Shown: in pieces, positions 1 through 44,164 of the stretch
Position numbering within the stretch: position 1 is the stretch's first letter
Layout: each line of letters begins with the position of its first letter
Assembly: GCA_021413845.1 (NCBI GenBank)
Contig: JAIOPP010000100.1
Span: 1 to 44,164 of the forward strand
DNA: 44,164 nucleotides
Source of the DNA: Planctomycetia bacterium
GTDB taxonomy: Bacteria > Planctomycetota > Planctomycetia > Pirellulales > PNKZ01
Reading direction: 5' to 3'
The notes under the pieces: model-generated
What the model saw: the letters and a program-made list of their open reading frames with translations, nothing else
Database searches by the model: none
Told to the model about the DNA's origin: nothing
Translations under genes and position numbers: made by a program

Positions 1-1510
1 ATTGCGGTGCGCCGAGTCGTGCCGGGTTCACTGCGGCGATGTCGTGCGGTTGTTGGAACGTTGCTTGCGGCGGCACGGCCGCGGGTTGCTCGACCACGGT
101 CGTCAGCGAGGCCGGGACGACCTTGCCGACGACGCGGTAGTCCCAAGCGCGGTGGACGGGCCAAGCCATTGCCGTTTTATCTTCCGGATCGATCAAGGCC
201 GGCGTCGAGGTCGGGCCCATCCGCGGCCCGCGATCCAATTCCGGATCGGGAATCGGCTGCAACCGGGGAGCGGCGGGAATCGCCGTTCCGCTCGGAGCGA
301 CGCCGCTCGAATACGGCGACTTCGCCGGAGTCGAGATCGTGCCCGGCATGTTGAGAGCCGGTGCAGTGAGGGCCGGAGCGGTGAGCATCGGTGCGGAAAG
401 CGCGGGAGCGCTGTAGGTCGTCGTCGGAACGGGCTGGCTCGTAGGGATCGGCGTCGAGGAGTTCAGCGTCGGCGGAACCGGTGTGAGTCCGCCGGCCGAG
501 ACGGAACCTGAATTCGAGTTCGGGGCATAGTATACGGAGCCGGTCGTCGGCAGCGGAGCGGCGGAGCTCAGCGTCGTGCCGTTTAATGATGTGCCATTCA
601 AAGACGGCACCGGCGTCGAAAGGGTCGGTCGGGCATACGCCGGCGTCGCCACGGACGGAGCAGCGTAGGTCGGGGCGTACGTCTGAGTCGAATACGATGG
701 TGCCGAGTAAGCGGGGGCCGCATAAGTCGGGGCGATGCTGCTCGGCGCGCCGTACGTCGCAGCCGGAGCGGCGGCGGGGGCCGCGGCGGCGCCGTAGTTA
801 TACCCGCTGACGTTGACGTTGCCTTGCGCCGGCGGATAGGTGTAAGCGTTGGTCGTGCCGGGAACGAACGACGACGTGCGCGGCGCGGCGTAGTTCGTGG
901 TCGTGGGATACGGCGACGTCGGGAACGTCGAGGTTGGATAAGTTGGGGCCGGATAAGTTGGGGCCGGGTAAGTTGCTGCCGGAGCGTAGTAGCTCGTCGT
1001 GGCGACACCGCGGTTGCACGAAGAGCAACCGGCGGCCGGAGCGGCGTAGGTGGCCGCAGGGGCGGCATACGTCATCGCCGGAGCACCGATGCCCGACGTC
1101 GGAGCCGGAGCGTAGTAGGTCGTGGTCGCGGTGGGGCAGGCCGGCTGCGCCACCGAGTATTGCAAGCGATACGACGAATAAGGAACGTACTGCACTTGTT
1201 GTTGGTAGCTGACGACGGGACGCATCACGGTCGTCGGGCAACCGGTGCAAGGGTCGGCGCTGCAGACGGGACGATACGTCGTCACCGGCACCGCGACGGT
1301 TTGCGTTCGGTAGCACGTTTGCGGGACGTAGTTGCAAACGAGCTGCTGACCGCACGGATTGCAGACGGTGCCGCCGTAGAGCGAGGCCGCCGCGTTTTGG
1401 CGCTTTTGCAGACAGCCGAAGAAGGCATTCGCATCGGCAGGGACAAGCATGCTTGCCGCGGCCATGAGCGTGGCAGTTACTCGGATGCGTCGGTAAGTTC
1501 GTTTCATCAT
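1..1510 (-). CDS. Secreted Pro/Tyr/Ala-rich repetitive protein, 3' end outside window
   Basis: Reading back from an ATG at 1510, the frame stays open to the left edge (503 codons seen, no stop), so the gene is truncated by the window. GGGAGAG lies 6-7 bases upstream of the start. The first ~30 residues (MMKRTYRR, then a hydrophobic stretch ending ADANA) look like a Sec signal peptide. Next come a Cys-rich part with CNPCGQQ- and CTGCP-like motifs and YVP repeats (about residues 45-130), then a long low-complexity stretch built from TYAAPA, YPAPT and ALTAP-like units. The last visible part (ALIDPEDKTAMAWPVHRAW) is less repetitive. Proteins of this kind are common in planctomycete envelopes. A wall or surface role is inference, and no catalytic motif is seen. 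Confidence 0.75.
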   Translation of the reverse strand, partial: MMKRTYRRIRVTATLMAAASMLVPADANAFFGCLQKRQNAAASLYGGTVCNPCGQQLVCNYVPQTCYRTQTVAVPVTTYRPVCSADPCTGCPTTVMRPVVSYQQQVQYVPYSSYRLQYSVAQPACPTATTTYYAPAPTSGIGAPAMTYAAPAATYAAPAAGCSSCNRGVATTSYYAPAATYPAPTYPAPTYPTSTFPTSPYPTTTNYAAPRTSSFVPGTTNAYTYPPAQGNVNVSGYNYGAAAAPAAAPAATYGAPSSIAPTYAAPAYSAPSYSTQTYAPTYAAPSVATPAYARPTLSTPVPSLNGTSLNGTTLSSAAPLPTTGSVYYAPNSNSGSVSAGGLTPVPPTLNSSTPIPTSQPVPTTTYSAPALSAPMLTAPALTAPALNMPGTISTPAKSPYSSGVAPSGTAIPAAPRLQPIPDPELDRGPRMGPTSTPALIDPEDKTAMAWPVHRAWDYRVVGKVVPASLTTVVEQPAAVPPQATFQQPHDIAAVNPARLGAPQ

Positions 1511-1856
1511 CTGATCTCTCCCTGCGACGGCGCTAACTAGTGCGTTCTTTTGGTGTACGAAAGTTTTGTTCAAGTCGTCAATGATTTCATCCGACGAAAC
1601 GCCATTTGGTAATACTTTCCGACTGTGCGGAATGTTCATCTCGGGCGATCATTTTCGATCAGGTTGTCGACGACGCGCGATTTCGCTTGCTGCTTGCTGC
1701 CGGCAATTTGCCCGCGAACAAGCTCGAAACGAAGCGCACGCGACGACGATTCCGCCCGAAAATCCAGGCATTTCGTCCGCCCAACCCTACGTTAATTCCC
1801 ACGCGCGGCGGGCGAATGCGCGAACTTCAGCCGAGATTATTCGCACGCCGCGGTCG
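1511..1856. other. Intergenic region, 346 bases
   Basis: This gap separates the stop of the P-loop ATPase gene from the start of the Pro-rich protein gene, both on the minus strand. It is locally AT-richer near 1540-1640, where a promoter-like pair for the downstream gene lies. Open frames here are Arg-rich and lack recognisable protein features. I see no terminator hairpin. Confidence 0.6.
1552..1581 (-). promoter_or_regulatory. Possible sigma70-type promoter of the Pro-rich protein gene
   Basis: On the minus strand TTGACG (1581-1576) is followed after 18 bases by TACACC (1557-1552), about 42 bases before the ATG at 1510. The -35 matches well (5 of 6) but the -10 is poor (3 of 6), so the call rests mainly on position. 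Confidence 0.3.
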
Positions 1857-2486
1857 CTACGACCGGCGCAACTCCGCTAAGTCGTACAACCGGAAGAACA
1901 GTTCGCGCATGTTGCGACCTTCGTTGGAAAACAATCGCTCAACTTCTTCCGGTGCGATGTCGCCGGCGGTGCCCGCTGCGGAATGCCGTGCGAGGAGTTC
2001 CGTCGCAAGTTGCACGGCCGTGGCGACGCTCGGGCAGACCTCGAACAGCGTCGGTAAGCGAACGGGAAAACAAACCGGCGTGTGCGTCGTGAGCAACAGC
2101 CCGCAATCATGCCGACGGACGCTACACGCAACTTGCACGCGACTTAAGAAGCTCAACTGCTCATAACCGTCGAGGCAAAGAATCGTGCGCGGCGTTAAGG
2201 GCTCGGTGAGTTTCAAGCGACGTTGTCCGTCGTGCAGCTCGATGAGTTGCACTCGCTCGCCGCGCGCCGTGAATTCGCGCACCAGCGAAGCGAGCAACGT
2301 CGACTTCCCCGCACCATGCGGACCTACGATTTGCCCGCGACGATTCGCGGATAAGAACCGCTCGACGAGCGCTGCCGCGGACAGGCCCGACGGAAAGAGA
2401 AACGGCAGCGCCCCGGGGCGCACGAAGCGCGACGAGAACGGATTGATCCGCTCCGCAGGTTCGTCGCCGCGTGCTTCGTCGTTCAT
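1857..2486 (-). CDS. P-loop ATPase, third gene of DUF3592/arrestin-like operon
   Basis: A 209-residue protein with a Walker A motif GPHGAGKST at residues 55-63 and a Walker B-like strand ILCLDGYEQL about 60 residues later. It ends with a helical tail (RLFSNEGRNMRELFFRLY). It has no ABC signature motif, transmembrane segment or DNA-binding domain that I can see. The size and Walker arrangement suggest a small stand-alone NTPase. The ATG at 2486 is chosen over a longer frame to 2588 because it overlaps the stop of the preceding gene as ATGA, implying translational coupling. Function is unknown; context suggests it powers or regulates the membrane protein encoded first in the operon. Confidence 0.8.
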   Translation of the reverse strand: MNDEARGDEPAERINPFSSRFVRPGALPFLFPSGLSAAALVERFLSANRRGQIVGPHGAGKSTLLASLVREFTARGERVQLIELHDGQRRLKLTEPLTPRTILCLDGYEQLSFLSRVQVACSVRRHDCGLLLTTHTPVCFPVRLPTLFEVCPSVATAVQLATELLARHSAAGTAGDIAPEEVERLFSNEGRNMRELFFRLYDLAELRRS

Positions 2487-2884
2487 AAGAGCGGGGGCGC
2501 CGCGGCCGGAACGGTGCCGACATGGAACGGCGTATCCGAAGTCAGTTCTTTGCCGCGCGTCGGAAAGAGACGCACGCGTACGCACCAACGAACCTTGACG
2601 ATCACCCCTTCATAGCTGAGCGGGCTCATCGGCAGCACGGTGCGCAAGCGTTGCGGTTTGCGTAAGTCGATCATGCCGCCGTCATCGGTCGTTTGACGCA
2701 CGAAGTGATGCACGGCGATGTCTTCGTCCCCTTTGCCCATCGTGTACCACAAGACGGAAACTTCGATGGCCCGCGCGTCGACGAGCGCGAGCGAATCGAT
2801 CCGATATTCGGCCGTGAGCGTTTCGCCGGGCTCGTAATGCCGCCGGCTGCCGTCGAGCAAGATCGTGATGCCGGGATCGTTCAT
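2483..2884 (-). CDS. Small arrestin-like (Spo0M-type) beta-sandwich protein
   Basis: A 133-residue soluble protein. YEPGETLTAEYRID near the N-terminus, EVSVLWYTMGKGDED in the middle and SPLSYEGVIVKVRWCVRVRLF near the C-terminus form the alternating beta-strand pattern seen in arrestin-like/Spo0M proteins. It has no signal peptide or membrane segment. Its ATG overlaps the stop of the upstream DUF3592 gene (ATGA at 2884-2881), and its own stop overlaps the ATPase start in the same way. The DUF3592 protein ends in a similar beta-rich region, so the two may pair or share a ligand. The fold assignment is by motif resemblance, and the role is unknown. Confidence 0.75.
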   Translation of the reverse strand: MNDPGITILLDGSRRHYEPGETLTAEYRIDSLALVDARAIEVSVLWYTMGKGDEDIAVHHFVRQTTDDGGMIDLRKPQRLRTVLPMSPLSYEGVIVKVRWCVRVRLFPTRGKELTSDTPFHVGTVPAAAPPLL

Positions 2885-4173
2885 GCGTGCGGCACTCCGT
2901 TGCGGCCGGGAAACACCAACAGCGAGAAGACCCGCTCGAAGTCGGGCCAGTTGTGCAGGTCGCCGCGCACGATCAACTTCCATTTCACCGCGTTGTGCGG
3001 CGATTGAAACGAGTGCATCGCCGCTTCCGGCACGCGCAGCTCGAGTCGCGTGGCGAACGGTTGGCCGCGCTTCAAGGTGAACGAATCGCGGCGAAAGACT
3101 TCCGTTTCGACGACGCGCTGAATGTGCGTGCGCGAGTTCGTCCCTTGGCGAAACGTCGCCTCTTCGTCGCAGGCCAGCACGATCGAAAGTCGCTCGAAGT
3201 GCAGCCTGCCTTGCTGCGAGAAGAAGATTTCGTAGCGCCCCCCGGGATACAGCGGATGGTCGGAGACTTCGACGACCGTCGGCTCGACGCCAGTCGTGAT
3301 CATGAGTTGCTTGCCGGCTAAGAAAGCGAGAAATCCTCCGGCGACGAGAAACGGAATCAACCCCAGGCCGAGCAGGTAGTCGGCACGGCCGGCAAGCGCT
3401 TCGTCGATCGCCTTGTAGACGAGCCAGCCGACGAGGATATTCCAACCGATCGCGACGATCGTCATGAACCAAGTGTTCCAGCCCGGCGCGGCGATCGGCA
3501 GCCGATGCTTCAGGGTCGTGCCGGGACTGTTCGTAATGTCCTGATCGGCCGGCACCGTCGGATAGCGCGACGACGACCCTCCGGCCCCTTCGAACAATTC
3601 CATATTCGACGCTTGTTGCAGCAGCGCGCGATGCTCGGCCGATTTTCCCCAAGTAAGAAACACGTAGATCAATCCGCCGACGCCGACGGCGACGAACGCC
3701 GCGGGCAACAGCGGCAAGACCCAAGCGACCCAACTGTAGCCGCGCTTGACGACGGCGGTCGACGGACGATGCGGGTCGTACCAGCAAGGGTATTCCTTGC
3801 CGACCTCGAACGGCTCGATCAAGCGTTCGCATTCGGCCCGATCGGTGGAATAAACGCCGGTCGCATCGAACGTGGTCGCCTCGTATTCGCGACCCTCGAC
3901 CGCGTAACGAATCGAAACTTCCGGTCGATAATTGAGTTGATCTTCTTTGGAAATTTCGGCGATGCGCTTTCCGAGCACTGTGCCTTGGGTTTCTAGGAAC
4001 TCATGGTTCGCGCGCCATTCGGGCGCGGTCATCTGCCCGACGACGATCGCTAAGATGCCCGACCCGGCGACCATGAGCACGGCGAAGAAGGCCGCCATCG
4101 CGGCCTGTCCGCCCAACTCCGACATCGTGCGGCGCTGACCACGTTTTTTGCTGAAGAAACGAAAGCGAGGCAC
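2881..4173 (-). CDS. DUF3592 membrane protein with C-terminal arrestin-like region
   Basis: About 430 residues. A basic N-terminus (FRFFSKKRGQRR) precedes a hydrophobic helix (AAFFAVLMVAGSGILAIVVG), then an extracytoplasmic DUF3592-like beta domain with the motifs YRPEVSIRYAVEGREYE and PCWYDPHRPSTAVVKRGYSW. A second helix (WVLPLLPAAFVAVGVGGLIYVFL) and two more hydrophobic segments (NTWFMTIVAIGWNILVGWLV, LGLIPFLVAGGFLAFLAG) follow. The C-terminal ~150 residues are beta-rich and resemble arrestin/Spo0M repeats. The start is uncertain: a GTG at 4173 is used, with TTG 4233 and ATG 4125 as alternatives, and none has a strong ribosome-binding site. It is the first gene of a three-gene coupled operon. 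Confidence 0.8.
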   Translation of the reverse strand: MPRFRFFSKKRGQRRTMSELGGQAAMAAFFAVLMVAGSGILAIVVGQMTAPEWRANHEFLETQGTVLGKRIAEISKEDQLNYRPEVSIRYAVEGREYEATTFDATGVYSTDRAECERLIEPFEVGKEYPCWYDPHRPSTAVVKRGYSWVAWVLPLLPAAFVAVGVGGLIYVFLTWGKSAEHRALLQQASNMELFEGAGGSSSRYPTVPADQDITNSPGTTLKHRLPIAAPGWNTWFMTIVAIGWNILVGWLVYKAIDEALAGRADYLLGLGLIPFLVAGGFLAFLAGKQLMITTGVEPTVVEVSDHPLYPGGRYEIFFSQQGRLHFERLSIVLACDEEATFRQGTNSRTHIQRVVETEVFRRDSFTLKRGQPFATRLELRVPEAAMHSFQSPHNAVKWKLIVRGDLHNWPDFERVFSLLVFPGRNGVPHA

Positions 4174-4335
4174 GAGACGATGTCCAATGGCCGACGTGAG
4201 ACGCGGGAATCGACGCCGGGCGGGCGATAGCAAAGCGGATCGGAGGCATTCGGAAAACGAGTACCGCTACGGCTCCTAGTCGCAACCGGGGCGCGACCTC
4301 CCTTTTCTAATCTCCGAAACCCGACGGCGGAAGGG

Positions 4336-4341
4336 TATAAT
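4336..4341 (+). promoter_or_regulatory. Perfect TATAAT upstream of the PQQ-like gene
   Basis: A consensus -10 hexamer sits about 75 bases before the ATG at 4415, inside the divergent intergenic region. No convincing -35 is seen at the expected 16-18 bases upstream, so this could be a fortuitous match or an extended -10 type promoter. Confidence 0.35.
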
Positions 4342-4414
4342 CGCCGAGCGAAGAGCCGGAGCGCTCGAAGCAGGGCATAAATCAGGGAGGTCCGTTCCGT
4401 AGCGGCGAAAATTC

Positions 4415-5872
4415 ATGAAAAAACAATCCGCCGGCCCGAGCGCAGAGCGGTCTCTAATCCAGCGGTTGAAGTTCGGCTCGACGCTCGCGCTCGGCACGCT
4501 TTTGTGCTGCGCGACCTCGGCTTGCGCTCAAGCGACCGCGCCGGCCGGCGCACCGGAGAAGCCCGTTGGCACCGCGACTCTGCCGACTGAAACTCGCCCG
4601 GCTGTGAGCACAGCTGGCCAAGGGGAAGATTGGTCGCAATGGCGCGGGCCGCGTTCCAATGGGATCGCGCTGCGGACTTCGCTGCCGAGCACCTGGCCGA
4701 GCGCTCCGCTGGAGCCGGTGTGGCGCATGCCGCTTGGGGAAGGTTGGTCGTCGCCTGTGGTCGGCGAGGGGCGCGTTTACATGCTCGATCGCAACGGCCC
4801 GCTCGAACGCGCAGCGGCCTACGATGCCGTCACCGGCAAGCTGTTGTGGGAACGGACCAACCCGGTCGATTTCAATCCGCATGCCGTGGGGCGTCGCTAT
4901 GGCAACGGGCCGAAGGGAACTCCCGCCTTCGCCGGTGGATTCGTTTATACGCTCGGCATCGCCGGTTGGCTGCAATGTTTGAAGGCCGAGAGCGGCGAAG
5001 TGGTTTGGAAGAGTTACTTCCCGGCGGAGTTCGCCGAGTCCGTGCCGCTGGCCGACCAGCGCACTTATGTCGTCGCCGAAGATCATGTGGTCGTGCCGAT
5101 CGGCGGAGGTCGCGGCGCGCCGGTGCCGCTGTTCGGGTACACCGGTTCGCCTCTGGTGTTCGATCAGTTCGTTATCGCGTCGACCGGCGGCGCGCGCGGC
5201 GGCACGATCACGGCGTTCGAGCGGACGACCGGCAAGGTCGCTTGGCACGCGCTGCATGAGAACGTCTCTTATTCATCGCCCGTCTCGGCCGAGATCGGGG
5301 GGGTGAAGCAAGTCGTCGTGCCGACCGGCCCGAGGTTGGTGGGCCTGGAACTCGCGACCGGCAAATTGCTGTGGAGCGTGCCGTATCAAAATCAATACGA
5401 CGAAACGATCGGCACTCCGGTCGCCGCCGGCGAGCTGGTGTTGCTCACCGCCGTGGGGCGGCCGCTGTCGGCGTGGAAGATCGGTCGCAATGCGGCCGGC
5501 GAATTTGCGGCGAGCGAAGTTTGGCAAAACGACGATCTGCAAAGTTACTTATCGTCGGTGGTCGTCGTCGGAGAGTTCGTCTACGGCATGAACGACGGCG
5601 GCGAATGGCATTGCCTCAAGCTCGCCGACGGCAAAACGATCTGGCGCGGCGGCAACCACGGCTACTACACCACGCCGCTCGTCGCCGAAAATCGCATTCT
5701 GGCACTGAACGAGCGCGGTGTACTCGACGTCTTAGGAGTGAACCCGCAAGCCTACGAGCCGATCGTCACGACGAGGGTCGCGAAAGAACCGACCTGGACC
5801 TCGCCGGCCCTCGTCGGCAACCGGCTGTATGTACGCATGCGCAGCGCGCTGGTTTGCTACGAACTAAAGTAA
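4415..5872 (+). CDS. Exported PQQ-like beta-propeller repeat protein
   Basis: A 485-residue protein with a signal peptide (hydrophobic core LKFGSTLALGTLLCCATSACA, cleavage near ACAQA). DWSQWRGPRSNGIA at about residue 69 is the typical entry motif of planctomycete PQQ-like/quinoprotein-type propellers. Repeats of the form AYDAVTGKLLWE, CLKAESGEVVWK, AFERTTGKVAWH, GLELATGKLLWS and CLKLADGKTIWR mark successive blades. No calcium- or PQQ-binding dehydrogenase motif and no haem site are seen, so it is probably a binding or scaffold protein rather than an alcohol dehydrogenase. It faces the YgfZ-like gene across a REP-like palindrome. A second protein of the family is encoded at 28502-29965. Confidence 0.9.
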   Translation: MKKQSAGPSAERSLIQRLKFGSTLALGTLLCCATSACAQATAPAGAPEKPVGTATLPTETRPAVSTAGQGEDWSQWRGPRSNGIALRTSLPSTWPSAPLEPVWRMPLGEGWSSPVVGEGRVYMLDRNGPLERAAAYDAVTGKLLWERTNPVDFNPHAVGRRYGNGPKGTPAFAGGFVYTLGIAGWLQCLKAESGEVVWKSYFPAEFAESVPLADQRTYVVAEDHVVVPIGGGRGAPVPLFGYTGSPLVFDQFVIASTGGARGGTITAFERTTGKVAWHALHENVSYSSPVSAEIGGVKQVVVPTGPRLVGLELATGKLLWSVPYQNQYDETIGTPVAAGELVLLTAVGRPLSAWKIGRNAAGEFAASEVWQNDDLQSYLSSVVVVGEFVYGMNDGGEWHCLKLADGKTIWRGGNHGYYTTPLVAENRILALNERGVLDVLGVNPQAYEPIVTTRVAKEPTWTSPALVGNRLYVRMRSALVCYELK

Positions 5873-5883
5873 GGCAGAGCTCT

Positions 5884-5988
5884 GAGGCGAGCGGGGGACG
5901 TAAGTCCCCCGGTGACATCAAAGCTGCTTGACGCATAGCGACTTGTCGGGGCGATCTTACCGGGGGACTCACGTCCCCCGCTCGCCTC
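5884..5988. repeat. REP-like inverted repeat between convergent genes
   Basis: Two 30-base arms, 5884-5913 and 5959-5988, are reverse complements with a single mismatch and are separated by 45 bases. Each arm also contains its own hairpin: GGGGGAC and GTCCCCC around a 4-base loop. The arrangement resembles extragenic REP/BIME-type elements. The right arm runs into the YgfZ-like gene and supplies its last codons and stop. It could fold as a terminator for both convergent genes. Confidence 0.75.
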
Positions 5989-6952
5989 GGATAGGCGCAA
6001 CGATCGTTGCCGCGCCCAACGCGCTTTCCAGTTTGGTTCCGAGTTCGTTACAGTCGCGGCGTATGTAGGCCAGAGCGACGGTGATCCCTTGTCTGACCGA
6101 CGATGACGTCACTTTTCCGACCGCTTGTTTTTGAAACAACAAGCCGCTGCCGACTTCGGCCGGCTCCGCCGGTTCGGGCGCAAGGGCAATATACTCCAAC
6201 ACCACGAGCGTCTTATTAACGTGGCCGAGAGCGTCGAGCCGAGCTACGGTTTCTTGGCCGAGATAACATCCTTTGCGGAAGCTTATCGTCAGTTCGTTAC
6301 GGTCGAGCTCTTGAGCGAGGTTCTTGTCGGAAATGTCGAGACCGTAAAGGGGGAGGCCGGCTTCGATGCGCGGCGCTTCCCAAACATCGGCCGCGCAAGC
6401 AACCGCGCCGGCGGCAACGAGCTTGGCTTGCAGATCGGCCGCGGCCTCGCGAGGACAAAAGATCGTGTAGTTCGGCTCCGGTGCTTGGGCCGAGCGGGCG
6501 ACGAACGCACCGTCTCCGAATGCCGGAATCAACGTGTTGCCGAGCGTGGCGGTCGGCAACGCAACGGCCAACGCTCGGCCGACGATCTCCGCGGCGTTCG
6601 CGCCGGCGATGAGCAGTTCCGCCCAATCGTTCGTCCGATCGGTGATCGTTACTTTCTCGCGGATCAAGTATTTGTCGAGGTGCTTACGCAACCGTGCGCC
6701 GACTTCGACGGCCGGCGCTCCGATCTCTTCCAACAGCAGCCGCTCGCCCGTGTTGTGTACGAACACATAGAACTGAATGTGCCCCTTGGCGTCGAGCAGG
6801 AACGCTTCGCAGCCGGTGCCGGCCGCGAGGTTCTTGATGTCGTTCGTGCAGAGGTTGTGCAGAAACACGGCACGGTCTGCGCCGGTGAGCTCGATCTTAC
6901 CGCGCGTCGAGAAGTCGACCGTTCCGCAAACGTCGTAGAGCGGGCCTGTCAT
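5969..6952 (-). CDS. ygfZ: YgfZ/GcvT-like folate-binding protein (CAF17 family)
   Basis: A 327-residue protein of the aminomethyltransferase-fold family. The family signature KGCYLGQE is at residues 227-234. N-terminal FLHNLCTNDIKNL and the strand FLLDAKGHIQFYVFV match YgfZ/CAF17 proteins, which support Fe-S cluster enzymes in a tetrahydrofolate-dependent way. The ATG at 6952 is preferred to the upstream in-frame codon at 7012 because it overlaps the stop of the LarA-like gene (ATGA), pointing to translational coupling. The final residues RGERGT and the TGA are encoded within an arm of a REP-like repeat, so the native C-terminus may have been altered when the repeat arrived. FolD at 35165 supplies folate one-carbon units in the same window. 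Confidence 0.85.
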   Translation of the reverse strand: MTGPLYDVCGTVDFSTRGKIELTGADRAVFLHNLCTNDIKNLAAGTGCEAFLLDAKGHIQFYVFVHNTGERLLLEEIGAPAVEVGARLRKHLDKYLIREKVTITDRTNDWAELLIAGANAAEIVGRALAVALPTATLGNTLIPAFGDGAFVARSAQAPEPNYTIFCPREAAADLQAKLVAAGAVACAADVWEAPRIEAGLPLYGLDISDKNLAQELDRNELTISFRKGCYLGQETVARLDALGHVNKTLVVLEYIALAPEPAEPAEVGSGLLFQKQAVGKVTSSSVRQGITVALAYIRRDCNELGTKLESALGAATIVAPIRGERGT

Positions 6953-8172
6953 GTCCGAACACTCTGCTCGAGTCGCACGTTCGTATACTGGGCGTCGTTC
7001 ACGATGATGCACGACTTGCGGCGCAGTGCGAGCCTTGCCACATCGGCCGCCTCGGCGACCGGTGCGATGCCGAGATCTTCGACCGTCGTCGCATCGAGCT
7101 TGCTCAAGAGATAGACCCGGACGCGGCGCTGTGCTTCCGCCAGCAGCAGCGCGGGGAAGGCATCTGCCGGCCGGACCTTGCGAATCTCATCGCCGGCCGT
7201 GTCGCGATCTTCTTGCTTCGTAAAGAGATCCAGGGCGGGCCCCAGCGGCTCTGCGAGCTCCGTACACAGCGCGACGGCGCCGCCGTCTTCGACCACTTCG
7301 AGCGCCATCGCCAGCGCCTTGCCGACGTTGGCCCACGACTGCGCCCCTTCGCCGGAGAGGGCTGCCACGACGAGATCGGCCGTGCGTGGGACTTCGCAAT
7401 TCCACGTGTCGTTCCAAAGCTCCTCGCCGCGCCGCGCAACGGCCGTGGCTTCGCCGGCGAGAACCAGCGGCGTGCCGCTTCCCGACTGCGGCACGACTTG
7501 CACGGTGAATTGCGTGCCGGTCTGTCGGCCGACGAGCTCGATCTCTTGTTGCGACTTCTCGAACATCTCGCTCCGGCTGTCGAGCAGGTGCGCGTTGCGG
7601 AAGCGCTTATGGGCATCGGCATCGGAGAAGGTCGGGTACAGGCCGCCGAAGATGCCTCGATAGTCCCACGCTTCGCGCCCGCGAAAGCAACCGACGGGAA
7701 TCACCATCTCGGCATCGGCAACCAATCGGTTGAGATAGATCGGCCGGCCGGAGCGGGTGTTGGTGAGGTAGCTGAGCTTGCCGCGATCGAGCGGGTCGTG
7801 GAGCTCGATGTGAATCGAAACGCCGTTGCTGAGCTCCAGTCGCTCGCCCGGCAGAGTTCGATCGGACTGCAGGACGGTGATGTCGGCCGGCAAGATCGAG
7901 GCGGCGAGCAATTGTTCGGCGATCACGCGCACGATCTCGGCCGAATGCGGCACTCCCCGGTCGAGCGCGATCGTGACTTTATCTCCCTCGACCACGGCTT
8001 GGGTGAGCATCGGGTACTTCAACGGATTCGCGAGAGCCTCGCGCGTGGCAGCTTCGATCGGTTGCGAAGTGATGGCTTCCGCTGCATGCGGCGCACAAAC
8101 GGCGATGAGCCGTTCGTCGTCGAGGGGGATCGTGAACTCTGCGGATTCGCCGAAACGGACGAGAGAAGACAT
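6949..8172 (-). CDS. LarA-like (DUF2088, lactate racemase superfamily) protein with divergent active site
   Basis: A 407-residue protein. VTIALDRGVPHSAEIVRVI near residue 70 corresponds to the conserved DDxTRP-type motif of LarA. ITVLQSDRTLPGE and AEMVIPVGCFRGR also fit the family order. LarA enzymes hold a nickel-pincer cofactor on a lysine in a GGxK-type loop next to a PH motif. Here the matching stretch reads FRGREAWDYRGIFGGLYPTF, with neither the PH histidine nor the lysine apparent. No larB, larC or larE is seen nearby. Start ATG 8172 is chosen over an in-frame codon at 8205. It is coupled by ATGA to the YgfZ-like gene. It probably acts on a 2-hydroxyacid-like compound or has lost racemase chemistry; substrate unknown. 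Confidence 0.75.
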   Translation of the reverse strand: MSSLVRFGESAEFTIPLDDERLIAVCAPHAAEAITSQPIEAATREALANPLKYPMLTQAVVEGDKVTIALDRGVPHSAEIVRVIAEQLLAASILPADITVLQSDRTLPGERLELSNGVSIHIELHDPLDRGKLSYLTNTRSGRPIYLNRLVADAEMVIPVGCFRGREAWDYRGIFGGLYPTFSDADAHKRFRNAHLLDSRSEMFEKSQQEIELVGRQTGTQFTVQVVPQSGSGTPLVLAGEATAVARRGEELWNDTWNCEVPRTADLVVAALSGEGAQSWANVGKALAMALEVVEDGGAVALCTELAEPLGPALDLFTKQEDRDTAGDEIRKVRPADAFPALLLAEAQRRVRVYLLSKLDATTVEDLGIAPVAEAADVARLALRRKSCIIVNDAQYTNVRLEQSVRT

Positions 8173-8423
8173 TCTAGGAAGCCTGTAAGAAATGGGGGCT
8201 CTCAAATCGCGGCCCCGTTGAACTCCATAACCGATCTTATCCCTCTGCGCTCAGCATGGTCAATAAGCCGAGCTTGAGTCGCAATGCAGCCATGCGACAT
8301 AATGCTTGCTCGCTGCCTAGATAGATAGTGGCCCTAATGGCATCGAGCGGAAGCGATGGATCTTTCCGCACGGACATAAAAGCGTCAAGCCGACGCAATC
8401 GTACCAATCAAGGAAGGTTTTCG

Positions 8424-10856
8424 ATGTCGTCGTTCTCCCTCGGCCGTATTGCGCCGACATTGGCGTTGCTTTCGCTCGTGCTGTTGTCGCACTTCGCCGG
8501 CTGCTCCGGGAAGCCGCCGAAAGGACCTGATGAAAGTTCCGCGCCGGCGCTGACGGAAGGGGAGAAGCTGCTGACGCGGATGATCGAAACCTACGCGAAG
8601 GCCGATTCGTATTTCGATCGGGGGGAATTGCGCATCGTCGGTCGCAACCAAGGACAACAGCTGACGGAATCGAAGTTGCCGTTCGCGGTGATGCTGGAGC
8701 GGCCCGGCAAGTTGCACCTGCATTTGTATCGTGCGACGTACGTGTGCGACGGAACTTGGGCCTGGGGCTGGGATGAAGACTTGCCCGGCTTTCTGCTGAA
8801 GAAGCCGGCGCCGAATCCCGTGACCCTCGGCGATGCTTACTCCGACGACGCGCTCAAAGCGGCGTTCAACGGCATGTACGGCGGTTCGCTGCCGGCCGAG
8901 ATGCTGCTCGGGGCCGACGCGATGGATTTGATTCGCCACGGCGACGCAAAGCCGGAGTTGATGTCCGACGATTTCGTCGGCGATCGAAATTGTCGGCGCG
9001 TGCGCGTCAAATCCGCCGACGGAAATACGGTGTATTGGATCGATCGTGAGAATCTGACCTTGCGGCGGATCGAGTTCCCGACGGATCGCCTGGCGCTCAC
9101 GCTCGCCGATACGCTCTCGATGACGGAGCTGAAACTGACGGCGGAATTCATCGACGCGCAACTCAACACTAAGGTGCCGGCCGAGGCGTTTCAATTCGAC
9201 CCGCCGCCGCAACTGAAAATCGTCGATAAGTTGGATCCGTTGTGGGGGAGCTCGCCTCCCCCTCCGCTCGCCGAAACGCTCGGGCGGACGATCGGAGACT
9301 TCAAACTGCGCACGCTCGATGGTCGCGCGATCGGTCGGGGAGACTTAAACGGCAAGGTCGCCGTGGTCCTCTTCGTCGCGTTCGAGGGAAGTCAACACTT
9401 CGTGCTGGAAGCGCTCAATGCAGCCCAGCGGAAATTCGGCAAGCGCGATGACTTGATGATGCTCGCAGTCAGCATCGACAACCCGGGCCCGATGGGAATC
9501 GGCGACGAAGTTTTAGACAAAGCGATGAAGCAAGCGAAGTTGGAGGTTCCGCTGGCGCGGCTCGTCGACGGCTCGGCGATGACGGCGTTCGACGTCCGGT
9601 TCGTGCCGAACCTGTTCATTCTCGATCGTCAGGGGATCGTGCAAGATAACGAAGTCGGGCTCAATCCGAAGCTGAACGCGGAGCTCGGCACGCGCATCGA
9701 CGAGGTGTTGGCCGGGAAGTCGCTCGTCGAAGCGGCCCGTGCGCGTTATGCGGCGCGATTGAAGCAATTCGAGCAAGCGCAACAAGCCCAGGCGGCGATC
9801 TCGCCCGAGGGGGGATTGTCGGCCCGAGTGAGCTTGGCGACGAAGTCGCAACCGAAAACGCTCAAGCTCACGCAGCTCTGGCAGAACACGGAAATCAAGA
9901 AGCCCGGCCACATCGTCGTGGCGGAAGAGAAAGGGAAGCCGGCGCGGATCGTCGTGCTGGACGGCTTGCGCGCCGTCGGCGAACTCGACGCGGCGGGGAA
10001 GCTCGTGCGCACCGCCCAACTCGATTTGCCGAAGGTGCCCGAGGAAGCGGTCGTTAGTTTTCTGCGTACGACCGTCGATCGGGACGGCAAGCGGTATTTC
10101 GCGGGTTCGGCTTCGGCTCAGCAACAGCTGCATTTGTTCGACGCCGATTTCAAGAAGCTGTTGAGCTTTCCGGATGGGACGCACGCGGGAATCTCCGACT
10201 TGCAGATGGGAGATCTCGACGGCGACGGCCGACCGGAAATCGTCGTCGGTTATTGGGGCGTCGTCGGGGTGCAGGCGATCTCGCTCGATGGGATTCGCCA
10301 ATGGAGCAACCGCAAGTTGCCGGAGAACGTGCAACGCTTGGCGCTCACCGGACCCGACAAAGACGGCAAGCGGCTGGTGCTATGCACGACGGGGCTGATG
10401 ACGCTGGCCGTGTTGAACGAACGGGGCGAAACGCTGAAAGAGATTCCGGTCGGCAATCGAGCCGCACGGCTCATCACCGCCGCCGATCTGACGGGGGACG
10501 GAAGCGTTGAACTGTGCGCCATTACTTCGACGAGCCCTGGCACGGACGTCGCGATCGGGTTCGACGCGGCGGGAGCCGAACTGTGGAACTATCCGCTACC
10601 GGCCGGCTTGCAACCGGTGCCGGAAATGCAAAACGAAATGATCGTCGGCGGCAAGTTGTTGAAAGACGGAACCGGGTTATGGGTCGTGGCCGGGGCCGAC
10701 GGCACGCTCCACTTTCTCGACGTCGCCGGGAAACCGCTCGATTCGTTCGCCTGGGGTGCGGCGATTCGCGGCCTTGCGATCGGCACGCTCGACGGCGCTC
10801 CGGCGTTATTCATTTCCGATGAAAAATCGGTGACGGCTTTGCGCTTCGAGCGTTGA
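8424..10856 (+). CDS. Lipoprotein: LolA/DUF2092-like domain, Cys-less thioredoxin-like domain, C-terminal propeller-like region
   Basis: An 810-residue protein starting at ATG 8424, with AAGGAAGG 6 bases upstream (an in-frame codon at 8328 lacks this). The signal ends in HFAGC, giving a likely lipidated Cys27. Residues ~45-260 resemble LolA/DUF2092 outer-membrane carrier-like domains (repeated strands, VYWIDRENLTLRRIEFP). Residues ~286-430 look like a redoxin/thioredoxin fold (TIGDFKLRTLDGRAIGRGDL, VVLFVAFEGSQ, RFVPNLFILDRQG) that keeps the cis-Pro strand (P395) but has no CxxC. The rest holds FG-GAP/VCBS-like units, MGDLDGDGRPEIVVGYWG and AADLTGDGSVELCAI, with WNYPL-type propeller repeats. 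Probably an envelope binding protein rather than a redox enzyme. Confidence 0.85.
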   Translation: MSSFSLGRIAPTLALLSLVLLSHFAGCSGKPPKGPDESSAPALTEGEKLLTRMIETYAKADSYFDRGELRIVGRNQGQQLTESKLPFAVMLERPGKLHLHLYRATYVCDGTWAWGWDEDLPGFLLKKPAPNPVTLGDAYSDDALKAAFNGMYGGSLPAEMLLGADAMDLIRHGDAKPELMSDDFVGDRNCRRVRVKSADGNTVYWIDRENLTLRRIEFPTDRLALTLADTLSMTELKLTAEFIDAQLNTKVPAEAFQFDPPPQLKIVDKLDPLWGSSPPPPLAETLGRTIGDFKLRTLDGRAIGRGDLNGKVAVVLFVAFEGSQHFVLEALNAAQRKFGKRDDLMMLAVSIDNPGPMGIGDEVLDKAMKQAKLEVPLARLVDGSAMTAFDVRFVPNLFILDRQGIVQDNEVGLNPKLNAELGTRIDEVLAGKSLVEAARARYAARLKQFEQAQQAQAAISPEGGLSARVSLATKSQPKTLKLTQLWQNTEIKKPGHIVVAEEKGKPARIVVLDGLRAVGELDAAGKLVRTAQLDLPKVPEEAVVSFLRTTVDRDGKRYFAGSASAQQQLHLFDADFKKLLSFPDGTHAGISDLQMGDLDGDGRPEIVVGYWGVVGVQAISLDGIRQWSNRKLPENVQRLALTGPDKDGKRLVLCTTGLMTLAVLNERGETLKEIPVGNRAARLITAADLTGDGSVELCAITSTSPGTDVAIGFDAAGAELWNYPLPAGLQPVPEMQNEMIVGGKLLKDGTGLWVVAGADGTLHFLDVAGKPLDSFAWGAAIRGLAIGTLDGAPALFISDEKSVTALRFER

Positions 10857-11017
10857 TCGAACGAACGGCATCTTCACACACCGGCCGCTGGCGACTCGAC
10901 CCGTAATCGGGTATCTTGCCGCTTTGCAAATTCACGCGCGAACGGGCTCGTTCTCGTTCGCGATTTCCACTTCGTCGTGGTTCCCGTCCCCACGGTTTTC
11001 TTATCGGAATTGCGCTC

Positions 11018-12406
11018 ATGGCCGTCACCGCAGAATCGCTCGCTCCTTGGATCAAAACTCTCCTCACTGCGCCGCCGGCTGCGACGTCGGGCCTGAAGTT
11101 GAACGATTATCTCGCTGCGATCCCGCGCTTGGCATCGCTGCACGACGTGCCGTCCGGAACGCCGGTCCTGATCCGCGGCGACGTCGACGCGAAGCCGGGA
11201 GCCGAGATCGGCGAAGGGGATATCCGCCTGCGCTCGATGGCTGCGACGCTGGAGTTCGGTCGGAAGCATGGTTGGAAGCAGATCATCTTCGGGCATATCG
11301 GCCGCAAGCCGGAAGGAAGCCTGAACAAAGTCGCCAAGCGACTCGGCGAGTTGCTCAAGTGTGAAGTGCAACTGATCGGCGATTGGTACGACGATGCGAC
11401 GAACACGGTGCTGGATTCCGTGAAGACGGCAATCACGAACGCCGCGCCCGGCAGCATCATCATGCTCGAAAATTCGCGGAAGTACGCGATCGAGCGGGTG
11501 CTTTGGGAAGCGACTCCGGACGACGTCGCGAAGGTCGCGCCGACGCTTGCGAAGTATGTGAACGAACTCGCCGAAAAGGTCGCGACCGTTTACGTCAACG
11601 AAGCGCTCTCGGCCGGCAGCATGGATTCGTCCAGCACGATCGCGCCGGCGGGAATGAAGCGCGCGGTGCTGGGGCAATACGTGGCCGGTGAGTTCGACGG
11701 CCCGATGCAGCAGTGCCTCAACGCCGACTTCGTCTTCTTCTCCGGTTTGAAGACCGACAAGCTCGACGACTTGCGCGCCGTGGTCGATCGCGGCACGGTG
11801 AAATGGGTGTTCGTCGCGGGCAACTTCGTGCTCGCGCTCTTGAAGGCCGATGCTGAACTTTCCGGCAAGCAGTTTTGCATGGGCTTGGCCGAAAAGCCGG
11901 AAAACGCGAAGCAGCCTTGGTACATCGATCCGAGCCGCGTGGCGCAAGCGAAGCAACTGCTGCAAGACGGCCGAGCGAAGGGAATCAAGTTCGTCATGCC
12001 GGTCGACTTCACGCTCGCCGACGGCAGCGTCGTCGACGCGATGACGCCGGAACAACAGCAGTTCGACGTCGGCCCGAAGACGTCGCAGCACTTCGCCGAT
12101 GCGATCACGAAGTATCTCGCCGAGAGCCAAGGTAAGGGCGTGGTCTTCTACAACGGCGTGCTCGGGATGTTCGAAGACCCGAAGTTCGAAGCCGGCACGA
12201 AGAACTTCGTGCATCAATTGGCACGGCTCACCAAGGCCGGTGTGGAAGTTTATGTCGGCGGCGGCGAAGGGGGAGCGGCTTGCGAACGCTACGGCAAGCC
12301 GGAAGACATCAAGCATTGCTTCACGGCCGGCGGCACGGTGCTCAACGCGCTCGGCAGCGCTCCGGTTCCGTATCTGCAAACGCTCTACATGGCGGCGAAG
12401 AAGTAG
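11018..12406 (+). CDS. Divergent phosphoglycerate-kinase-like protein
   Basis: A 462-residue protein (PGK is usually ~390-420) with a ~45-residue N-terminal extension. PGK motifs appear in order: VLIRGDVDAKPG (50-61), IIFGHIGRKPEG (89-100), MLENSRKY (149-156), VYVNEALSAG (191-200), FFSGLKTDK (240-248), VMPVDF (326-331), DVGPKT (350-355), FYNGVLGMFEDPKFEAGT (377-394), VYVGGGEGG (411-419) and FTAGGT (435-440). Changed positions include N to D in the DFN motif, loss of the His-Arg pair after VYVND, GGGD to GGGE, and degradation of the last glycine-rich loop. Start ATG 11018 precedes the conserved domain; a longer frame to 10916 is Arg-rich and unlikely. It may be a true but unusual PGK or a paralogue with another acyl-phosphate substrate. 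Confidence 0.85.
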   Translation: MAVTAESLAPWIKTLLTAPPAATSGLKLNDYLAAIPRLASLHDVPSGTPVLIRGDVDAKPGAEIGEGDIRLRSMAATLEFGRKHGWKQIIFGHIGRKPEGSLNKVAKRLGELLKCEVQLIGDWYDDATNTVLDSVKTAITNAAPGSIIMLENSRKYAIERVLWEATPDDVAKVAPTLAKYVNELAEKVATVYVNEALSAGSMDSSSTIAPAGMKRAVLGQYVAGEFDGPMQQCLNADFVFFSGLKTDKLDDLRAVVDRGTVKWVFVAGNFVLALLKADAELSGKQFCMGLAEKPENAKQPWYIDPSRVAQAKQLLQDGRAKGIKFVMPVDFTLADGSVVDAMTPEQQQFDVGPKTSQHFADAITKYLAESQGKGVVFYNGVLGMFEDPKFEAGTKNFVHQLARLTKAGVEVYVGGGEGGAACERYGKPEDIKHCFTAGGTVLNALGSAPVPYLQTLYMAAKK

Positions 12407-12450
12407 GACGTCGCTTGAGCGGCCGGATTATATCCGACTCGCGCGTTGAT

Positions 12451-12792
12451 TCATCGCGCGCCGAAGTCGGCATCGGGAGCGCCGGCTCGCACCGCTGCGC
12501 AGAGCGCTAAGAGCTTTTCGAGATTCGCTTGGATCTCCGCTTCGGGCTGCGCGGTCGACAGCGCATGTTCCAAGCGTCCGGCGATCGGCGTCAGTTGGGG
12601 GAAGCCGTAACTTCCGGCTGCCCCTTTGATCTGATGGGCCGAGCGCCGCAACTCGTCCCACTTCTCGGCGGCGAACAGTGCTTGGAGTTGGACGATCCGT
12701 TCCGGCATTTCGTCGACATATAAATCGACGAGATCCGCGAAATCGGGATCGGACCCGAGAGCGGAATAAAGGGGCGTATTCGGGAGATTCAT
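12451..12792 (-). CDS. Stand-alone HPt (histidine phosphotransfer) domain protein
   Basis: A 113-residue all-helical protein with the HPt signature SAHQIKGAAGSYGF, giving phospho-accepting His53 and the nearby Lys56. The upstream helix (FADLVDLYVDEMPERIVQLQALF) and the final helices complete a four-helix bundle. Start ATG 12792 begins right before the domain; an extension to 12846 adds no conserved sequence. It lies divergent to a single-domain response regulator at 13052, suggesting the two exchange phosphate in a relay whose kinase is elsewhere. It runs convergent to the PGK-like gene with only 44 bases between. Confidence 0.9.
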   Translation of the reverse strand: MNLPNTPLYSALGSDPDFADLVDLYVDEMPERIVQLQALFAAEKWDELRRSAHQIKGAAGSYGFPQLTPIAGRLEHALSTAQPEAEIQANLEKLLALCAAVRAGAPDADFGAR

Positions 12793-13051
12793 GACCGATT
12801 CCGGAACTCGAGCGCTATCCCTGCTCGCGAAACAGACGTACGACAAAAAAAGCCTAGGACGTTATTCGCGAGACGCAAATCGAAATTCCGTGTGGAATCC
12901 CGTGACTGCGGTAAACCCCATTTGGGGTGTCCCACCTTATTCATGGTCTAGCCTTGGTTAGGAAGGTTCCATCAGCGGGGTATCGCACGCCGATCGAGCT
13001 TTCGCAGTCCGTCGACACTCTTGCGCTCCGTGGATTTTCGAGGTCCGCCCC
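12793..13051. promoter_or_regulatory. Divergent HPt/response-regulator intergenic region with palindrome
   Basis: The 259 bases between the two divergent starts contain the symmetric element ACCCCA-TT-TGGGGT at 12915-12928, a six-base inverted repeat with a 2-base centre. It sits mid-region and could be an operator shared by both genes; the short loop makes an RNA hairpin unlikely. No clear -10/-35 pair was recognised. Confidence 0.35.
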
Positions 13052-13579
13052 ATGTCCGATTCCGGCGTTATTCGCACGATCTTACACGTCGACGACGATC
13101 CGCAGTTCACGGTTTGGATGCAACGACTGCTGAGCCGCAAGGGTTACGACGTCGTCTCGCTCAACGATCCGACGCAGACGATCGACGAGATCATGCGCCA
13201 CGGCTATCGCATCGTGCTCTTGGATATCGACATGCCGACGATCGACGGCATCGAGCTGTTGCGCCGGATCAAGGAATACGACGGCGGGATCCAAGTCGTG
13301 ATGCTGACGGGCCTAGTAACGATGGGGAACGCGATGACGGCGTTCCGGCGCGGCGCGGAAGCCTTCTTCGTCAAGCCGGTGGAAGATCTCGACGCCTTGA
13401 CCGCAGCGCTCGACGCCGTCGTTTATAAAATCGAGCATTGGTGGAACGCGCTGCATAACCTCACCAAACAGCGCCGTCAGTTCGAAGCGGCGAGTAAGGC
13501 CGCGGAAGCAGCCGGGATGCCGAGTGATGCGAGCGCGGAAATTTCCGTCGGCGCGCCAGGCTTAATCGTCACGATCTAA
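13052..13579 (+). CDS. Single-domain response regulator (CheY-like receiver)
   Basis: A 175-residue protein. The receiver domain covers residues ~8-125: acidic pocket HVDDDP (Asp14-16), phospho-acceptor Asp58 in LLDIDMP, Thr86 in MLTG and Lys108 in FFVKP. The remaining ~50 residues are a helical, Ala-rich tail (NLTKQRRQFEAASKAAEAAG) with no DNA-binding or enzymatic output domain, so it probably acts by protein contact or as a phosphate shuttle. GAGG lies 8 bases before ATG 13052. It is divergent from the HPt gene at 12451-12792, the likely phosphorelay partner. No histidine kinase is present in the window. Confidence 0.92.
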   Translation: MSDSGVIRTILHVDDDPQFTVWMQRLLSRKGYDVVSLNDPTQTIDEIMRHGYRIVLLDIDMPTIDGIELLRRIKEYDGGIQVVMLTGLVTMGNAMTAFRRGAEAFFVKPVEDLDALTAALDAVVYKIEHWWNALHNLTKQRRQFEAASKAAEAAGMPSDASAEISVGAPGLIVTI

Positions 13580-13935
13580 CGGTATCGCAAGCGGGTGTCG
13601 TAAGCCGCAAGATCGGCTCCGTCGCGCTTAGATGAGCGGACGACTTTGCGCAGTCGTTAAGGTTCGCCAGAAATTGCGTGGCGCTGGGGGGAGTGGATAA
13701 ATCGCTCCGCGCAGCCGTTTTCTTCGCAATTTGATCGCTCCGACCGAGCGATTCCGGCCAGCCGCTAGCAAGGCTGTATTTGTCATCGACCGCATATCCG
13801 GAAGATCGCGAACTTGCGAAATCAGGCCAAGGGAGCTTGGCATCCCGGACGATAACTTCGCTTAGCTGCAGCCGAGATGCTTTGAGATCGGCTTGAGTTC
13901 GTGATCGTTTCCCTATAGGAACTGGAGTCCTCCCC
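13580..13935. other. Intergenic region, 356 bases
   Basis: This gap lies upstream of the Cys-rich secreted protein gene. A weak promoter-like pair (TTGAGT at 13893-13898, TATAGG at 13914-13919, 15-base spacer) lies just ahead of the GGAG ribosome-binding site at 13924. Open frames on the minus strand here are shadows without recognisable domains. I see no other structure. Confidence 0.5.
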
Positions 13936-14358
13936 ATGAAGTACGTTCTTTCTTTGTTCGCTGTTGCTTCGATGTTCGTTTTTTCGACGGACGTGAAAGC
14001 GGCTGCTCTTCTTGACCGCATGTTGGGCCGTAGCGGCTGCGCTGCTCCGACCTGCTGCGAAGCGACCTGTGCGGCTGCTGAGCCGACCTGCGCCGCTGCC
14101 CCGGCTTGTGCCGCTCCGACCTGCGCCGCCCCGACTTGTGCTGCTGAGCCGTCGTGCGCCGCTGAACCGTCGTGCGGTTGCGCTCCGGCTTGCGGCACGT
14201 CGTGCTGCCGTCCGACCCCGATCCGCGATTTCCTTGCTTCGCTGCATTGCAAAGTGCACAGCCTCTGCCACCGCAACAAGTGCTGCGATAGCGGCTGCGG
14301 CGGTTGCGCCGAAGCGACCTGTGCCGCTGCTGAACCAGCTTGCGGTTGCGCCAAGTAG
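13936..14358 (+). CDS. Small secreted alanine/cysteine-rich repeat protein
   Basis: A 140-residue protein with a signal peptide (MKYVLSLFAVASMFVFSTDVKA) and 23 cysteines. The mature part is built from AAEPTC, AAPTC and AAEPSC-type pentads and hexads around a less repetitive centre (PIRDFLASLHCKVHSLCHRNK). The block EATCAAAEP occurs near both ends, showing internal duplication. GGAG is 8 bases upstream of the ATG. A disulfide-linked wall protein or a metal binder would both fit; neither can be chosen from sequence. It is followed by a strong intrinsic terminator at 14547. Another Cys-rich secreted protein whose signal peptide also begins MKYA/V is at 21176-21742. Confidence 0.85.
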   Translation: MKYVLSLFAVASMFVFSTDVKAAALLDRMLGRSGCAAPTCCEATCAAAEPTCAAAPACAAPTCAAPTCAAEPSCAAEPSCGCAPACGTSCCRPTPIRDFLASLHCKVHSLCHRNKCCDSGCGGCAEATCAAAEPACGCAK

Positions 14359-14861
14359 TTCGACGGCTCCGCAAGGAGTCGCCGAAGAGGATTTAGGCTT
14401 GGGTCGGAAGAAGTTCGAGAAGGTTTGAGATGGAAGGTTTGCGAAAGTGTTTGTGTTCGTTGCTTGATAAAGTCCGCCTGAGAGGTTCGCTGTCGGCCAT
14501 GCTGCAGCGGCCCAAACGATCCGCTTCGGCGGACTATAAAAAACCTGACGGCCCGTTCGAGACCACCATCGAACGGGCCGTCTGTGTTTTCCTTCCTTGA
14601 GCGTTTATGCTCGGAAAACGGTCGGCAACGGCTCCCGAACGAGAAAATTGCGTCGATTGTTTCGATTTCGCCGTTCAGGACGCATAAAAAGCAGTAGGTT
14701 TATTCTTGACGACCGCAGCCGGCGGTAGCCATTCTAGGATGGTTGCCCCGCGATTCCGCGGCGTTTGTAGTCGCAGCGATCCGGCGAGTCGTTTTCGACG
14801 TAAGCTTTACGTCGAAGCAGCTTTGGTCGTCGCGCGATATCCCGAACAGGAGATTGGCCTT
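14359..14861. other. Intergenic region of 503 bases with structured 3' UTR
   Basis: It holds an outer stem GTCCGCC (14472-14478) / GGCGGAC (14528-14534) and then the terminator at 14547-14582. Downstream, a TTGACG at 14706 lies ahead of the DUF1598 gene but has no well-spaced -10. The open frame covering 14706-14861 is not supported as coding because a strong AGGAG site points to ATG 14862. Confidence 0.55.
14547..14590 (+). terminator. Intrinsic terminator after the Cys-rich gene
   Basis: A perfect 14-base inverted repeat (14547-14560 with 14569-14582, core GGCCCGTTCGA) encloses an 8-base loop and is followed by TGTGTTTTCC. The distance of ~190 bases from the stop codon implies a long structured 3' UTR or a separate small transcript. 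Confidence 0.85.
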
Positions 14862-16649
14862 ATGGCGTTGCTCGCTCACCGTCGGTTCGCAGAAGTCGCT
14901 CGCAAACTCATGCTCGGCCTCGTCGCAGGCTGGACGCTTACGACGTTGTTGCCGACGAGCCTGTTGCCGAGCGCCGCAGCCGCGGACCTACCGGAACGAA
15001 TTCGCGCCCAGGCGGAAGCGGGAGAGTTTTCCACCGCGTTCGCCGCCGCCGGCCGGTTGCCCGTCGCCGAACGAGACGAAGCCCTGCGCAACATCGCCGC
15101 CATTCAAGCGAAAGTCGGCTCCGGCCGGGCCGCGTTGGAAACGGTCGGCTCGATTCGCAGCGACCGGCTCCGGAGCGATATCCTCGCACAATTCGGCACC
15201 ACGTCGAACTTCGACTCCGGCGGCATCACGGCCCGCCCCGCCAACGGCGGCCAAGGTGGAGCTGCTCGCCCCGACTTCGAATCGTTGATCGAGTTGATGA
15301 CCTCGACCATCGCCCCTGAATCGTGGCGCGAGGCCGGCGGAACCCAAGGGGAAGTGAAGTCGCACCGTGGCGGCGTGTTCGTCGATGCCACGGGCGGGAT
15401 GAAGCCGATCGTCGATGCCGAACAGCTGGCCCGACTCGGCAGCTTGCGACGCGAAGCGGCTCGCGGCACCGCCGGGGTCTCGGCTCGCAGCACTTCCTCG
15501 CTCCGTAAGGTTTCGCTGACCCGACTCGAACGAGAACTCCAACTGCGCGCAGCGCGCGGCTTAGCTCCGACGGAAGAGCTTGCCACGCTCGCCGGGTTGC
15601 AAAAGATTCAATATGTGCTCGTCTACCCGGAATCGGGCGACGTGGTGCTCGCCGGTCCGGCCGGCGACTGGTATGTCGGTCGTGAAAATCGTCTGCTCGC
15701 CGTCGACACCGATCGACCGGTCGTGTTGCTCGACGACCTCGTGAACCTGATGCGTCGCGAGTTCTTGGCCGGCGGCAATTTCGGTTGCTCGATCGATCCG
15801 ACGCCCGAAGGGCTGCAGAAGGTCACGGCTTTCGTGACCGAATCGAACAAGAAGCCGCTTGCCCCCGGGGCTCGGCCGAAGTGGATGGACGGTCTCCGCG
15901 ATGCCCTTGGCCCGCAAAAGATCACGGTCGATGGGCTCGACCCGACGACCCGAGCCGCACGCATTCTCGTCGAAGCCGATTATCGGATGAAGCTCGTCGG
16001 CATCGGCCGTGAAGAGAGCGTGCCGAACGTCCCGAGCTATCTCGACATGGTGAAGAAGAGCAAGGGAACGCCTCCGGCGATGGACCTGCTCCGCTGGTGG
16101 TTTACGCTCAACTACGATGCCCTGCTCACCTCGCCGGAGCACGACGTATACGAGCTTCGCGGTCAGGGGATCAAGCTCTTGAGCGAAAACGAATTTCTGG
16201 CCGCTCGCGGACAGCGTGTGCAGTCGGGCCGCTCGGATAACTTGAACCAGGAGTTCGCCGTGAACTTCACGAAGAACTTCCCGTTGCTCGCTCAGAAATA
16301 TCCGATCTATGCCGAGCTCCAAAACATCTTCGACTTGGCCTTGGTTTGTGCCGTGTTGAAGCAAGACGGCGTCTGCGATCGGATCGAATGGCAACGCTCC
16401 GGGTTCATGAATCCGCGCGTCGTGCAGATCGAACACGGCTTCACGCCGACAACGGTCGACACCGTGGTCAACAGCCGCGAGATCTCGAAGTCGTTGATCG
16501 TCGCCTCGGTCAGCGGTGGCGTGACCGTCGATGTCACCCCGGTCGCGCAGCCGAAGTCGATGGAAGTCGACTCGCGCGGTCAGCTGTTGAAGCTTCGCCA
16601 AAGCGTCGCTCCGAAAGAACTCGCGAACTCGGCTTGGTGGTGGGATTAA
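14862..16649 (+). CDS. DUF1598-family exported protein
   Basis: A 595-residue protein starting at ATG 14862, with AGGAG about 9 bases upstream. The signal peptide (LMLGLVAGWTLTTLLPTSLLPSAAAA) is preceded by a basic N-terminus. Residues ~45-105 are a helical ERIRAQAEAGEF-type region. The DUF1598 core shows IQYVLVYPESGDVVLAGPAGDW (about 250-270), VLLDDLVNLMRREF (about 290) and CSIDPTPEGL (about 309-318), followed by a long conserved C-terminal half. This family is known essentially from planctomycetes and has no assigned function. It is a single gene bounded by terminators on both sides. Confidence 0.85.
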   Translation: MALLAHRRFAEVARKLMLGLVAGWTLTTLLPTSLLPSAAAADLPERIRAQAEAGEFSTAFAAAGRLPVAERDEALRNIAAIQAKVGSGRAALETVGSIRSDRLRSDILAQFGTTSNFDSGGITARPANGGQGGAARPDFESLIELMTSTIAPESWREAGGTQGEVKSHRGGVFVDATGGMKPIVDAEQLARLGSLRREAARGTAGVSARSTSSLRKVSLTRLERELQLRAARGLAPTEELATLAGLQKIQYVLVYPESGDVVLAGPAGDWYVGRENRLLAVDTDRPVVLLDDLVNLMRREFLAGGNFGCSIDPTPEGLQKVTAFVTESNKKPLAPGARPKWMDGLRDALGPQKITVDGLDPTTRAARILVEADYRMKLVGIGREESVPNVPSYLDMVKKSKGTPPAMDLLRWWFTLNYDALLTSPEHDVYELRGQGIKLLSENEFLAARGQRVQSGRSDNLNQEFAVNFTKNFPLLAQKYPIYAELQNIFDLALVCAVLKQDGVCDRIEWQRSGFMNPRVVQIEHGFTPTTVDTVVNSREISKSLIVASVSGGVTVDVTPVAQPKSMEVDSRGQLLKLRQSVAPKELANSAWWWD

Positions 16650-16686
16650 GCCGTCCCGACTCCCGAGTACGTTACCGCAAACGGAC

Positions 16687-16727
16687 AAAGCCTACGCTGC
16701 ATCGATCGCAGCGTAGGCTTTTCCTTT
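16687..16727 (+). terminator. Intrinsic terminator after DUF1598 gene
   Basis: A perfect 14-base inverted repeat (16687-16700 with 16708-16721, core AGCCTACGCTGC) around a 7-base loop is followed by a T-rich tract (TTCCTTTT). It sits ~40 bases after the stop at 16649 and ~25 bases before the end of the convergent gene. The minus strand has only a short T run, so it serves mainly the plus-strand gene. Confidence 0.88.
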
Positions 16728-16747
16728 TGGGTTGAGCACTTCGAACT

Positions 16748-17809
16748 TTACTTCGTCCCTGAAGTCGCTTTCTGCAAGCGGTTGATTTGGCTGCGGATCG
16801 TGGCGAGTTGCTCTTTGAGCTTGTCTCCTTCGGCGTCGGTGTCGAGCTTGGTCGGCTCGCCGAGGATTTGCTCGAGTTGTTCGCGAATCAATTCGCGGCG
16901 GTTCGGAGCGGAGCGGGTTGCGAGGGCGTACCAAATCTCCGGATCGGCAGCCATCCAGCCGGCCGCCGCTTCCGGCGAATCGTCTTTCTCGTCCGACTGG
17001 TAACGTCGCACGATTACGCGAATCCGAAACCCTTGTTCCGGGTCGAGGCTATGCGGGCTCAAGTTCCGCAAGTAGGGAACGACGTTCTGGCCGAATTCGC
17101 GCAACTTGCGATCGGCATCTTCGCGCTCGACATACTTTTCGCTGGCGAGTTGCGCGACGAGCGCCCCCCAGGCGCGGCGATCGTAATTGTGGGCGTTGCC
17201 GGCTTGCTTGAAGAGCGACTCTTCGATCGACTTCGTGATCGACGCCAGCGGCCAGCCCGGCCGAAGCAAGCGCAGCAACGGCTCGAGGTCGTTCTTCGCG
17301 AGGTCGGGCTCGGCGGCCATGAGATGCCAAACGGAATCGGCTTCGTAAGTTCGCGCGGGATTGTCGCCGACCTGCACGGTGACTTTCCCTTCCGACGGTT
17401 GGAAGAATTCGAACGGCTTCATCTTCCCTTCACCGACGGGCGTGCGGCGAATGCGCAGTTGATTGCCGCCGGTGAGCTCGACGGAAACCTTGAACGATTT
17501 CGTCGACAGCTGATAGTCGACGCTCGGGGATGCTCCCGTCATGTCGACGCGCAGGCTTTCCTGGCGTTCTTCCGATTGCGTGTTCGAGGTGAAATTGCGA
17601 CCGGAGAAGGCTGCGGTCGCGGTGACGCGGCCCGCGGTCATGCCGACGTGGACATAGCGCAGATTGTTCTGTAGTTGCGAACTGAGCTCGATTTGCTGCG
17701 CTTGCGCGGCGGAGCCGAACGCCCCCGACACGAGCAACGCTAAGGCGCAAGCTGCCGCTGGAATCGGCGACGACGGAGAGAATCGAAACGATCGAGAGCG
17801 ATTCGTCAT
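16748..17809 (-). CDS. Exported hypothetical protein with C-terminal coiled coil
   Basis: A 353-residue protein with a signal peptide (PAAACALALLVSGAFGSAAQAQ). Residues ~38-150 are beta-rich (VHVGMTAGRVTATAAF, SVDYQLSTKSFKVSVELTGGN) and may form a lipid- or ligand-binding sandwich. Residues ~165-290 are helical, including EKYVEREDADRKLREFGQNVVPYLRN, which resembles the HEAT-like helices of planctomycete proteins. The C-terminus (ILGEPTKLDTDAEGDKLKEQ, TIRSQINRLQKA) predicts a short coiled coil. I do not recognise a named family. It follows DedA on the same strand with 130 bases between, so co-transcription is possible but not shown. Confidence 0.75.
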   Translation of the reverse strand: MTNRSRSFRFSPSSPIPAAACALALLVSGAFGSAAQAQQIELSSQLQNNLRYVHVGMTAGRVTATAAFSGRNFTSNTQSEERQESLRVDMTGASPSVDYQLSTKSFKVSVELTGGNQLRIRRTPVGEGKMKPFEFFQPSEGKVTVQVGDNPARTYEADSVWHLMAAEPDLAKNDLEPLLRLLRPGWPLASITKSIEESLFKQAGNAHNYDRRAWGALVAQLASEKYVEREDADRKLREFGQNVVPYLRNLSPHSLDPEQGFRIRVIVRRYQSDEKDDSPEAAAGWMAADPEIWYALATRSAPNRRELIREQLEQILGEPTKLDTDAEGDKLKEQLATIRSQINRLQKATSGTK

Positions 17810-17939
17810 GGTGGGGATGTTCCGAGCACGGAGCTGGGGGCGAGCGGGTCGGCGAAAGATCGTCGACCGCGATTGTCGGGGCGATGACGCTATTCTCAGC
17901 GGCTACGAAGCGGCTCGCAACTGCTTTTCAGACACAGAA

Positions 17940-18611
17940 CTAAGCGACCGATTTCTCGACCTTTTCGTCGTTCGGCTCGGGTTCGCAATTCACGCTCGGC
18001 ACGAGCTTCGAATGGGCCGCAGCGTGGCGTTTGCGATAGTAGCGGTAACCGATCAACACGCCGATTCCGGCCAGCACGACCGTGATCGTGACGGCTTTCT
18101 CGGCGTCGGTGATGTACTTCAAAACGGAGTCGGAGAAGAAGTAGGCGAGGCTGAAGAAGGTCGAGATCATCACGCCGGCGCAAAACATATCGGCGATCAC
18201 GAAGCGGCGAAACGGAACCTTTAAGATCCCGGCCGTGATATAGATGGGCGAACGGATGCCGACGAGAAACCGCGACACGAACAGCACTTTCAGTCCGTGC
18301 TTGTGAAACATCTCTTCGATGTGCCGTTCTTTCTCGGCAGAGAGATAGCTGGCGAAGAACGCGCGGCGCTGCAGCAGCTTTCGCCCGAACTTACGGCCGA
18401 TGCCGTACATCACGATGTCGCCGAAGATCGCGCCGATAAAGCACGACCCTAAGGCGATCCAGGGATTCAGCTTCGCCACGTGCGGCGCAGAGAGCCAGCC
18501 CGCCGCCACGATCGGGACTTCTTCCGGGATCGGCAAGCCGCAACCCGTGAGCACCAAAAAGGCGATGATGCCGATGTAGCCCCAAGTAGCGATAAACGCT
18601 GCCGTGTCCAT
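17940..18611 (-). CDS. DedA-family (SNARE-associated/VTT domain) membrane protein
   Basis: A 223-residue integral membrane protein. WGYIGIIAFLVLTGCGLPIPEEVPIVAAGWL is the classic DedA entry with the re-entrant GxPxPxE motif. FIGAIFGDIVMYGIGRKFGR and KVLFVSRFLVGIRSPIYITAGI match the second conserved half (the FxRFxPxxR-type region). Two further helices and a charged C-terminal tail follow. DedA proteins act as lipid scramblases/flippases that recycle undecaprenyl or other phospholipid carriers and support envelope homeostasis. A good promoter lies ~90 bases upstream. Confidence 0.92.
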   Translation of the reverse strand: MDTAAFIATWGYIGIIAFLVLTGCGLPIPEEVPIVAAGWLSAPHVAKLNPWIALGSCFIGAIFGDIVMYGIGRKFGRKLLQRRAFFASYLSAEKERHIEEMFHKHGLKVLFVSRFLVGIRSPIYITAGILKVPFRRFVIADMFCAGVMISTFFSLAYFFSDSVLKYITDAEKAVTITVVLAGIGVLIGYRYYRKRHAAAHSKLVPSVNCEPEPNDEKVEKSVA

Positions 18612-18698
18612 GCAAACTCACGAGGCCGGTGCCGAATCGACGCGATGCGTAAAGCTTCCCTAAGTCCTCAAGTCGGTTGGAACGTAGGGTCTGGTTCG

Positions 18699-18728
18699 AG
18701 TATAAGCCTTTCGGCTGCATTTTCACAA
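18699..18728 (-). promoter_or_regulatory. Sigma70-type promoter of DedA gene
   Basis: On the minus strand TTGTGA (18728-18723) and TATACT (18704-18699) are spaced by 18 bases. They lie about 90 bases before the ATG at 18611, between DedA and the ApbE gene. Four and five of six positions match consensus. Confidence 0.5.
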
Positions 18729-18778
18729 CCTTCGCTAAAATCGCAAGGCCGATACCGATCCGATTGCAGGCGAAAGCC

Positions 18779-19912
18779 TTACGACGCGGCAAGCCGCCAG
18801 CAGTCGTCGTCGAGTCCGCACACGGCGAGTTCGACCGCACTCCCGCTCTCGGCAGGCAACAGCATCAAGAACCCGATCTCGGGTCGGTCCTGGCAGTAGC
18901 GAACCGATTCGTCGAAGCCGAGGACGTAGAAAGCGGTCGAAAGGGCATCGGCGAGGGCCGCAGTCGGCGCGAGCACGGTCACGGAGAAGACCCCTTCGGC
19001 CGGCGTTCCGGTGCGCGGGTCTAAGATATGGCCGTAGCGCTTTCCCGCGTGGCGAAAGAATTGAAAGCCCGCCCCCGAGGTTCCCGCCGCCCGATCGCGA
19101 ACGAGCAGCTCGGCCAACTTTCGCTCCGGCCGCAACGGATGGCCGATACCGATCATCCAGCCTGGTGAATCGGGGCCCGGCGGCGCGGCGGCCGAACTCT
19201 CGGCCTGGGCCGACCCTTGGGCCAAGACGCTGCTTTGTCCACCGTGCCACAAGAAGCTCTCGAAGCCGGCGGCCCGTAGGTGGCTGCCGCAGCGGTCGAG
19301 CGCGTATCCTTTGCCGAGGCTATTGAAGTTGATCTGCACACCAGGCTGCGTAAAGCGGACGGTGCGGCGCCGGCGATCCAGCAAGAGCTTCTCGCTGCCG
19401 ACCTGCGCTCGAGCCGCGGCCAGCGTCTCGGCGTCGGGCACGGCTCCTTGCCGCCGAGCGAAGCCCCAGGCCTGCGATAGCGGGCCCGAGGTAATATCGT
19501 ACGCCCCGGCCGTATCGCGATGGAGTTGCACGGCAAGTTCGAGCAGCGCGAACAGTTGCGACTCGACTTCGACGGGCACGTCGGCCGCGCGGCGATTGAT
19601 GTCGAGCACCTCGCTCGTATCGCGGTATACGGTGAGCTGCGCTTCGAGGGGTTCGAGCAGGTCGAGGGCTTCGAGGGCGACGTCGACTCGGTTTTCTCCG
19701 GCAGGCAGCAACAATTGAAAGTCGCTCGCCATCGCCTGCCGGGTGTAGCGGAGATAATACGGCTGCTCGGAGCCGTCGAACGGCTCGAAGGGGGACTTAT
19801 GAGCCGAGGTGTCGCCGCGCAGAGCCGCGTTCGTCGCGACATCCTGCATCGCGGCGACGGCGGCTTGGCCGGTAATAAAGTGCCGGCGAGTCGCCGGCCG
19901 TGGAGGCTGCAT
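18779..19912 (-). CDS. apbE: ApbE-like FAD:protein FMN transferase
   Basis: A 377-residue protein. Motifs in order: YRDTSEVLDINRRA (N-terminal ApbE signature), AYDITSGPLSQAWGF, INFNSLGKGYALD (the conserved glycine/lysine region), YGHILDPRTGTP (metal/FAD-binding HIIDPRTG motif) and ALADALSTAFYVLG. ApbE cleaves FAD and attaches FMN to Thr/Ser of extracytoplasmic flavoproteins. The N-terminus TRRHFITGQAAVAAM has a twin-arginine look with a short hydrophobic stretch, consistent with Tat export. The usual DxGGxAKG-type motif reads NFNSLGKG here, a modest divergence. It is divergent from a c-type cytochrome-like gene at 20081, so both may serve a periplasmic electron-transfer route; no flavoprotein acceptor is evident in the window. 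Confidence 0.88.
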   Translation of the reverse strand: MQPPRPATRRHFITGQAAVAAMQDVATNAALRGDTSAHKSPFEPFDGSEQPYYLRYTRQAMASDFQLLLPAGENRVDVALEALDLLEPLEAQLTVYRDTSEVLDINRRAADVPVEVESQLFALLELAVQLHRDTAGAYDITSGPLSQAWGFARRQGAVPDAETLAAARAQVGSEKLLLDRRRRTVRFTQPGVQINFNSLGKGYALDRCGSHLRAAGFESFLWHGGQSSVLAQGSAQAESSAAAPPGPDSPGWMIGIGHPLRPERKLAELLVRDRAAGTSGAGFQFFRHAGKRYGHILDPRTGTPAEGVFSVTVLAPTAALADALSTAFYVLGFDESVRYCQDRPEIGFLMLLPAESGSAVELAVCGLDDDCWRLAAS

Positions 19913-20080
19913 CGTTCGGGATATGCCGGTTGTACATCGATTCCGTCGGTTTCATGCTAACTGCCGGCGTCGCCGAGGGCGACCGCTCCGTTTTCCCCGG
20001 CGACATTTATTGCGGCCTCCCCCCATGCAGGCGCATAATAGGAGGCGGAACAGAGAGTCGGCTCGAGCGGAGAAAGAAAC

Positions 20081-21067
20081 ATGCGAGATCATCGAAGCGA
20101 GAAGCAGCGTATCGGAAAGCATCAAGTCCGAAAACAACGGGCCGTATGGGCCTGCGCGGGCACCTGCATGGTGCTCTGCGGCTGGACGGTTTGGGCTGCC
20201 GATAGCTCGAAGAAAGCGCCGCCGCCGAAATTCGACGCCGGCGCGGTCGGCGAAATCTTTTTCAAAGATGCACGCCAACAGTTGATCGGCGAGCCGCCGG
20301 TAGCCGGCGCCAACGCACCAGTAGGAGGCGGGCCTGCTTCTCCTGGCGGCGGCGGGACCGCGGCCGCCTCGGCAAGTTCCGACGGCAACGCGTGGTCGGC
20401 GCTCATCACCGGCGACACGTTGGAAGCCGAGATCAAATCGCAACCGGGGGAAATCGACAAAGCGCTCAAGGCCGCGAACCCGCACAAGTCGGCGCGGATG
20501 GTCGTCACCTATTTGGCGGCGCTCTACAACGTGATCTTCAAGTACGACAAAGACGTTCGCTGGAAGGGGGAATCGCAACCGCTGCGCGACAACTTCGCCA
20601 AGGCCGGCAACAACTTGAAGGCCTGGACCGATTCGCAGAAGAAGCAAGTCGCGAAGCTCAAGACCGATCTATCGGAACTGATTCAAGGCAACGCTCCGGC
20701 ACTCACCGCCTCACTCGACGGCGAAGCGCCGTGGCTCGAAATCGCCGACCGAACGCCGATCATGCACCGTCTTGAAATCGGCCAGCAAGAGCATCTCAAC
20801 GCTTGGACGAAAGATGCCGACGCCGTGAAGAAAAATAAAGACGCCGTGATTCGCGAAGCGGAAGTCATGGCGATGCTCGCCCGCGTGATTCAAGACAAGA
20901 GCTACGAGTTCACCGACGACGAAACCTACATGGGCTTTGCGAAGGCGCTCGAAAAGCACGCCTCGGACGCGGTCGCCGCGGCGAAGTCGGGCGATGCGGC
21001 TGCGGCCGGCTCGGCAGTGGCGAAGATGCAGAAAGCCTGCGACGACTGCCACGGCGGATTCCGCTAA
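20081..21067 (+). CDS. Exported cytochrome c'-like protein with C-terminal CxxCH
   Basis: A 328-residue protein. GGAG lies 8 bases upstream. The signal peptide ends near TVWAADSS. A Gly/Ala-rich linker (residues ~75-105) is followed by two helical stretches. The last ~140 residues form a four-helix-like bundle ending in MQKACDDCHGGFR, the C-terminal haem-binding CxxCH typical of cytochrome c'/c-556. The preceding helical part (residues ~105-215) could be a degenerate copy without its own CxxCH. One haem is therefore expected. Partner unknown; the divergent ApbE gene suggests a redox setting. Confidence 0.8.
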   Translation: MRDHRSEKQRIGKHQVRKQRAVWACAGTCMVLCGWTVWAADSSKKAPPPKFDAGAVGEIFFKDARQQLIGEPPVAGANAPVGGGPASPGGGGTAAASASSDGNAWSALITGDTLEAEIKSQPGEIDKALKAANPHKSARMVVTYLAALYNVIFKYDKDVRWKGESQPLRDNFAKAGNNLKAWTDSQKKQVAKLKTDLSELIQGNAPALTASLDGEAPWLEIADRTPIMHRLEIGQQEHLNAWTKDADAVKKNKDAVIREAEVMAMLARVIQDKSYEFTDDETYMGFAKALEKHASDAVAAAKSGDAAAAGSAVAKMQKACDDCHGGFR

Positions 21068-21097
21068 TCGACCACTCGTAGCAGCACGATCTAATGC

Positions 21098-21137
21098 AAA
21101 AGCCCCTGAAACGCTATCGTGCGCTTCAGGGGCTTTT
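21098..21137. terminator. Bidirectional intrinsic terminator
   Basis: AAAAGCCCCTGAA (21098-21110) pairs with TTCAGGGGCTTTT (21125-21137) around a 14-base loop. T runs are present at the 3' side on both strands. It sits between the convergent cytochrome-like gene (ends 21067) and Cys-rich gene (ends 21176), and can serve both. Confidence 0.88.
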
Positions 21138-21175
21138 CGTTGGTTCGAGCTTCCGGCGGTTCCGCTGCGGGCGGG

Positions 21176-21742
21176 TTATTTGCCGAAGAGTTTCGTGAAG
21201 AGGTTGTTCGACTTCTTGACGTCGGAGACTTCGACGATCGGTGCAGCGACGTCGTTGTCAGGAATGATCACGGTGATCGGCTCTTCATGGCCGACCGTGA
21301 GGATCCCTTGCTTGGTCGCTTCGGCGATCGCGAGTTGAGTTTCGACTTCCGTGGCTTCACGCGCTTCGGCGCACTGACGGCAGCTGCCGCAGACTTGCAC
21401 GACGACGCACTTCCATCCGTGCTTCTCCGTCACGACCGGCGTCTTCACCAGCTTCGTGATGGTCTTCACTTGGCAGCAGGTCGGCTGCATGATCTTCTCG
21501 CACTTCACGCAGCCGTCGCAATCACGTACCTGCTGGGTGCCGACGCACTTCGAGCGGCCGTTGAGGCAGATGTCTTCGCACTTGCAGGAGTATTCGAACT
21601 TCGTCGTCTTCGTGACGTTCGGAACCAGCTTGCAAACCTTACGCGATTGGCAACCGCATTGGTTGCAACCATGCCCGGCCTCGGCCTGAGCGACGAGGCC
21701 CAACAGCGCGACGGCAAGCGAAAGAATCGTAGCGTATTTCAT
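21176..21742 (-). CDS. Secreted cysteine-rich protein
   Basis: A 188-residue protein with a signal peptide (MKYATILSLAVALLGLVAQAEA). The mature first ~115 residues hold 17 cysteines, many as CxxC or CxC pairs (CNQCGC, CKCEDIC, CDGCVKC, CGSCRQC), separated by KTxTK/LVKTP-type basic beta stretches. The last ~65 residues are Cys-free and acidic and end in NNLFTKLFGK. AAGGAAGAT precedes the ATG. Multiple zinc-finger-like or disulfide pairs are possible; being exported, disulfides or surface metal binding seem more likely. It resembles other planctomycete secreted Cys-rich proteins in composition. Function is unknown. Confidence 0.8.
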   Translation of the reverse strand: MKYATILSLAVALLGLVAQAEAGHGCNQCGCQSRKVCKLVPNVTKTTKFEYSCKCEDICLNGRSKCVGTQQVRDCDGCVKCEKIMQPTCCQVKTITKLVKTPVVTEKHGWKCVVVQVCGSCRQCAEAREATEVETQLAIAEATKQGILTVGHEEPITVIIPDNDVAAPIVEVSDVKKSNNLFTKLFGK

Positions 21743-22105
21743 TGTTATCTTCCTTGATGGAACGAGAGAGCATCGTCCTTGCTTATTTCTTCATCGGCAC
21801 GGAAAGCGCACGACTACGGCTCCGAGGATGAATTTCCGCTTAGTTTCGGAGTGGCGGCGGCGATCCGTGTCGGACACGCGGCGCTCGAATTTCAGCGAAT
21901 CCGACCGCTCTCGGAAGCGATGGAGCATTCGATCCATGCGAACGCAATAAGCGAGTGCGGTCGTAACGATCGTGACGGTGCCGGCACTGCATTACGATCG
22001 AAACGAGGATTACAACAGTGACACATGTCGGGAATCTCATCATTAACCGGTCGATAAGCATTGGAGCCGAAAGCTTAGTTATTCCGGATTTATGGGAACA
22101 CATCC
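21743..22105. other. Intergenic region, 363 bases
   Basis: A divergent region between the Cys-rich gene (minus) and the porin gene (plus). It is somewhat AT-richer near 22020-22090. No convincing promoter pair, terminator or structured RNA was found, though both genes' promoters must lie here. Confidence 0.5.
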
Positions 22106-23653
22106 ATGCGGTACGTTTTCGCAGCCCTGGTGGTCGGATTTGGTTTTATCGTAGGGCCATCGGTCGTCGTTGCCCAGCAAGTGTTCACGGAACAGGCTAC
22201 ATCGCCGACGCAGCCCGACGCGACGAATGCCGCTCCTCTGATCGTCTTGCCCTCCGACGTCGCGCAATTGCCGGGCCTCGCCGCAAGCGCACCAAGCGTG
22301 CCGCAACTCGGCTCGGTCAACTCCGAGATCAACCTCGCCTCGACCGGCGCGTTTGCTCCGGATGTGCCGGTGAAGGAAGAAGTCACCACGGCGAAGTTCA
22401 ACTCGCTGGAGAAGAAAGTCAACGACTTCATCCAAGGGGCGACCGGCACGACGTACCCCACGGTGAAGATCAACGGCGTGTTCCAAGCCGATGCCGGTTT
22501 CTTCCAACAAGACGACCAAAGCATCGCACGCTACGGCCGGGTTAAAGATGGTGCCGACGTGCGCCGCTTCCGTCTCGCCGCTTCCGGCGCCATCAGCGAA
22601 GTGCACAACTACTTCATGCAGGTCGACTTCGGCTTCTTCGGCCGGCCGACGATTCAAGACTTATGGGTCGAGCAGACGGCGTTGCCGATCCTCGGCACGG
22701 TCCGCGTCGGTCAGTGGAAGCAACCGTTCAGCTTGGAAGTCGTGAGCAGCTTTCGCTACACCACGTTCGTCGAACGCTCGACGTTGTTTCAATCGTTCAC
22801 GCCGTTCCGGCATCTCGGCATCGGGTTTTACAACAACAGCGAAGACATGATGAGCACCTGGGCCGGGTCGATGTTCGCTGCGGGCCAAGATCAGTACGCC
22901 GGCTCGGTTGCGACGGCCGGGGGCATCGGCACAGCCGAACGCTTCACGCACTTGCTCCACTACGATGAAGAGTCGGGCGGCCGTTATTACACCCACATCG
23001 GTGCGGCTCACTACTTCTCGGCCCCGAACGATCACAGCGCGACCTTCCGCACGATTCCGGAAGTCTTCATCGGCAGTCAAGGAACTGCGGCCCCCAACAC
23101 GGTTGCCGGCCAGCAGCCGTTGCCCGGCAACGTGACCGGTACGCCGTTCTTCGTGAACACCGGAGCGTTGGCCGTGAACAACTTCAACGTCATCGGCAGC
23201 GAATTCCTGTGGGTCAATGGACCGCTCTCGTTCCAAACGGAATCGATGGTCAACATGGTCAACCGGACGAACAACGCTTCGAGCCTGTACTTCACCGGTT
23301 CCTATGCACAGGTCGGCTACTTCCTCACCGGCGAACACCGGCCATACGATCGTAAGGCCGGTGCGATCGATCGGATTCGCCCGCACACGAACTTCATCCG
23401 AGTTCGTCGATCCGACGGCGAGATCTGTCGCGGGCCGGGTGCTTGGGAACTTGCGTCCCGCGTGTCGAACCTCCGCTTGAACGACAACGATGTCCGCGGC
23501 GGCACGATCACCGACTTCACGCAGGGGATCAACTGGTACTTGAACGCTTACCTGAAAGCGCAGTTCAACTACATTCACTCGATGTCCTACAACGCCGCTT
23601 CGACGCAAGCGAACACCGACATCTACGATTTCCGCGTCCAGATCGACTTCTAA
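22106..23653 (+). CDS. Phosphate-selective porin O/P-family outer-membrane protein
   Basis: A 515-residue protein with a signal peptide (FAALVVGFGFIVGPSVVVAQ). A Pro/Ala-rich segment and a short coiled coil (TTAKFNSLEKKVNDFIQ) precede the barrel. The barrel opens with VKINGVFQADAGFFQQD and continues with RRFRLAASGAISEVHNYFMQVDFGF, LGTVRVGQWKQPFSLE and FVERSTLFQSFTPFRHLGIGF, the hallmark block of OprO/OprP-type porins (PF07396). It ends in the typical Phe-terminated strand YDFRVQIDF. The family forms anion or phosphate channels, but substrate preference cannot be read here. An outer-membrane barrel supports a diderm cell plan for this planctomycete. Confidence 0.92.
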   Translation: MRYVFAALVVGFGFIVGPSVVVAQQVFTEQATSPTQPDATNAAPLIVLPSDVAQLPGLAASAPSVPQLGSVNSEINLASTGAFAPDVPVKEEVTTAKFNSLEKKVNDFIQGATGTTYPTVKINGVFQADAGFFQQDDQSIARYGRVKDGADVRRFRLAASGAISEVHNYFMQVDFGFFGRPTIQDLWVEQTALPILGTVRVGQWKQPFSLEVVSSFRYTTFVERSTLFQSFTPFRHLGIGFYNNSEDMMSTWAGSMFAAGQDQYAGSVATAGGIGTAERFTHLLHYDEESGGRYYTHIGAAHYFSAPNDHSATFRTIPEVFIGSQGTAAPNTVAGQQPLPGNVTGTPFFVNTGALAVNNFNVIGSEFLWVNGPLSFQTESMVNMVNRTNNASSLYFTGSYAQVGYFLTGEHRPYDRKAGAIDRIRPHTNFIRVRRSDGEICRGPGAWELASRVSNLRLNDNDVRGGTITDFTQGINWYLNAYLKAQFNYIHSMSYNAASTQANTDIYDFRVQIDF

Positions 23654-23790
23654 ACGAGTCCCGACGGATTAACGTTGTGACCGTCGATTTCCGACATAGA
23701 ATGAACGCATCGCTTCGGGTCGGCGGAGTCGAGAAAATCGGCTCCGTCGGCCCGATGATCGTTTTGATCCATCTTTGTGGGAGAGCTTGC

Positions 23791-24165
23791 GTGTCGACGG
23801 CTAAGAACGTGCTCGGACTTCCGCTCGAGCCTTGCTCGCATGATCCGCTCACCGGCTTCTATCGCAACGGCTGCTGCGATACGGGGCGCGAAGACACGGG
23901 CCTGCATCTGGTTTGTATTCGAGCCTCGCGCGAGTTCTTGAGCTACTCGCGCAGCGTCGGCAACGATCTTTCGACCCCGATGCCGCAGTACGATTTTCCC
24001 GGCCTGCAACCGGGCGACCGTTGGTGCTTATGCGTCGAGCGGTGGCAGCAAGCGCATGCCGCCGGGAAAGCCCCGAAGATCGTGCTCGCGGCGACCCACA
24101 TCTCGACCTTGGAGTTCGTCGAGATGGACGTGCTCGAACAGTTCGCCGACGAAGAAGTCGAATAG
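23791..24165 (+). CDS. DUF2237-family cysteine-containing small protein
   Basis: A 124-residue protein starting at GTG 23791, with GGGAGAG 5 bases upstream. Longer in-frame starts run into the end of the porin gene and are rejected. Conserved DUF2237 motifs: KNVLGLPLEPCSHDPLTGFY, NGCCDTGREDTGLHLVC, FLSYSRSVGNDLSTPMP, FPGLQPGDRWCLC and VLAATHISTLEFV. Conserved cysteines in PCS, GCC and CLC suggest a metal or redox site. The family is widespread in bacteria and present in eukaryotes but has no established function to my knowledge. It lies 137 bases after the porin and convergent with the next gene. Confidence 0.9.
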   Translation: MSTAKNVLGLPLEPCSHDPLTGFYRNGCCDTGREDTGLHLVCIRASREFLSYSRSVGNDLSTPMPQYDFPGLQPGDRWCLCVERWQQAHAAGKAPKIVLAATHISTLEFVEMDVLEQFADEEVE

Positions 24166-24182
24166 GCGATCACAGCGTCGGC

Positions 24183-24971
24183 TTAGTTTGCCGATTCGAG
24201 GCTGTGCAGGTCGCTGATTTTCGCGCGACGAATACGGGGCGTCGAAGCCTCATCGAGGCGTAAGTCGGCTTGAAATCGAGCTTCGAGAATTCGGTCGCCG
24301 TGGCGCCGTAGGTTCTCGGCCGCGTGCTTTGCGAACAGGCCCATCGAGGTGAGCAGCGCGAAGTTGCCGAGCATTTCGCAACCTTCTTCCACCATGACGC
24401 CGTACTTATCTTTCGGCAAAATCAAACTCAGCTCGGCCGACACGGCGACCGCATAAAAACCGGCGACGCCGAAGAGAGCCGCGATCGAAGCCGGCGATTT
24501 GCGCATCGCGCGCAGCAGTGCAATGCCGGTCGTCGAGAGAACGCAAAAATAAGCGAGCACCCACCACAGCGTGCCGTCGTGCGAGATCCGTTCGCCGGTG
24601 AGATGCGACATCATTTCCTTAAACGCTTCGTGCAAGCTCGAGCATTCGTCGATGCTCATGATCGTCCAGCAGCAGGCCGCCCAGAGCCAGATGCGGCGCG
24701 GCTGCTTCGTCTCCGACTGCAACACGTAAATCAGCAAGCAGCAACCGGCCGCGGCCAGCAGTGTGAACGAAGAGACCCAGACGGCGAGGCTCCCTTCCGA
24801 ATCAAGATCGAACGTCGCCACGCGGCCGTCGGTAGTGTGCGGCGAGAGCAACGGCATGATCGCATACAGCACTTCCAGCAACCCGACGATCGCCGCGCCG
24901 GCGAGAAACATTCCCCCATAGAAGCGGTTGCTACGCGGAACGAGATCGACGATCTGCGTACGGCCGTTCAT
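24183..24971 (-). CDS. Multi-pass membrane protein with DECSSLHE motif
   Basis: A 262-residue protein starting at ATG 24971; an upstream frame to 25238 overlaps the divergent oxidoreductase gene and is rejected. There are about six hydrophobic segments: residues ~17-42, 62-84, 92-108, 133-154, 159-182 and a weaker one near 200-215. SIDECSSLHE after the third segment places two acids and a histidine at the membrane face, a pattern I associate with uncharacterised bacterial membrane proteins (DExxxLHE); it could bind a metal. The cytoplasmic tail is charged (ILEARFQADLRLDEASTPRIRRA). Function is unknown. The tail-to-tail gap to the DUF2237 gene is 17 bases. Confidence 0.78.
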   Translation of the reverse strand: MNGRTQIVDLVPRSNRFYGGMFLAGAAIVGLLEVLYAIMPLLSPHTTDGRVATFDLDSEGSLAVWVSSFTLLAAAGCCLLIYVLQSETKQPRRIWLWAACCWTIMSIDECSSLHEAFKEMMSHLTGERISHDGTLWWVLAYFCVLSTTGIALLRAMRKSPASIAALFGVAGFYAVAVSAELSLILPKDKYGVMVEEGCEMLGNFALLTSMGLFAKHAAENLRRHGDRILEARFQADLRLDEASTPRIRRAKISDLHSLESAN

Positions 24972-25174
24972 GGGCGAAGTCGTGCTCGCGAGAAATGGTG
25001 GAAATGCGAAAACAGGCGAGGGGCGGATAGTAGCGAGAAACCTGCTGCGCCGAAAGACGGATTGACCCGGCCCGCGCATCGTTGATAGCATCCCGCCTCG
25101 AAATGGTTTGGCGACGGTATGGCGAAGGATTGCCGAGGACGGATTCCCACGGAGCATTGCAAGGAGAGGTTCGC

Positions 25175-26473
25175 ATGGAGACGGGGCGTTTCTCCCGTCG
25201 GCGATTGCTGCAAGCCTCGGGCATCGGGGTCGCGGCACTCACTGCCGGCGGCATCTATTCCACGCAGCAACGAAAAGTTCGCCTCGGCCTCGTCGGGTGC
25301 GGTGCGCGAGGTCGGCAACTAGCGGCAGTCATCGGTTGGACGAGAGCCCGGCCGTTGTACGGCGAGATTGCGGCGGTGTGCGATGTCGACTCGCTTCGCG
25401 CCGAAGAATTAAGCCGTTCGTTGATGACGAAGGCCGACGTCTATTCCGACTATCACCGGCTCTTAGAGCGCGAAGATCTCGATGCGGTCGTCATCGCCAC
25501 GCCCGACCATTGGCACACGGCCATGTCGCTCGCTGCGATGAAAGCCGGCAAAGCGGTTTACTGCGAGAAGCCCCTCACGTTGACGATCGACGAAGGAAAG
25601 CGACTCGTCCGTGCCGCGAAAGAATCGAAGTGCGTCTTCCAGGTCGGTACGCAACAGCGCAGCGACAGCAACTTTCAAACCGCGTGCGAACTCGTGCGCA
25701 ACGGCCGCCTCGGCACGATGCGACGTGTGAAGGTCTCGTTGCCGACGGGCTCGCTCCCTCCGGAGTCGTTCGGCGGGCCGTTCGTTAATGAACCGGTCCC
25801 CGCGCATCTCGATTGGGATCGCTGGCTCGGGCAGGCACCTGCTGCCGAGTTCTGCAAACAGCGCTTCGATCCGTTTCGTTGGTGGTTCGAATACAGCGGC
25901 GGATTCATGACCGACTGGGGAGCCCATCATCTCGATATCGTGCAATGGGCGCTAGGCCTGGAACGCGCAGGGCCGACGACGGTCGTAGCCGATGCCGAAC
26001 TGCCGAACGTCGTCGACGGCTACAACACTCCACGGCGCTTCACCGTCGACATGACGTATCCCGGCGATGTGAGCGTGCGAATCGAGTTGAGCCGCAAGGT
26101 GAACGGAATTCTCTTCGAGGGAGACGCCGGGAGCATATTCGTCAATCGCTTGCGGATCGTCGGCGAGCCGTACGAGTCGCTCGCCTCTCAGCCGCTGGAT
26201 GCCGTAGCCGTGCGTTATCACAATCGGGTCCGGCCGTGGGGTACGGCGAACTATATCCATATGGTCGACTTCCTCGAAGCGGTTCGTTCCGGGGAGGCTC
26301 CGATTTCGGATGTCGAAAGCCAGCATCGGGCGGCCACGGCTTGTCACCTCGCGAACATCGCGATGCGGCTCGGCCGGAAAGTCCGCTGGGATGCCGACCG
26401 TGAAGACTTCTTGAACGACCCGGAAGCGACGGCGATGCTCAGCCGTCCGCAACGGGCCGGCTACGCGGTCTGA
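25175..26473 (+). CDS. Gfo/Idh/MocA-family oxidoreductase with Tat signal
   Basis: A 432-residue protein starting at ATG 25175, preceded by a strong AAGGAGAGG. The N-terminus FSRRRLLQASGIGVAALTAGG is a twin-arginine export signal. The Rossmann domain opens with RLGLVGCGARGRQL and continues with VVIATPDHWHTAMSLAAMKAG and the family EKP motif YCEKPLTLT. The C-terminal domain has GGFMTDWGAHHLDIVQWAL, which contains the likely catalytic Asp/His, followed by VDMTYPGDVSVRIE. Tat-exported members are very common in planctomycetes and are thought to act on sugars or sugar derivatives with tightly bound NAD(P). The exact substrate is not predictable. It is divergent from the six-TM protein gene. Confidence 0.92.
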   Translation: METGRFSRRRLLQASGIGVAALTAGGIYSTQQRKVRLGLVGCGARGRQLAAVIGWTRARPLYGEIAAVCDVDSLRAEELSRSLMTKADVYSDYHRLLEREDLDAVVIATPDHWHTAMSLAAMKAGKAVYCEKPLTLTIDEGKRLVRAAKESKCVFQVGTQQRSDSNFQTACELVRNGRLGTMRRVKVSLPTGSLPPESFGGPFVNEPVPAHLDWDRWLGQAPAAEFCKQRFDPFRWWFEYSGGFMTDWGAHHLDIVQWALGLERAGPTTVVADAELPNVVDGYNTPRRFTVDMTYPGDVSVRIELSRKVNGILFEGDAGSIFVNRLRIVGEPYESLASQPLDAVAVRYHNRVRPWGTANYIHMVDFLEAVRSGEAPISDVESQHRAATACHLANIAMRLGRKVRWDADREDFLNDPEATAMLSRPQRAGYAV

Positions 26474-26536
26474 CGAGAATTCGCACGCTCCACCCTCGCG
26501 AGTTATTGCAGGTCGAATTTTCCGGCTCGAAAATAC

Positions 26537-26616
26537 GGCGGTAGTTAGGGGGGCTCAAACCTCTAACGACACCGCCTTCCGCAGGCTCCTGCCCCGTCTG
26601 CGGCAGGCTTTTTTTT
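26537..26616 (+). ncRNA. Candidate structured leader, attenuator or small RNA
   Basis: A two-part stem (26537-26542 with 26571-26576; 26544-26551 with 26560-26567, one wobble pair, 8-base loop) is followed by two mutually exclusive stems. CCGCAG (26579-26584) can pair with CTGCGG (26598-26603), or CCTGCC (26588-26593) with GGCAGG (26602-26607), the latter leading to eight T. This is the layout of an attenuator or of a small RNA ending in a terminator. It matches no riboswitch class I recognise. Confidence 0.4.
26588..26616 (+). terminator. Intrinsic terminator
   Basis: CCTGCC/GGCAGG stem with an 8-base loop followed by C and eight T (26609-26616). It lies ~115 bases after the oxidoreductase stop and ~180 before the vWA gene. 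Confidence 0.75.
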
Positions 26617-26797
26617 GCGCTTCGTAGCGGCTTCTTCGACGAATACCGCTTGGATACCGACGTTTTAACGACGGATTCGGCGAACTTCCGATCGGGAAAC
26701 TTCGCTCTTCACTTCCCCTTCAAAGTGATAGAATAGAACTCAACTCTTGCCGACCGGAACCGGCGAGGTTTAATTCTTATTTTTTTCGAGTCGTCTC

Positions 26798-28474
26798 ATG
26801 AGCTACGCTCCCCCGCGTCGAGTCGTTCGTAAAAAGCGCGACAACACCCCGCTGATCATCGCCATCATCGCCATCCTCGCCCTCCCGGCGCTCGGCTTCG
26901 GCGTTTACCAAGTTTTGAATAAGCCGAAGGATACCAATGGTGGGCCTGCGGTCGCATACATTCCTCCGGCGCAATTGAAACGCGATCGGTTGCCGGCCGC
27001 CGGTTCGCAAACATCCGAAGCCGAATACGCCTCATCGAAGTCGTCGATATTGTCGAATCCGATGGCGACGAACTACTCGAACACCGGGTCGAACTTCGGC
27101 GGCTCGAGCAATGCTTTCAGCGGATCGATGTCGAGCGGCAGCGGGATGCAGAGCGCCAATGCGGCCACCGCCAAAGCCTGCAAGAAAATCCAGGAGTCGC
27201 TCGAGCTCCGTAAAGGTCTGGTTGTGTGGTTGTTCGATCGTTCGCCGAGCGCCGACGGCCGCCGTGAAGAGGTCATGCAGGCGATCAAATCGCTGTATCC
27301 GACGATCGTGCCCGAGGGAGATCGCAAGGCCGCGACGTCGAAGGAAGACGCCAAACTGCTGACCGCGGTCGGAGCGTTCGCCTCGGATGCCCAATTCTTT
27401 ACGGACGATCCCGTCGCCGGCGATGAGAAGGTCTTGGCCGCCATCGAAGGGATCAAGAGCGGTAGCGACGGCAACATCGAAAACACGTTCCGCGCCATCT
27501 CCGCGGCGATCACGAAATATGCCGTCTACACGGAGCCTCCGCATTTGCGCAGCGTGTCGATCGTCGTCGTTACGGATGAAGTCGGCAACGATCAGGCCCA
27601 GCGCGATCTGGTGATGGAAGCAGCCCAGAAGCACACCATTCCGATCTATGTCATCGGCTCGGGTGCCGAGTTCGGTTCGGTCGGTGCCACGGACGTAGGT
27701 CCGGAAGGAAGCGCCGTGATTCGTGGTCCGGAATCGCGCGACGTGGAATGGGTGAAGCTGGATACCGGCTCCGGCCCCGGCATGATGGGCTCGCAAGAAT
27801 GCGGCATCGGCCCGTATGGGTTGTCGGCGATCTGTCGCGAATCGGGCGGCGAGTATTTCGTCGTCAGTTCGCTCGGCGGCGGGGTGACGTTGCCGCCGCA
27901 ATACTATCCGCGCTATATGCCGGAACGAGATTATCAAGCATATGTATCGGGCAATAAAGCGATGCAGGCTTTGATCGCCGCGTCGAAGTTGCCGGCTGCG
28001 AAACAAATCTCCGGCGCGGAGACGAGCTTCACCACGGACGAGACCGGGGTCGCCAAGACGCTCGACATCGACAAAGCCCAACGCCCGCAAGCGTTGATCA
28101 AGCCGGCCCTCGATGAACTCTTCGACACGTTGAAGAAGGGAGAATCGGATCGAGCGAAGCTGACCGAGCCGCGCCAACAAGCCGCGTTCGATTTAGCGCT
28201 CGGCCGCGCGATGGCGGCGAAGGTGCGAACCGAAGGGTATATCGTCTTGCTCGCGGCTTTCAAAGCCGGGCGTAAGGCCAGCAAGCCGGGAGCGGTTCTC
28301 TGGCGTTTAGAACCTGCCGACGGGATCGAGAAGAATAGCGTGCTCGATAGCATGTCGAAGAAGGCCCGCGAGTATCTCGAAGGGGTAGTTAAGAATCATC
28401 CCAACACCCCTTGGGCCGAAGCGGCTAAACAAGAGCTGAACTCGCCGATCGGCTGGAAGTGGACCGAGAGTTAA
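26798..28474 (+). CDS. Membrane-anchored von Willebrand factor A-domain protein
   Basis: A 558-residue protein. The short basic N-terminus (PPRRVVRKKRD) and one helix (PLIIAIIAILALPALGFGVYQVL, residues ~18-40) anchor it with the bulk outside. A Ser/Asn/Gly-rich linker (residues 75-120) leads to a vWA domain: VVWLFDRSPS gives MIDAS Asp147, Ser149 and Ser151, with Thr230 and Asp260 (VTDE) completing the metal site. The strand IPIYVIGSGAEFG follows. Residues ~300-350 (ESGGEYFVVSS) close the domain. The C-terminal ~200 residues are helical and end with a tetratricopeptide-like stretch (REYLEGVVKNHPNTPWAEAAKQEL). The intact MIDAS implies divalent-cation-dependent binding. The partner is unknown, and MoxR, a common vWA partner, lies 3.2 kb away. 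Confidence 0.85.
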   Translation: MSYAPPRRVVRKKRDNTPLIIAIIAILALPALGFGVYQVLNKPKDTNGGPAVAYIPPAQLKRDRLPAAGSQTSEAEYASSKSSILSNPMATNYSNTGSNFGGSSNAFSGSMSSGSGMQSANAATAKACKKIQESLELRKGLVVWLFDRSPSADGRREEVMQAIKSLYPTIVPEGDRKAATSKEDAKLLTAVGAFASDAQFFTDDPVAGDEKVLAAIEGIKSGSDGNIENTFRAISAAITKYAVYTEPPHLRSVSIVVVTDEVGNDQAQRDLVMEAAQKHTIPIYVIGSGAEFGSVGATDVGPEGSAVIRGPESRDVEWVKLDTGSGPGMMGSQECGIGPYGLSAICRESGGEYFVVSSLGGGVTLPPQYYPRYMPERDYQAYVSGNKAMQALIAASKLPAAKQISGAETSFTTDETGVAKTLDIDKAQRPQALIKPALDELFDTLKKGESDRAKLTEPRQQAAFDLALGRAMAAKVRTEGYIVLLAAFKAGRKASKPGAVLWRLEPADGIEKNSVLDSMSKKAREYLEGVVKNHPNTPWAEAAKQELNSPIGWKWTES

Positions 28475-28501
28475 CGCTCGCGGTTCGCAACCAAGCTTCG
28501 A

Positions 28502-29965
28502 CTACGGCTTCACTTCGAGCCGATACAGATGCGTATCGGTTCGAAGAAACAACGACTTTCCGGCTACCGAAAGTCCGGCGAGCGTTCGCCCGTCGACTTG
28601 GTTTTTCGCTAGTTCTTTGAATTCCTTGCCGGGCGCGACGACGGTGCATTTTCCTTCTTCATCGAGCAGGTAGATCCGCCCCTCGGCGAAGAGGGGCGAG
28701 GCCGAGAAGTTGCCCCCGATCCGCTCTTGCCAAACCTCATCGCCGGTGACGGCATTCAGCGCCGAGGCGATTCCCTTGTCGCTGACCATGTAGATTTCGT
28801 CGCCGACGACGATCGGCGAGGGATTGAGCGGCGCCCCCTTCTTCACGGTCCAGGCCTTGTGCGTCTCAGTCACGTCCCCCGTTCCGCCGAGCTTCAAGGC
28901 GAACATGCTGGGGGTATCATAGCCGGTGCAGATATAGGCGAACCCGTGCGCGACGACCGGCCGCGGCACGAGCGAATAGCCGTTGTATTTGCAGCGCCAG
29001 ATTTCCCTGCCGGTTTCCGGCTCGTAACCGATCACGGCGTCGCCGCCGGTGCTGATGAGCTGCACCTTCCCTTCGATTTCGATCAACAGCGGCGTGCTGT
29101 AAGCCATGCGCCCTTCGCGCGTCGACTTCCAACGGGTCTCACCGGTCTTCTTATCGAGCCCGACGACGTACTGCACATCGGTGCCGTCGCAAGACAACAG
29201 CAAGAGATCCTTGTACACGACCGGCGACCCGCCGGGGCCGTGTCGATGGTTGTATTTGAGCGTTTGGTTCTTCCAGACGATCGCACCGTCGGTCGTGATG
29301 CAGGCCGTGCCGTGAGCGCCGAAATGGAGGAAGATCCGATCGCCGTCGATCACCGCCGTCGGTGAGGCATGATTGTTCTTTTTGTGGATCTTGGCCGGCG
29401 CATCGATCTTGAAGATCAGCACGTCATGCACGATCTTGCCCGACGTGCGGTCGAGGCAGACGGCGCGGAGCTCGATCGGCGGATCCGGCACTTCCGGCTT
29501 CGGGGCGGGCTTGGCCTTTTCTTTCTCTTTCTCGGCTTCCTTTTTTTCCTTCGCTTCGAGCTTCGCTCGTTCTTCGGCCGTCATCAACGGGTCGATCGGC
29601 TTCGGTGGTGCGGCCGGTTTCGGCGGGCTGTCTAATTTCGGCTCGGCGGGTTTCGCCGGCTCCGCAACGGGCAGCGGCGGCAACTCGACGCAGCTCGTCA
29701 CCCAAACCTGATCTCCTTGAATCACGGCGCTCGACCAACCGCCGGCGATCGGCGTCTTCCAAACGATGTTTTTCGTCTCGCTCCATTCGAGCGGCAGACC
29801 GGTCTGCGCGACGTGTCCTTCGCCCCCCGGTCCGCGAAACTGCGGCCAAAGGAACTCGCCGCCGGGCATGGCGACCGCTCGCGGGGCCCCGTTCACCGAG
29901 GTAATGGCAGGAGGCGTAGGAGCGGCGGCAAATAGCGCCAGCGAAACGAAAAGCGTTGCGCTCAC
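28502..29965 (-). CDS. Exported PQQ-like beta-propeller protein with charged insertion
   Basis: A 487-residue protein with a GTG start at 29965 and GAGAGG 6-7 bases upstream. A short signal peptide (ATLFVSLALFAAA) leads to WPQFRGPGGEGHV, the propeller entry motif. Propeller units include CLDRTSGKIVHD, GLDKKTGETRWK, YEPETGREIWR and ALNAVTGDEVWQ. Between the first and second blades (residues ~105-165) is a Pro/Lys/Glu insertion (KPAEPKLDSPPKP, then EERAKLEAKEKKEAEKEKEK), likely a charged helix that projects from the propeller. It is related to the protein at 4415-5872, which lacks this insertion. A binding or scaffold role is inferred. Confidence 0.88.
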   Translation of the reverse strand: MSATLFVSLALFAAAPTPPAITSVNGAPRAVAMPGGEFLWPQFRGPGGEGHVAQTGLPLEWSETKNIVWKTPIAGGWSSAVIQGDQVWVTSCVELPPLPVAEPAKPAEPKLDSPPKPAAPPKPIDPLMTAEERAKLEAKEKKEAEKEKEKAKPAPKPEVPDPPIELRAVCLDRTSGKIVHDVLIFKIDAPAKIHKKNNHASPTAVIDGDRIFLHFGAHGTACITTDGAIVWKNQTLKYNHRHGPGGSPVVYKDLLLLSCDGTDVQYVVGLDKKTGETRWKSTREGRMAYSTPLLIEIEGKVQLISTGGDAVIGYEPETGREIWRCKYNGYSLVPRPVVAHGFAYICTGYDTPSMFALKLGGTGDVTETHKAWTVKKGAPLNPSPIVVGDEIYMVSDKGIASALNAVTGDEVWQERIGGNFSASPLFAEGRIYLLDEEGKCTVVAPGKEFKELAKNQVDGRTLAGLSVAGKSLFLRTDTHLYRLEVKP

Positions 29966-30340
29966 GAAAAACCTCTCGACTTAGGCGGGATGAAGGGGGC
30001 GGGAAGGGCTTAGTATAGCCCAACGTCGAGATCCCGCCAAATTCCGGACTTCGACCGGGTTGGAACGCCTTTTCGCCATAGCAACCGTGGCAAACGTACG
30101 CGGCCGTAGGTAAGCCTTAGTCCACGATCGACCGCATTGGACGGTCTTGCGCCGGCCGACGTTCCGAAGCAAGGCGCTGGGATCGCGTTGCACGGCAATT
30201 ACGGATGAAATTCGGCTCCTCTGTCGAATTTGTTCTTTTCGGCATACAAGCTGCTTTAAGTTTCCTGCCGTCGGTGGCACCACGCGTTCAGCATCCTGAC
30301 CACCAGCCGACGCCCACGCATAATTCCAAGGAGAACTTCC
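29966..30340. other. Intergenic region, 375 bases
   Basis: A divergent region between the PQQ-like gene (minus) and the 59-residue lipoprotein gene (plus). Frames in it are Arg-rich and unsupported. No clear hairpin, promoter pair or repeat was recognised. Confidence 0.5.
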
Positions 30341-30520
30341 ATGATGACCGTGAAAAAATTCGGCGCAATGCTCGTAATGGCCAGCATACTGCTTACCGGT
30401 TGCGACAAAGAAACCAAGTCGACCTCGACGAAAGAAGTGAAGACCCCGGACGGTTCGACGAAGGTAACTACCGAAGTCAAAACCGAAACCAGCGGCAGCA
30501 ATCCCCCGGTCGTTCGTTAG
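30341..30520 (+). CDS. Small Thr/Lys-rich lipoprotein (59 aa)
   Basis: ATG 30341 (or 30344) follows AAGGAGAA by 5 bases. The product has a lipoprotein signal MASILLTGC with a good lipobox, so Cys21 is probably lipidated. Only 38 residues then follow, rich in Lys, Thr, Ser and Glu, with an EVKTxDGSTKVTTEVKTE-like repeat. No domain is recognisable. A strong terminator 40 bases downstream makes this a complete single-gene unit, which supports it being a real small gene. Comparable tiny lipoproteins are common in planctomycetes; a role as an envelope spacer is speculative. Confidence 0.75.
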   Translation: MMTVKKFGAMLVMASILLTGCDKETKSTSTKEVKTPDGSTKVTTEVKTETSGSNPPVVR

Positions 30521-30561
30521 TAAAGCGAAGCGCGTGTCCATCGCGCGCCTTCGCATGTCCG

Positions 30562-30601
30562 AAAAGACGGCTCCGCGAGCAATCGTGGGGCCGTCTTTTT
30601 T
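30562..30601 (+). terminator. Intrinsic terminator after small lipoprotein
   Basis: AAAAGACGGC (30562-30571) pairs with GCCGTCTTTT (30590-30599), with additional inner pairs, followed by a T run. It lies about 40 bases after the stop of the 59-residue lipoprotein. Confidence 0.88.
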
Positions 30602-30699
30602 GTTGCGCTACGAAGCTGAATAGTTGACTACGCCTCGATGGGAAGCGACAAAGACGCTCCGTCGTTGTCGCGGCGTTTCCCACCTTGAGATCGCAACGC

Positions 30700-31647
30700 A
30701 TGTCCGCACTCGCTTCTACCCCACTTCCCGCCGGCCTCGCTGCGCTTCCGAAACCGGCCGTGGTGCTCTCGTTCACCGAAGGTCCGGCCGTCGACGCCGA
30801 CGGCACGGTCTACTTCTCCGACATCATCGGCAATCGGATCATGCGCCGTAGTCCCGAGGGCGTGGTGAGCGTCTTCCGCGAGCCGAGCGGACGGACGAAC
30901 GGTAACACCTTTGATCTCCAAGGACGCTTGCTGCATTGCGAGGGAGCGGAGTTCGGGCCCGGCGGCAACCGCCGGATCACGCGCACCGACTTAAAAACCG
31001 GCCGGTATGAAGTTCTGAGCGAGCGTTACGAAGGAGTTCGCTACAACGCTCCGAACGATATCTGCGTCGATGGTCGTGGTCGGATCTATTTCACCGATCC
31101 GATGTATTTCGACCGGACGCAAATGGACATGCAGCAAGAAGGGGTCTATCGAATCGATCTCGACGGCCGGGTCGTACGCATTCTCGAACAGCCGATGATC
31201 CAGCGCCCGAACGGCATCGCCGTGACGCAAGACTGCCGGCAGCTTTACGTGATCGACAGTTGCCCGACGAGGGGAGGCAATCGCAAGGTGTGGAACTTTC
31301 GGCTCGACGACGAAGGGAACCCGCACGATCGGCGGCTGGTGTTCGACTTCGCTCCCGGCCGCGGAGGCGATGGGATGCGTCTCGACATCGCCGGCAATTT
31401 GTGGATCGCCGCGGGAATCGCTGCGCCGCGCGGGCCGCACGAGACCGCCGACGTGCCGACCGGCATCTATCAAGTGTCGCCGCAGGGAACACTGCTCGGC
31501 CGCATTCCGATCGGCGAAGATGTGATCACGAACCTCGCCTTCGGCGGGGCCGACGGCAAGACCCTCTACGTGACGGCCGGCAAAACGCTATTCACGCTGC
31601 AAGTGCCGGTCGCCGGTCAGGTCGCGTTTCCGAAGTGGACTGAGTAG
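30700..31647 (+). CDS. SMP-30/gluconolactonase-family lactonase
   Basis: A 315-residue six-bladed propeller starting at ATG 30700 (a TTG at 30685 would add five residues). Likely metal and substrate residues of the SMP-30 family are all visible: Glu27 in TEGPAVD, Asn119 in APNDI, Asn171 in RPNGI and Asp224 in GGDGMRLD. There is no signal peptide, so it is predicted cytoplasmic. The family hydrolyses sugar lactones such as gluconolactone using a divalent metal, and the precise substrate is open. It is convergent with the MoxR gene, with 39 bases between containing a perfect palindrome GTAAGCTTAC (31661-31670). Confidence 0.9.
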   Translation: MSALASTPLPAGLAALPKPAVVLSFTEGPAVDADGTVYFSDIIGNRIMRRSPEGVVSVFREPSGRTNGNTFDLQGRLLHCEGAEFGPGGNRRITRTDLKTGRYEVLSERYEGVRYNAPNDICVDGRGRIYFTDPMYFDRTQMDMQQEGVYRIDLDGRVVRILEQPMIQRPNGIAVTQDCRQLYVIDSCPTRGGNRKVWNFRLDDEGNPHDRRLVFDFAPGRGGDGMRLDIAGNLWIAAGIAAPRGPHETADVPTGIYQVSPQGTLLGRIPIGEDVITNLAFGGADGKTLYVTAGKTLFTLQVPVAGQVAFPKWTE

Positions 31648-31686
31648 GTTTCTTTACGGCGTAAGCTTACTTACGACTTGCGCGAC

Positions 31687-32703
31687 TTACTCATATTTTG
31701 GAATCGCCGGCATCGGAATCTCTCGGATCAAGCGTTTGACGACTTCTTCGCTGGTCGTCCCTTCGGCTTGCGCTTGAAAGTTCGTGGCGATGCGGTGTCG
31801 CAGCACCGGCACGGCGACCTTTTGAATGTCTTCGATCGAGACCGAGAAGCGAGCGTCCATCGCCGCGAGCGCTTTGCCGCCGTGAATGAGAAATTGCCCG
31901 GCCCGCGGCCCGGCGCCCCAATCGACCCACTCTTTCACGAACTTCGGCGAGGAGTCGTCTTTCGGCCGTGTCGCACGAACGAGAGTCGCCGCATACTTGA
32001 TGATGTACTCGCTCACCGCGACCGAGCTGACGAGCTTCTGCAAATGCAGAATCGAACGACCGGAGAGGACCTTGCGCACTTCCGGCTTTTCGCCGCGCGT
32101 CGTCGCCGCGAGAATCCGTTCTTCTTCATCGCGGGTCGGATAGTCGACCTTGATGTTGAACATGAACCGATCCAATTGCGCTTCCGGCAGCGGATAGGTT
32201 CCTTCCTGCTCGATCGGATTCTGCGTCGCGATCGTAAAAAACGGATCGGGCAAGACGTAGGTCGTCTGACCGACGGAGACTTCGCGCTCTTGCATCGCTT
32301 GCAGCAGCGCGGCCTGCGTCTTCGGCGGCGTCCGGTTGATTTCGTCTGCGAGCAGAATGTTCGTGAAGATCGGACCTTCGACGAAGCGAAAGTTGCGGTG
32401 TCCTTTGTCGTCTTCTTCGAGGACGTTGGTGCCCGTAATGTCCGACGGCATGAGGTCGGGCGTGAACTGAATGCGCTTGAAATTCACGTCGAGAATCTTC
32501 GCGAGCGTGGCGACCATCAGCGTTTTCGCGAGGCCCGGCACCCCTTCGAGGAGGCAATGCCCGCGCGTGAAGATCGCGGCGAAGAGTTGCTCGATGACTT
32601 CGTTTTGGCCGATGATGACCTTTTGCAACTCCTCCTGCATCATTCGACGATGTTGGGCGAACTCTTGCAGGACGTCGCGAAGACTGCGCGGTTGGGTAGA
32701 CAT
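31687..32703 (-). CDS. MoxR-type AAA+ ATPase
   Basis: A 338-residue protein starting at ATG 32703. Walker A GVPGLAKT (residues 54-61), Walker B LLADEINR, sensor-type [22 protein letters not shown] and the lid domain ending [14 protein letters not shown] are textbook MoxR. MoxR ATPases remodel or insert metals into partner proteins, usually together with DUF58 and vWA proteins encoded directly downstream. Here the gene is followed by the convergent lactonase gene, so the usual partners are missing. A DUF4159/cyclase-repeat gene starts divergently at 32886, and a vWA protein is at 26798. Confidence 0.93.
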
Positions 32704-32885
32704 GAAACTTTCGGAGCGCTGCGGTCGATGGTAACGAGCGAGAACCAAGATCGTCGCCGAGAACCGTTATCTTATCGACTGTAGCCGACCGGAGGCAATC
32801 GCCGCTCGGGCATGTTGTTGATACAATGAGCGTTGATAGGAATGAGTTCGACGTTAATCGGAACGGATTCGGAGGTTTGGCGAAG

Positions 32886-35273
32886 ATGCGAACCGCCATC
32901 GTCGGCATACTCGTCGCATCGCTGCTCGGGTTCGGAAGGGTTGCGCCGCTGCGCGCGGAAGTCACTGCCGAGCAAGTCCACCGGTCGATCTCCGACGCCA
33001 TCGGCTTTCTTCAGCGGCAGCAAAAGCCCGACGGTTCTTGGAACGAAGAAGTTCTGGGAATGTCCGGCGGCGTCACTGCGCTCTGCACGCTTTCGCTGCT
33101 GACGGCCGGCATCCCCAAAGATGATTCCGGGATTCAGAAGTCGCTCGCGTTTCTGCGCAAGATCGAGCCGAAGATGAACTACGTCGTCTCTCTGCAGACG
33201 ATGGTCTTCTGCTTGGCCGAGCCGCAGCGCGATCTGCAATTGATCGTGCGCAACGTGAAGTTTCTGGAAAACCAGCAACGCCGCGACGCGCGCTACAGCG
33301 GTGGTTGGGACTACAACAAAGGTCAATCGGCGGTCGACAACTCGAACACGCAATTCGTCGCGCTCGCGTTGCATGAAGCCGAGCGTGCCGGCGTGGTCAC
33401 AAGCGAAGCTACTTGGCGGCTCACGCGTGACTATTGGGAACGAACGCAAAATCCCGATGGATCTTGGGGCTACGTCGAAGGGCAGTCGGGTACCGGCAGC
33501 ATGACCTGTGCCGGGCTCTCCGCGTTGCTCATGGCGCGCGAGAAGCTCAACGACGGCGACGCGAAAGTCGACGGCGAGCGCGTGGAGTGTTGCAGCGATC
33601 GCAAAGACAACTCGCCGATCACTCGAGCCATGAATTGGCTCGGACGCAATTTCAGCGTGCATCAAAACCCCGGTGATATGGCCCATGTACTCTATTATCT
33701 TTACGGCGTCGAACGGGTGGGCCGGCTTGCGAATCGCCGGCTGATCGGTAACCACGATTGGTATCGCGAAGGGGCCGATGCGCTGGTGCGCCGGCAAACG
33801 CAACTCGGCGCTGGGCAATGGGTCGGCGTCGGCACCGGCGAGCAAAGGCCCGTCATCGGTACTTGCTTCGCGCTGCTGTTTCTAGCTAAGGGGCGCCGTC
33901 CGGTGTTGGCGGCTAAGCTCGCGCACGAGCCGGGCGAAGATTGGGATCACCATCGCCAAGACCTGGCGAACCTGACGCGCTATTGCGAGAAGAAATGGGA
34001 GCGCGAGCTTACTTGGCAAGTGATGCGCTCGAAAGACGCGACCGTCGACGATCTCAATCAAGCGCCGGTCCTCTATGTTTCCGGCAGCGAGATGCCGATT
34101 TTCACCGATGCCGAAGTGCGCGTGTTGCGGCAGTATCTCGACCTCGGCGGCTTTCTCTTCGCCGAGAATTGCTGCGGCGGGAAAGAGTTCGACGCCGGTT
34201 TCCGCAAACTCATGGAACGCCTGTTTCCCGACCGCGATGAGCGCGGGCAACCGCTTTATCAGCTTCGACTCTTGCCGCCCGAACATTCCGTCTGGAGCGC
34301 CGAGGAACCGGTCGACCCGAAGTATCTCAAGCCGCTTTATGGGCTCGATGTCGGCTGCCGCACGAGCGTGATCTATTGCCCGGAAAATCTCGGCTGCTAT
34401 TGGGAACTCGATCGCTTGGGCCGCACCCAAACGTATCCGGCGCCGATCGAAGCGGAGATCCGAGCCGTGCGCTCGATCGGTATCAACGTAATGGCTTACG
34501 CGACGAACCGCGAGGTGAAGTACAAGCTTGAGATTCCTCGCATTCTCGCCGACGATGGGAAGCTCGATGCCGTCGAGCGGGCGAAGCTCTACATCGCCGA
34601 ACTTCGCCACGGCGGCGGCTCCGGCATCGCGCCGGCGGCGCTGGTGAATTTGCTGCGGCAACTGAGCGTCGATACCGGGCTGCGCGTCAGTACGGAGAAG
34701 CGGGAACTCTCGCTCATCCAAGATGCGCTCTTCGATTACCATTTGATCTTCATGCATGGCCGCACCGGGTTCACGTTTTCCGATGCCGAGCGCAAGCAAC
34801 TCCGCGCGTTCATCGAACGGGGCGGCATGATCTTCGGCGACGCGGTGTGCAGCAGCGAAGAATTCGCCACGGCCTTTCGTCGTGAGATGAGCTTGATCTT
34901 TCCCGACGCGCCGCTGAAATCGATTCCGCTCAAACACGACGTTTTTACCGATAAATTCGGCGGTTTCGATCTCTCGCAAGTGATGTTGCGCGATCCACGC
35001 CGGGGCAATGCCGGCGGGCCGCTGAGAGCCGACGTCGTGCGCGCGACACCGGAATTGGAAGGCTTGCAGTTCGGCACGCGCTACGGCTCGGCAGGCGCCG
35101 TCGGCTCCAGTCTTGATCGTTCCTCATTTTGCATTTTGACTTCTGCCTTTGCCCCGAGGTTCCCGTGCCCGCTCAATTGCTCGACGGAAAAACGCTCGCT
35201 CGTACGATCCAAGCCGAAATCGCGTCGGAAGTCGCCGAGTTCATTAAGCAGTCCGGTGTCGTTCCCTGCTTAG
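32886..35273 (+). CDS. Squalene-cyclase-like repeat protein with two DUF4159 copies, C-terminus disrupted
   Basis: A 795-residue frame starting at ATG 32886 (GGAGG 10 bases upstream). The signal peptide (AIVGILVASLLGFGRVAPLRA) is followed by prenyltransferase/squalene-cyclase-type repeats (QKPDGSWN, QNPDGSWGY, then QTQLGAGQWVG) up to residue ~340. The first DUF4159 copy (about 385-520: PVLYVSGSEM, LDLGGFLFAENCCG, RTSVIYCPENLGCYWE) is complete. The second (about 580-735: FIERGGMIFGDAVCSS) stops after LEGLQFGTRY, where the closing strand is expected. The remaining ~60 residues are unlike the family and overlap folD in another frame by 109 bases. The last real residues are near 35085, suggesting a frameshift or deletion. 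Confidence 0.8.
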   Translation: MRTAIVGILVASLLGFGRVAPLRAEVTAEQVHRSISDAIGFLQRQQKPDGSWNEEVLGMSGGVTALCTLSLLTAGIPKDDSGIQKSLAFLRKIEPKMNYVVSLQTMVFCLAEPQRDLQLIVRNVKFLENQQRRDARYSGGWDYNKGQSAVDNSNTQFVALALHEAERAGVVTSEATWRLTRDYWERTQNPDGSWGYVEGQSGTGSMTCAGLSALLMAREKLNDGDAKVDGERVECCSDRKDNSPITRAMNWLGRNFSVHQNPGDMAHVLYYLYGVERVGRLANRRLIGNHDWYREGADALVRRQTQLGAGQWVGVGTGEQRPVIGTCFALLFLAKGRRPVLAAKLAHEPGEDWDHHRQDLANLTRYCEKKWERELTWQVMRSKDATVDDLNQAPVLYVSGSEMPIFTDAEVRVLRQYLDLGGFLFAENCCGGKEFDAGFRKLMERLFPDRDERGQPLYQLRLLPPEHSVWSAEEPVDPKYLKPLYGLDVGCRTSVIYCPENLGCYWELDRLGRTQTYPAPIEAEIRAVRSIGINVMAYATNREVKYKLEIPRILADDGKLDAVERAKLYIAELRHGGGSGIAPAALVNLLRQLSVDTGLRVSTEKRELSLIQDALFDYHLIFMHGRTGFTFSDAERKQLRAFIERGGMIFGDAVCSSEEFATAFRREMSLIFPDAPLKSIPLKHDVFTDKFGGFDLSQVMLRDPRRGNAGGPLRADVVRATPELEGLQFGTRYGSAGAVGSSLDRSSFCILTSAFAPRFPCPLNCSTEKRSLVRSKPKSRRKSPSSLSSPVSFPA

Positions 35274-36025
35274 CGACGGTGCTCGTCGGTGCCGATCCGG
35301 CCAGCGAGGTTTATGTTCGCAATAAGCGCCAGGCCTGCGAGCGCGTCGGGATGGAGAGTCGGCATTTTCCCCTCGTTGCCGAAACCACGGAAGCGGAACT
35401 GCTCGAGCTCGTCGAGCGCCTGAATCGCGATACCGGTGTGCATGGAATTCTCGTGCAGTTGCCGCTGCCGAAGCAGATCTCGGAGCAGCGCGTACTCTTG
35501 GCCGTCGAGGCCGCGAAAGACGTGGATTGTTTCCATCCCGAAAACGTCGGGCTGCTCGTGCAGGGGCGGCCGCGGTTTCTTCCTTGCACGCCGCACGGCG
35601 TGCAGCAATTGCTTTTGCGTAACGGCATCGACACGGCAGGCAAGCATGTCGTGATCGTCGGGCGGAGCGATATCGTCGGCAAGCCGTTGGCGAATATGCT
35701 CGTGCAGAAAGGGGCCGGCGCCGACGCGACCGTCACCGTCTGCCATAGCCGCACGCGCGACTTAGCCGCCGTGACGCGCACGGCCGATATTCTCGTCGCG
35801 GCGATCGGCAAGGCCCGCTTCATCACGGCCGACATGGTTCGGCCCGGGGCGGTCGTCGTCGACGTCGGGATCAACCGAACCGAGTCGGGTCTGTGCGGCG
35901 ACGTTGACTTCGCCCCGGTCTGCGAAACGGCATCGCACGTCACGCCGGTCCCCGGCGGCGTCGGCCCGTTGACGATCACGATGCTGCTGAAGAACACGCT
36001 CGTGGCATGCCGCGGCTTGCAGTAG
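35165..36025 (+). CDS. folD: Bifunctional methylenetetrahydrofolate dehydrogenase/cyclohydrolase
   Basis: A 286-residue protein starting at GTG 35165, with GAGG 5 bases upstream (the frame to 35129 precedes the conserved start). Family motifs: YVRNKRQACERVG (catalytic Tyr/Lys pair spaced as YxxxK), GILVQLPLPKQI, KDVDCFHPENVGLL, PCTPHGVQQLL, VVIVGRSDIVGKPLANML (NADP site) and HVTPVPGGVGPLTITML. FolD interconverts 5,10-methylene- and 10-formyl-tetrahydrofolate in the cytoplasm. The usual KRKA second lysine is Gln here. Its 5' end lies under the degenerate tail of the DUF4159 frame, which supports that tail not being functional. Confidence 0.95.
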   Translation: MPAQLLDGKTLARTIQAEIASEVAEFIKQSGVVPCLATVLVGADPASEVYVRNKRQACERVGMESRHFPLVAETTEAELLELVERLNRDTGVHGILVQLPLPKQISEQRVLLAVEAAKDVDCFHPENVGLLVQGRPRFLPCTPHGVQQLLLRNGIDTAGKHVVIVGRSDIVGKPLANMLVQKGAGADATVTVCHSRTRDLAAVTRTADILVAAIGKARFITADMVRPGAVVVDVGINRTESGLCGDVDFAPVCETASHVTPVPGGVGPLTITMLLKNTLVACRGLQ

Positions 36026-36035
36026 CTTCTTCGCG

Positions 36036-38372
36036 CTAGTGGTCCAGTCGATCCGGCACGTTGTCGTTATCCTTGTCGAACGGCAGGGCATCGTCGAGAT
36101 CGAGCAGACCGTCGCCGTCGGTATCGCCCGTCAGGCTGAATGCTTCCCCTTCGGGGAGTTGCCCCTGATATTGATAGTCGAGAATCGTGACGAAATCGCG
36201 GCGTTTTACCGGCTGCTCGAGGCCTCGCACCGCTTCGGCCCCCTCCGGAAGCTTCGCTAGTTTGAAATTAATCAGCAAGCTGAAATCGGCGTCGGCCTCC
36301 GGGTTGTTGAGTTCTAGAGGCGTATGCGTCGTGCTCCCTTTGAGCCATTCCAGTCGACGAATCGCCGCGGCCACTTCGCGGCGCTTCACGTTGCGCTCGG
36401 CGTCGAAATCGGGCGATTGTTGGTCGGCGACGTAGATGCCCAACAACGCTGCCCGATTGGCTGCTGCGAAATGGGGATCGCTCGGCTTCAAGTCGTGATA
36501 AGGCCAAATCAAAACGCCCGGCGGTCGCGGTGCTTTCGGCGTGCGCCTCAGCGCCATGACATCGACGGGATTAAGCAACAGTCCTTGAATCAGTCGCACG
36601 AGGCGAAGATTCGTCGCCACTTGCTGTGGGTTCAGCTTCTCGCGCAGCGCAACCACGGAGAACGCCGCGGCGGCTTGTCCCGCGAGCATGCCGTGCCCAT
36701 GCAACCGCACGGCCGATTGGACGATGCTCGATAGGCCCAAGTTTTTTCCGGCCACGATCAAGCCTTCGGTCTCGAGCGGTGCCATGCTTCGTAGCGGCAG
36801 CATCGCCCGATCGGTATCGGTGCTCCAATTGCGAAGCGGCGTATGGACGAGCGTCCATGTTGCGTTAGTGTCGTCGTTGAGAAAGATACGCTTCGTCGGA
36901 TGAAAATCGATGTTGAATTGAAAGCCGAAGGCACCGTCGGGCACCATGCTTTTCGACCAGCACTGGTTGCCGTCGGTGTCGCGCACGTCTTGCTCGCGCA
37001 ACATATACATCGCCTGCGTACGCAAGCCTTCGCGAATATACGGCTTCGGCGGCAAGTGATCGGGCGTGCCGAATTCGTCGGTCAGTTGCAGATCGCGAAA
37101 GGTCACGATCTTCCGGTTCGGATCGGCGCCGGCTGCGGCGAGATCGCGCTCCGCCACGGTCGTTTGCAAATGGTACAGCAGCCCGAGCGTGTGCTGTTTG
37201 ACATCGTTAAACACGACCTGCCGCTCGCGCGGATTCATCTCGACCACGTTCTTTTGCGACGCCCCGACGGTAAGCCGCTCCAGCGCATCGACGACAGGCT
37301 GCGGATAGCGATTCGTCGGATAATCTTGCAGCGGCCAATTGACGAGGACCGCCTCGGAACCGGCCGGCAAACCTAAATGGCGGCGATCGACGAGCCGGCG
37401 ATGATGATAAACCGTCGGACCGTCCGTATAAGGGCCGTTGGGCAAGGCCGTATCGCGCCAAGCTTGCGCGAAAGGCTTCATTGCCTCCTGCGGCCAGCCG
37501 AGTTGTGCAAACTCCGCCGCGGTCGAAGTCGTCGCGGCGAAGTAGCGGCGCTCGTCGTAGCCTGTCGGGCGTTCGATGATCGTCGGCTGAGCGCTTTCGC
37601 GTAGCACCATGCAATAGGTGAGGGGGTTGATTTCGTTGTGCTCGATTCGGTCGTAGCTTTCGGGAGCGCTCGGCTCTTGAAACCGGTCCTTCAAATCGGG
37701 CCCGCAAAAATACTTGGCGCCGGACAGGCGAACGATATCCCCCCAATCGCTCGCGTCGATCGTGATGCGCGGCTTAATGACGAACGTAGATTCCTGTGTC
37801 TCGGAATTGCGATCGGCCACGTTGCCGAACGCAACCGCTTCGACGCGCTTTCCCGCTAATCGAACGCCGAGCGGTTCGATGTTTTCCAAGAGCGTGATCG
37901 AGCCGCCGGCGCCGACGAGATAGGGAGCGATCAGCCGGCGGAAAAGCAACTCGGTGTCGCGGGGCTCGCAGGTCGTCCAGGCGCAAAAGCAATTGCCGGG
38001 CCGCGCGTTTCCATACTTGCGCTGCATGTCGGCCTCGATCAGGTCCATGATTTCGAGGAAGATGCCGCTGCGCGGAAAGTGAACACGACCGCCCCGATAC
38101 TTAGTCCATTCATCGATCGCAGCGAGCCCTTCGGCGGTGAACTGTCCGCCGAGCCAATTGCAGTCGTTCGTGAGGACGATCCTCGGCACGCCGAACCGCG
38201 CCGCTTGGATCGCTGCGGCCGTGCCCGACTCGCCGCCGCCGACGATCAGCAAATCGCATTCGATTTCTTCAGCGGCGCGAAGTTGCGTCGGTGTTGCGAA
38301 GCTTGCCGCCGCGGCTATAAGAACGAAGCCGAGCAAGCGAAGCGAAAAGGAAAGCAAGGTGATCTTCGTCAT
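36036..38372 (-). CDS. Exported FAD-dependent oxidoreductase with SLH-like and acidic repeat tail
   Basis: A 778-residue protein with a signal peptide (LLGFVLIAAAASFATPTQLRA). The FAD-binding motif CDLLIVGGGESGTAAAIQAARFG is at ~39-61, followed by NWLGGQFTAEGLAAIDEW, a block typical of the PF12831 FAD oxidoreductase family common in planctomycetes. EGLIVAGKNLGLSSIVQSAVR near residue 550 closes the FAD domain. After residue ~635 there is an S-layer-homology-like segment (GIYVADQQSPDFDAERNVKR, then AAAIRRLEW). The end (DTDGDGLLDLDDALPFDKDN) is an Asp-rich calcium-binding, dockerin/thrombospondin-3-like repeat. Substrate unknown. The tail suggests surface attachment. Confidence 0.88.
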   Translation of the reverse strand: MTKITLLSFSLRLLGFVLIAAAASFATPTQLRAAEEIECDLLIVGGGESGTAAAIQAARFGVPRIVLTNDCNWLGGQFTAEGLAAIDEWTKYRGGRVHFPRSGIFLEIMDLIEADMQRKYGNARPGNCFCAWTTCEPRDTELLFRRLIAPYLVGAGGSITLLENIEPLGVRLAGKRVEAVAFGNVADRNSETQESTFVIKPRITIDASDWGDIVRLSGAKYFCGPDLKDRFQEPSAPESYDRIEHNEINPLTYCMVLRESAQPTIIERPTGYDERRYFAATTSTAAEFAQLGWPQEAMKPFAQAWRDTALPNGPYTDGPTVYHHRRLVDRRHLGLPAGSEAVLVNWPLQDYPTNRYPQPVVDALERLTVGASQKNVVEMNPRERQVVFNDVKQHTLGLLYHLQTTVAERDLAAAGADPNRKIVTFRDLQLTDEFGTPDHLPPKPYIREGLRTQAMYMLREQDVRDTDGNQCWSKSMVPDGAFGFQFNIDFHPTKRIFLNDDTNATWTLVHTPLRNWSTDTDRAMLPLRSMAPLETEGLIVAGKNLGLSSIVQSAVRLHGHGMLAGQAAAAFSVVALREKLNPQQVATNLRLVRLIQGLLLNPVDVMALRRTPKAPRPPGVLIWPYHDLKPSDPHFAAANRAALLGIYVADQQSPDFDAERNVKRREVAAAIRRLEWLKGSTTHTPLELNNPEADADFSLLINFKLAKLPEGAEAVRGLEQPVKRRDFVTILDYQYQGQLPEGEAFSLTGDTDGDGLLDLDDALPFDKDNDNVPDRLDH

Positions 38373-38410
38373 AGGTCGTTTCTCACTCCGTTAAGCTCGA
38401 CGTGATCCGT

Positions 38411-39598
38411 TCAACAGCGCACGAACTTCGACCAAATCCAATCGCTGATAAGCAATCCTTCGCGGGTCAGACGCAGTCGCCCCTCATTGAGCTGTAGCAA
38501 GTCCGAGGCGAGTAGCTTGCCCAACTCATCCCCGCCCAATGACGACAAATCGTACCCGAATTCTTCGGCAAAGGCTCGCGCCTCGATCCCTTCCGGCAAG
38601 CGTCGCAAGCCGAGCACGAGGGCCTCGCGGGCCCGATCTTCGGGGGCGAGAGTTTCGCTATCGGCCACCGGCGACTGCCCGGCTTGAATACGTTGGAGCC
38701 AAGTCGTCGTACTCCGATGATTCGTCTCTCGGCGGCCATCGACATAGCGCGCCGCCCCGGGGCCGGCGGCGTAATAGCCGTGCGCGGCCCAATAGGTCTC
38801 GTTGTGGCGGCAGCGTCGGCCGGGCCGGGCGAAGTTCGAGACTTCGTAATGTTCGTAGCCGGCGGCGGTGAGGCGGTCGATCGCTTCGAGGTACATGGCA
38901 CGTTCCAACTCTTCGTCCGACTGCTGCAGTTCGCCTTTCAGCTTACGTGTCCAGAACGAAGTACCGCGCTCGAACGTCAGACCATACAGAGACACGTGAT
39001 CGGTTTCCAATGCGAGGGCCGCATCGAGATCGCTCCGCCAATCGTCGAGCGTCTCCTGGGGAGCGCCGAAGATCAGATCGAGCGATGTCGAGAACCCAGC
39101 GTCTTGCGCGAGGCGAACCGCCTGGCGGGCGATCGCGGCCGTGTGATCGCGTTCGAGCGCACGCAGCTTCTCGGCGCGAAACGATTGTACGCCGAGACTT
39201 AGCCGCGTCAGCCCTGCCGCATGCAATACGGCAATCCGTTCGGGCGTCACGTCCGACGGATTCGCTTCTGCGGAGAACTCGTAGCCCGGCGTCAGCGGAA
39301 ACCATCGTCGAGCTAAGTCGACGAGTTGTTCAAGCTGCGGCGGTGCGAGATGCGTCGGCGTGCCCCCGCCGAGAAACAACGTGGCGACGGGCCGCGGCTC
39401 GACGAGCTGCGCGAGCTCGATCGCCAGCCCTGCGAGATACGCCTCGATCAGATCGTCGCGTCCGGCGATCAGTGTGAAGTTGCAATAGCCGCAACGGTGC
39501 CGACAAAACGGCACATGCAGATAGGCGGCGGTCGGCGGGCGCAAAACGGATGGCGGCACGTCCGACCTCGCAGGCTTGAACTGGCGCGCTACAGCCAC
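38411..39598 (-). CDS. hemW: HemW-like radical SAM protein
   Basis: A 395-residue protein. The radical SAM cluster motif [10 protein letters not shown] (CxxxCxxC) follows AAYLHVPF as in HemW/Hem[40 protein letters not shown] and [13 protein letters not shown] fix the family, and the C-terminal HemN domain ([15 protein letters not shown]) is present. The single Phe after the last Cys (CNF, not CGC) fits HemW, a haem chaperone, rather than the oxygen-independent coproporphyrinogen dehydrogenase HemN. The start is a GTG at 39598, 10 bases inside the RNase Z gene; no ribosome-binding site is seen, so coupling is likely. Confidence 0.92.
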
Positions 39599-40428
39599 AG
39601 CCGGAGTCGGCCGTCGAGCATGTCCGGCATCGCCTTCTCGACGATCCGGCGAACCTGAGTCGAATTATATCGGGTACTCAGATGCCCGGCGATGATGAGC
39701 TCGTTCCTAAAGCGGTCGCGCCGTGCGAGGATGTCGTCCAGGTGCATGTGGCCGAACTTGTGAATCTTTTCCTTGCGATGGCCCGGCGCGACGAACGTCA
39801 TTTCGGTAATCAAAATCTGAGCTTCATAGGCGGCCGGGCAGTTGTCGAGGCCGGCTGGAGCGCTGTCGCCGACATAAGCGACGAGCGGCATTCGCCGTTC
39901 TTCGGAGATTTCGACTCCGCTTTGCCGCAAGTCGCGAATCTGCTCGCCCGACAGGGTGAGATATTCCGGCTTAAGCTTTTTACGACGTTCCCACACGACA
40001 TAGCCGACGCTCGGCACCGTATGCACCGTTTCCCAAACCGAAACGACATGCTCGCGCGAAAGCTCGATCTCGTCGCCGGGCTTCACCCCGATCAGCTCGC
40101 AAGGCATCCGGCCCCGGTCGAGACGGGTAAATAGTTTGAGGATCTTATCGACCGTCTCGACGGCGTGTTCCGGAAGATAAATCTTCGGCGGCTCCATCTT
40201 CATCATGCGCCGGCGAGCGACATACGCCGGCAACGATGCGATGTGGTCCAGATGCGTATGCGAGACGAACCACGTCTCGGTTCCCATGAAGCCCCAGGGA
40301 TGCGCCCCGAGATCGAACCCGAGCTTGAGTTCGGGAATGCGCCAATAGGTCTGCACCGCGGCGCGCGACCAACCCTCGATCGTGAGGGCCTTATGTTGCA
40401 AGGTATTTACCGGAAGATTCTCAATCAT
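39589..40428 (-). CDS. Metallo-beta-lactamase-fold ribonuclease Z-like protein
   Basis: A 279-residue protein starting at ATG 40428. The zinc motif [11 protein letters not shown] at ~57-67 and the later GDS ([11 protein letters not shown]), EMTF (ILITEMTF), GHMHLDDI and AGHLSTRYN motifs are those of tRNase Z-type proteins. It resembles the short plant/cyanobacterial-type form. tRNase Z removes the 3' trailer of pre-tRNA. It overlaps the HemW gene by 10 bases on the same strand, so the two are probably co-translated. No tRNA gene occurs in the window. Confidence 0.88.
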
Positions 40429-40667
40429 CCACCTATCTTACCGGTCTGTCGGGGAGCGACAACCCGTGTTGAAATCGTGATGGAATGAGGCGGAATCGCG
40501 CCGCGCGAAAGAACGGAATTGACGCACCCAGGGCTCACTCCTACGATTCCACCGGACTTCCTGACTTCTCGGAGCGTTCTCTCCGATTTCGAGGCTTTCC
40601 GATTCCGCGATACGCGCCGCTGCCGAGACACACGAGCCCGACCGTGCGATAACTTGAGGAAACGTAC

Positions 40668-41363
40668 ATGCGCAGTCGCTGGTTCGTCACGTGCGTCGTC
40701 GTGCTGCTCGTCTTATCGCTCGCGACCGGCCTCGGCTTATACGGCGTGTATCACGCGGCGCAGGAAGTGCCCGACTTCTATGCCGAAGCGGTGGCGATGC
40801 CGGAGACGCACGCCGACAAGGCGAGCGACGAGTTTACGGCCGGTGCGTTTGCGTTGGCGAACGACGTCGAAAAGGAAGGGTCTTGGAGCTCCGTATTCAC
40901 CGATGAGCAGATCAACGGCTGGCTTGCGGTCGATCTTGTCGAAAAGCATCCGAACCTGCTGCCGCCGAACTTCGAGCGGCCGCGGATCAAGATTCTCGAC
41001 GACCACGTGCAGGTCGGCGTGCGCTGCGAGATCGGCGGCGTGAAGACCATCGCTTGGATGGACGTCGAAGGACAGATGACGAAGAACCAAGAGCTCGCGG
41101 TGCGCTTTCGGCAAATTCGTGCCGGAGCGGTGCCGCTGCCGCTGTCGACGATTCTCGATGCGGTTCGGCAAGCGGCCGAAGCGTTTGAGTTGTCGCTCCG
41201 TTGGACAACCGTTAACGGTGATCCCACGGCGATCGTCGGCTTGCCGTCGACGATGAAGAAAGGGATTCGCTACGAACTCGATCGGTTCACGCTCACCGAC
41301 GGAAAATTGTACGTCGCCGGCCGGACGTTTCGAGCCGACGGCAAGCCCATTGCTAAGCGGTAG
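40668..41363 (+). CDS. Membrane-anchored hypothetical protein (FTDEQINGWL)
   Basis: A 231-residue protein with a single N-terminal helix (WFVTCVVVLLVLSLATGLGLYGVY) that is probably an uncleaved anchor. FTDEQINGWLAVDLVEKHPNLLP at ~78 resembles the FxExQLNxWL-type motif of several bacterial membrane-anchored proteins. A beta-rich region (IKILDDHVQVGVRCEIGGVKTIAWMDVEG) and a second set of strands follow. No catalytic residues are apparent. It could be a lipid-associated or cell-wall-facing protein; the resemblance to YpmS/DUF2140 proteins is only suggestive. It is a single gene, convergent with the phosphoesterase-domain gene 9 bases away. Confidence 0.75.
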   Translation: MRSRWFVTCVVVLLVLSLATGLGLYGVYHAAQEVPDFYAEAVAMPETHADKASDEFTAGAFALANDVEKEGSWSSVFTDEQINGWLAVDLVEKHPNLLPPNFERPRIKILDDHVQVGVRCEIGGVKTIAWMDVEGQMTKNQELAVRFRQIRAGAVPLPLSTILDAVRQAAEAFELSLRWTTVNGDPTAIVGLPSTMKKGIRYELDRFTLTDGKLYVAGRTFRADGKPIAKR

Positions 41364-41372
41364 CTTCGTTCG

Positions 41373-41801
41373 TTAAATATCGATCTCTGCGGCCGGCAGG
41401 AACCGATAGTCGAACGTCGGCTCGATGGATTCGATATCGCGACGATGTTGCAGCCGAACGCGACCTTGCAACCGTCGGCCTGCGACGAGGATTTCAAGTG
41501 TGTCGCCGGTCACATCGCGCCCGTCGAGACTTTCCGGTTCTCCTTGATGTCCGATCACTTCATATGTTCCTGCATCCCATTGAGCGACTGTGCCACGCCC
41601 GCCGGAGATCGGTCCTTCGTAGGCGAGGTACTCCAAGCGATGGTCGGGCAGCAACGCGACGACTTGAAGCTCACGAATGTCGGGAGCAAGGTCGAGCGCC
41701 CAGGTTCTCAAGACTTCGCCGTGCTCCAGCATGAAGTCCCAATGCGAAGGTCGGCGGGATTCGACAGGGCATTCGTGTCGCAAAATGACGAAGCGCGGCA
41801 T
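41373..41801 (-). CDS. Stand-alone DNA ligase D-type 3'-phosphoesterase domain
   Basis: A 142-residue protein covering the phosphoesterase (PE) domain normally fused to LigD. It opens FVILRHECPVE, followed by SHWDFML (the catalytic-type His/Asp motif), LEYLAYEGPISGGRGTVAQW (the signature glycine-rich turn) and a final VRLQHRR-type stretch. PE domains trim 3' phosphates and ribonucleotides during nonhomologous end joining. There is no ligase or primase domain and no Ku gene in the window. ATG 41801 follows GGAG by ~10 bases. It lies 19 bases downstream of nadB on the same strand, so the two form a likely transcription unit with no obvious shared function. Confidence 0.85.
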   Translation of the reverse strand: MPRFVILRHECPVESRRPSHWDFMLEHGEVLRTWALDLAPDIRELQVVALLPDHRLEYLAYEGPISGGRGTVAQWDAGTYEVIGHQGEPESLDGRDVTGDTLEILVAGRRLQGRVRLQHRRDIESIEPTFDYRFLPAAEIDI

Positions 41802-41820
41802 GCGGCATCAACTCCAGGCG

Positions 41821-43428
41821 TTAGGCTTCGCGCTGGAATTCGATATGCCGCTGCCAATGCTCGTTGTCGAGGTGCGGGAAGTCGAGCCGGAGATGCGTGC
41901 CGCGACTTTCATTGCGTCGCAACGCGGCTTCGACCATCAACCGCGACACGACGAGCATGTTCTGAAGTTCCCAACCTTGCGGCGAAGTGAACTGCCGATT
42001 GACGACGTAGCCGGACCAGCGATCGATCGTTTCCGCGGCTTCGACCAGGCCCGCCTCTTCGCGGCGGACGCCGACGCTGTGCCACATCAGGCTTTTGAGC
42101 GAGTTGCGAATATCGGCGATATCGAGCAACTCCGGCGATTGTTCCAGCGGCGGGTTCTCCAGCGGCGGCACGCGGAAATCGTCGGCGATATTCAACGCGG
42201 CCTGCGATGCTCCTTCGCCGGCATGCGCACCGAAGACGAGTCCTTCGAGGAGGCTGTTCGACGCCAGGCGATTGGCGCCGTGCAGGCCGGTGGAAGTCAC
42301 TTCGCCGGCGGCCCAGAGGCCGGGCAGCGTCGTGCGGCCTTCGGCGTCGGTCGTGACGCCGCCGATCATATAATGGGCCCCCGGACGAACCGGGATTCGA
42401 TCGCGCGTAATGTCGAGGCTGAATTCGGCGCAGAATGCCGCGATGCCGGGGAAGCGTTTCCGCACGCGAGCCGGATCGAGATGCGAAAGGTCGAGATAGA
42501 CGTTCGGGTGGCGCGTCTGTTCCATCCGGCTGACGATCGCTTGACTCACGACATCGCGCGGCGCGAGCTCGCCGCGCTCGTCGAACTCGAACATGAAGCG
42601 CTTTCCAGCGCGATCGATGAGATACGCCCCTTCGCCGCGCATCGCCTCGGTGATGAGGTTGCGGCTGCTGCCGGCGATATAAAGCACGGTCGGATGGAAT
42701 TGCATGAACTCCATATCGCGCAGCTCGGCACCGGCGCGATAGGCGATGGCATGGCCGTCGCCGGTCGCGACGTCGGGGTTCGTGGTCTCGCGATAGATTT
42801 GCCCCGCTCCGCCCGTGCAAAGAATCGTCTGTTTGGCCCAGACGAGCGTTTTGCCGTGTTTGGGATTCCAAACCAGTGCGCCGCGCACGACACCGTCGAA
42901 CGTCAGGAGATCGAGCGTAAAGGTGTCGGACCAATTGTCGACGTTGCCGAGCCGCTTCGTCTTGTCGATCACGGCCCGCATGACTTCGCGACCGGTGGCG
43001 TCGCCTAAGGCATGCACGATTCGATCGTGGCTGTGACCTCCTTCGCGGCCGAGCGCGAGCTCGCCGGCTTCGAGATCGAACTTTGCGCCCCACTCGATCA
43101 ACTCGCGAATGCGTCGGGGAGCTTCGCGGACGACGAGTTCGACGATCGCTTCGTCGCAAAGATCGCCGCCGGCGCGAAGCGTATCGGCCACGTGATTCGC
43201 GAAGCAATCCTCGGGATCCATGACGCCGGCGATGCCCCCTTGGGCATACTGGCTATTCGACTGCTGCAGCGCGAGCTTCGTGATGACGAGGACGTTGAGC
43301 GCAGGATCGATGGCGAGCGCAGCGCGCAGGCCGGCAAGCCCGCCGCCGATGATGAGCACGTCGGTGAAGTGGTGAGGAACCCGTTTCGGGTGAAAGGGAA
43401 CGAGATAGCGTCGGCCGAGTGGACCCAT
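41821..43428 (-). CDS. nadB: L-aspartate oxidase
   Basis: A 535-residue flavoprotein starting at ATG 43428. FAD site VLIIGGGLAGLRAALAI (about 24-40). The catalytic and substrate-binding motifs of NadB are all visible: SNSQYAQGGIAG, GREGGHSHDRIVHA, FMQFHPTVLY, TEAMRGEGA, HYMIGGV and GANRLASNSLLEGLVFG. The helical C-terminal domain (LMWHSVGVRREEAGL) is present. NadB oxidises L-aspartate to iminoaspartate, the first step of de novo NAD synthesis, and needs NadA, which is not in the window. It is first in a likely two-gene unit with the phosphoesterase-domain gene. Confidence 0.95.
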   Translation of the reverse strand: MGPLGRRYLVPFHPKRVPHHFTDVLIIGGGLAGLRAALAIDPALNVLVITKLALQQSNSQYAQGGIAGVMDPEDCFANHVADTLRAGGDLCDEAIVELVVREAPRRIRELIEWGAKFDLEAGELALGREGGHSHDRIVHALGDATGREVMRAVIDKTKRLGNVDNWSDTFTLDLLTFDGVVRGALVWNPKHGKTLVWAKQTILCTGGAGQIYRETTNPDVATGDGHAIAYRAGAELRDMEFMQFHPTVLYIAGSSRNLITEAMRGEGAYLIDRAGKRFMFEFDERGELAPRDVVSQAIVSRMEQTRHPNVYLDLSHLDPARVRKRFPGIAAFCAEFSLDITRDRIPVRPGAHYMIGGVTTDAEGRTTLPGLWAAGEVTSTGLHGANRLASNSLLEGLVFGAHAGEGASQAALNIADDFRVPPLENPPLEQSPELLDIADIRNSLKSLMWHSVGVRREEAGLVEAAETIDRWSGYVVNRQFTSPQGWELQNMLVVSRLMVEAALRRNESRGTHLRLDFPHLDNEHWQRHIEFQREA

Positions 43429-43745
43429 AGAAAAAGCGTCGCAGGAGAGAGGGACGGTGACGGAAAGCCGTCGGATCCATTATTCCCTCGATCGCGGTGC
43501 AGTGCCACGTATCGAGCGGTGCTAGCGACGGGCTTTCGTCGGGAACGGCGAAGCTTGTGAACTGCGAAGCTCGGAAACAGCGCAGCGTGGAAAAACAAAA
43601 ACGGCCCGCCGCGCGACGAACTTCGAGGAGCTTGTCCTGAAAGTCCGTGGCGCCGCGAGCCGAATTCGACGGCGACCCACTACTAGAGATCGCGGCGTCG
43701 AAAGAAGATGGGAGAGCCGGTTCGCAGTCGTTCCGGCTTGAGGCG
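43429..43745. other. Intergenic region, 317 bases
   Basis: It lies upstream of nadB and downstream of the 42-residue zinc-ribbon gene, both on the minus strand. On the minus strand a T-rich tract (complement of 43591-43601) follows GC-rich sequence and may end the zinc-ribbon transcript. No coding frame or repeat is convincing. Confidence 0.5.
43590..43672 (-). terminator. Possible terminator of the zinc-ribbon gene
   Basis: On the minus strand GGCTCGC can pair with GCGGGCC (one wobble), immediately before TTTTTGTTTTT. The loop is long and the stem short, so this is a weak candidate. Confidence 0.3.
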
Positions 43746-43874
43746 TTAGTTCTTAGGTTGGACGGCAGCGCACCGCTTGCAGCGCTTCATGCGGCGGTTG
43801 ATCGCAGCGTTGCACTTAGGGCAGCGGAGAGTCTTACGCAGACGCGTCATCGGAGTTTTTGGGCGTTTACCCAT
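43746..43874 (-). CDS. 42-residue zinc-ribbon protein
   Basis: Starting at ATG 43874, the product opens MGKRPKTPMTRLRKTLRCPK and contains CPKC and CKRC pairs separated by 12 residues, a compact zinc ribbon. It is very basic (many Arg and Lys), fitting RNA or ribosome binding, like small ribosomal or ribosome-associated proteins. The frame can be extended to 44012, but the extension is not basic or family-like. I do not recognise a named family. Its size, charge and paired cysteines argue for a real gene rather than a chance frame. Confidence 0.7.
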   Translation of the reverse strand: MGKRPKTPMTRLRKTLRCPKCNAAINRRMKRCKRCAAVQPKN

Positions 43875-44075
43875 GGCACTACTCGCAGTCTTAAAAACGG
43901 GGATAAGCAACTCAGGATAAATACTTCCTGAGATCGTGCAAGGGGGACTGGCCGCTAGTTTTTGGGTTTTTGTCGCGGAGTGCGGACGATTGCCGGCACG
44001 CTTGGTTCGCAACTCTCGGTATTTTCGGCAGAGTCGACGGCGAAACTCGAACTCTTCCGCTTCAGCCGCGAGGTC

Positions 44076-44164
44076 TTATGCCCCGAGCTTACCCCACTGC
44101 ATGAAGGTGAAAAGTTGCGTGAGCCACGGCTGCGTCCACGGATTCCAAGTCGGGAACGTGACCG
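44076..44164 (-). CDS. 3' end of a gene entering from the right edge
   Basis: The last 28 codons of a minus-strand frame are seen (VTFPTWNPWTQPWLTQ, then LFTFMQWGKLGA and a TAA at 44078-44076). The aromatic-rich, in-frame sequence up to the edge looks coding rather than random. The product is unknown because the body of the gene lies outside the window. It is upstream of the zinc-ribbon gene on the same strand, about 200 bases away. Confidence 0.5.
   Translation of the reverse strand, partial: VTFPTWNPWTQPWLTQLFTFMQWGKLGA

Follow-up and report, generated by a model that had tools for sequence, protein, structure and literature searches.

Organization of the locus

The stretch of DNA that we analyzed, called the window here, covers 44,164 nt of contig JAIOPP010000100.1 (GCA_021413845.1) from a Planctomycetia bacterium of the Pirellulales, and all coordinates are positions in it. 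Three genes, A, B, and C, follow one another on the minus strand. We found that the coordinates and frames that the original prediction gave for them, including both ATGA overlaps, were right. The features of the locus are as follows.

2881 to 4173, minus strand: gene A, GTG start at 4173 and TGA stop at 2881, membrane protein of 430 aa; predicted modules in order are TM-DUF3592-TM, a TM hairpin, and a C-terminal arrestin-like lobe
3736 to 3990, minus strand: DUF3592 domain of A, residues 62 to 146, predicted periplasmic
3319 to 3474, minus strand: TM hairpin of A, segments 234 to 252 and 267 to 285 by hydropathy, helices H232-260 and H266-293 in the model
2899 to 3285, minus strand: arrestin-like C-terminal lobe of A in the structure model, residues 297 to 425, predicted cytoplasmic
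2881 to 2884, minus strand: ATGA overlap of A and B
2483 to 2884, minus strand: gene B, ATG start at 2884 and TGA stop at 2483, 133 aa, putative soluble arrestin-lobe protein
2483 to 2486, minus strand: ATGA overlap of B and C
1857 to 2486, minus strand: gene C, ATG start at 2486 and stop at 1857, 209 aa, minimal AAA+ ATPase as modeled
2436 to 2444, minus strand: NPF box of C (N15 P16 F17), N and P in 74/74 homologues and F in 73/74
2298 to 2324, minus strand: Walker A of C (GPHGAGKST), G58, G60, and K61 in 74/74
2160 to 2171, minus strand: Walker B of C (D106-G-Y-E109), D106 in 74/74, G107 in 69/74, E109 in 64/74
2082 to 2084, minus strand: H135 of C, 74/74, at the sensor-1 position as judged from strand order in the model
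1905 to 1907, minus strand: R194 of C, predicted sensor-2 arginine in the lid, 71/74
1 to 1510, minus strand: gene D, incomplete at the contig end, apparently secreted Cys-rich YVPQTCYR protein downstream of C
4415 to 5872, plus strand: PQQ_2 beta-propeller gene, divergent neighbor, PQQ_2 at E 4e-32

Relatives back the start codon of A: they begin, mostly with TTG or GTG, at about the same aligned residue before a conserved KKRG motif. No TM segments were predicted in B or C by hydropathy. A promoter and terminator scan found no promoter-like sites at the locus, and its count of terminator-like sites was not above that in shuffles.

Conservation of A, B, and C

We searched for the three genes in 97 genomes of the window's order and counted matches at E ≤ 1e-3. 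A was matched in 89 of the 97 genomes (a few of these matches were weak or partial), B in 86, and C in 84. When matches were joined by position, we found A, B, and C adjacent, in order, and on one strand in 71 of the 97. Six genomes held A and B together with C elsewhere, on another contig, and five held B and C together with no A within 1.5 kb; some of these cases are contig ends. A and B occurred without C in two genomes, A alone (weak or partial) in four, all three genes in nonadjacent positions in one, and B and C only in one, while seven genomes had none of them. Because the genes are matched in so many genomes and are syntenic, we concluded that A, B, and C are genuine genes and not chance ORFs and that the operon is a real, near-universal locus in one order.

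We also followed the genes through 244 genomes of the phylum. At E ≤ 1e-20, A was matched in 22 genomes and C in the same 22 (co-occurrence table 22/0/0/222; Fisher's exact p = 9e-32, computed over genomes that are not independent). B was found in 21 of these 22 genomes, all except G213. In three genomes of one genus (G118, G216, and G261), all three genes are present and C lies away from A and B. At the looser limit of 1e-3, A was matched in 66 of the 244 genomes, B in 31, and C in 130. Many of the weak A matches span the DUF3592 part only, and among the matches listed, most weak C matches span only a short P-loop stretch. At this limit, the 10 further B matches come from genomes other than the 22, and several show the fused or second-type form described below. 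A plasmid search with a fused homologue as the query gave no match. The co-occurrence and gene order expected across planctomycete genomes in the original prediction were thus found, and B and C mostly keep company with the other two genes.

It had also been proposed that the ATGA overlaps are a sign of fixed stoichiometry. We found a gap of -1 at the A-B junction in 3 of the 71 clusters and at the B-C junction in 1 of the 71, with gaps measured between aligned ranges and so approximate. Since the overlaps are rarely conserved, they say nothing about stoichiometry, and we dropped this claim.

Membrane module and C-terminal lobe of A

As had been predicted, A contains DUF3592: it passed the cut-off of Pfam PF12158 (E 1e-13, 52.2 bits versus 25.3). 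Hydropathy predicted four TM segments in A, two overlapping peaks being counted as TM1, and DUF3592 sits between TM1 and TM2. Positive charges near the TM segments weakly suggest a topology in which the N terminus, the middle loop, and the C-terminal lobe would be inside and DUF3592 outside. We also considered a known fold for the DUF3592 region, that of BK beta subunits; VIA gave a Z of about 9 but an rmsd of 8.6 to 9.4, and we rejected this match as untrustworthy. The DUF3592 module appears from sequence comparison to be an add-on, because fused relatives lack it and one locus (L156) apparently carries two copies. The A profile matches fused homologues and second-type operons only from position 229 or later; therefore, the core does without DUF3592.

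We modeled the structure of A from an alignment of nine sequences, with moderate confidence (mean pLDDT 65, pTM 0.34). From residue 300 on, the model is mostly beta with one short helix. In a Foldseek search of the PDB, this lobe matched the N-lobes of TXNIP/VDUP-1 and ARRDC3, with E from 1e-07, and Spo0M at 1.4e-06. VIA aligned 124 residues of the lobe with VPS26B (Z 11.4, rmsd 3.1) and 111 residues with Spo0M (Z 9.8, rmsd 2.9). The Pfam arrestin families gave no match in window A at E ≤ 1. The model supports an arrestin beta-sandwich fold for the C terminus of A, and an arrestin-like fold is what the original prediction had called for in at least one of the two proteins.

C as a minimal AAA+ module

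To describe residue conservation in C, we used 74 aligned homologues, 58 from the main set and 16 distant ones. The clean Walker motifs noted in the original prediction are borne out, with the Walker A residues G58, G60, and K61 and the Walker B residue D106 invariant, and the structure model would extend them to a full AAA+ module. Walker B reads D-G-x-E in most homologues; 5 of the 16 distant ones have D-E there. We saw no invariant Arg near the fifth strand, as a candidate Arg finger, in the homologue alignment and the model.

The model of C has a pLDDT of 88.4 and a pTM of 0.84. Its best Foldseek match was Hda (E 3.6e-06), with clamp loaders next, and NorQ (with the NorD VWA) and cso-CbbQ were also among the matches. 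With VIA, 189 of the 209 residues aligned with RFC (Z 13.6, rmsd 3.8), and ORC/Cdc6 was close behind. Hda was likewise the best NCBIfam match of window C (E 3.1e-06), at 26.9 bits versus an equivalog cut-off of 194.8. Among eight members of the C alignment, ABC-transporter models were hit in six and five and Hda in four; the matches of window C to both kinds of model all lie far below the cut-off. Most of what the C profile matched among PDB sequences was short stretches around the P-loop of RecA, ABC, and other NTPases.

Walker A, Walker B, the putative sensor 2 in the lid, and the modeled fold support the assignment of C as a complete minimal AAA+ module with a lid, probably of the initiator/clamp-loader type. 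Threading unfoldases usually have pore loops between the second and third strands. The model of C has no helix between these strands, which would argue against a pore-loop unfoldase.

B and the lobe of A as probable parts of one arrestin

Window B matched Pfam Arrestin_C at E 0.0037 with 18 bits, below the cut-off of 27.7. Among the eight B family members scanned, the window's included, six matched Arrestin_C at E ≤ 0.1 (best, 4.3e-06) and two matched Arrestin_N. These family matches support an arrestin affinity for B. Pfam PF07070 (Spo0M) matched neither window A nor window B, and the best match of the B profile among PDB sequences, to beta-arrestin at E 0.48, was not significant. An Arrestin_N search of the window's own genome found no match, but neither did the search of any control genome, so the result carries no weight.

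The original prediction held that A ends in a beta-sandwich resembling B. The sandwich in A stands as a model; the resemblance does not, since a profile-profile comparison of the A C-terminal domain with B by hhalign found no similarity (probability 0.2), and we rejected the idea that the two are copies of one domain. Different lobes might give that result, yet it lends them no support.

In some relatives, the two proteins are joined. In genome G027 (locus L080), A and B are fused in one frame by a Pro/Ala-rich linker. More informative are four distant loci (L157, L158, L161, and L165), in which a single protein consists of B, then TM, then the A C-terminal lobe, with one or two TM segments predicted between the lobes and one only in L161. 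We scanned three of the four proteins read, L158, L161, and L165, with Pfam. All three passed the Arrestin_N cut-off (5.2e-14, 7.8e-18, and 3.5e-10, respectively), and L158 and L161 also passed that of Arrestin_C. L165 scored 22.7 bits on Pfam Spo0M, the best among the homologues, versus a cut-off of 23. A C family ATPase adjoins the fused gene in L161 (E 9.2e-08) and L165 (3e-08); none was seen beside that of L158, and in L157 the contig cuts the locus short. A few genomes of the order carry, next to the main type or in its place, a second type of locus that is mostly unfused and lacks DUF3592 (L106, L129, L132, L136, L137, and L138). In L137, the pair of this type is unfused and has an NPF-box P-loop ORF after it.

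Because relatives fuse them, the A lobe and B look like different lobes of one arrestin, and most likely they are its two lobes with a membrane anchor between. This reading rests on the fusions and the Pfam matches, since the A lobe and B profiles show no similarity. The two lobes are not in one soluble chain: they are split over A and B, A is membrane bound, and the fused forms keep the TM. What remains of the arrestin-like pair that had been proposed is a modeled fold for the A lobe and an affinity by sequence for B, in two lobes that look different from each other.

Genes flanking the operon

D is Cys rich and has an apparent signal peptide. Of 40 genomes of the order, 29 hold homologues, and 28 of these have a single match; the search used did not find D in the other 11. 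By eye, 22 of the 29 genomes with D have it immediately after C and on the strand of C; G010 and G028, where C lies away from A and B, are among the 22. D is not beside C in G004, G015, G016, G021, and G032, where it is on another contig (C is at a contig end in G004 and G032), and it is present without a C match in G011 and G034. In a separate motif scan, 14 of the 31 loci with C had D following it. Outside the order, we looked on the same strand within 1.8 kb of C at ORFs of at least 90 aa, at most three per locus, and recognized no D in the 11 loci examined; in L150, there was no qualifying ORF before the contig end. Because of this, D looks like a lineage-specific companion and is unlikely to be a universal client.

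The C terminus of D often reads (D/G)W(R)PSxR. We found a Trp in the last 11 residues of 19 of 20 complete D-like ORFs, versus a shuffled mean of 2.05, in a post hoc test that used 20 of 24 hand-picked ORFs after the tail had been noticed. L107 (masked letters) and L108, L113, and L116 (other proteins) were left out, and the one negative, L128, was retained. We rejected the tail as a general sorting signal: the pattern, which is loose because its last codon also allows TGG, had 81 hits in 30 genomes versus 76 in the reversed control. By coordinates, hits fall at the ends of D genes in G002, G010, and G028, and probably one does in G016.

The gap between C and D in the window is 346 nt, so that D may be its own transcription unit; no terminator-like site was listed in the gap on the same strand, and site counts were no better than those of shuffles. 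No Pfam family matched the D proteins of the window, L101, and L134, in a Pfam copy that possibly lacks the YTV model. YTV wall proteins are described as Cys rich and restricted within planctomycetes in the parts of two papers drawn on here (PMC8567305, PMC10632474). D looks similar to them in style, without a Pfam family match. On the other side of the operon, 15 of the 36 loci with A have a divergent PQQ_2 propeller gene no more than 2 kb from A.

A proposed mechanism and its alternatives

The operon, the co-occurrence of its genes, the lobe fusions, and the conserved ATPase residues are established, and the folds of the A lobe and C come from models. On this ground, we propose that A, B, and C form one inner-membrane machine, an adaptor made of a split, two-lobed arrestin with an AAA+ protein of its own as the switch, and we regard the chances of this being right as evenly balanced. 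The composition of the system is well supported; we infer complex formation, topology, client, and direction of action. The A C-terminal lobe and B would be the two lobes of the split arrestin on the cytoplasmic face. A would be anchored by its TM hairpin and, in the window's lineage, would add a periplasmic TM-DUF3592-TM module. The arrestin pair would bind either a protein that is yet to be secreted or the portion of an envelope protein that lies in the cytoplasm. C would be recruited by the arrestin lobes and would use ATP to load, lock, or release the client, acting as a small AAA+ switch that gates client binding. As client or output, the secreted Cys-rich D is the best candidate, a lead for the window's order only.

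The system might instead sense a periplasmic signal: DUF3592 would respond to the periplasm or to a beta-propeller partner, and C and the arrestin pair would relay the signal inward, while no client is moved. The place of DUF3592 between TM1 and TM2 and the propeller neighbor of A in 15 of 36 loci would suit a sensor, but the core of fused homologues and second-type operons does without DUF3592, and Pfam and NCBIfam showed no regulator domain in any of the three proteins; we consider a sensor unlikely. It is also doubtful that the operon encodes an assembly or export factor dedicated to D, possibly a cell wall protein; in such a factor, the arrestin lobes would act as the chaperone or adaptor, and C would supply the energy. 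The failure to recognize D after C outside the order, the order genomes in which D was not found, the two with D and no core C, and the C-D gap all speak against such dedication, whereas D is nearly always a single match, adjoins C even where C is split from A and B, and carries the Trp-containing tail (post hoc).

We disfavor an anti-phage or NACHT/STAND-like defense module, which we regard as very improbable. Its Walker B pattern D-G-x-E makes C resemble what we take to be the NACHT pattern, weak NACHT/nSTAND matches occur among C members, and PADLOC mad8 matches C at 3.4e-05 over residues 52 to 113 only. In contrast, the locus is near-universal and syntenic in an order, C folds in its model as AAA+ with a lid, and PADLOC models gave no match to A, B, or the L161 pair and none over most of C.

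The reading that we prefer is still the inner-membrane machine in which C switches a split arrestin adaptor. A bolder form of it, which we think quite improbable, is an ATP-driven prokaryotic arrestin sorting machine that has long been present in Planctomycetota and picks out envelope proteins at the cytoplasmic side of the membrane. In the window's order, such selection would perhaps work via the Trp-containing C-terminal tail of D. By function, the machine would be the counterpart of arrestin/VPS26 cargo selection in eukaryotes, and it would occur in bacteria whose best-known trait is their internal membrane folds.

The envelopes of planctomycetes are unusual, and many of their genes have no known function; this locus offers recognizable mechanics. 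Proteins of the planctomycete cell envelope may be what the A-B-C system handles. It offers a testable way into envelope handling, and it would add to the evolution of arrestins a branch that is bacterial and integral to the membrane.

Comparison with known systems

We found no mention of the operon in titles and abstract openings on planctomycete arrestin/VPS26, DUF3592, and prokaryotic arrestin-AAA, a range of literature that has most subscription journals outside it. The words "arrestin" and "ATPase" are absent from the main text, in the part drawn on here, of the Planctopirus essential-gene paper (PMC10632474). We concluded that this conserved system combines known folds in a way that we did not find described, and its function is what we infer above.

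Bacterial arrestin-clan proteins are known as Spo0M in the parts of two papers used here (PMC2515105, PMC5325327), and the B. subtilis Spo0M is described in part of the latter as one chain that coprecipitates with FtsZ. The A lobe, as modeled, matches the structure of this bacterial member of the arrestin clan (Foldseek, as given above). In contrast to the one chain of Spo0M, the putative lobes here are split, one of them is membrane anchored, and an AAA+ gene lies alongside. With VPS26 and the alpha-arrestins (ARRDC3 and TXNIP), the A lobe would share the arrestin sandwich, at VIA Z values of up to that for VPS26B. These eukaryotic proteins are single soluble chains and are not known to have a TM anchor or an AAA+ partner gene. 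That the A/B system works like a VPS26/alpha-arrestin adaptor is offered as an analogy only.

C resembles Hda, DnaA, ORC/Cdc6, and RFC in the AAA+ core and lid of its model, but the partners of its gene are putative arrestin lobes, not replication proteins. With the MoxR-type AAA+ proteins (NorQ-NorD and CbbQ), it would share the combination of a small AAA+ protein and a dedicated adaptor; here, the adaptor would be an arrestin and membrane bound, not a VWA domain. Finally, A differs from DUF3592 proteins in that its DUF3592 is fused to a predicted TM hairpin and arrestin lobe.

Neighboring genes of the three-gene cluster

The genes of the window considered here as neighbors of the cluster are as follows.

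1-1510, minus strand: D, secreted Cys-rich protein, downstream of the ATPase gene C; the window copy is truncated by the contig end
4415-5872, plus strand: PQQ_2 beta-propeller gene, divergent from the membrane protein gene A

We found that a PQQ_2 gene is divergent from A in 15 of the 36 loci that hold A. D is present as one copy in most of the relatives that hold it, and the C-terminal tail of its complete orthologues contains Trp.

A family of small proteins, F5, recurs near the cluster (13 loci); its member in locus L139 (8282-8596) has a match to the C-terminal domain of the RNA polymerase alpha subunit. We also observed two minus-strand ORFs in the window (5969-7012 and 6949-8205) that overlap by 64 bases (6949-7012). 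The families to which they belong, F13 and F10, are found together in each of the four loci of the genus.

Additional DUF3592 matches and second-type operons

The A homologue of locus L156 (6658-8466, minus strand) has two DUF3592-region matches in tandem. In G000, the genome of the window itself, two more DUF3592 matches lie near each other on contig C85 (about 27721-28769).

Six loci (L106, L129, L132, L136, L137, and L138) hold second-type operons, in which a homologue of the arrestin-lobe protein B is accompanied by short arrestin proteins that lack DUF3592 and sometimes form a tandem pair. We found that an ATPase adjoins the operon in five of these six loci, with varying likeness to C.
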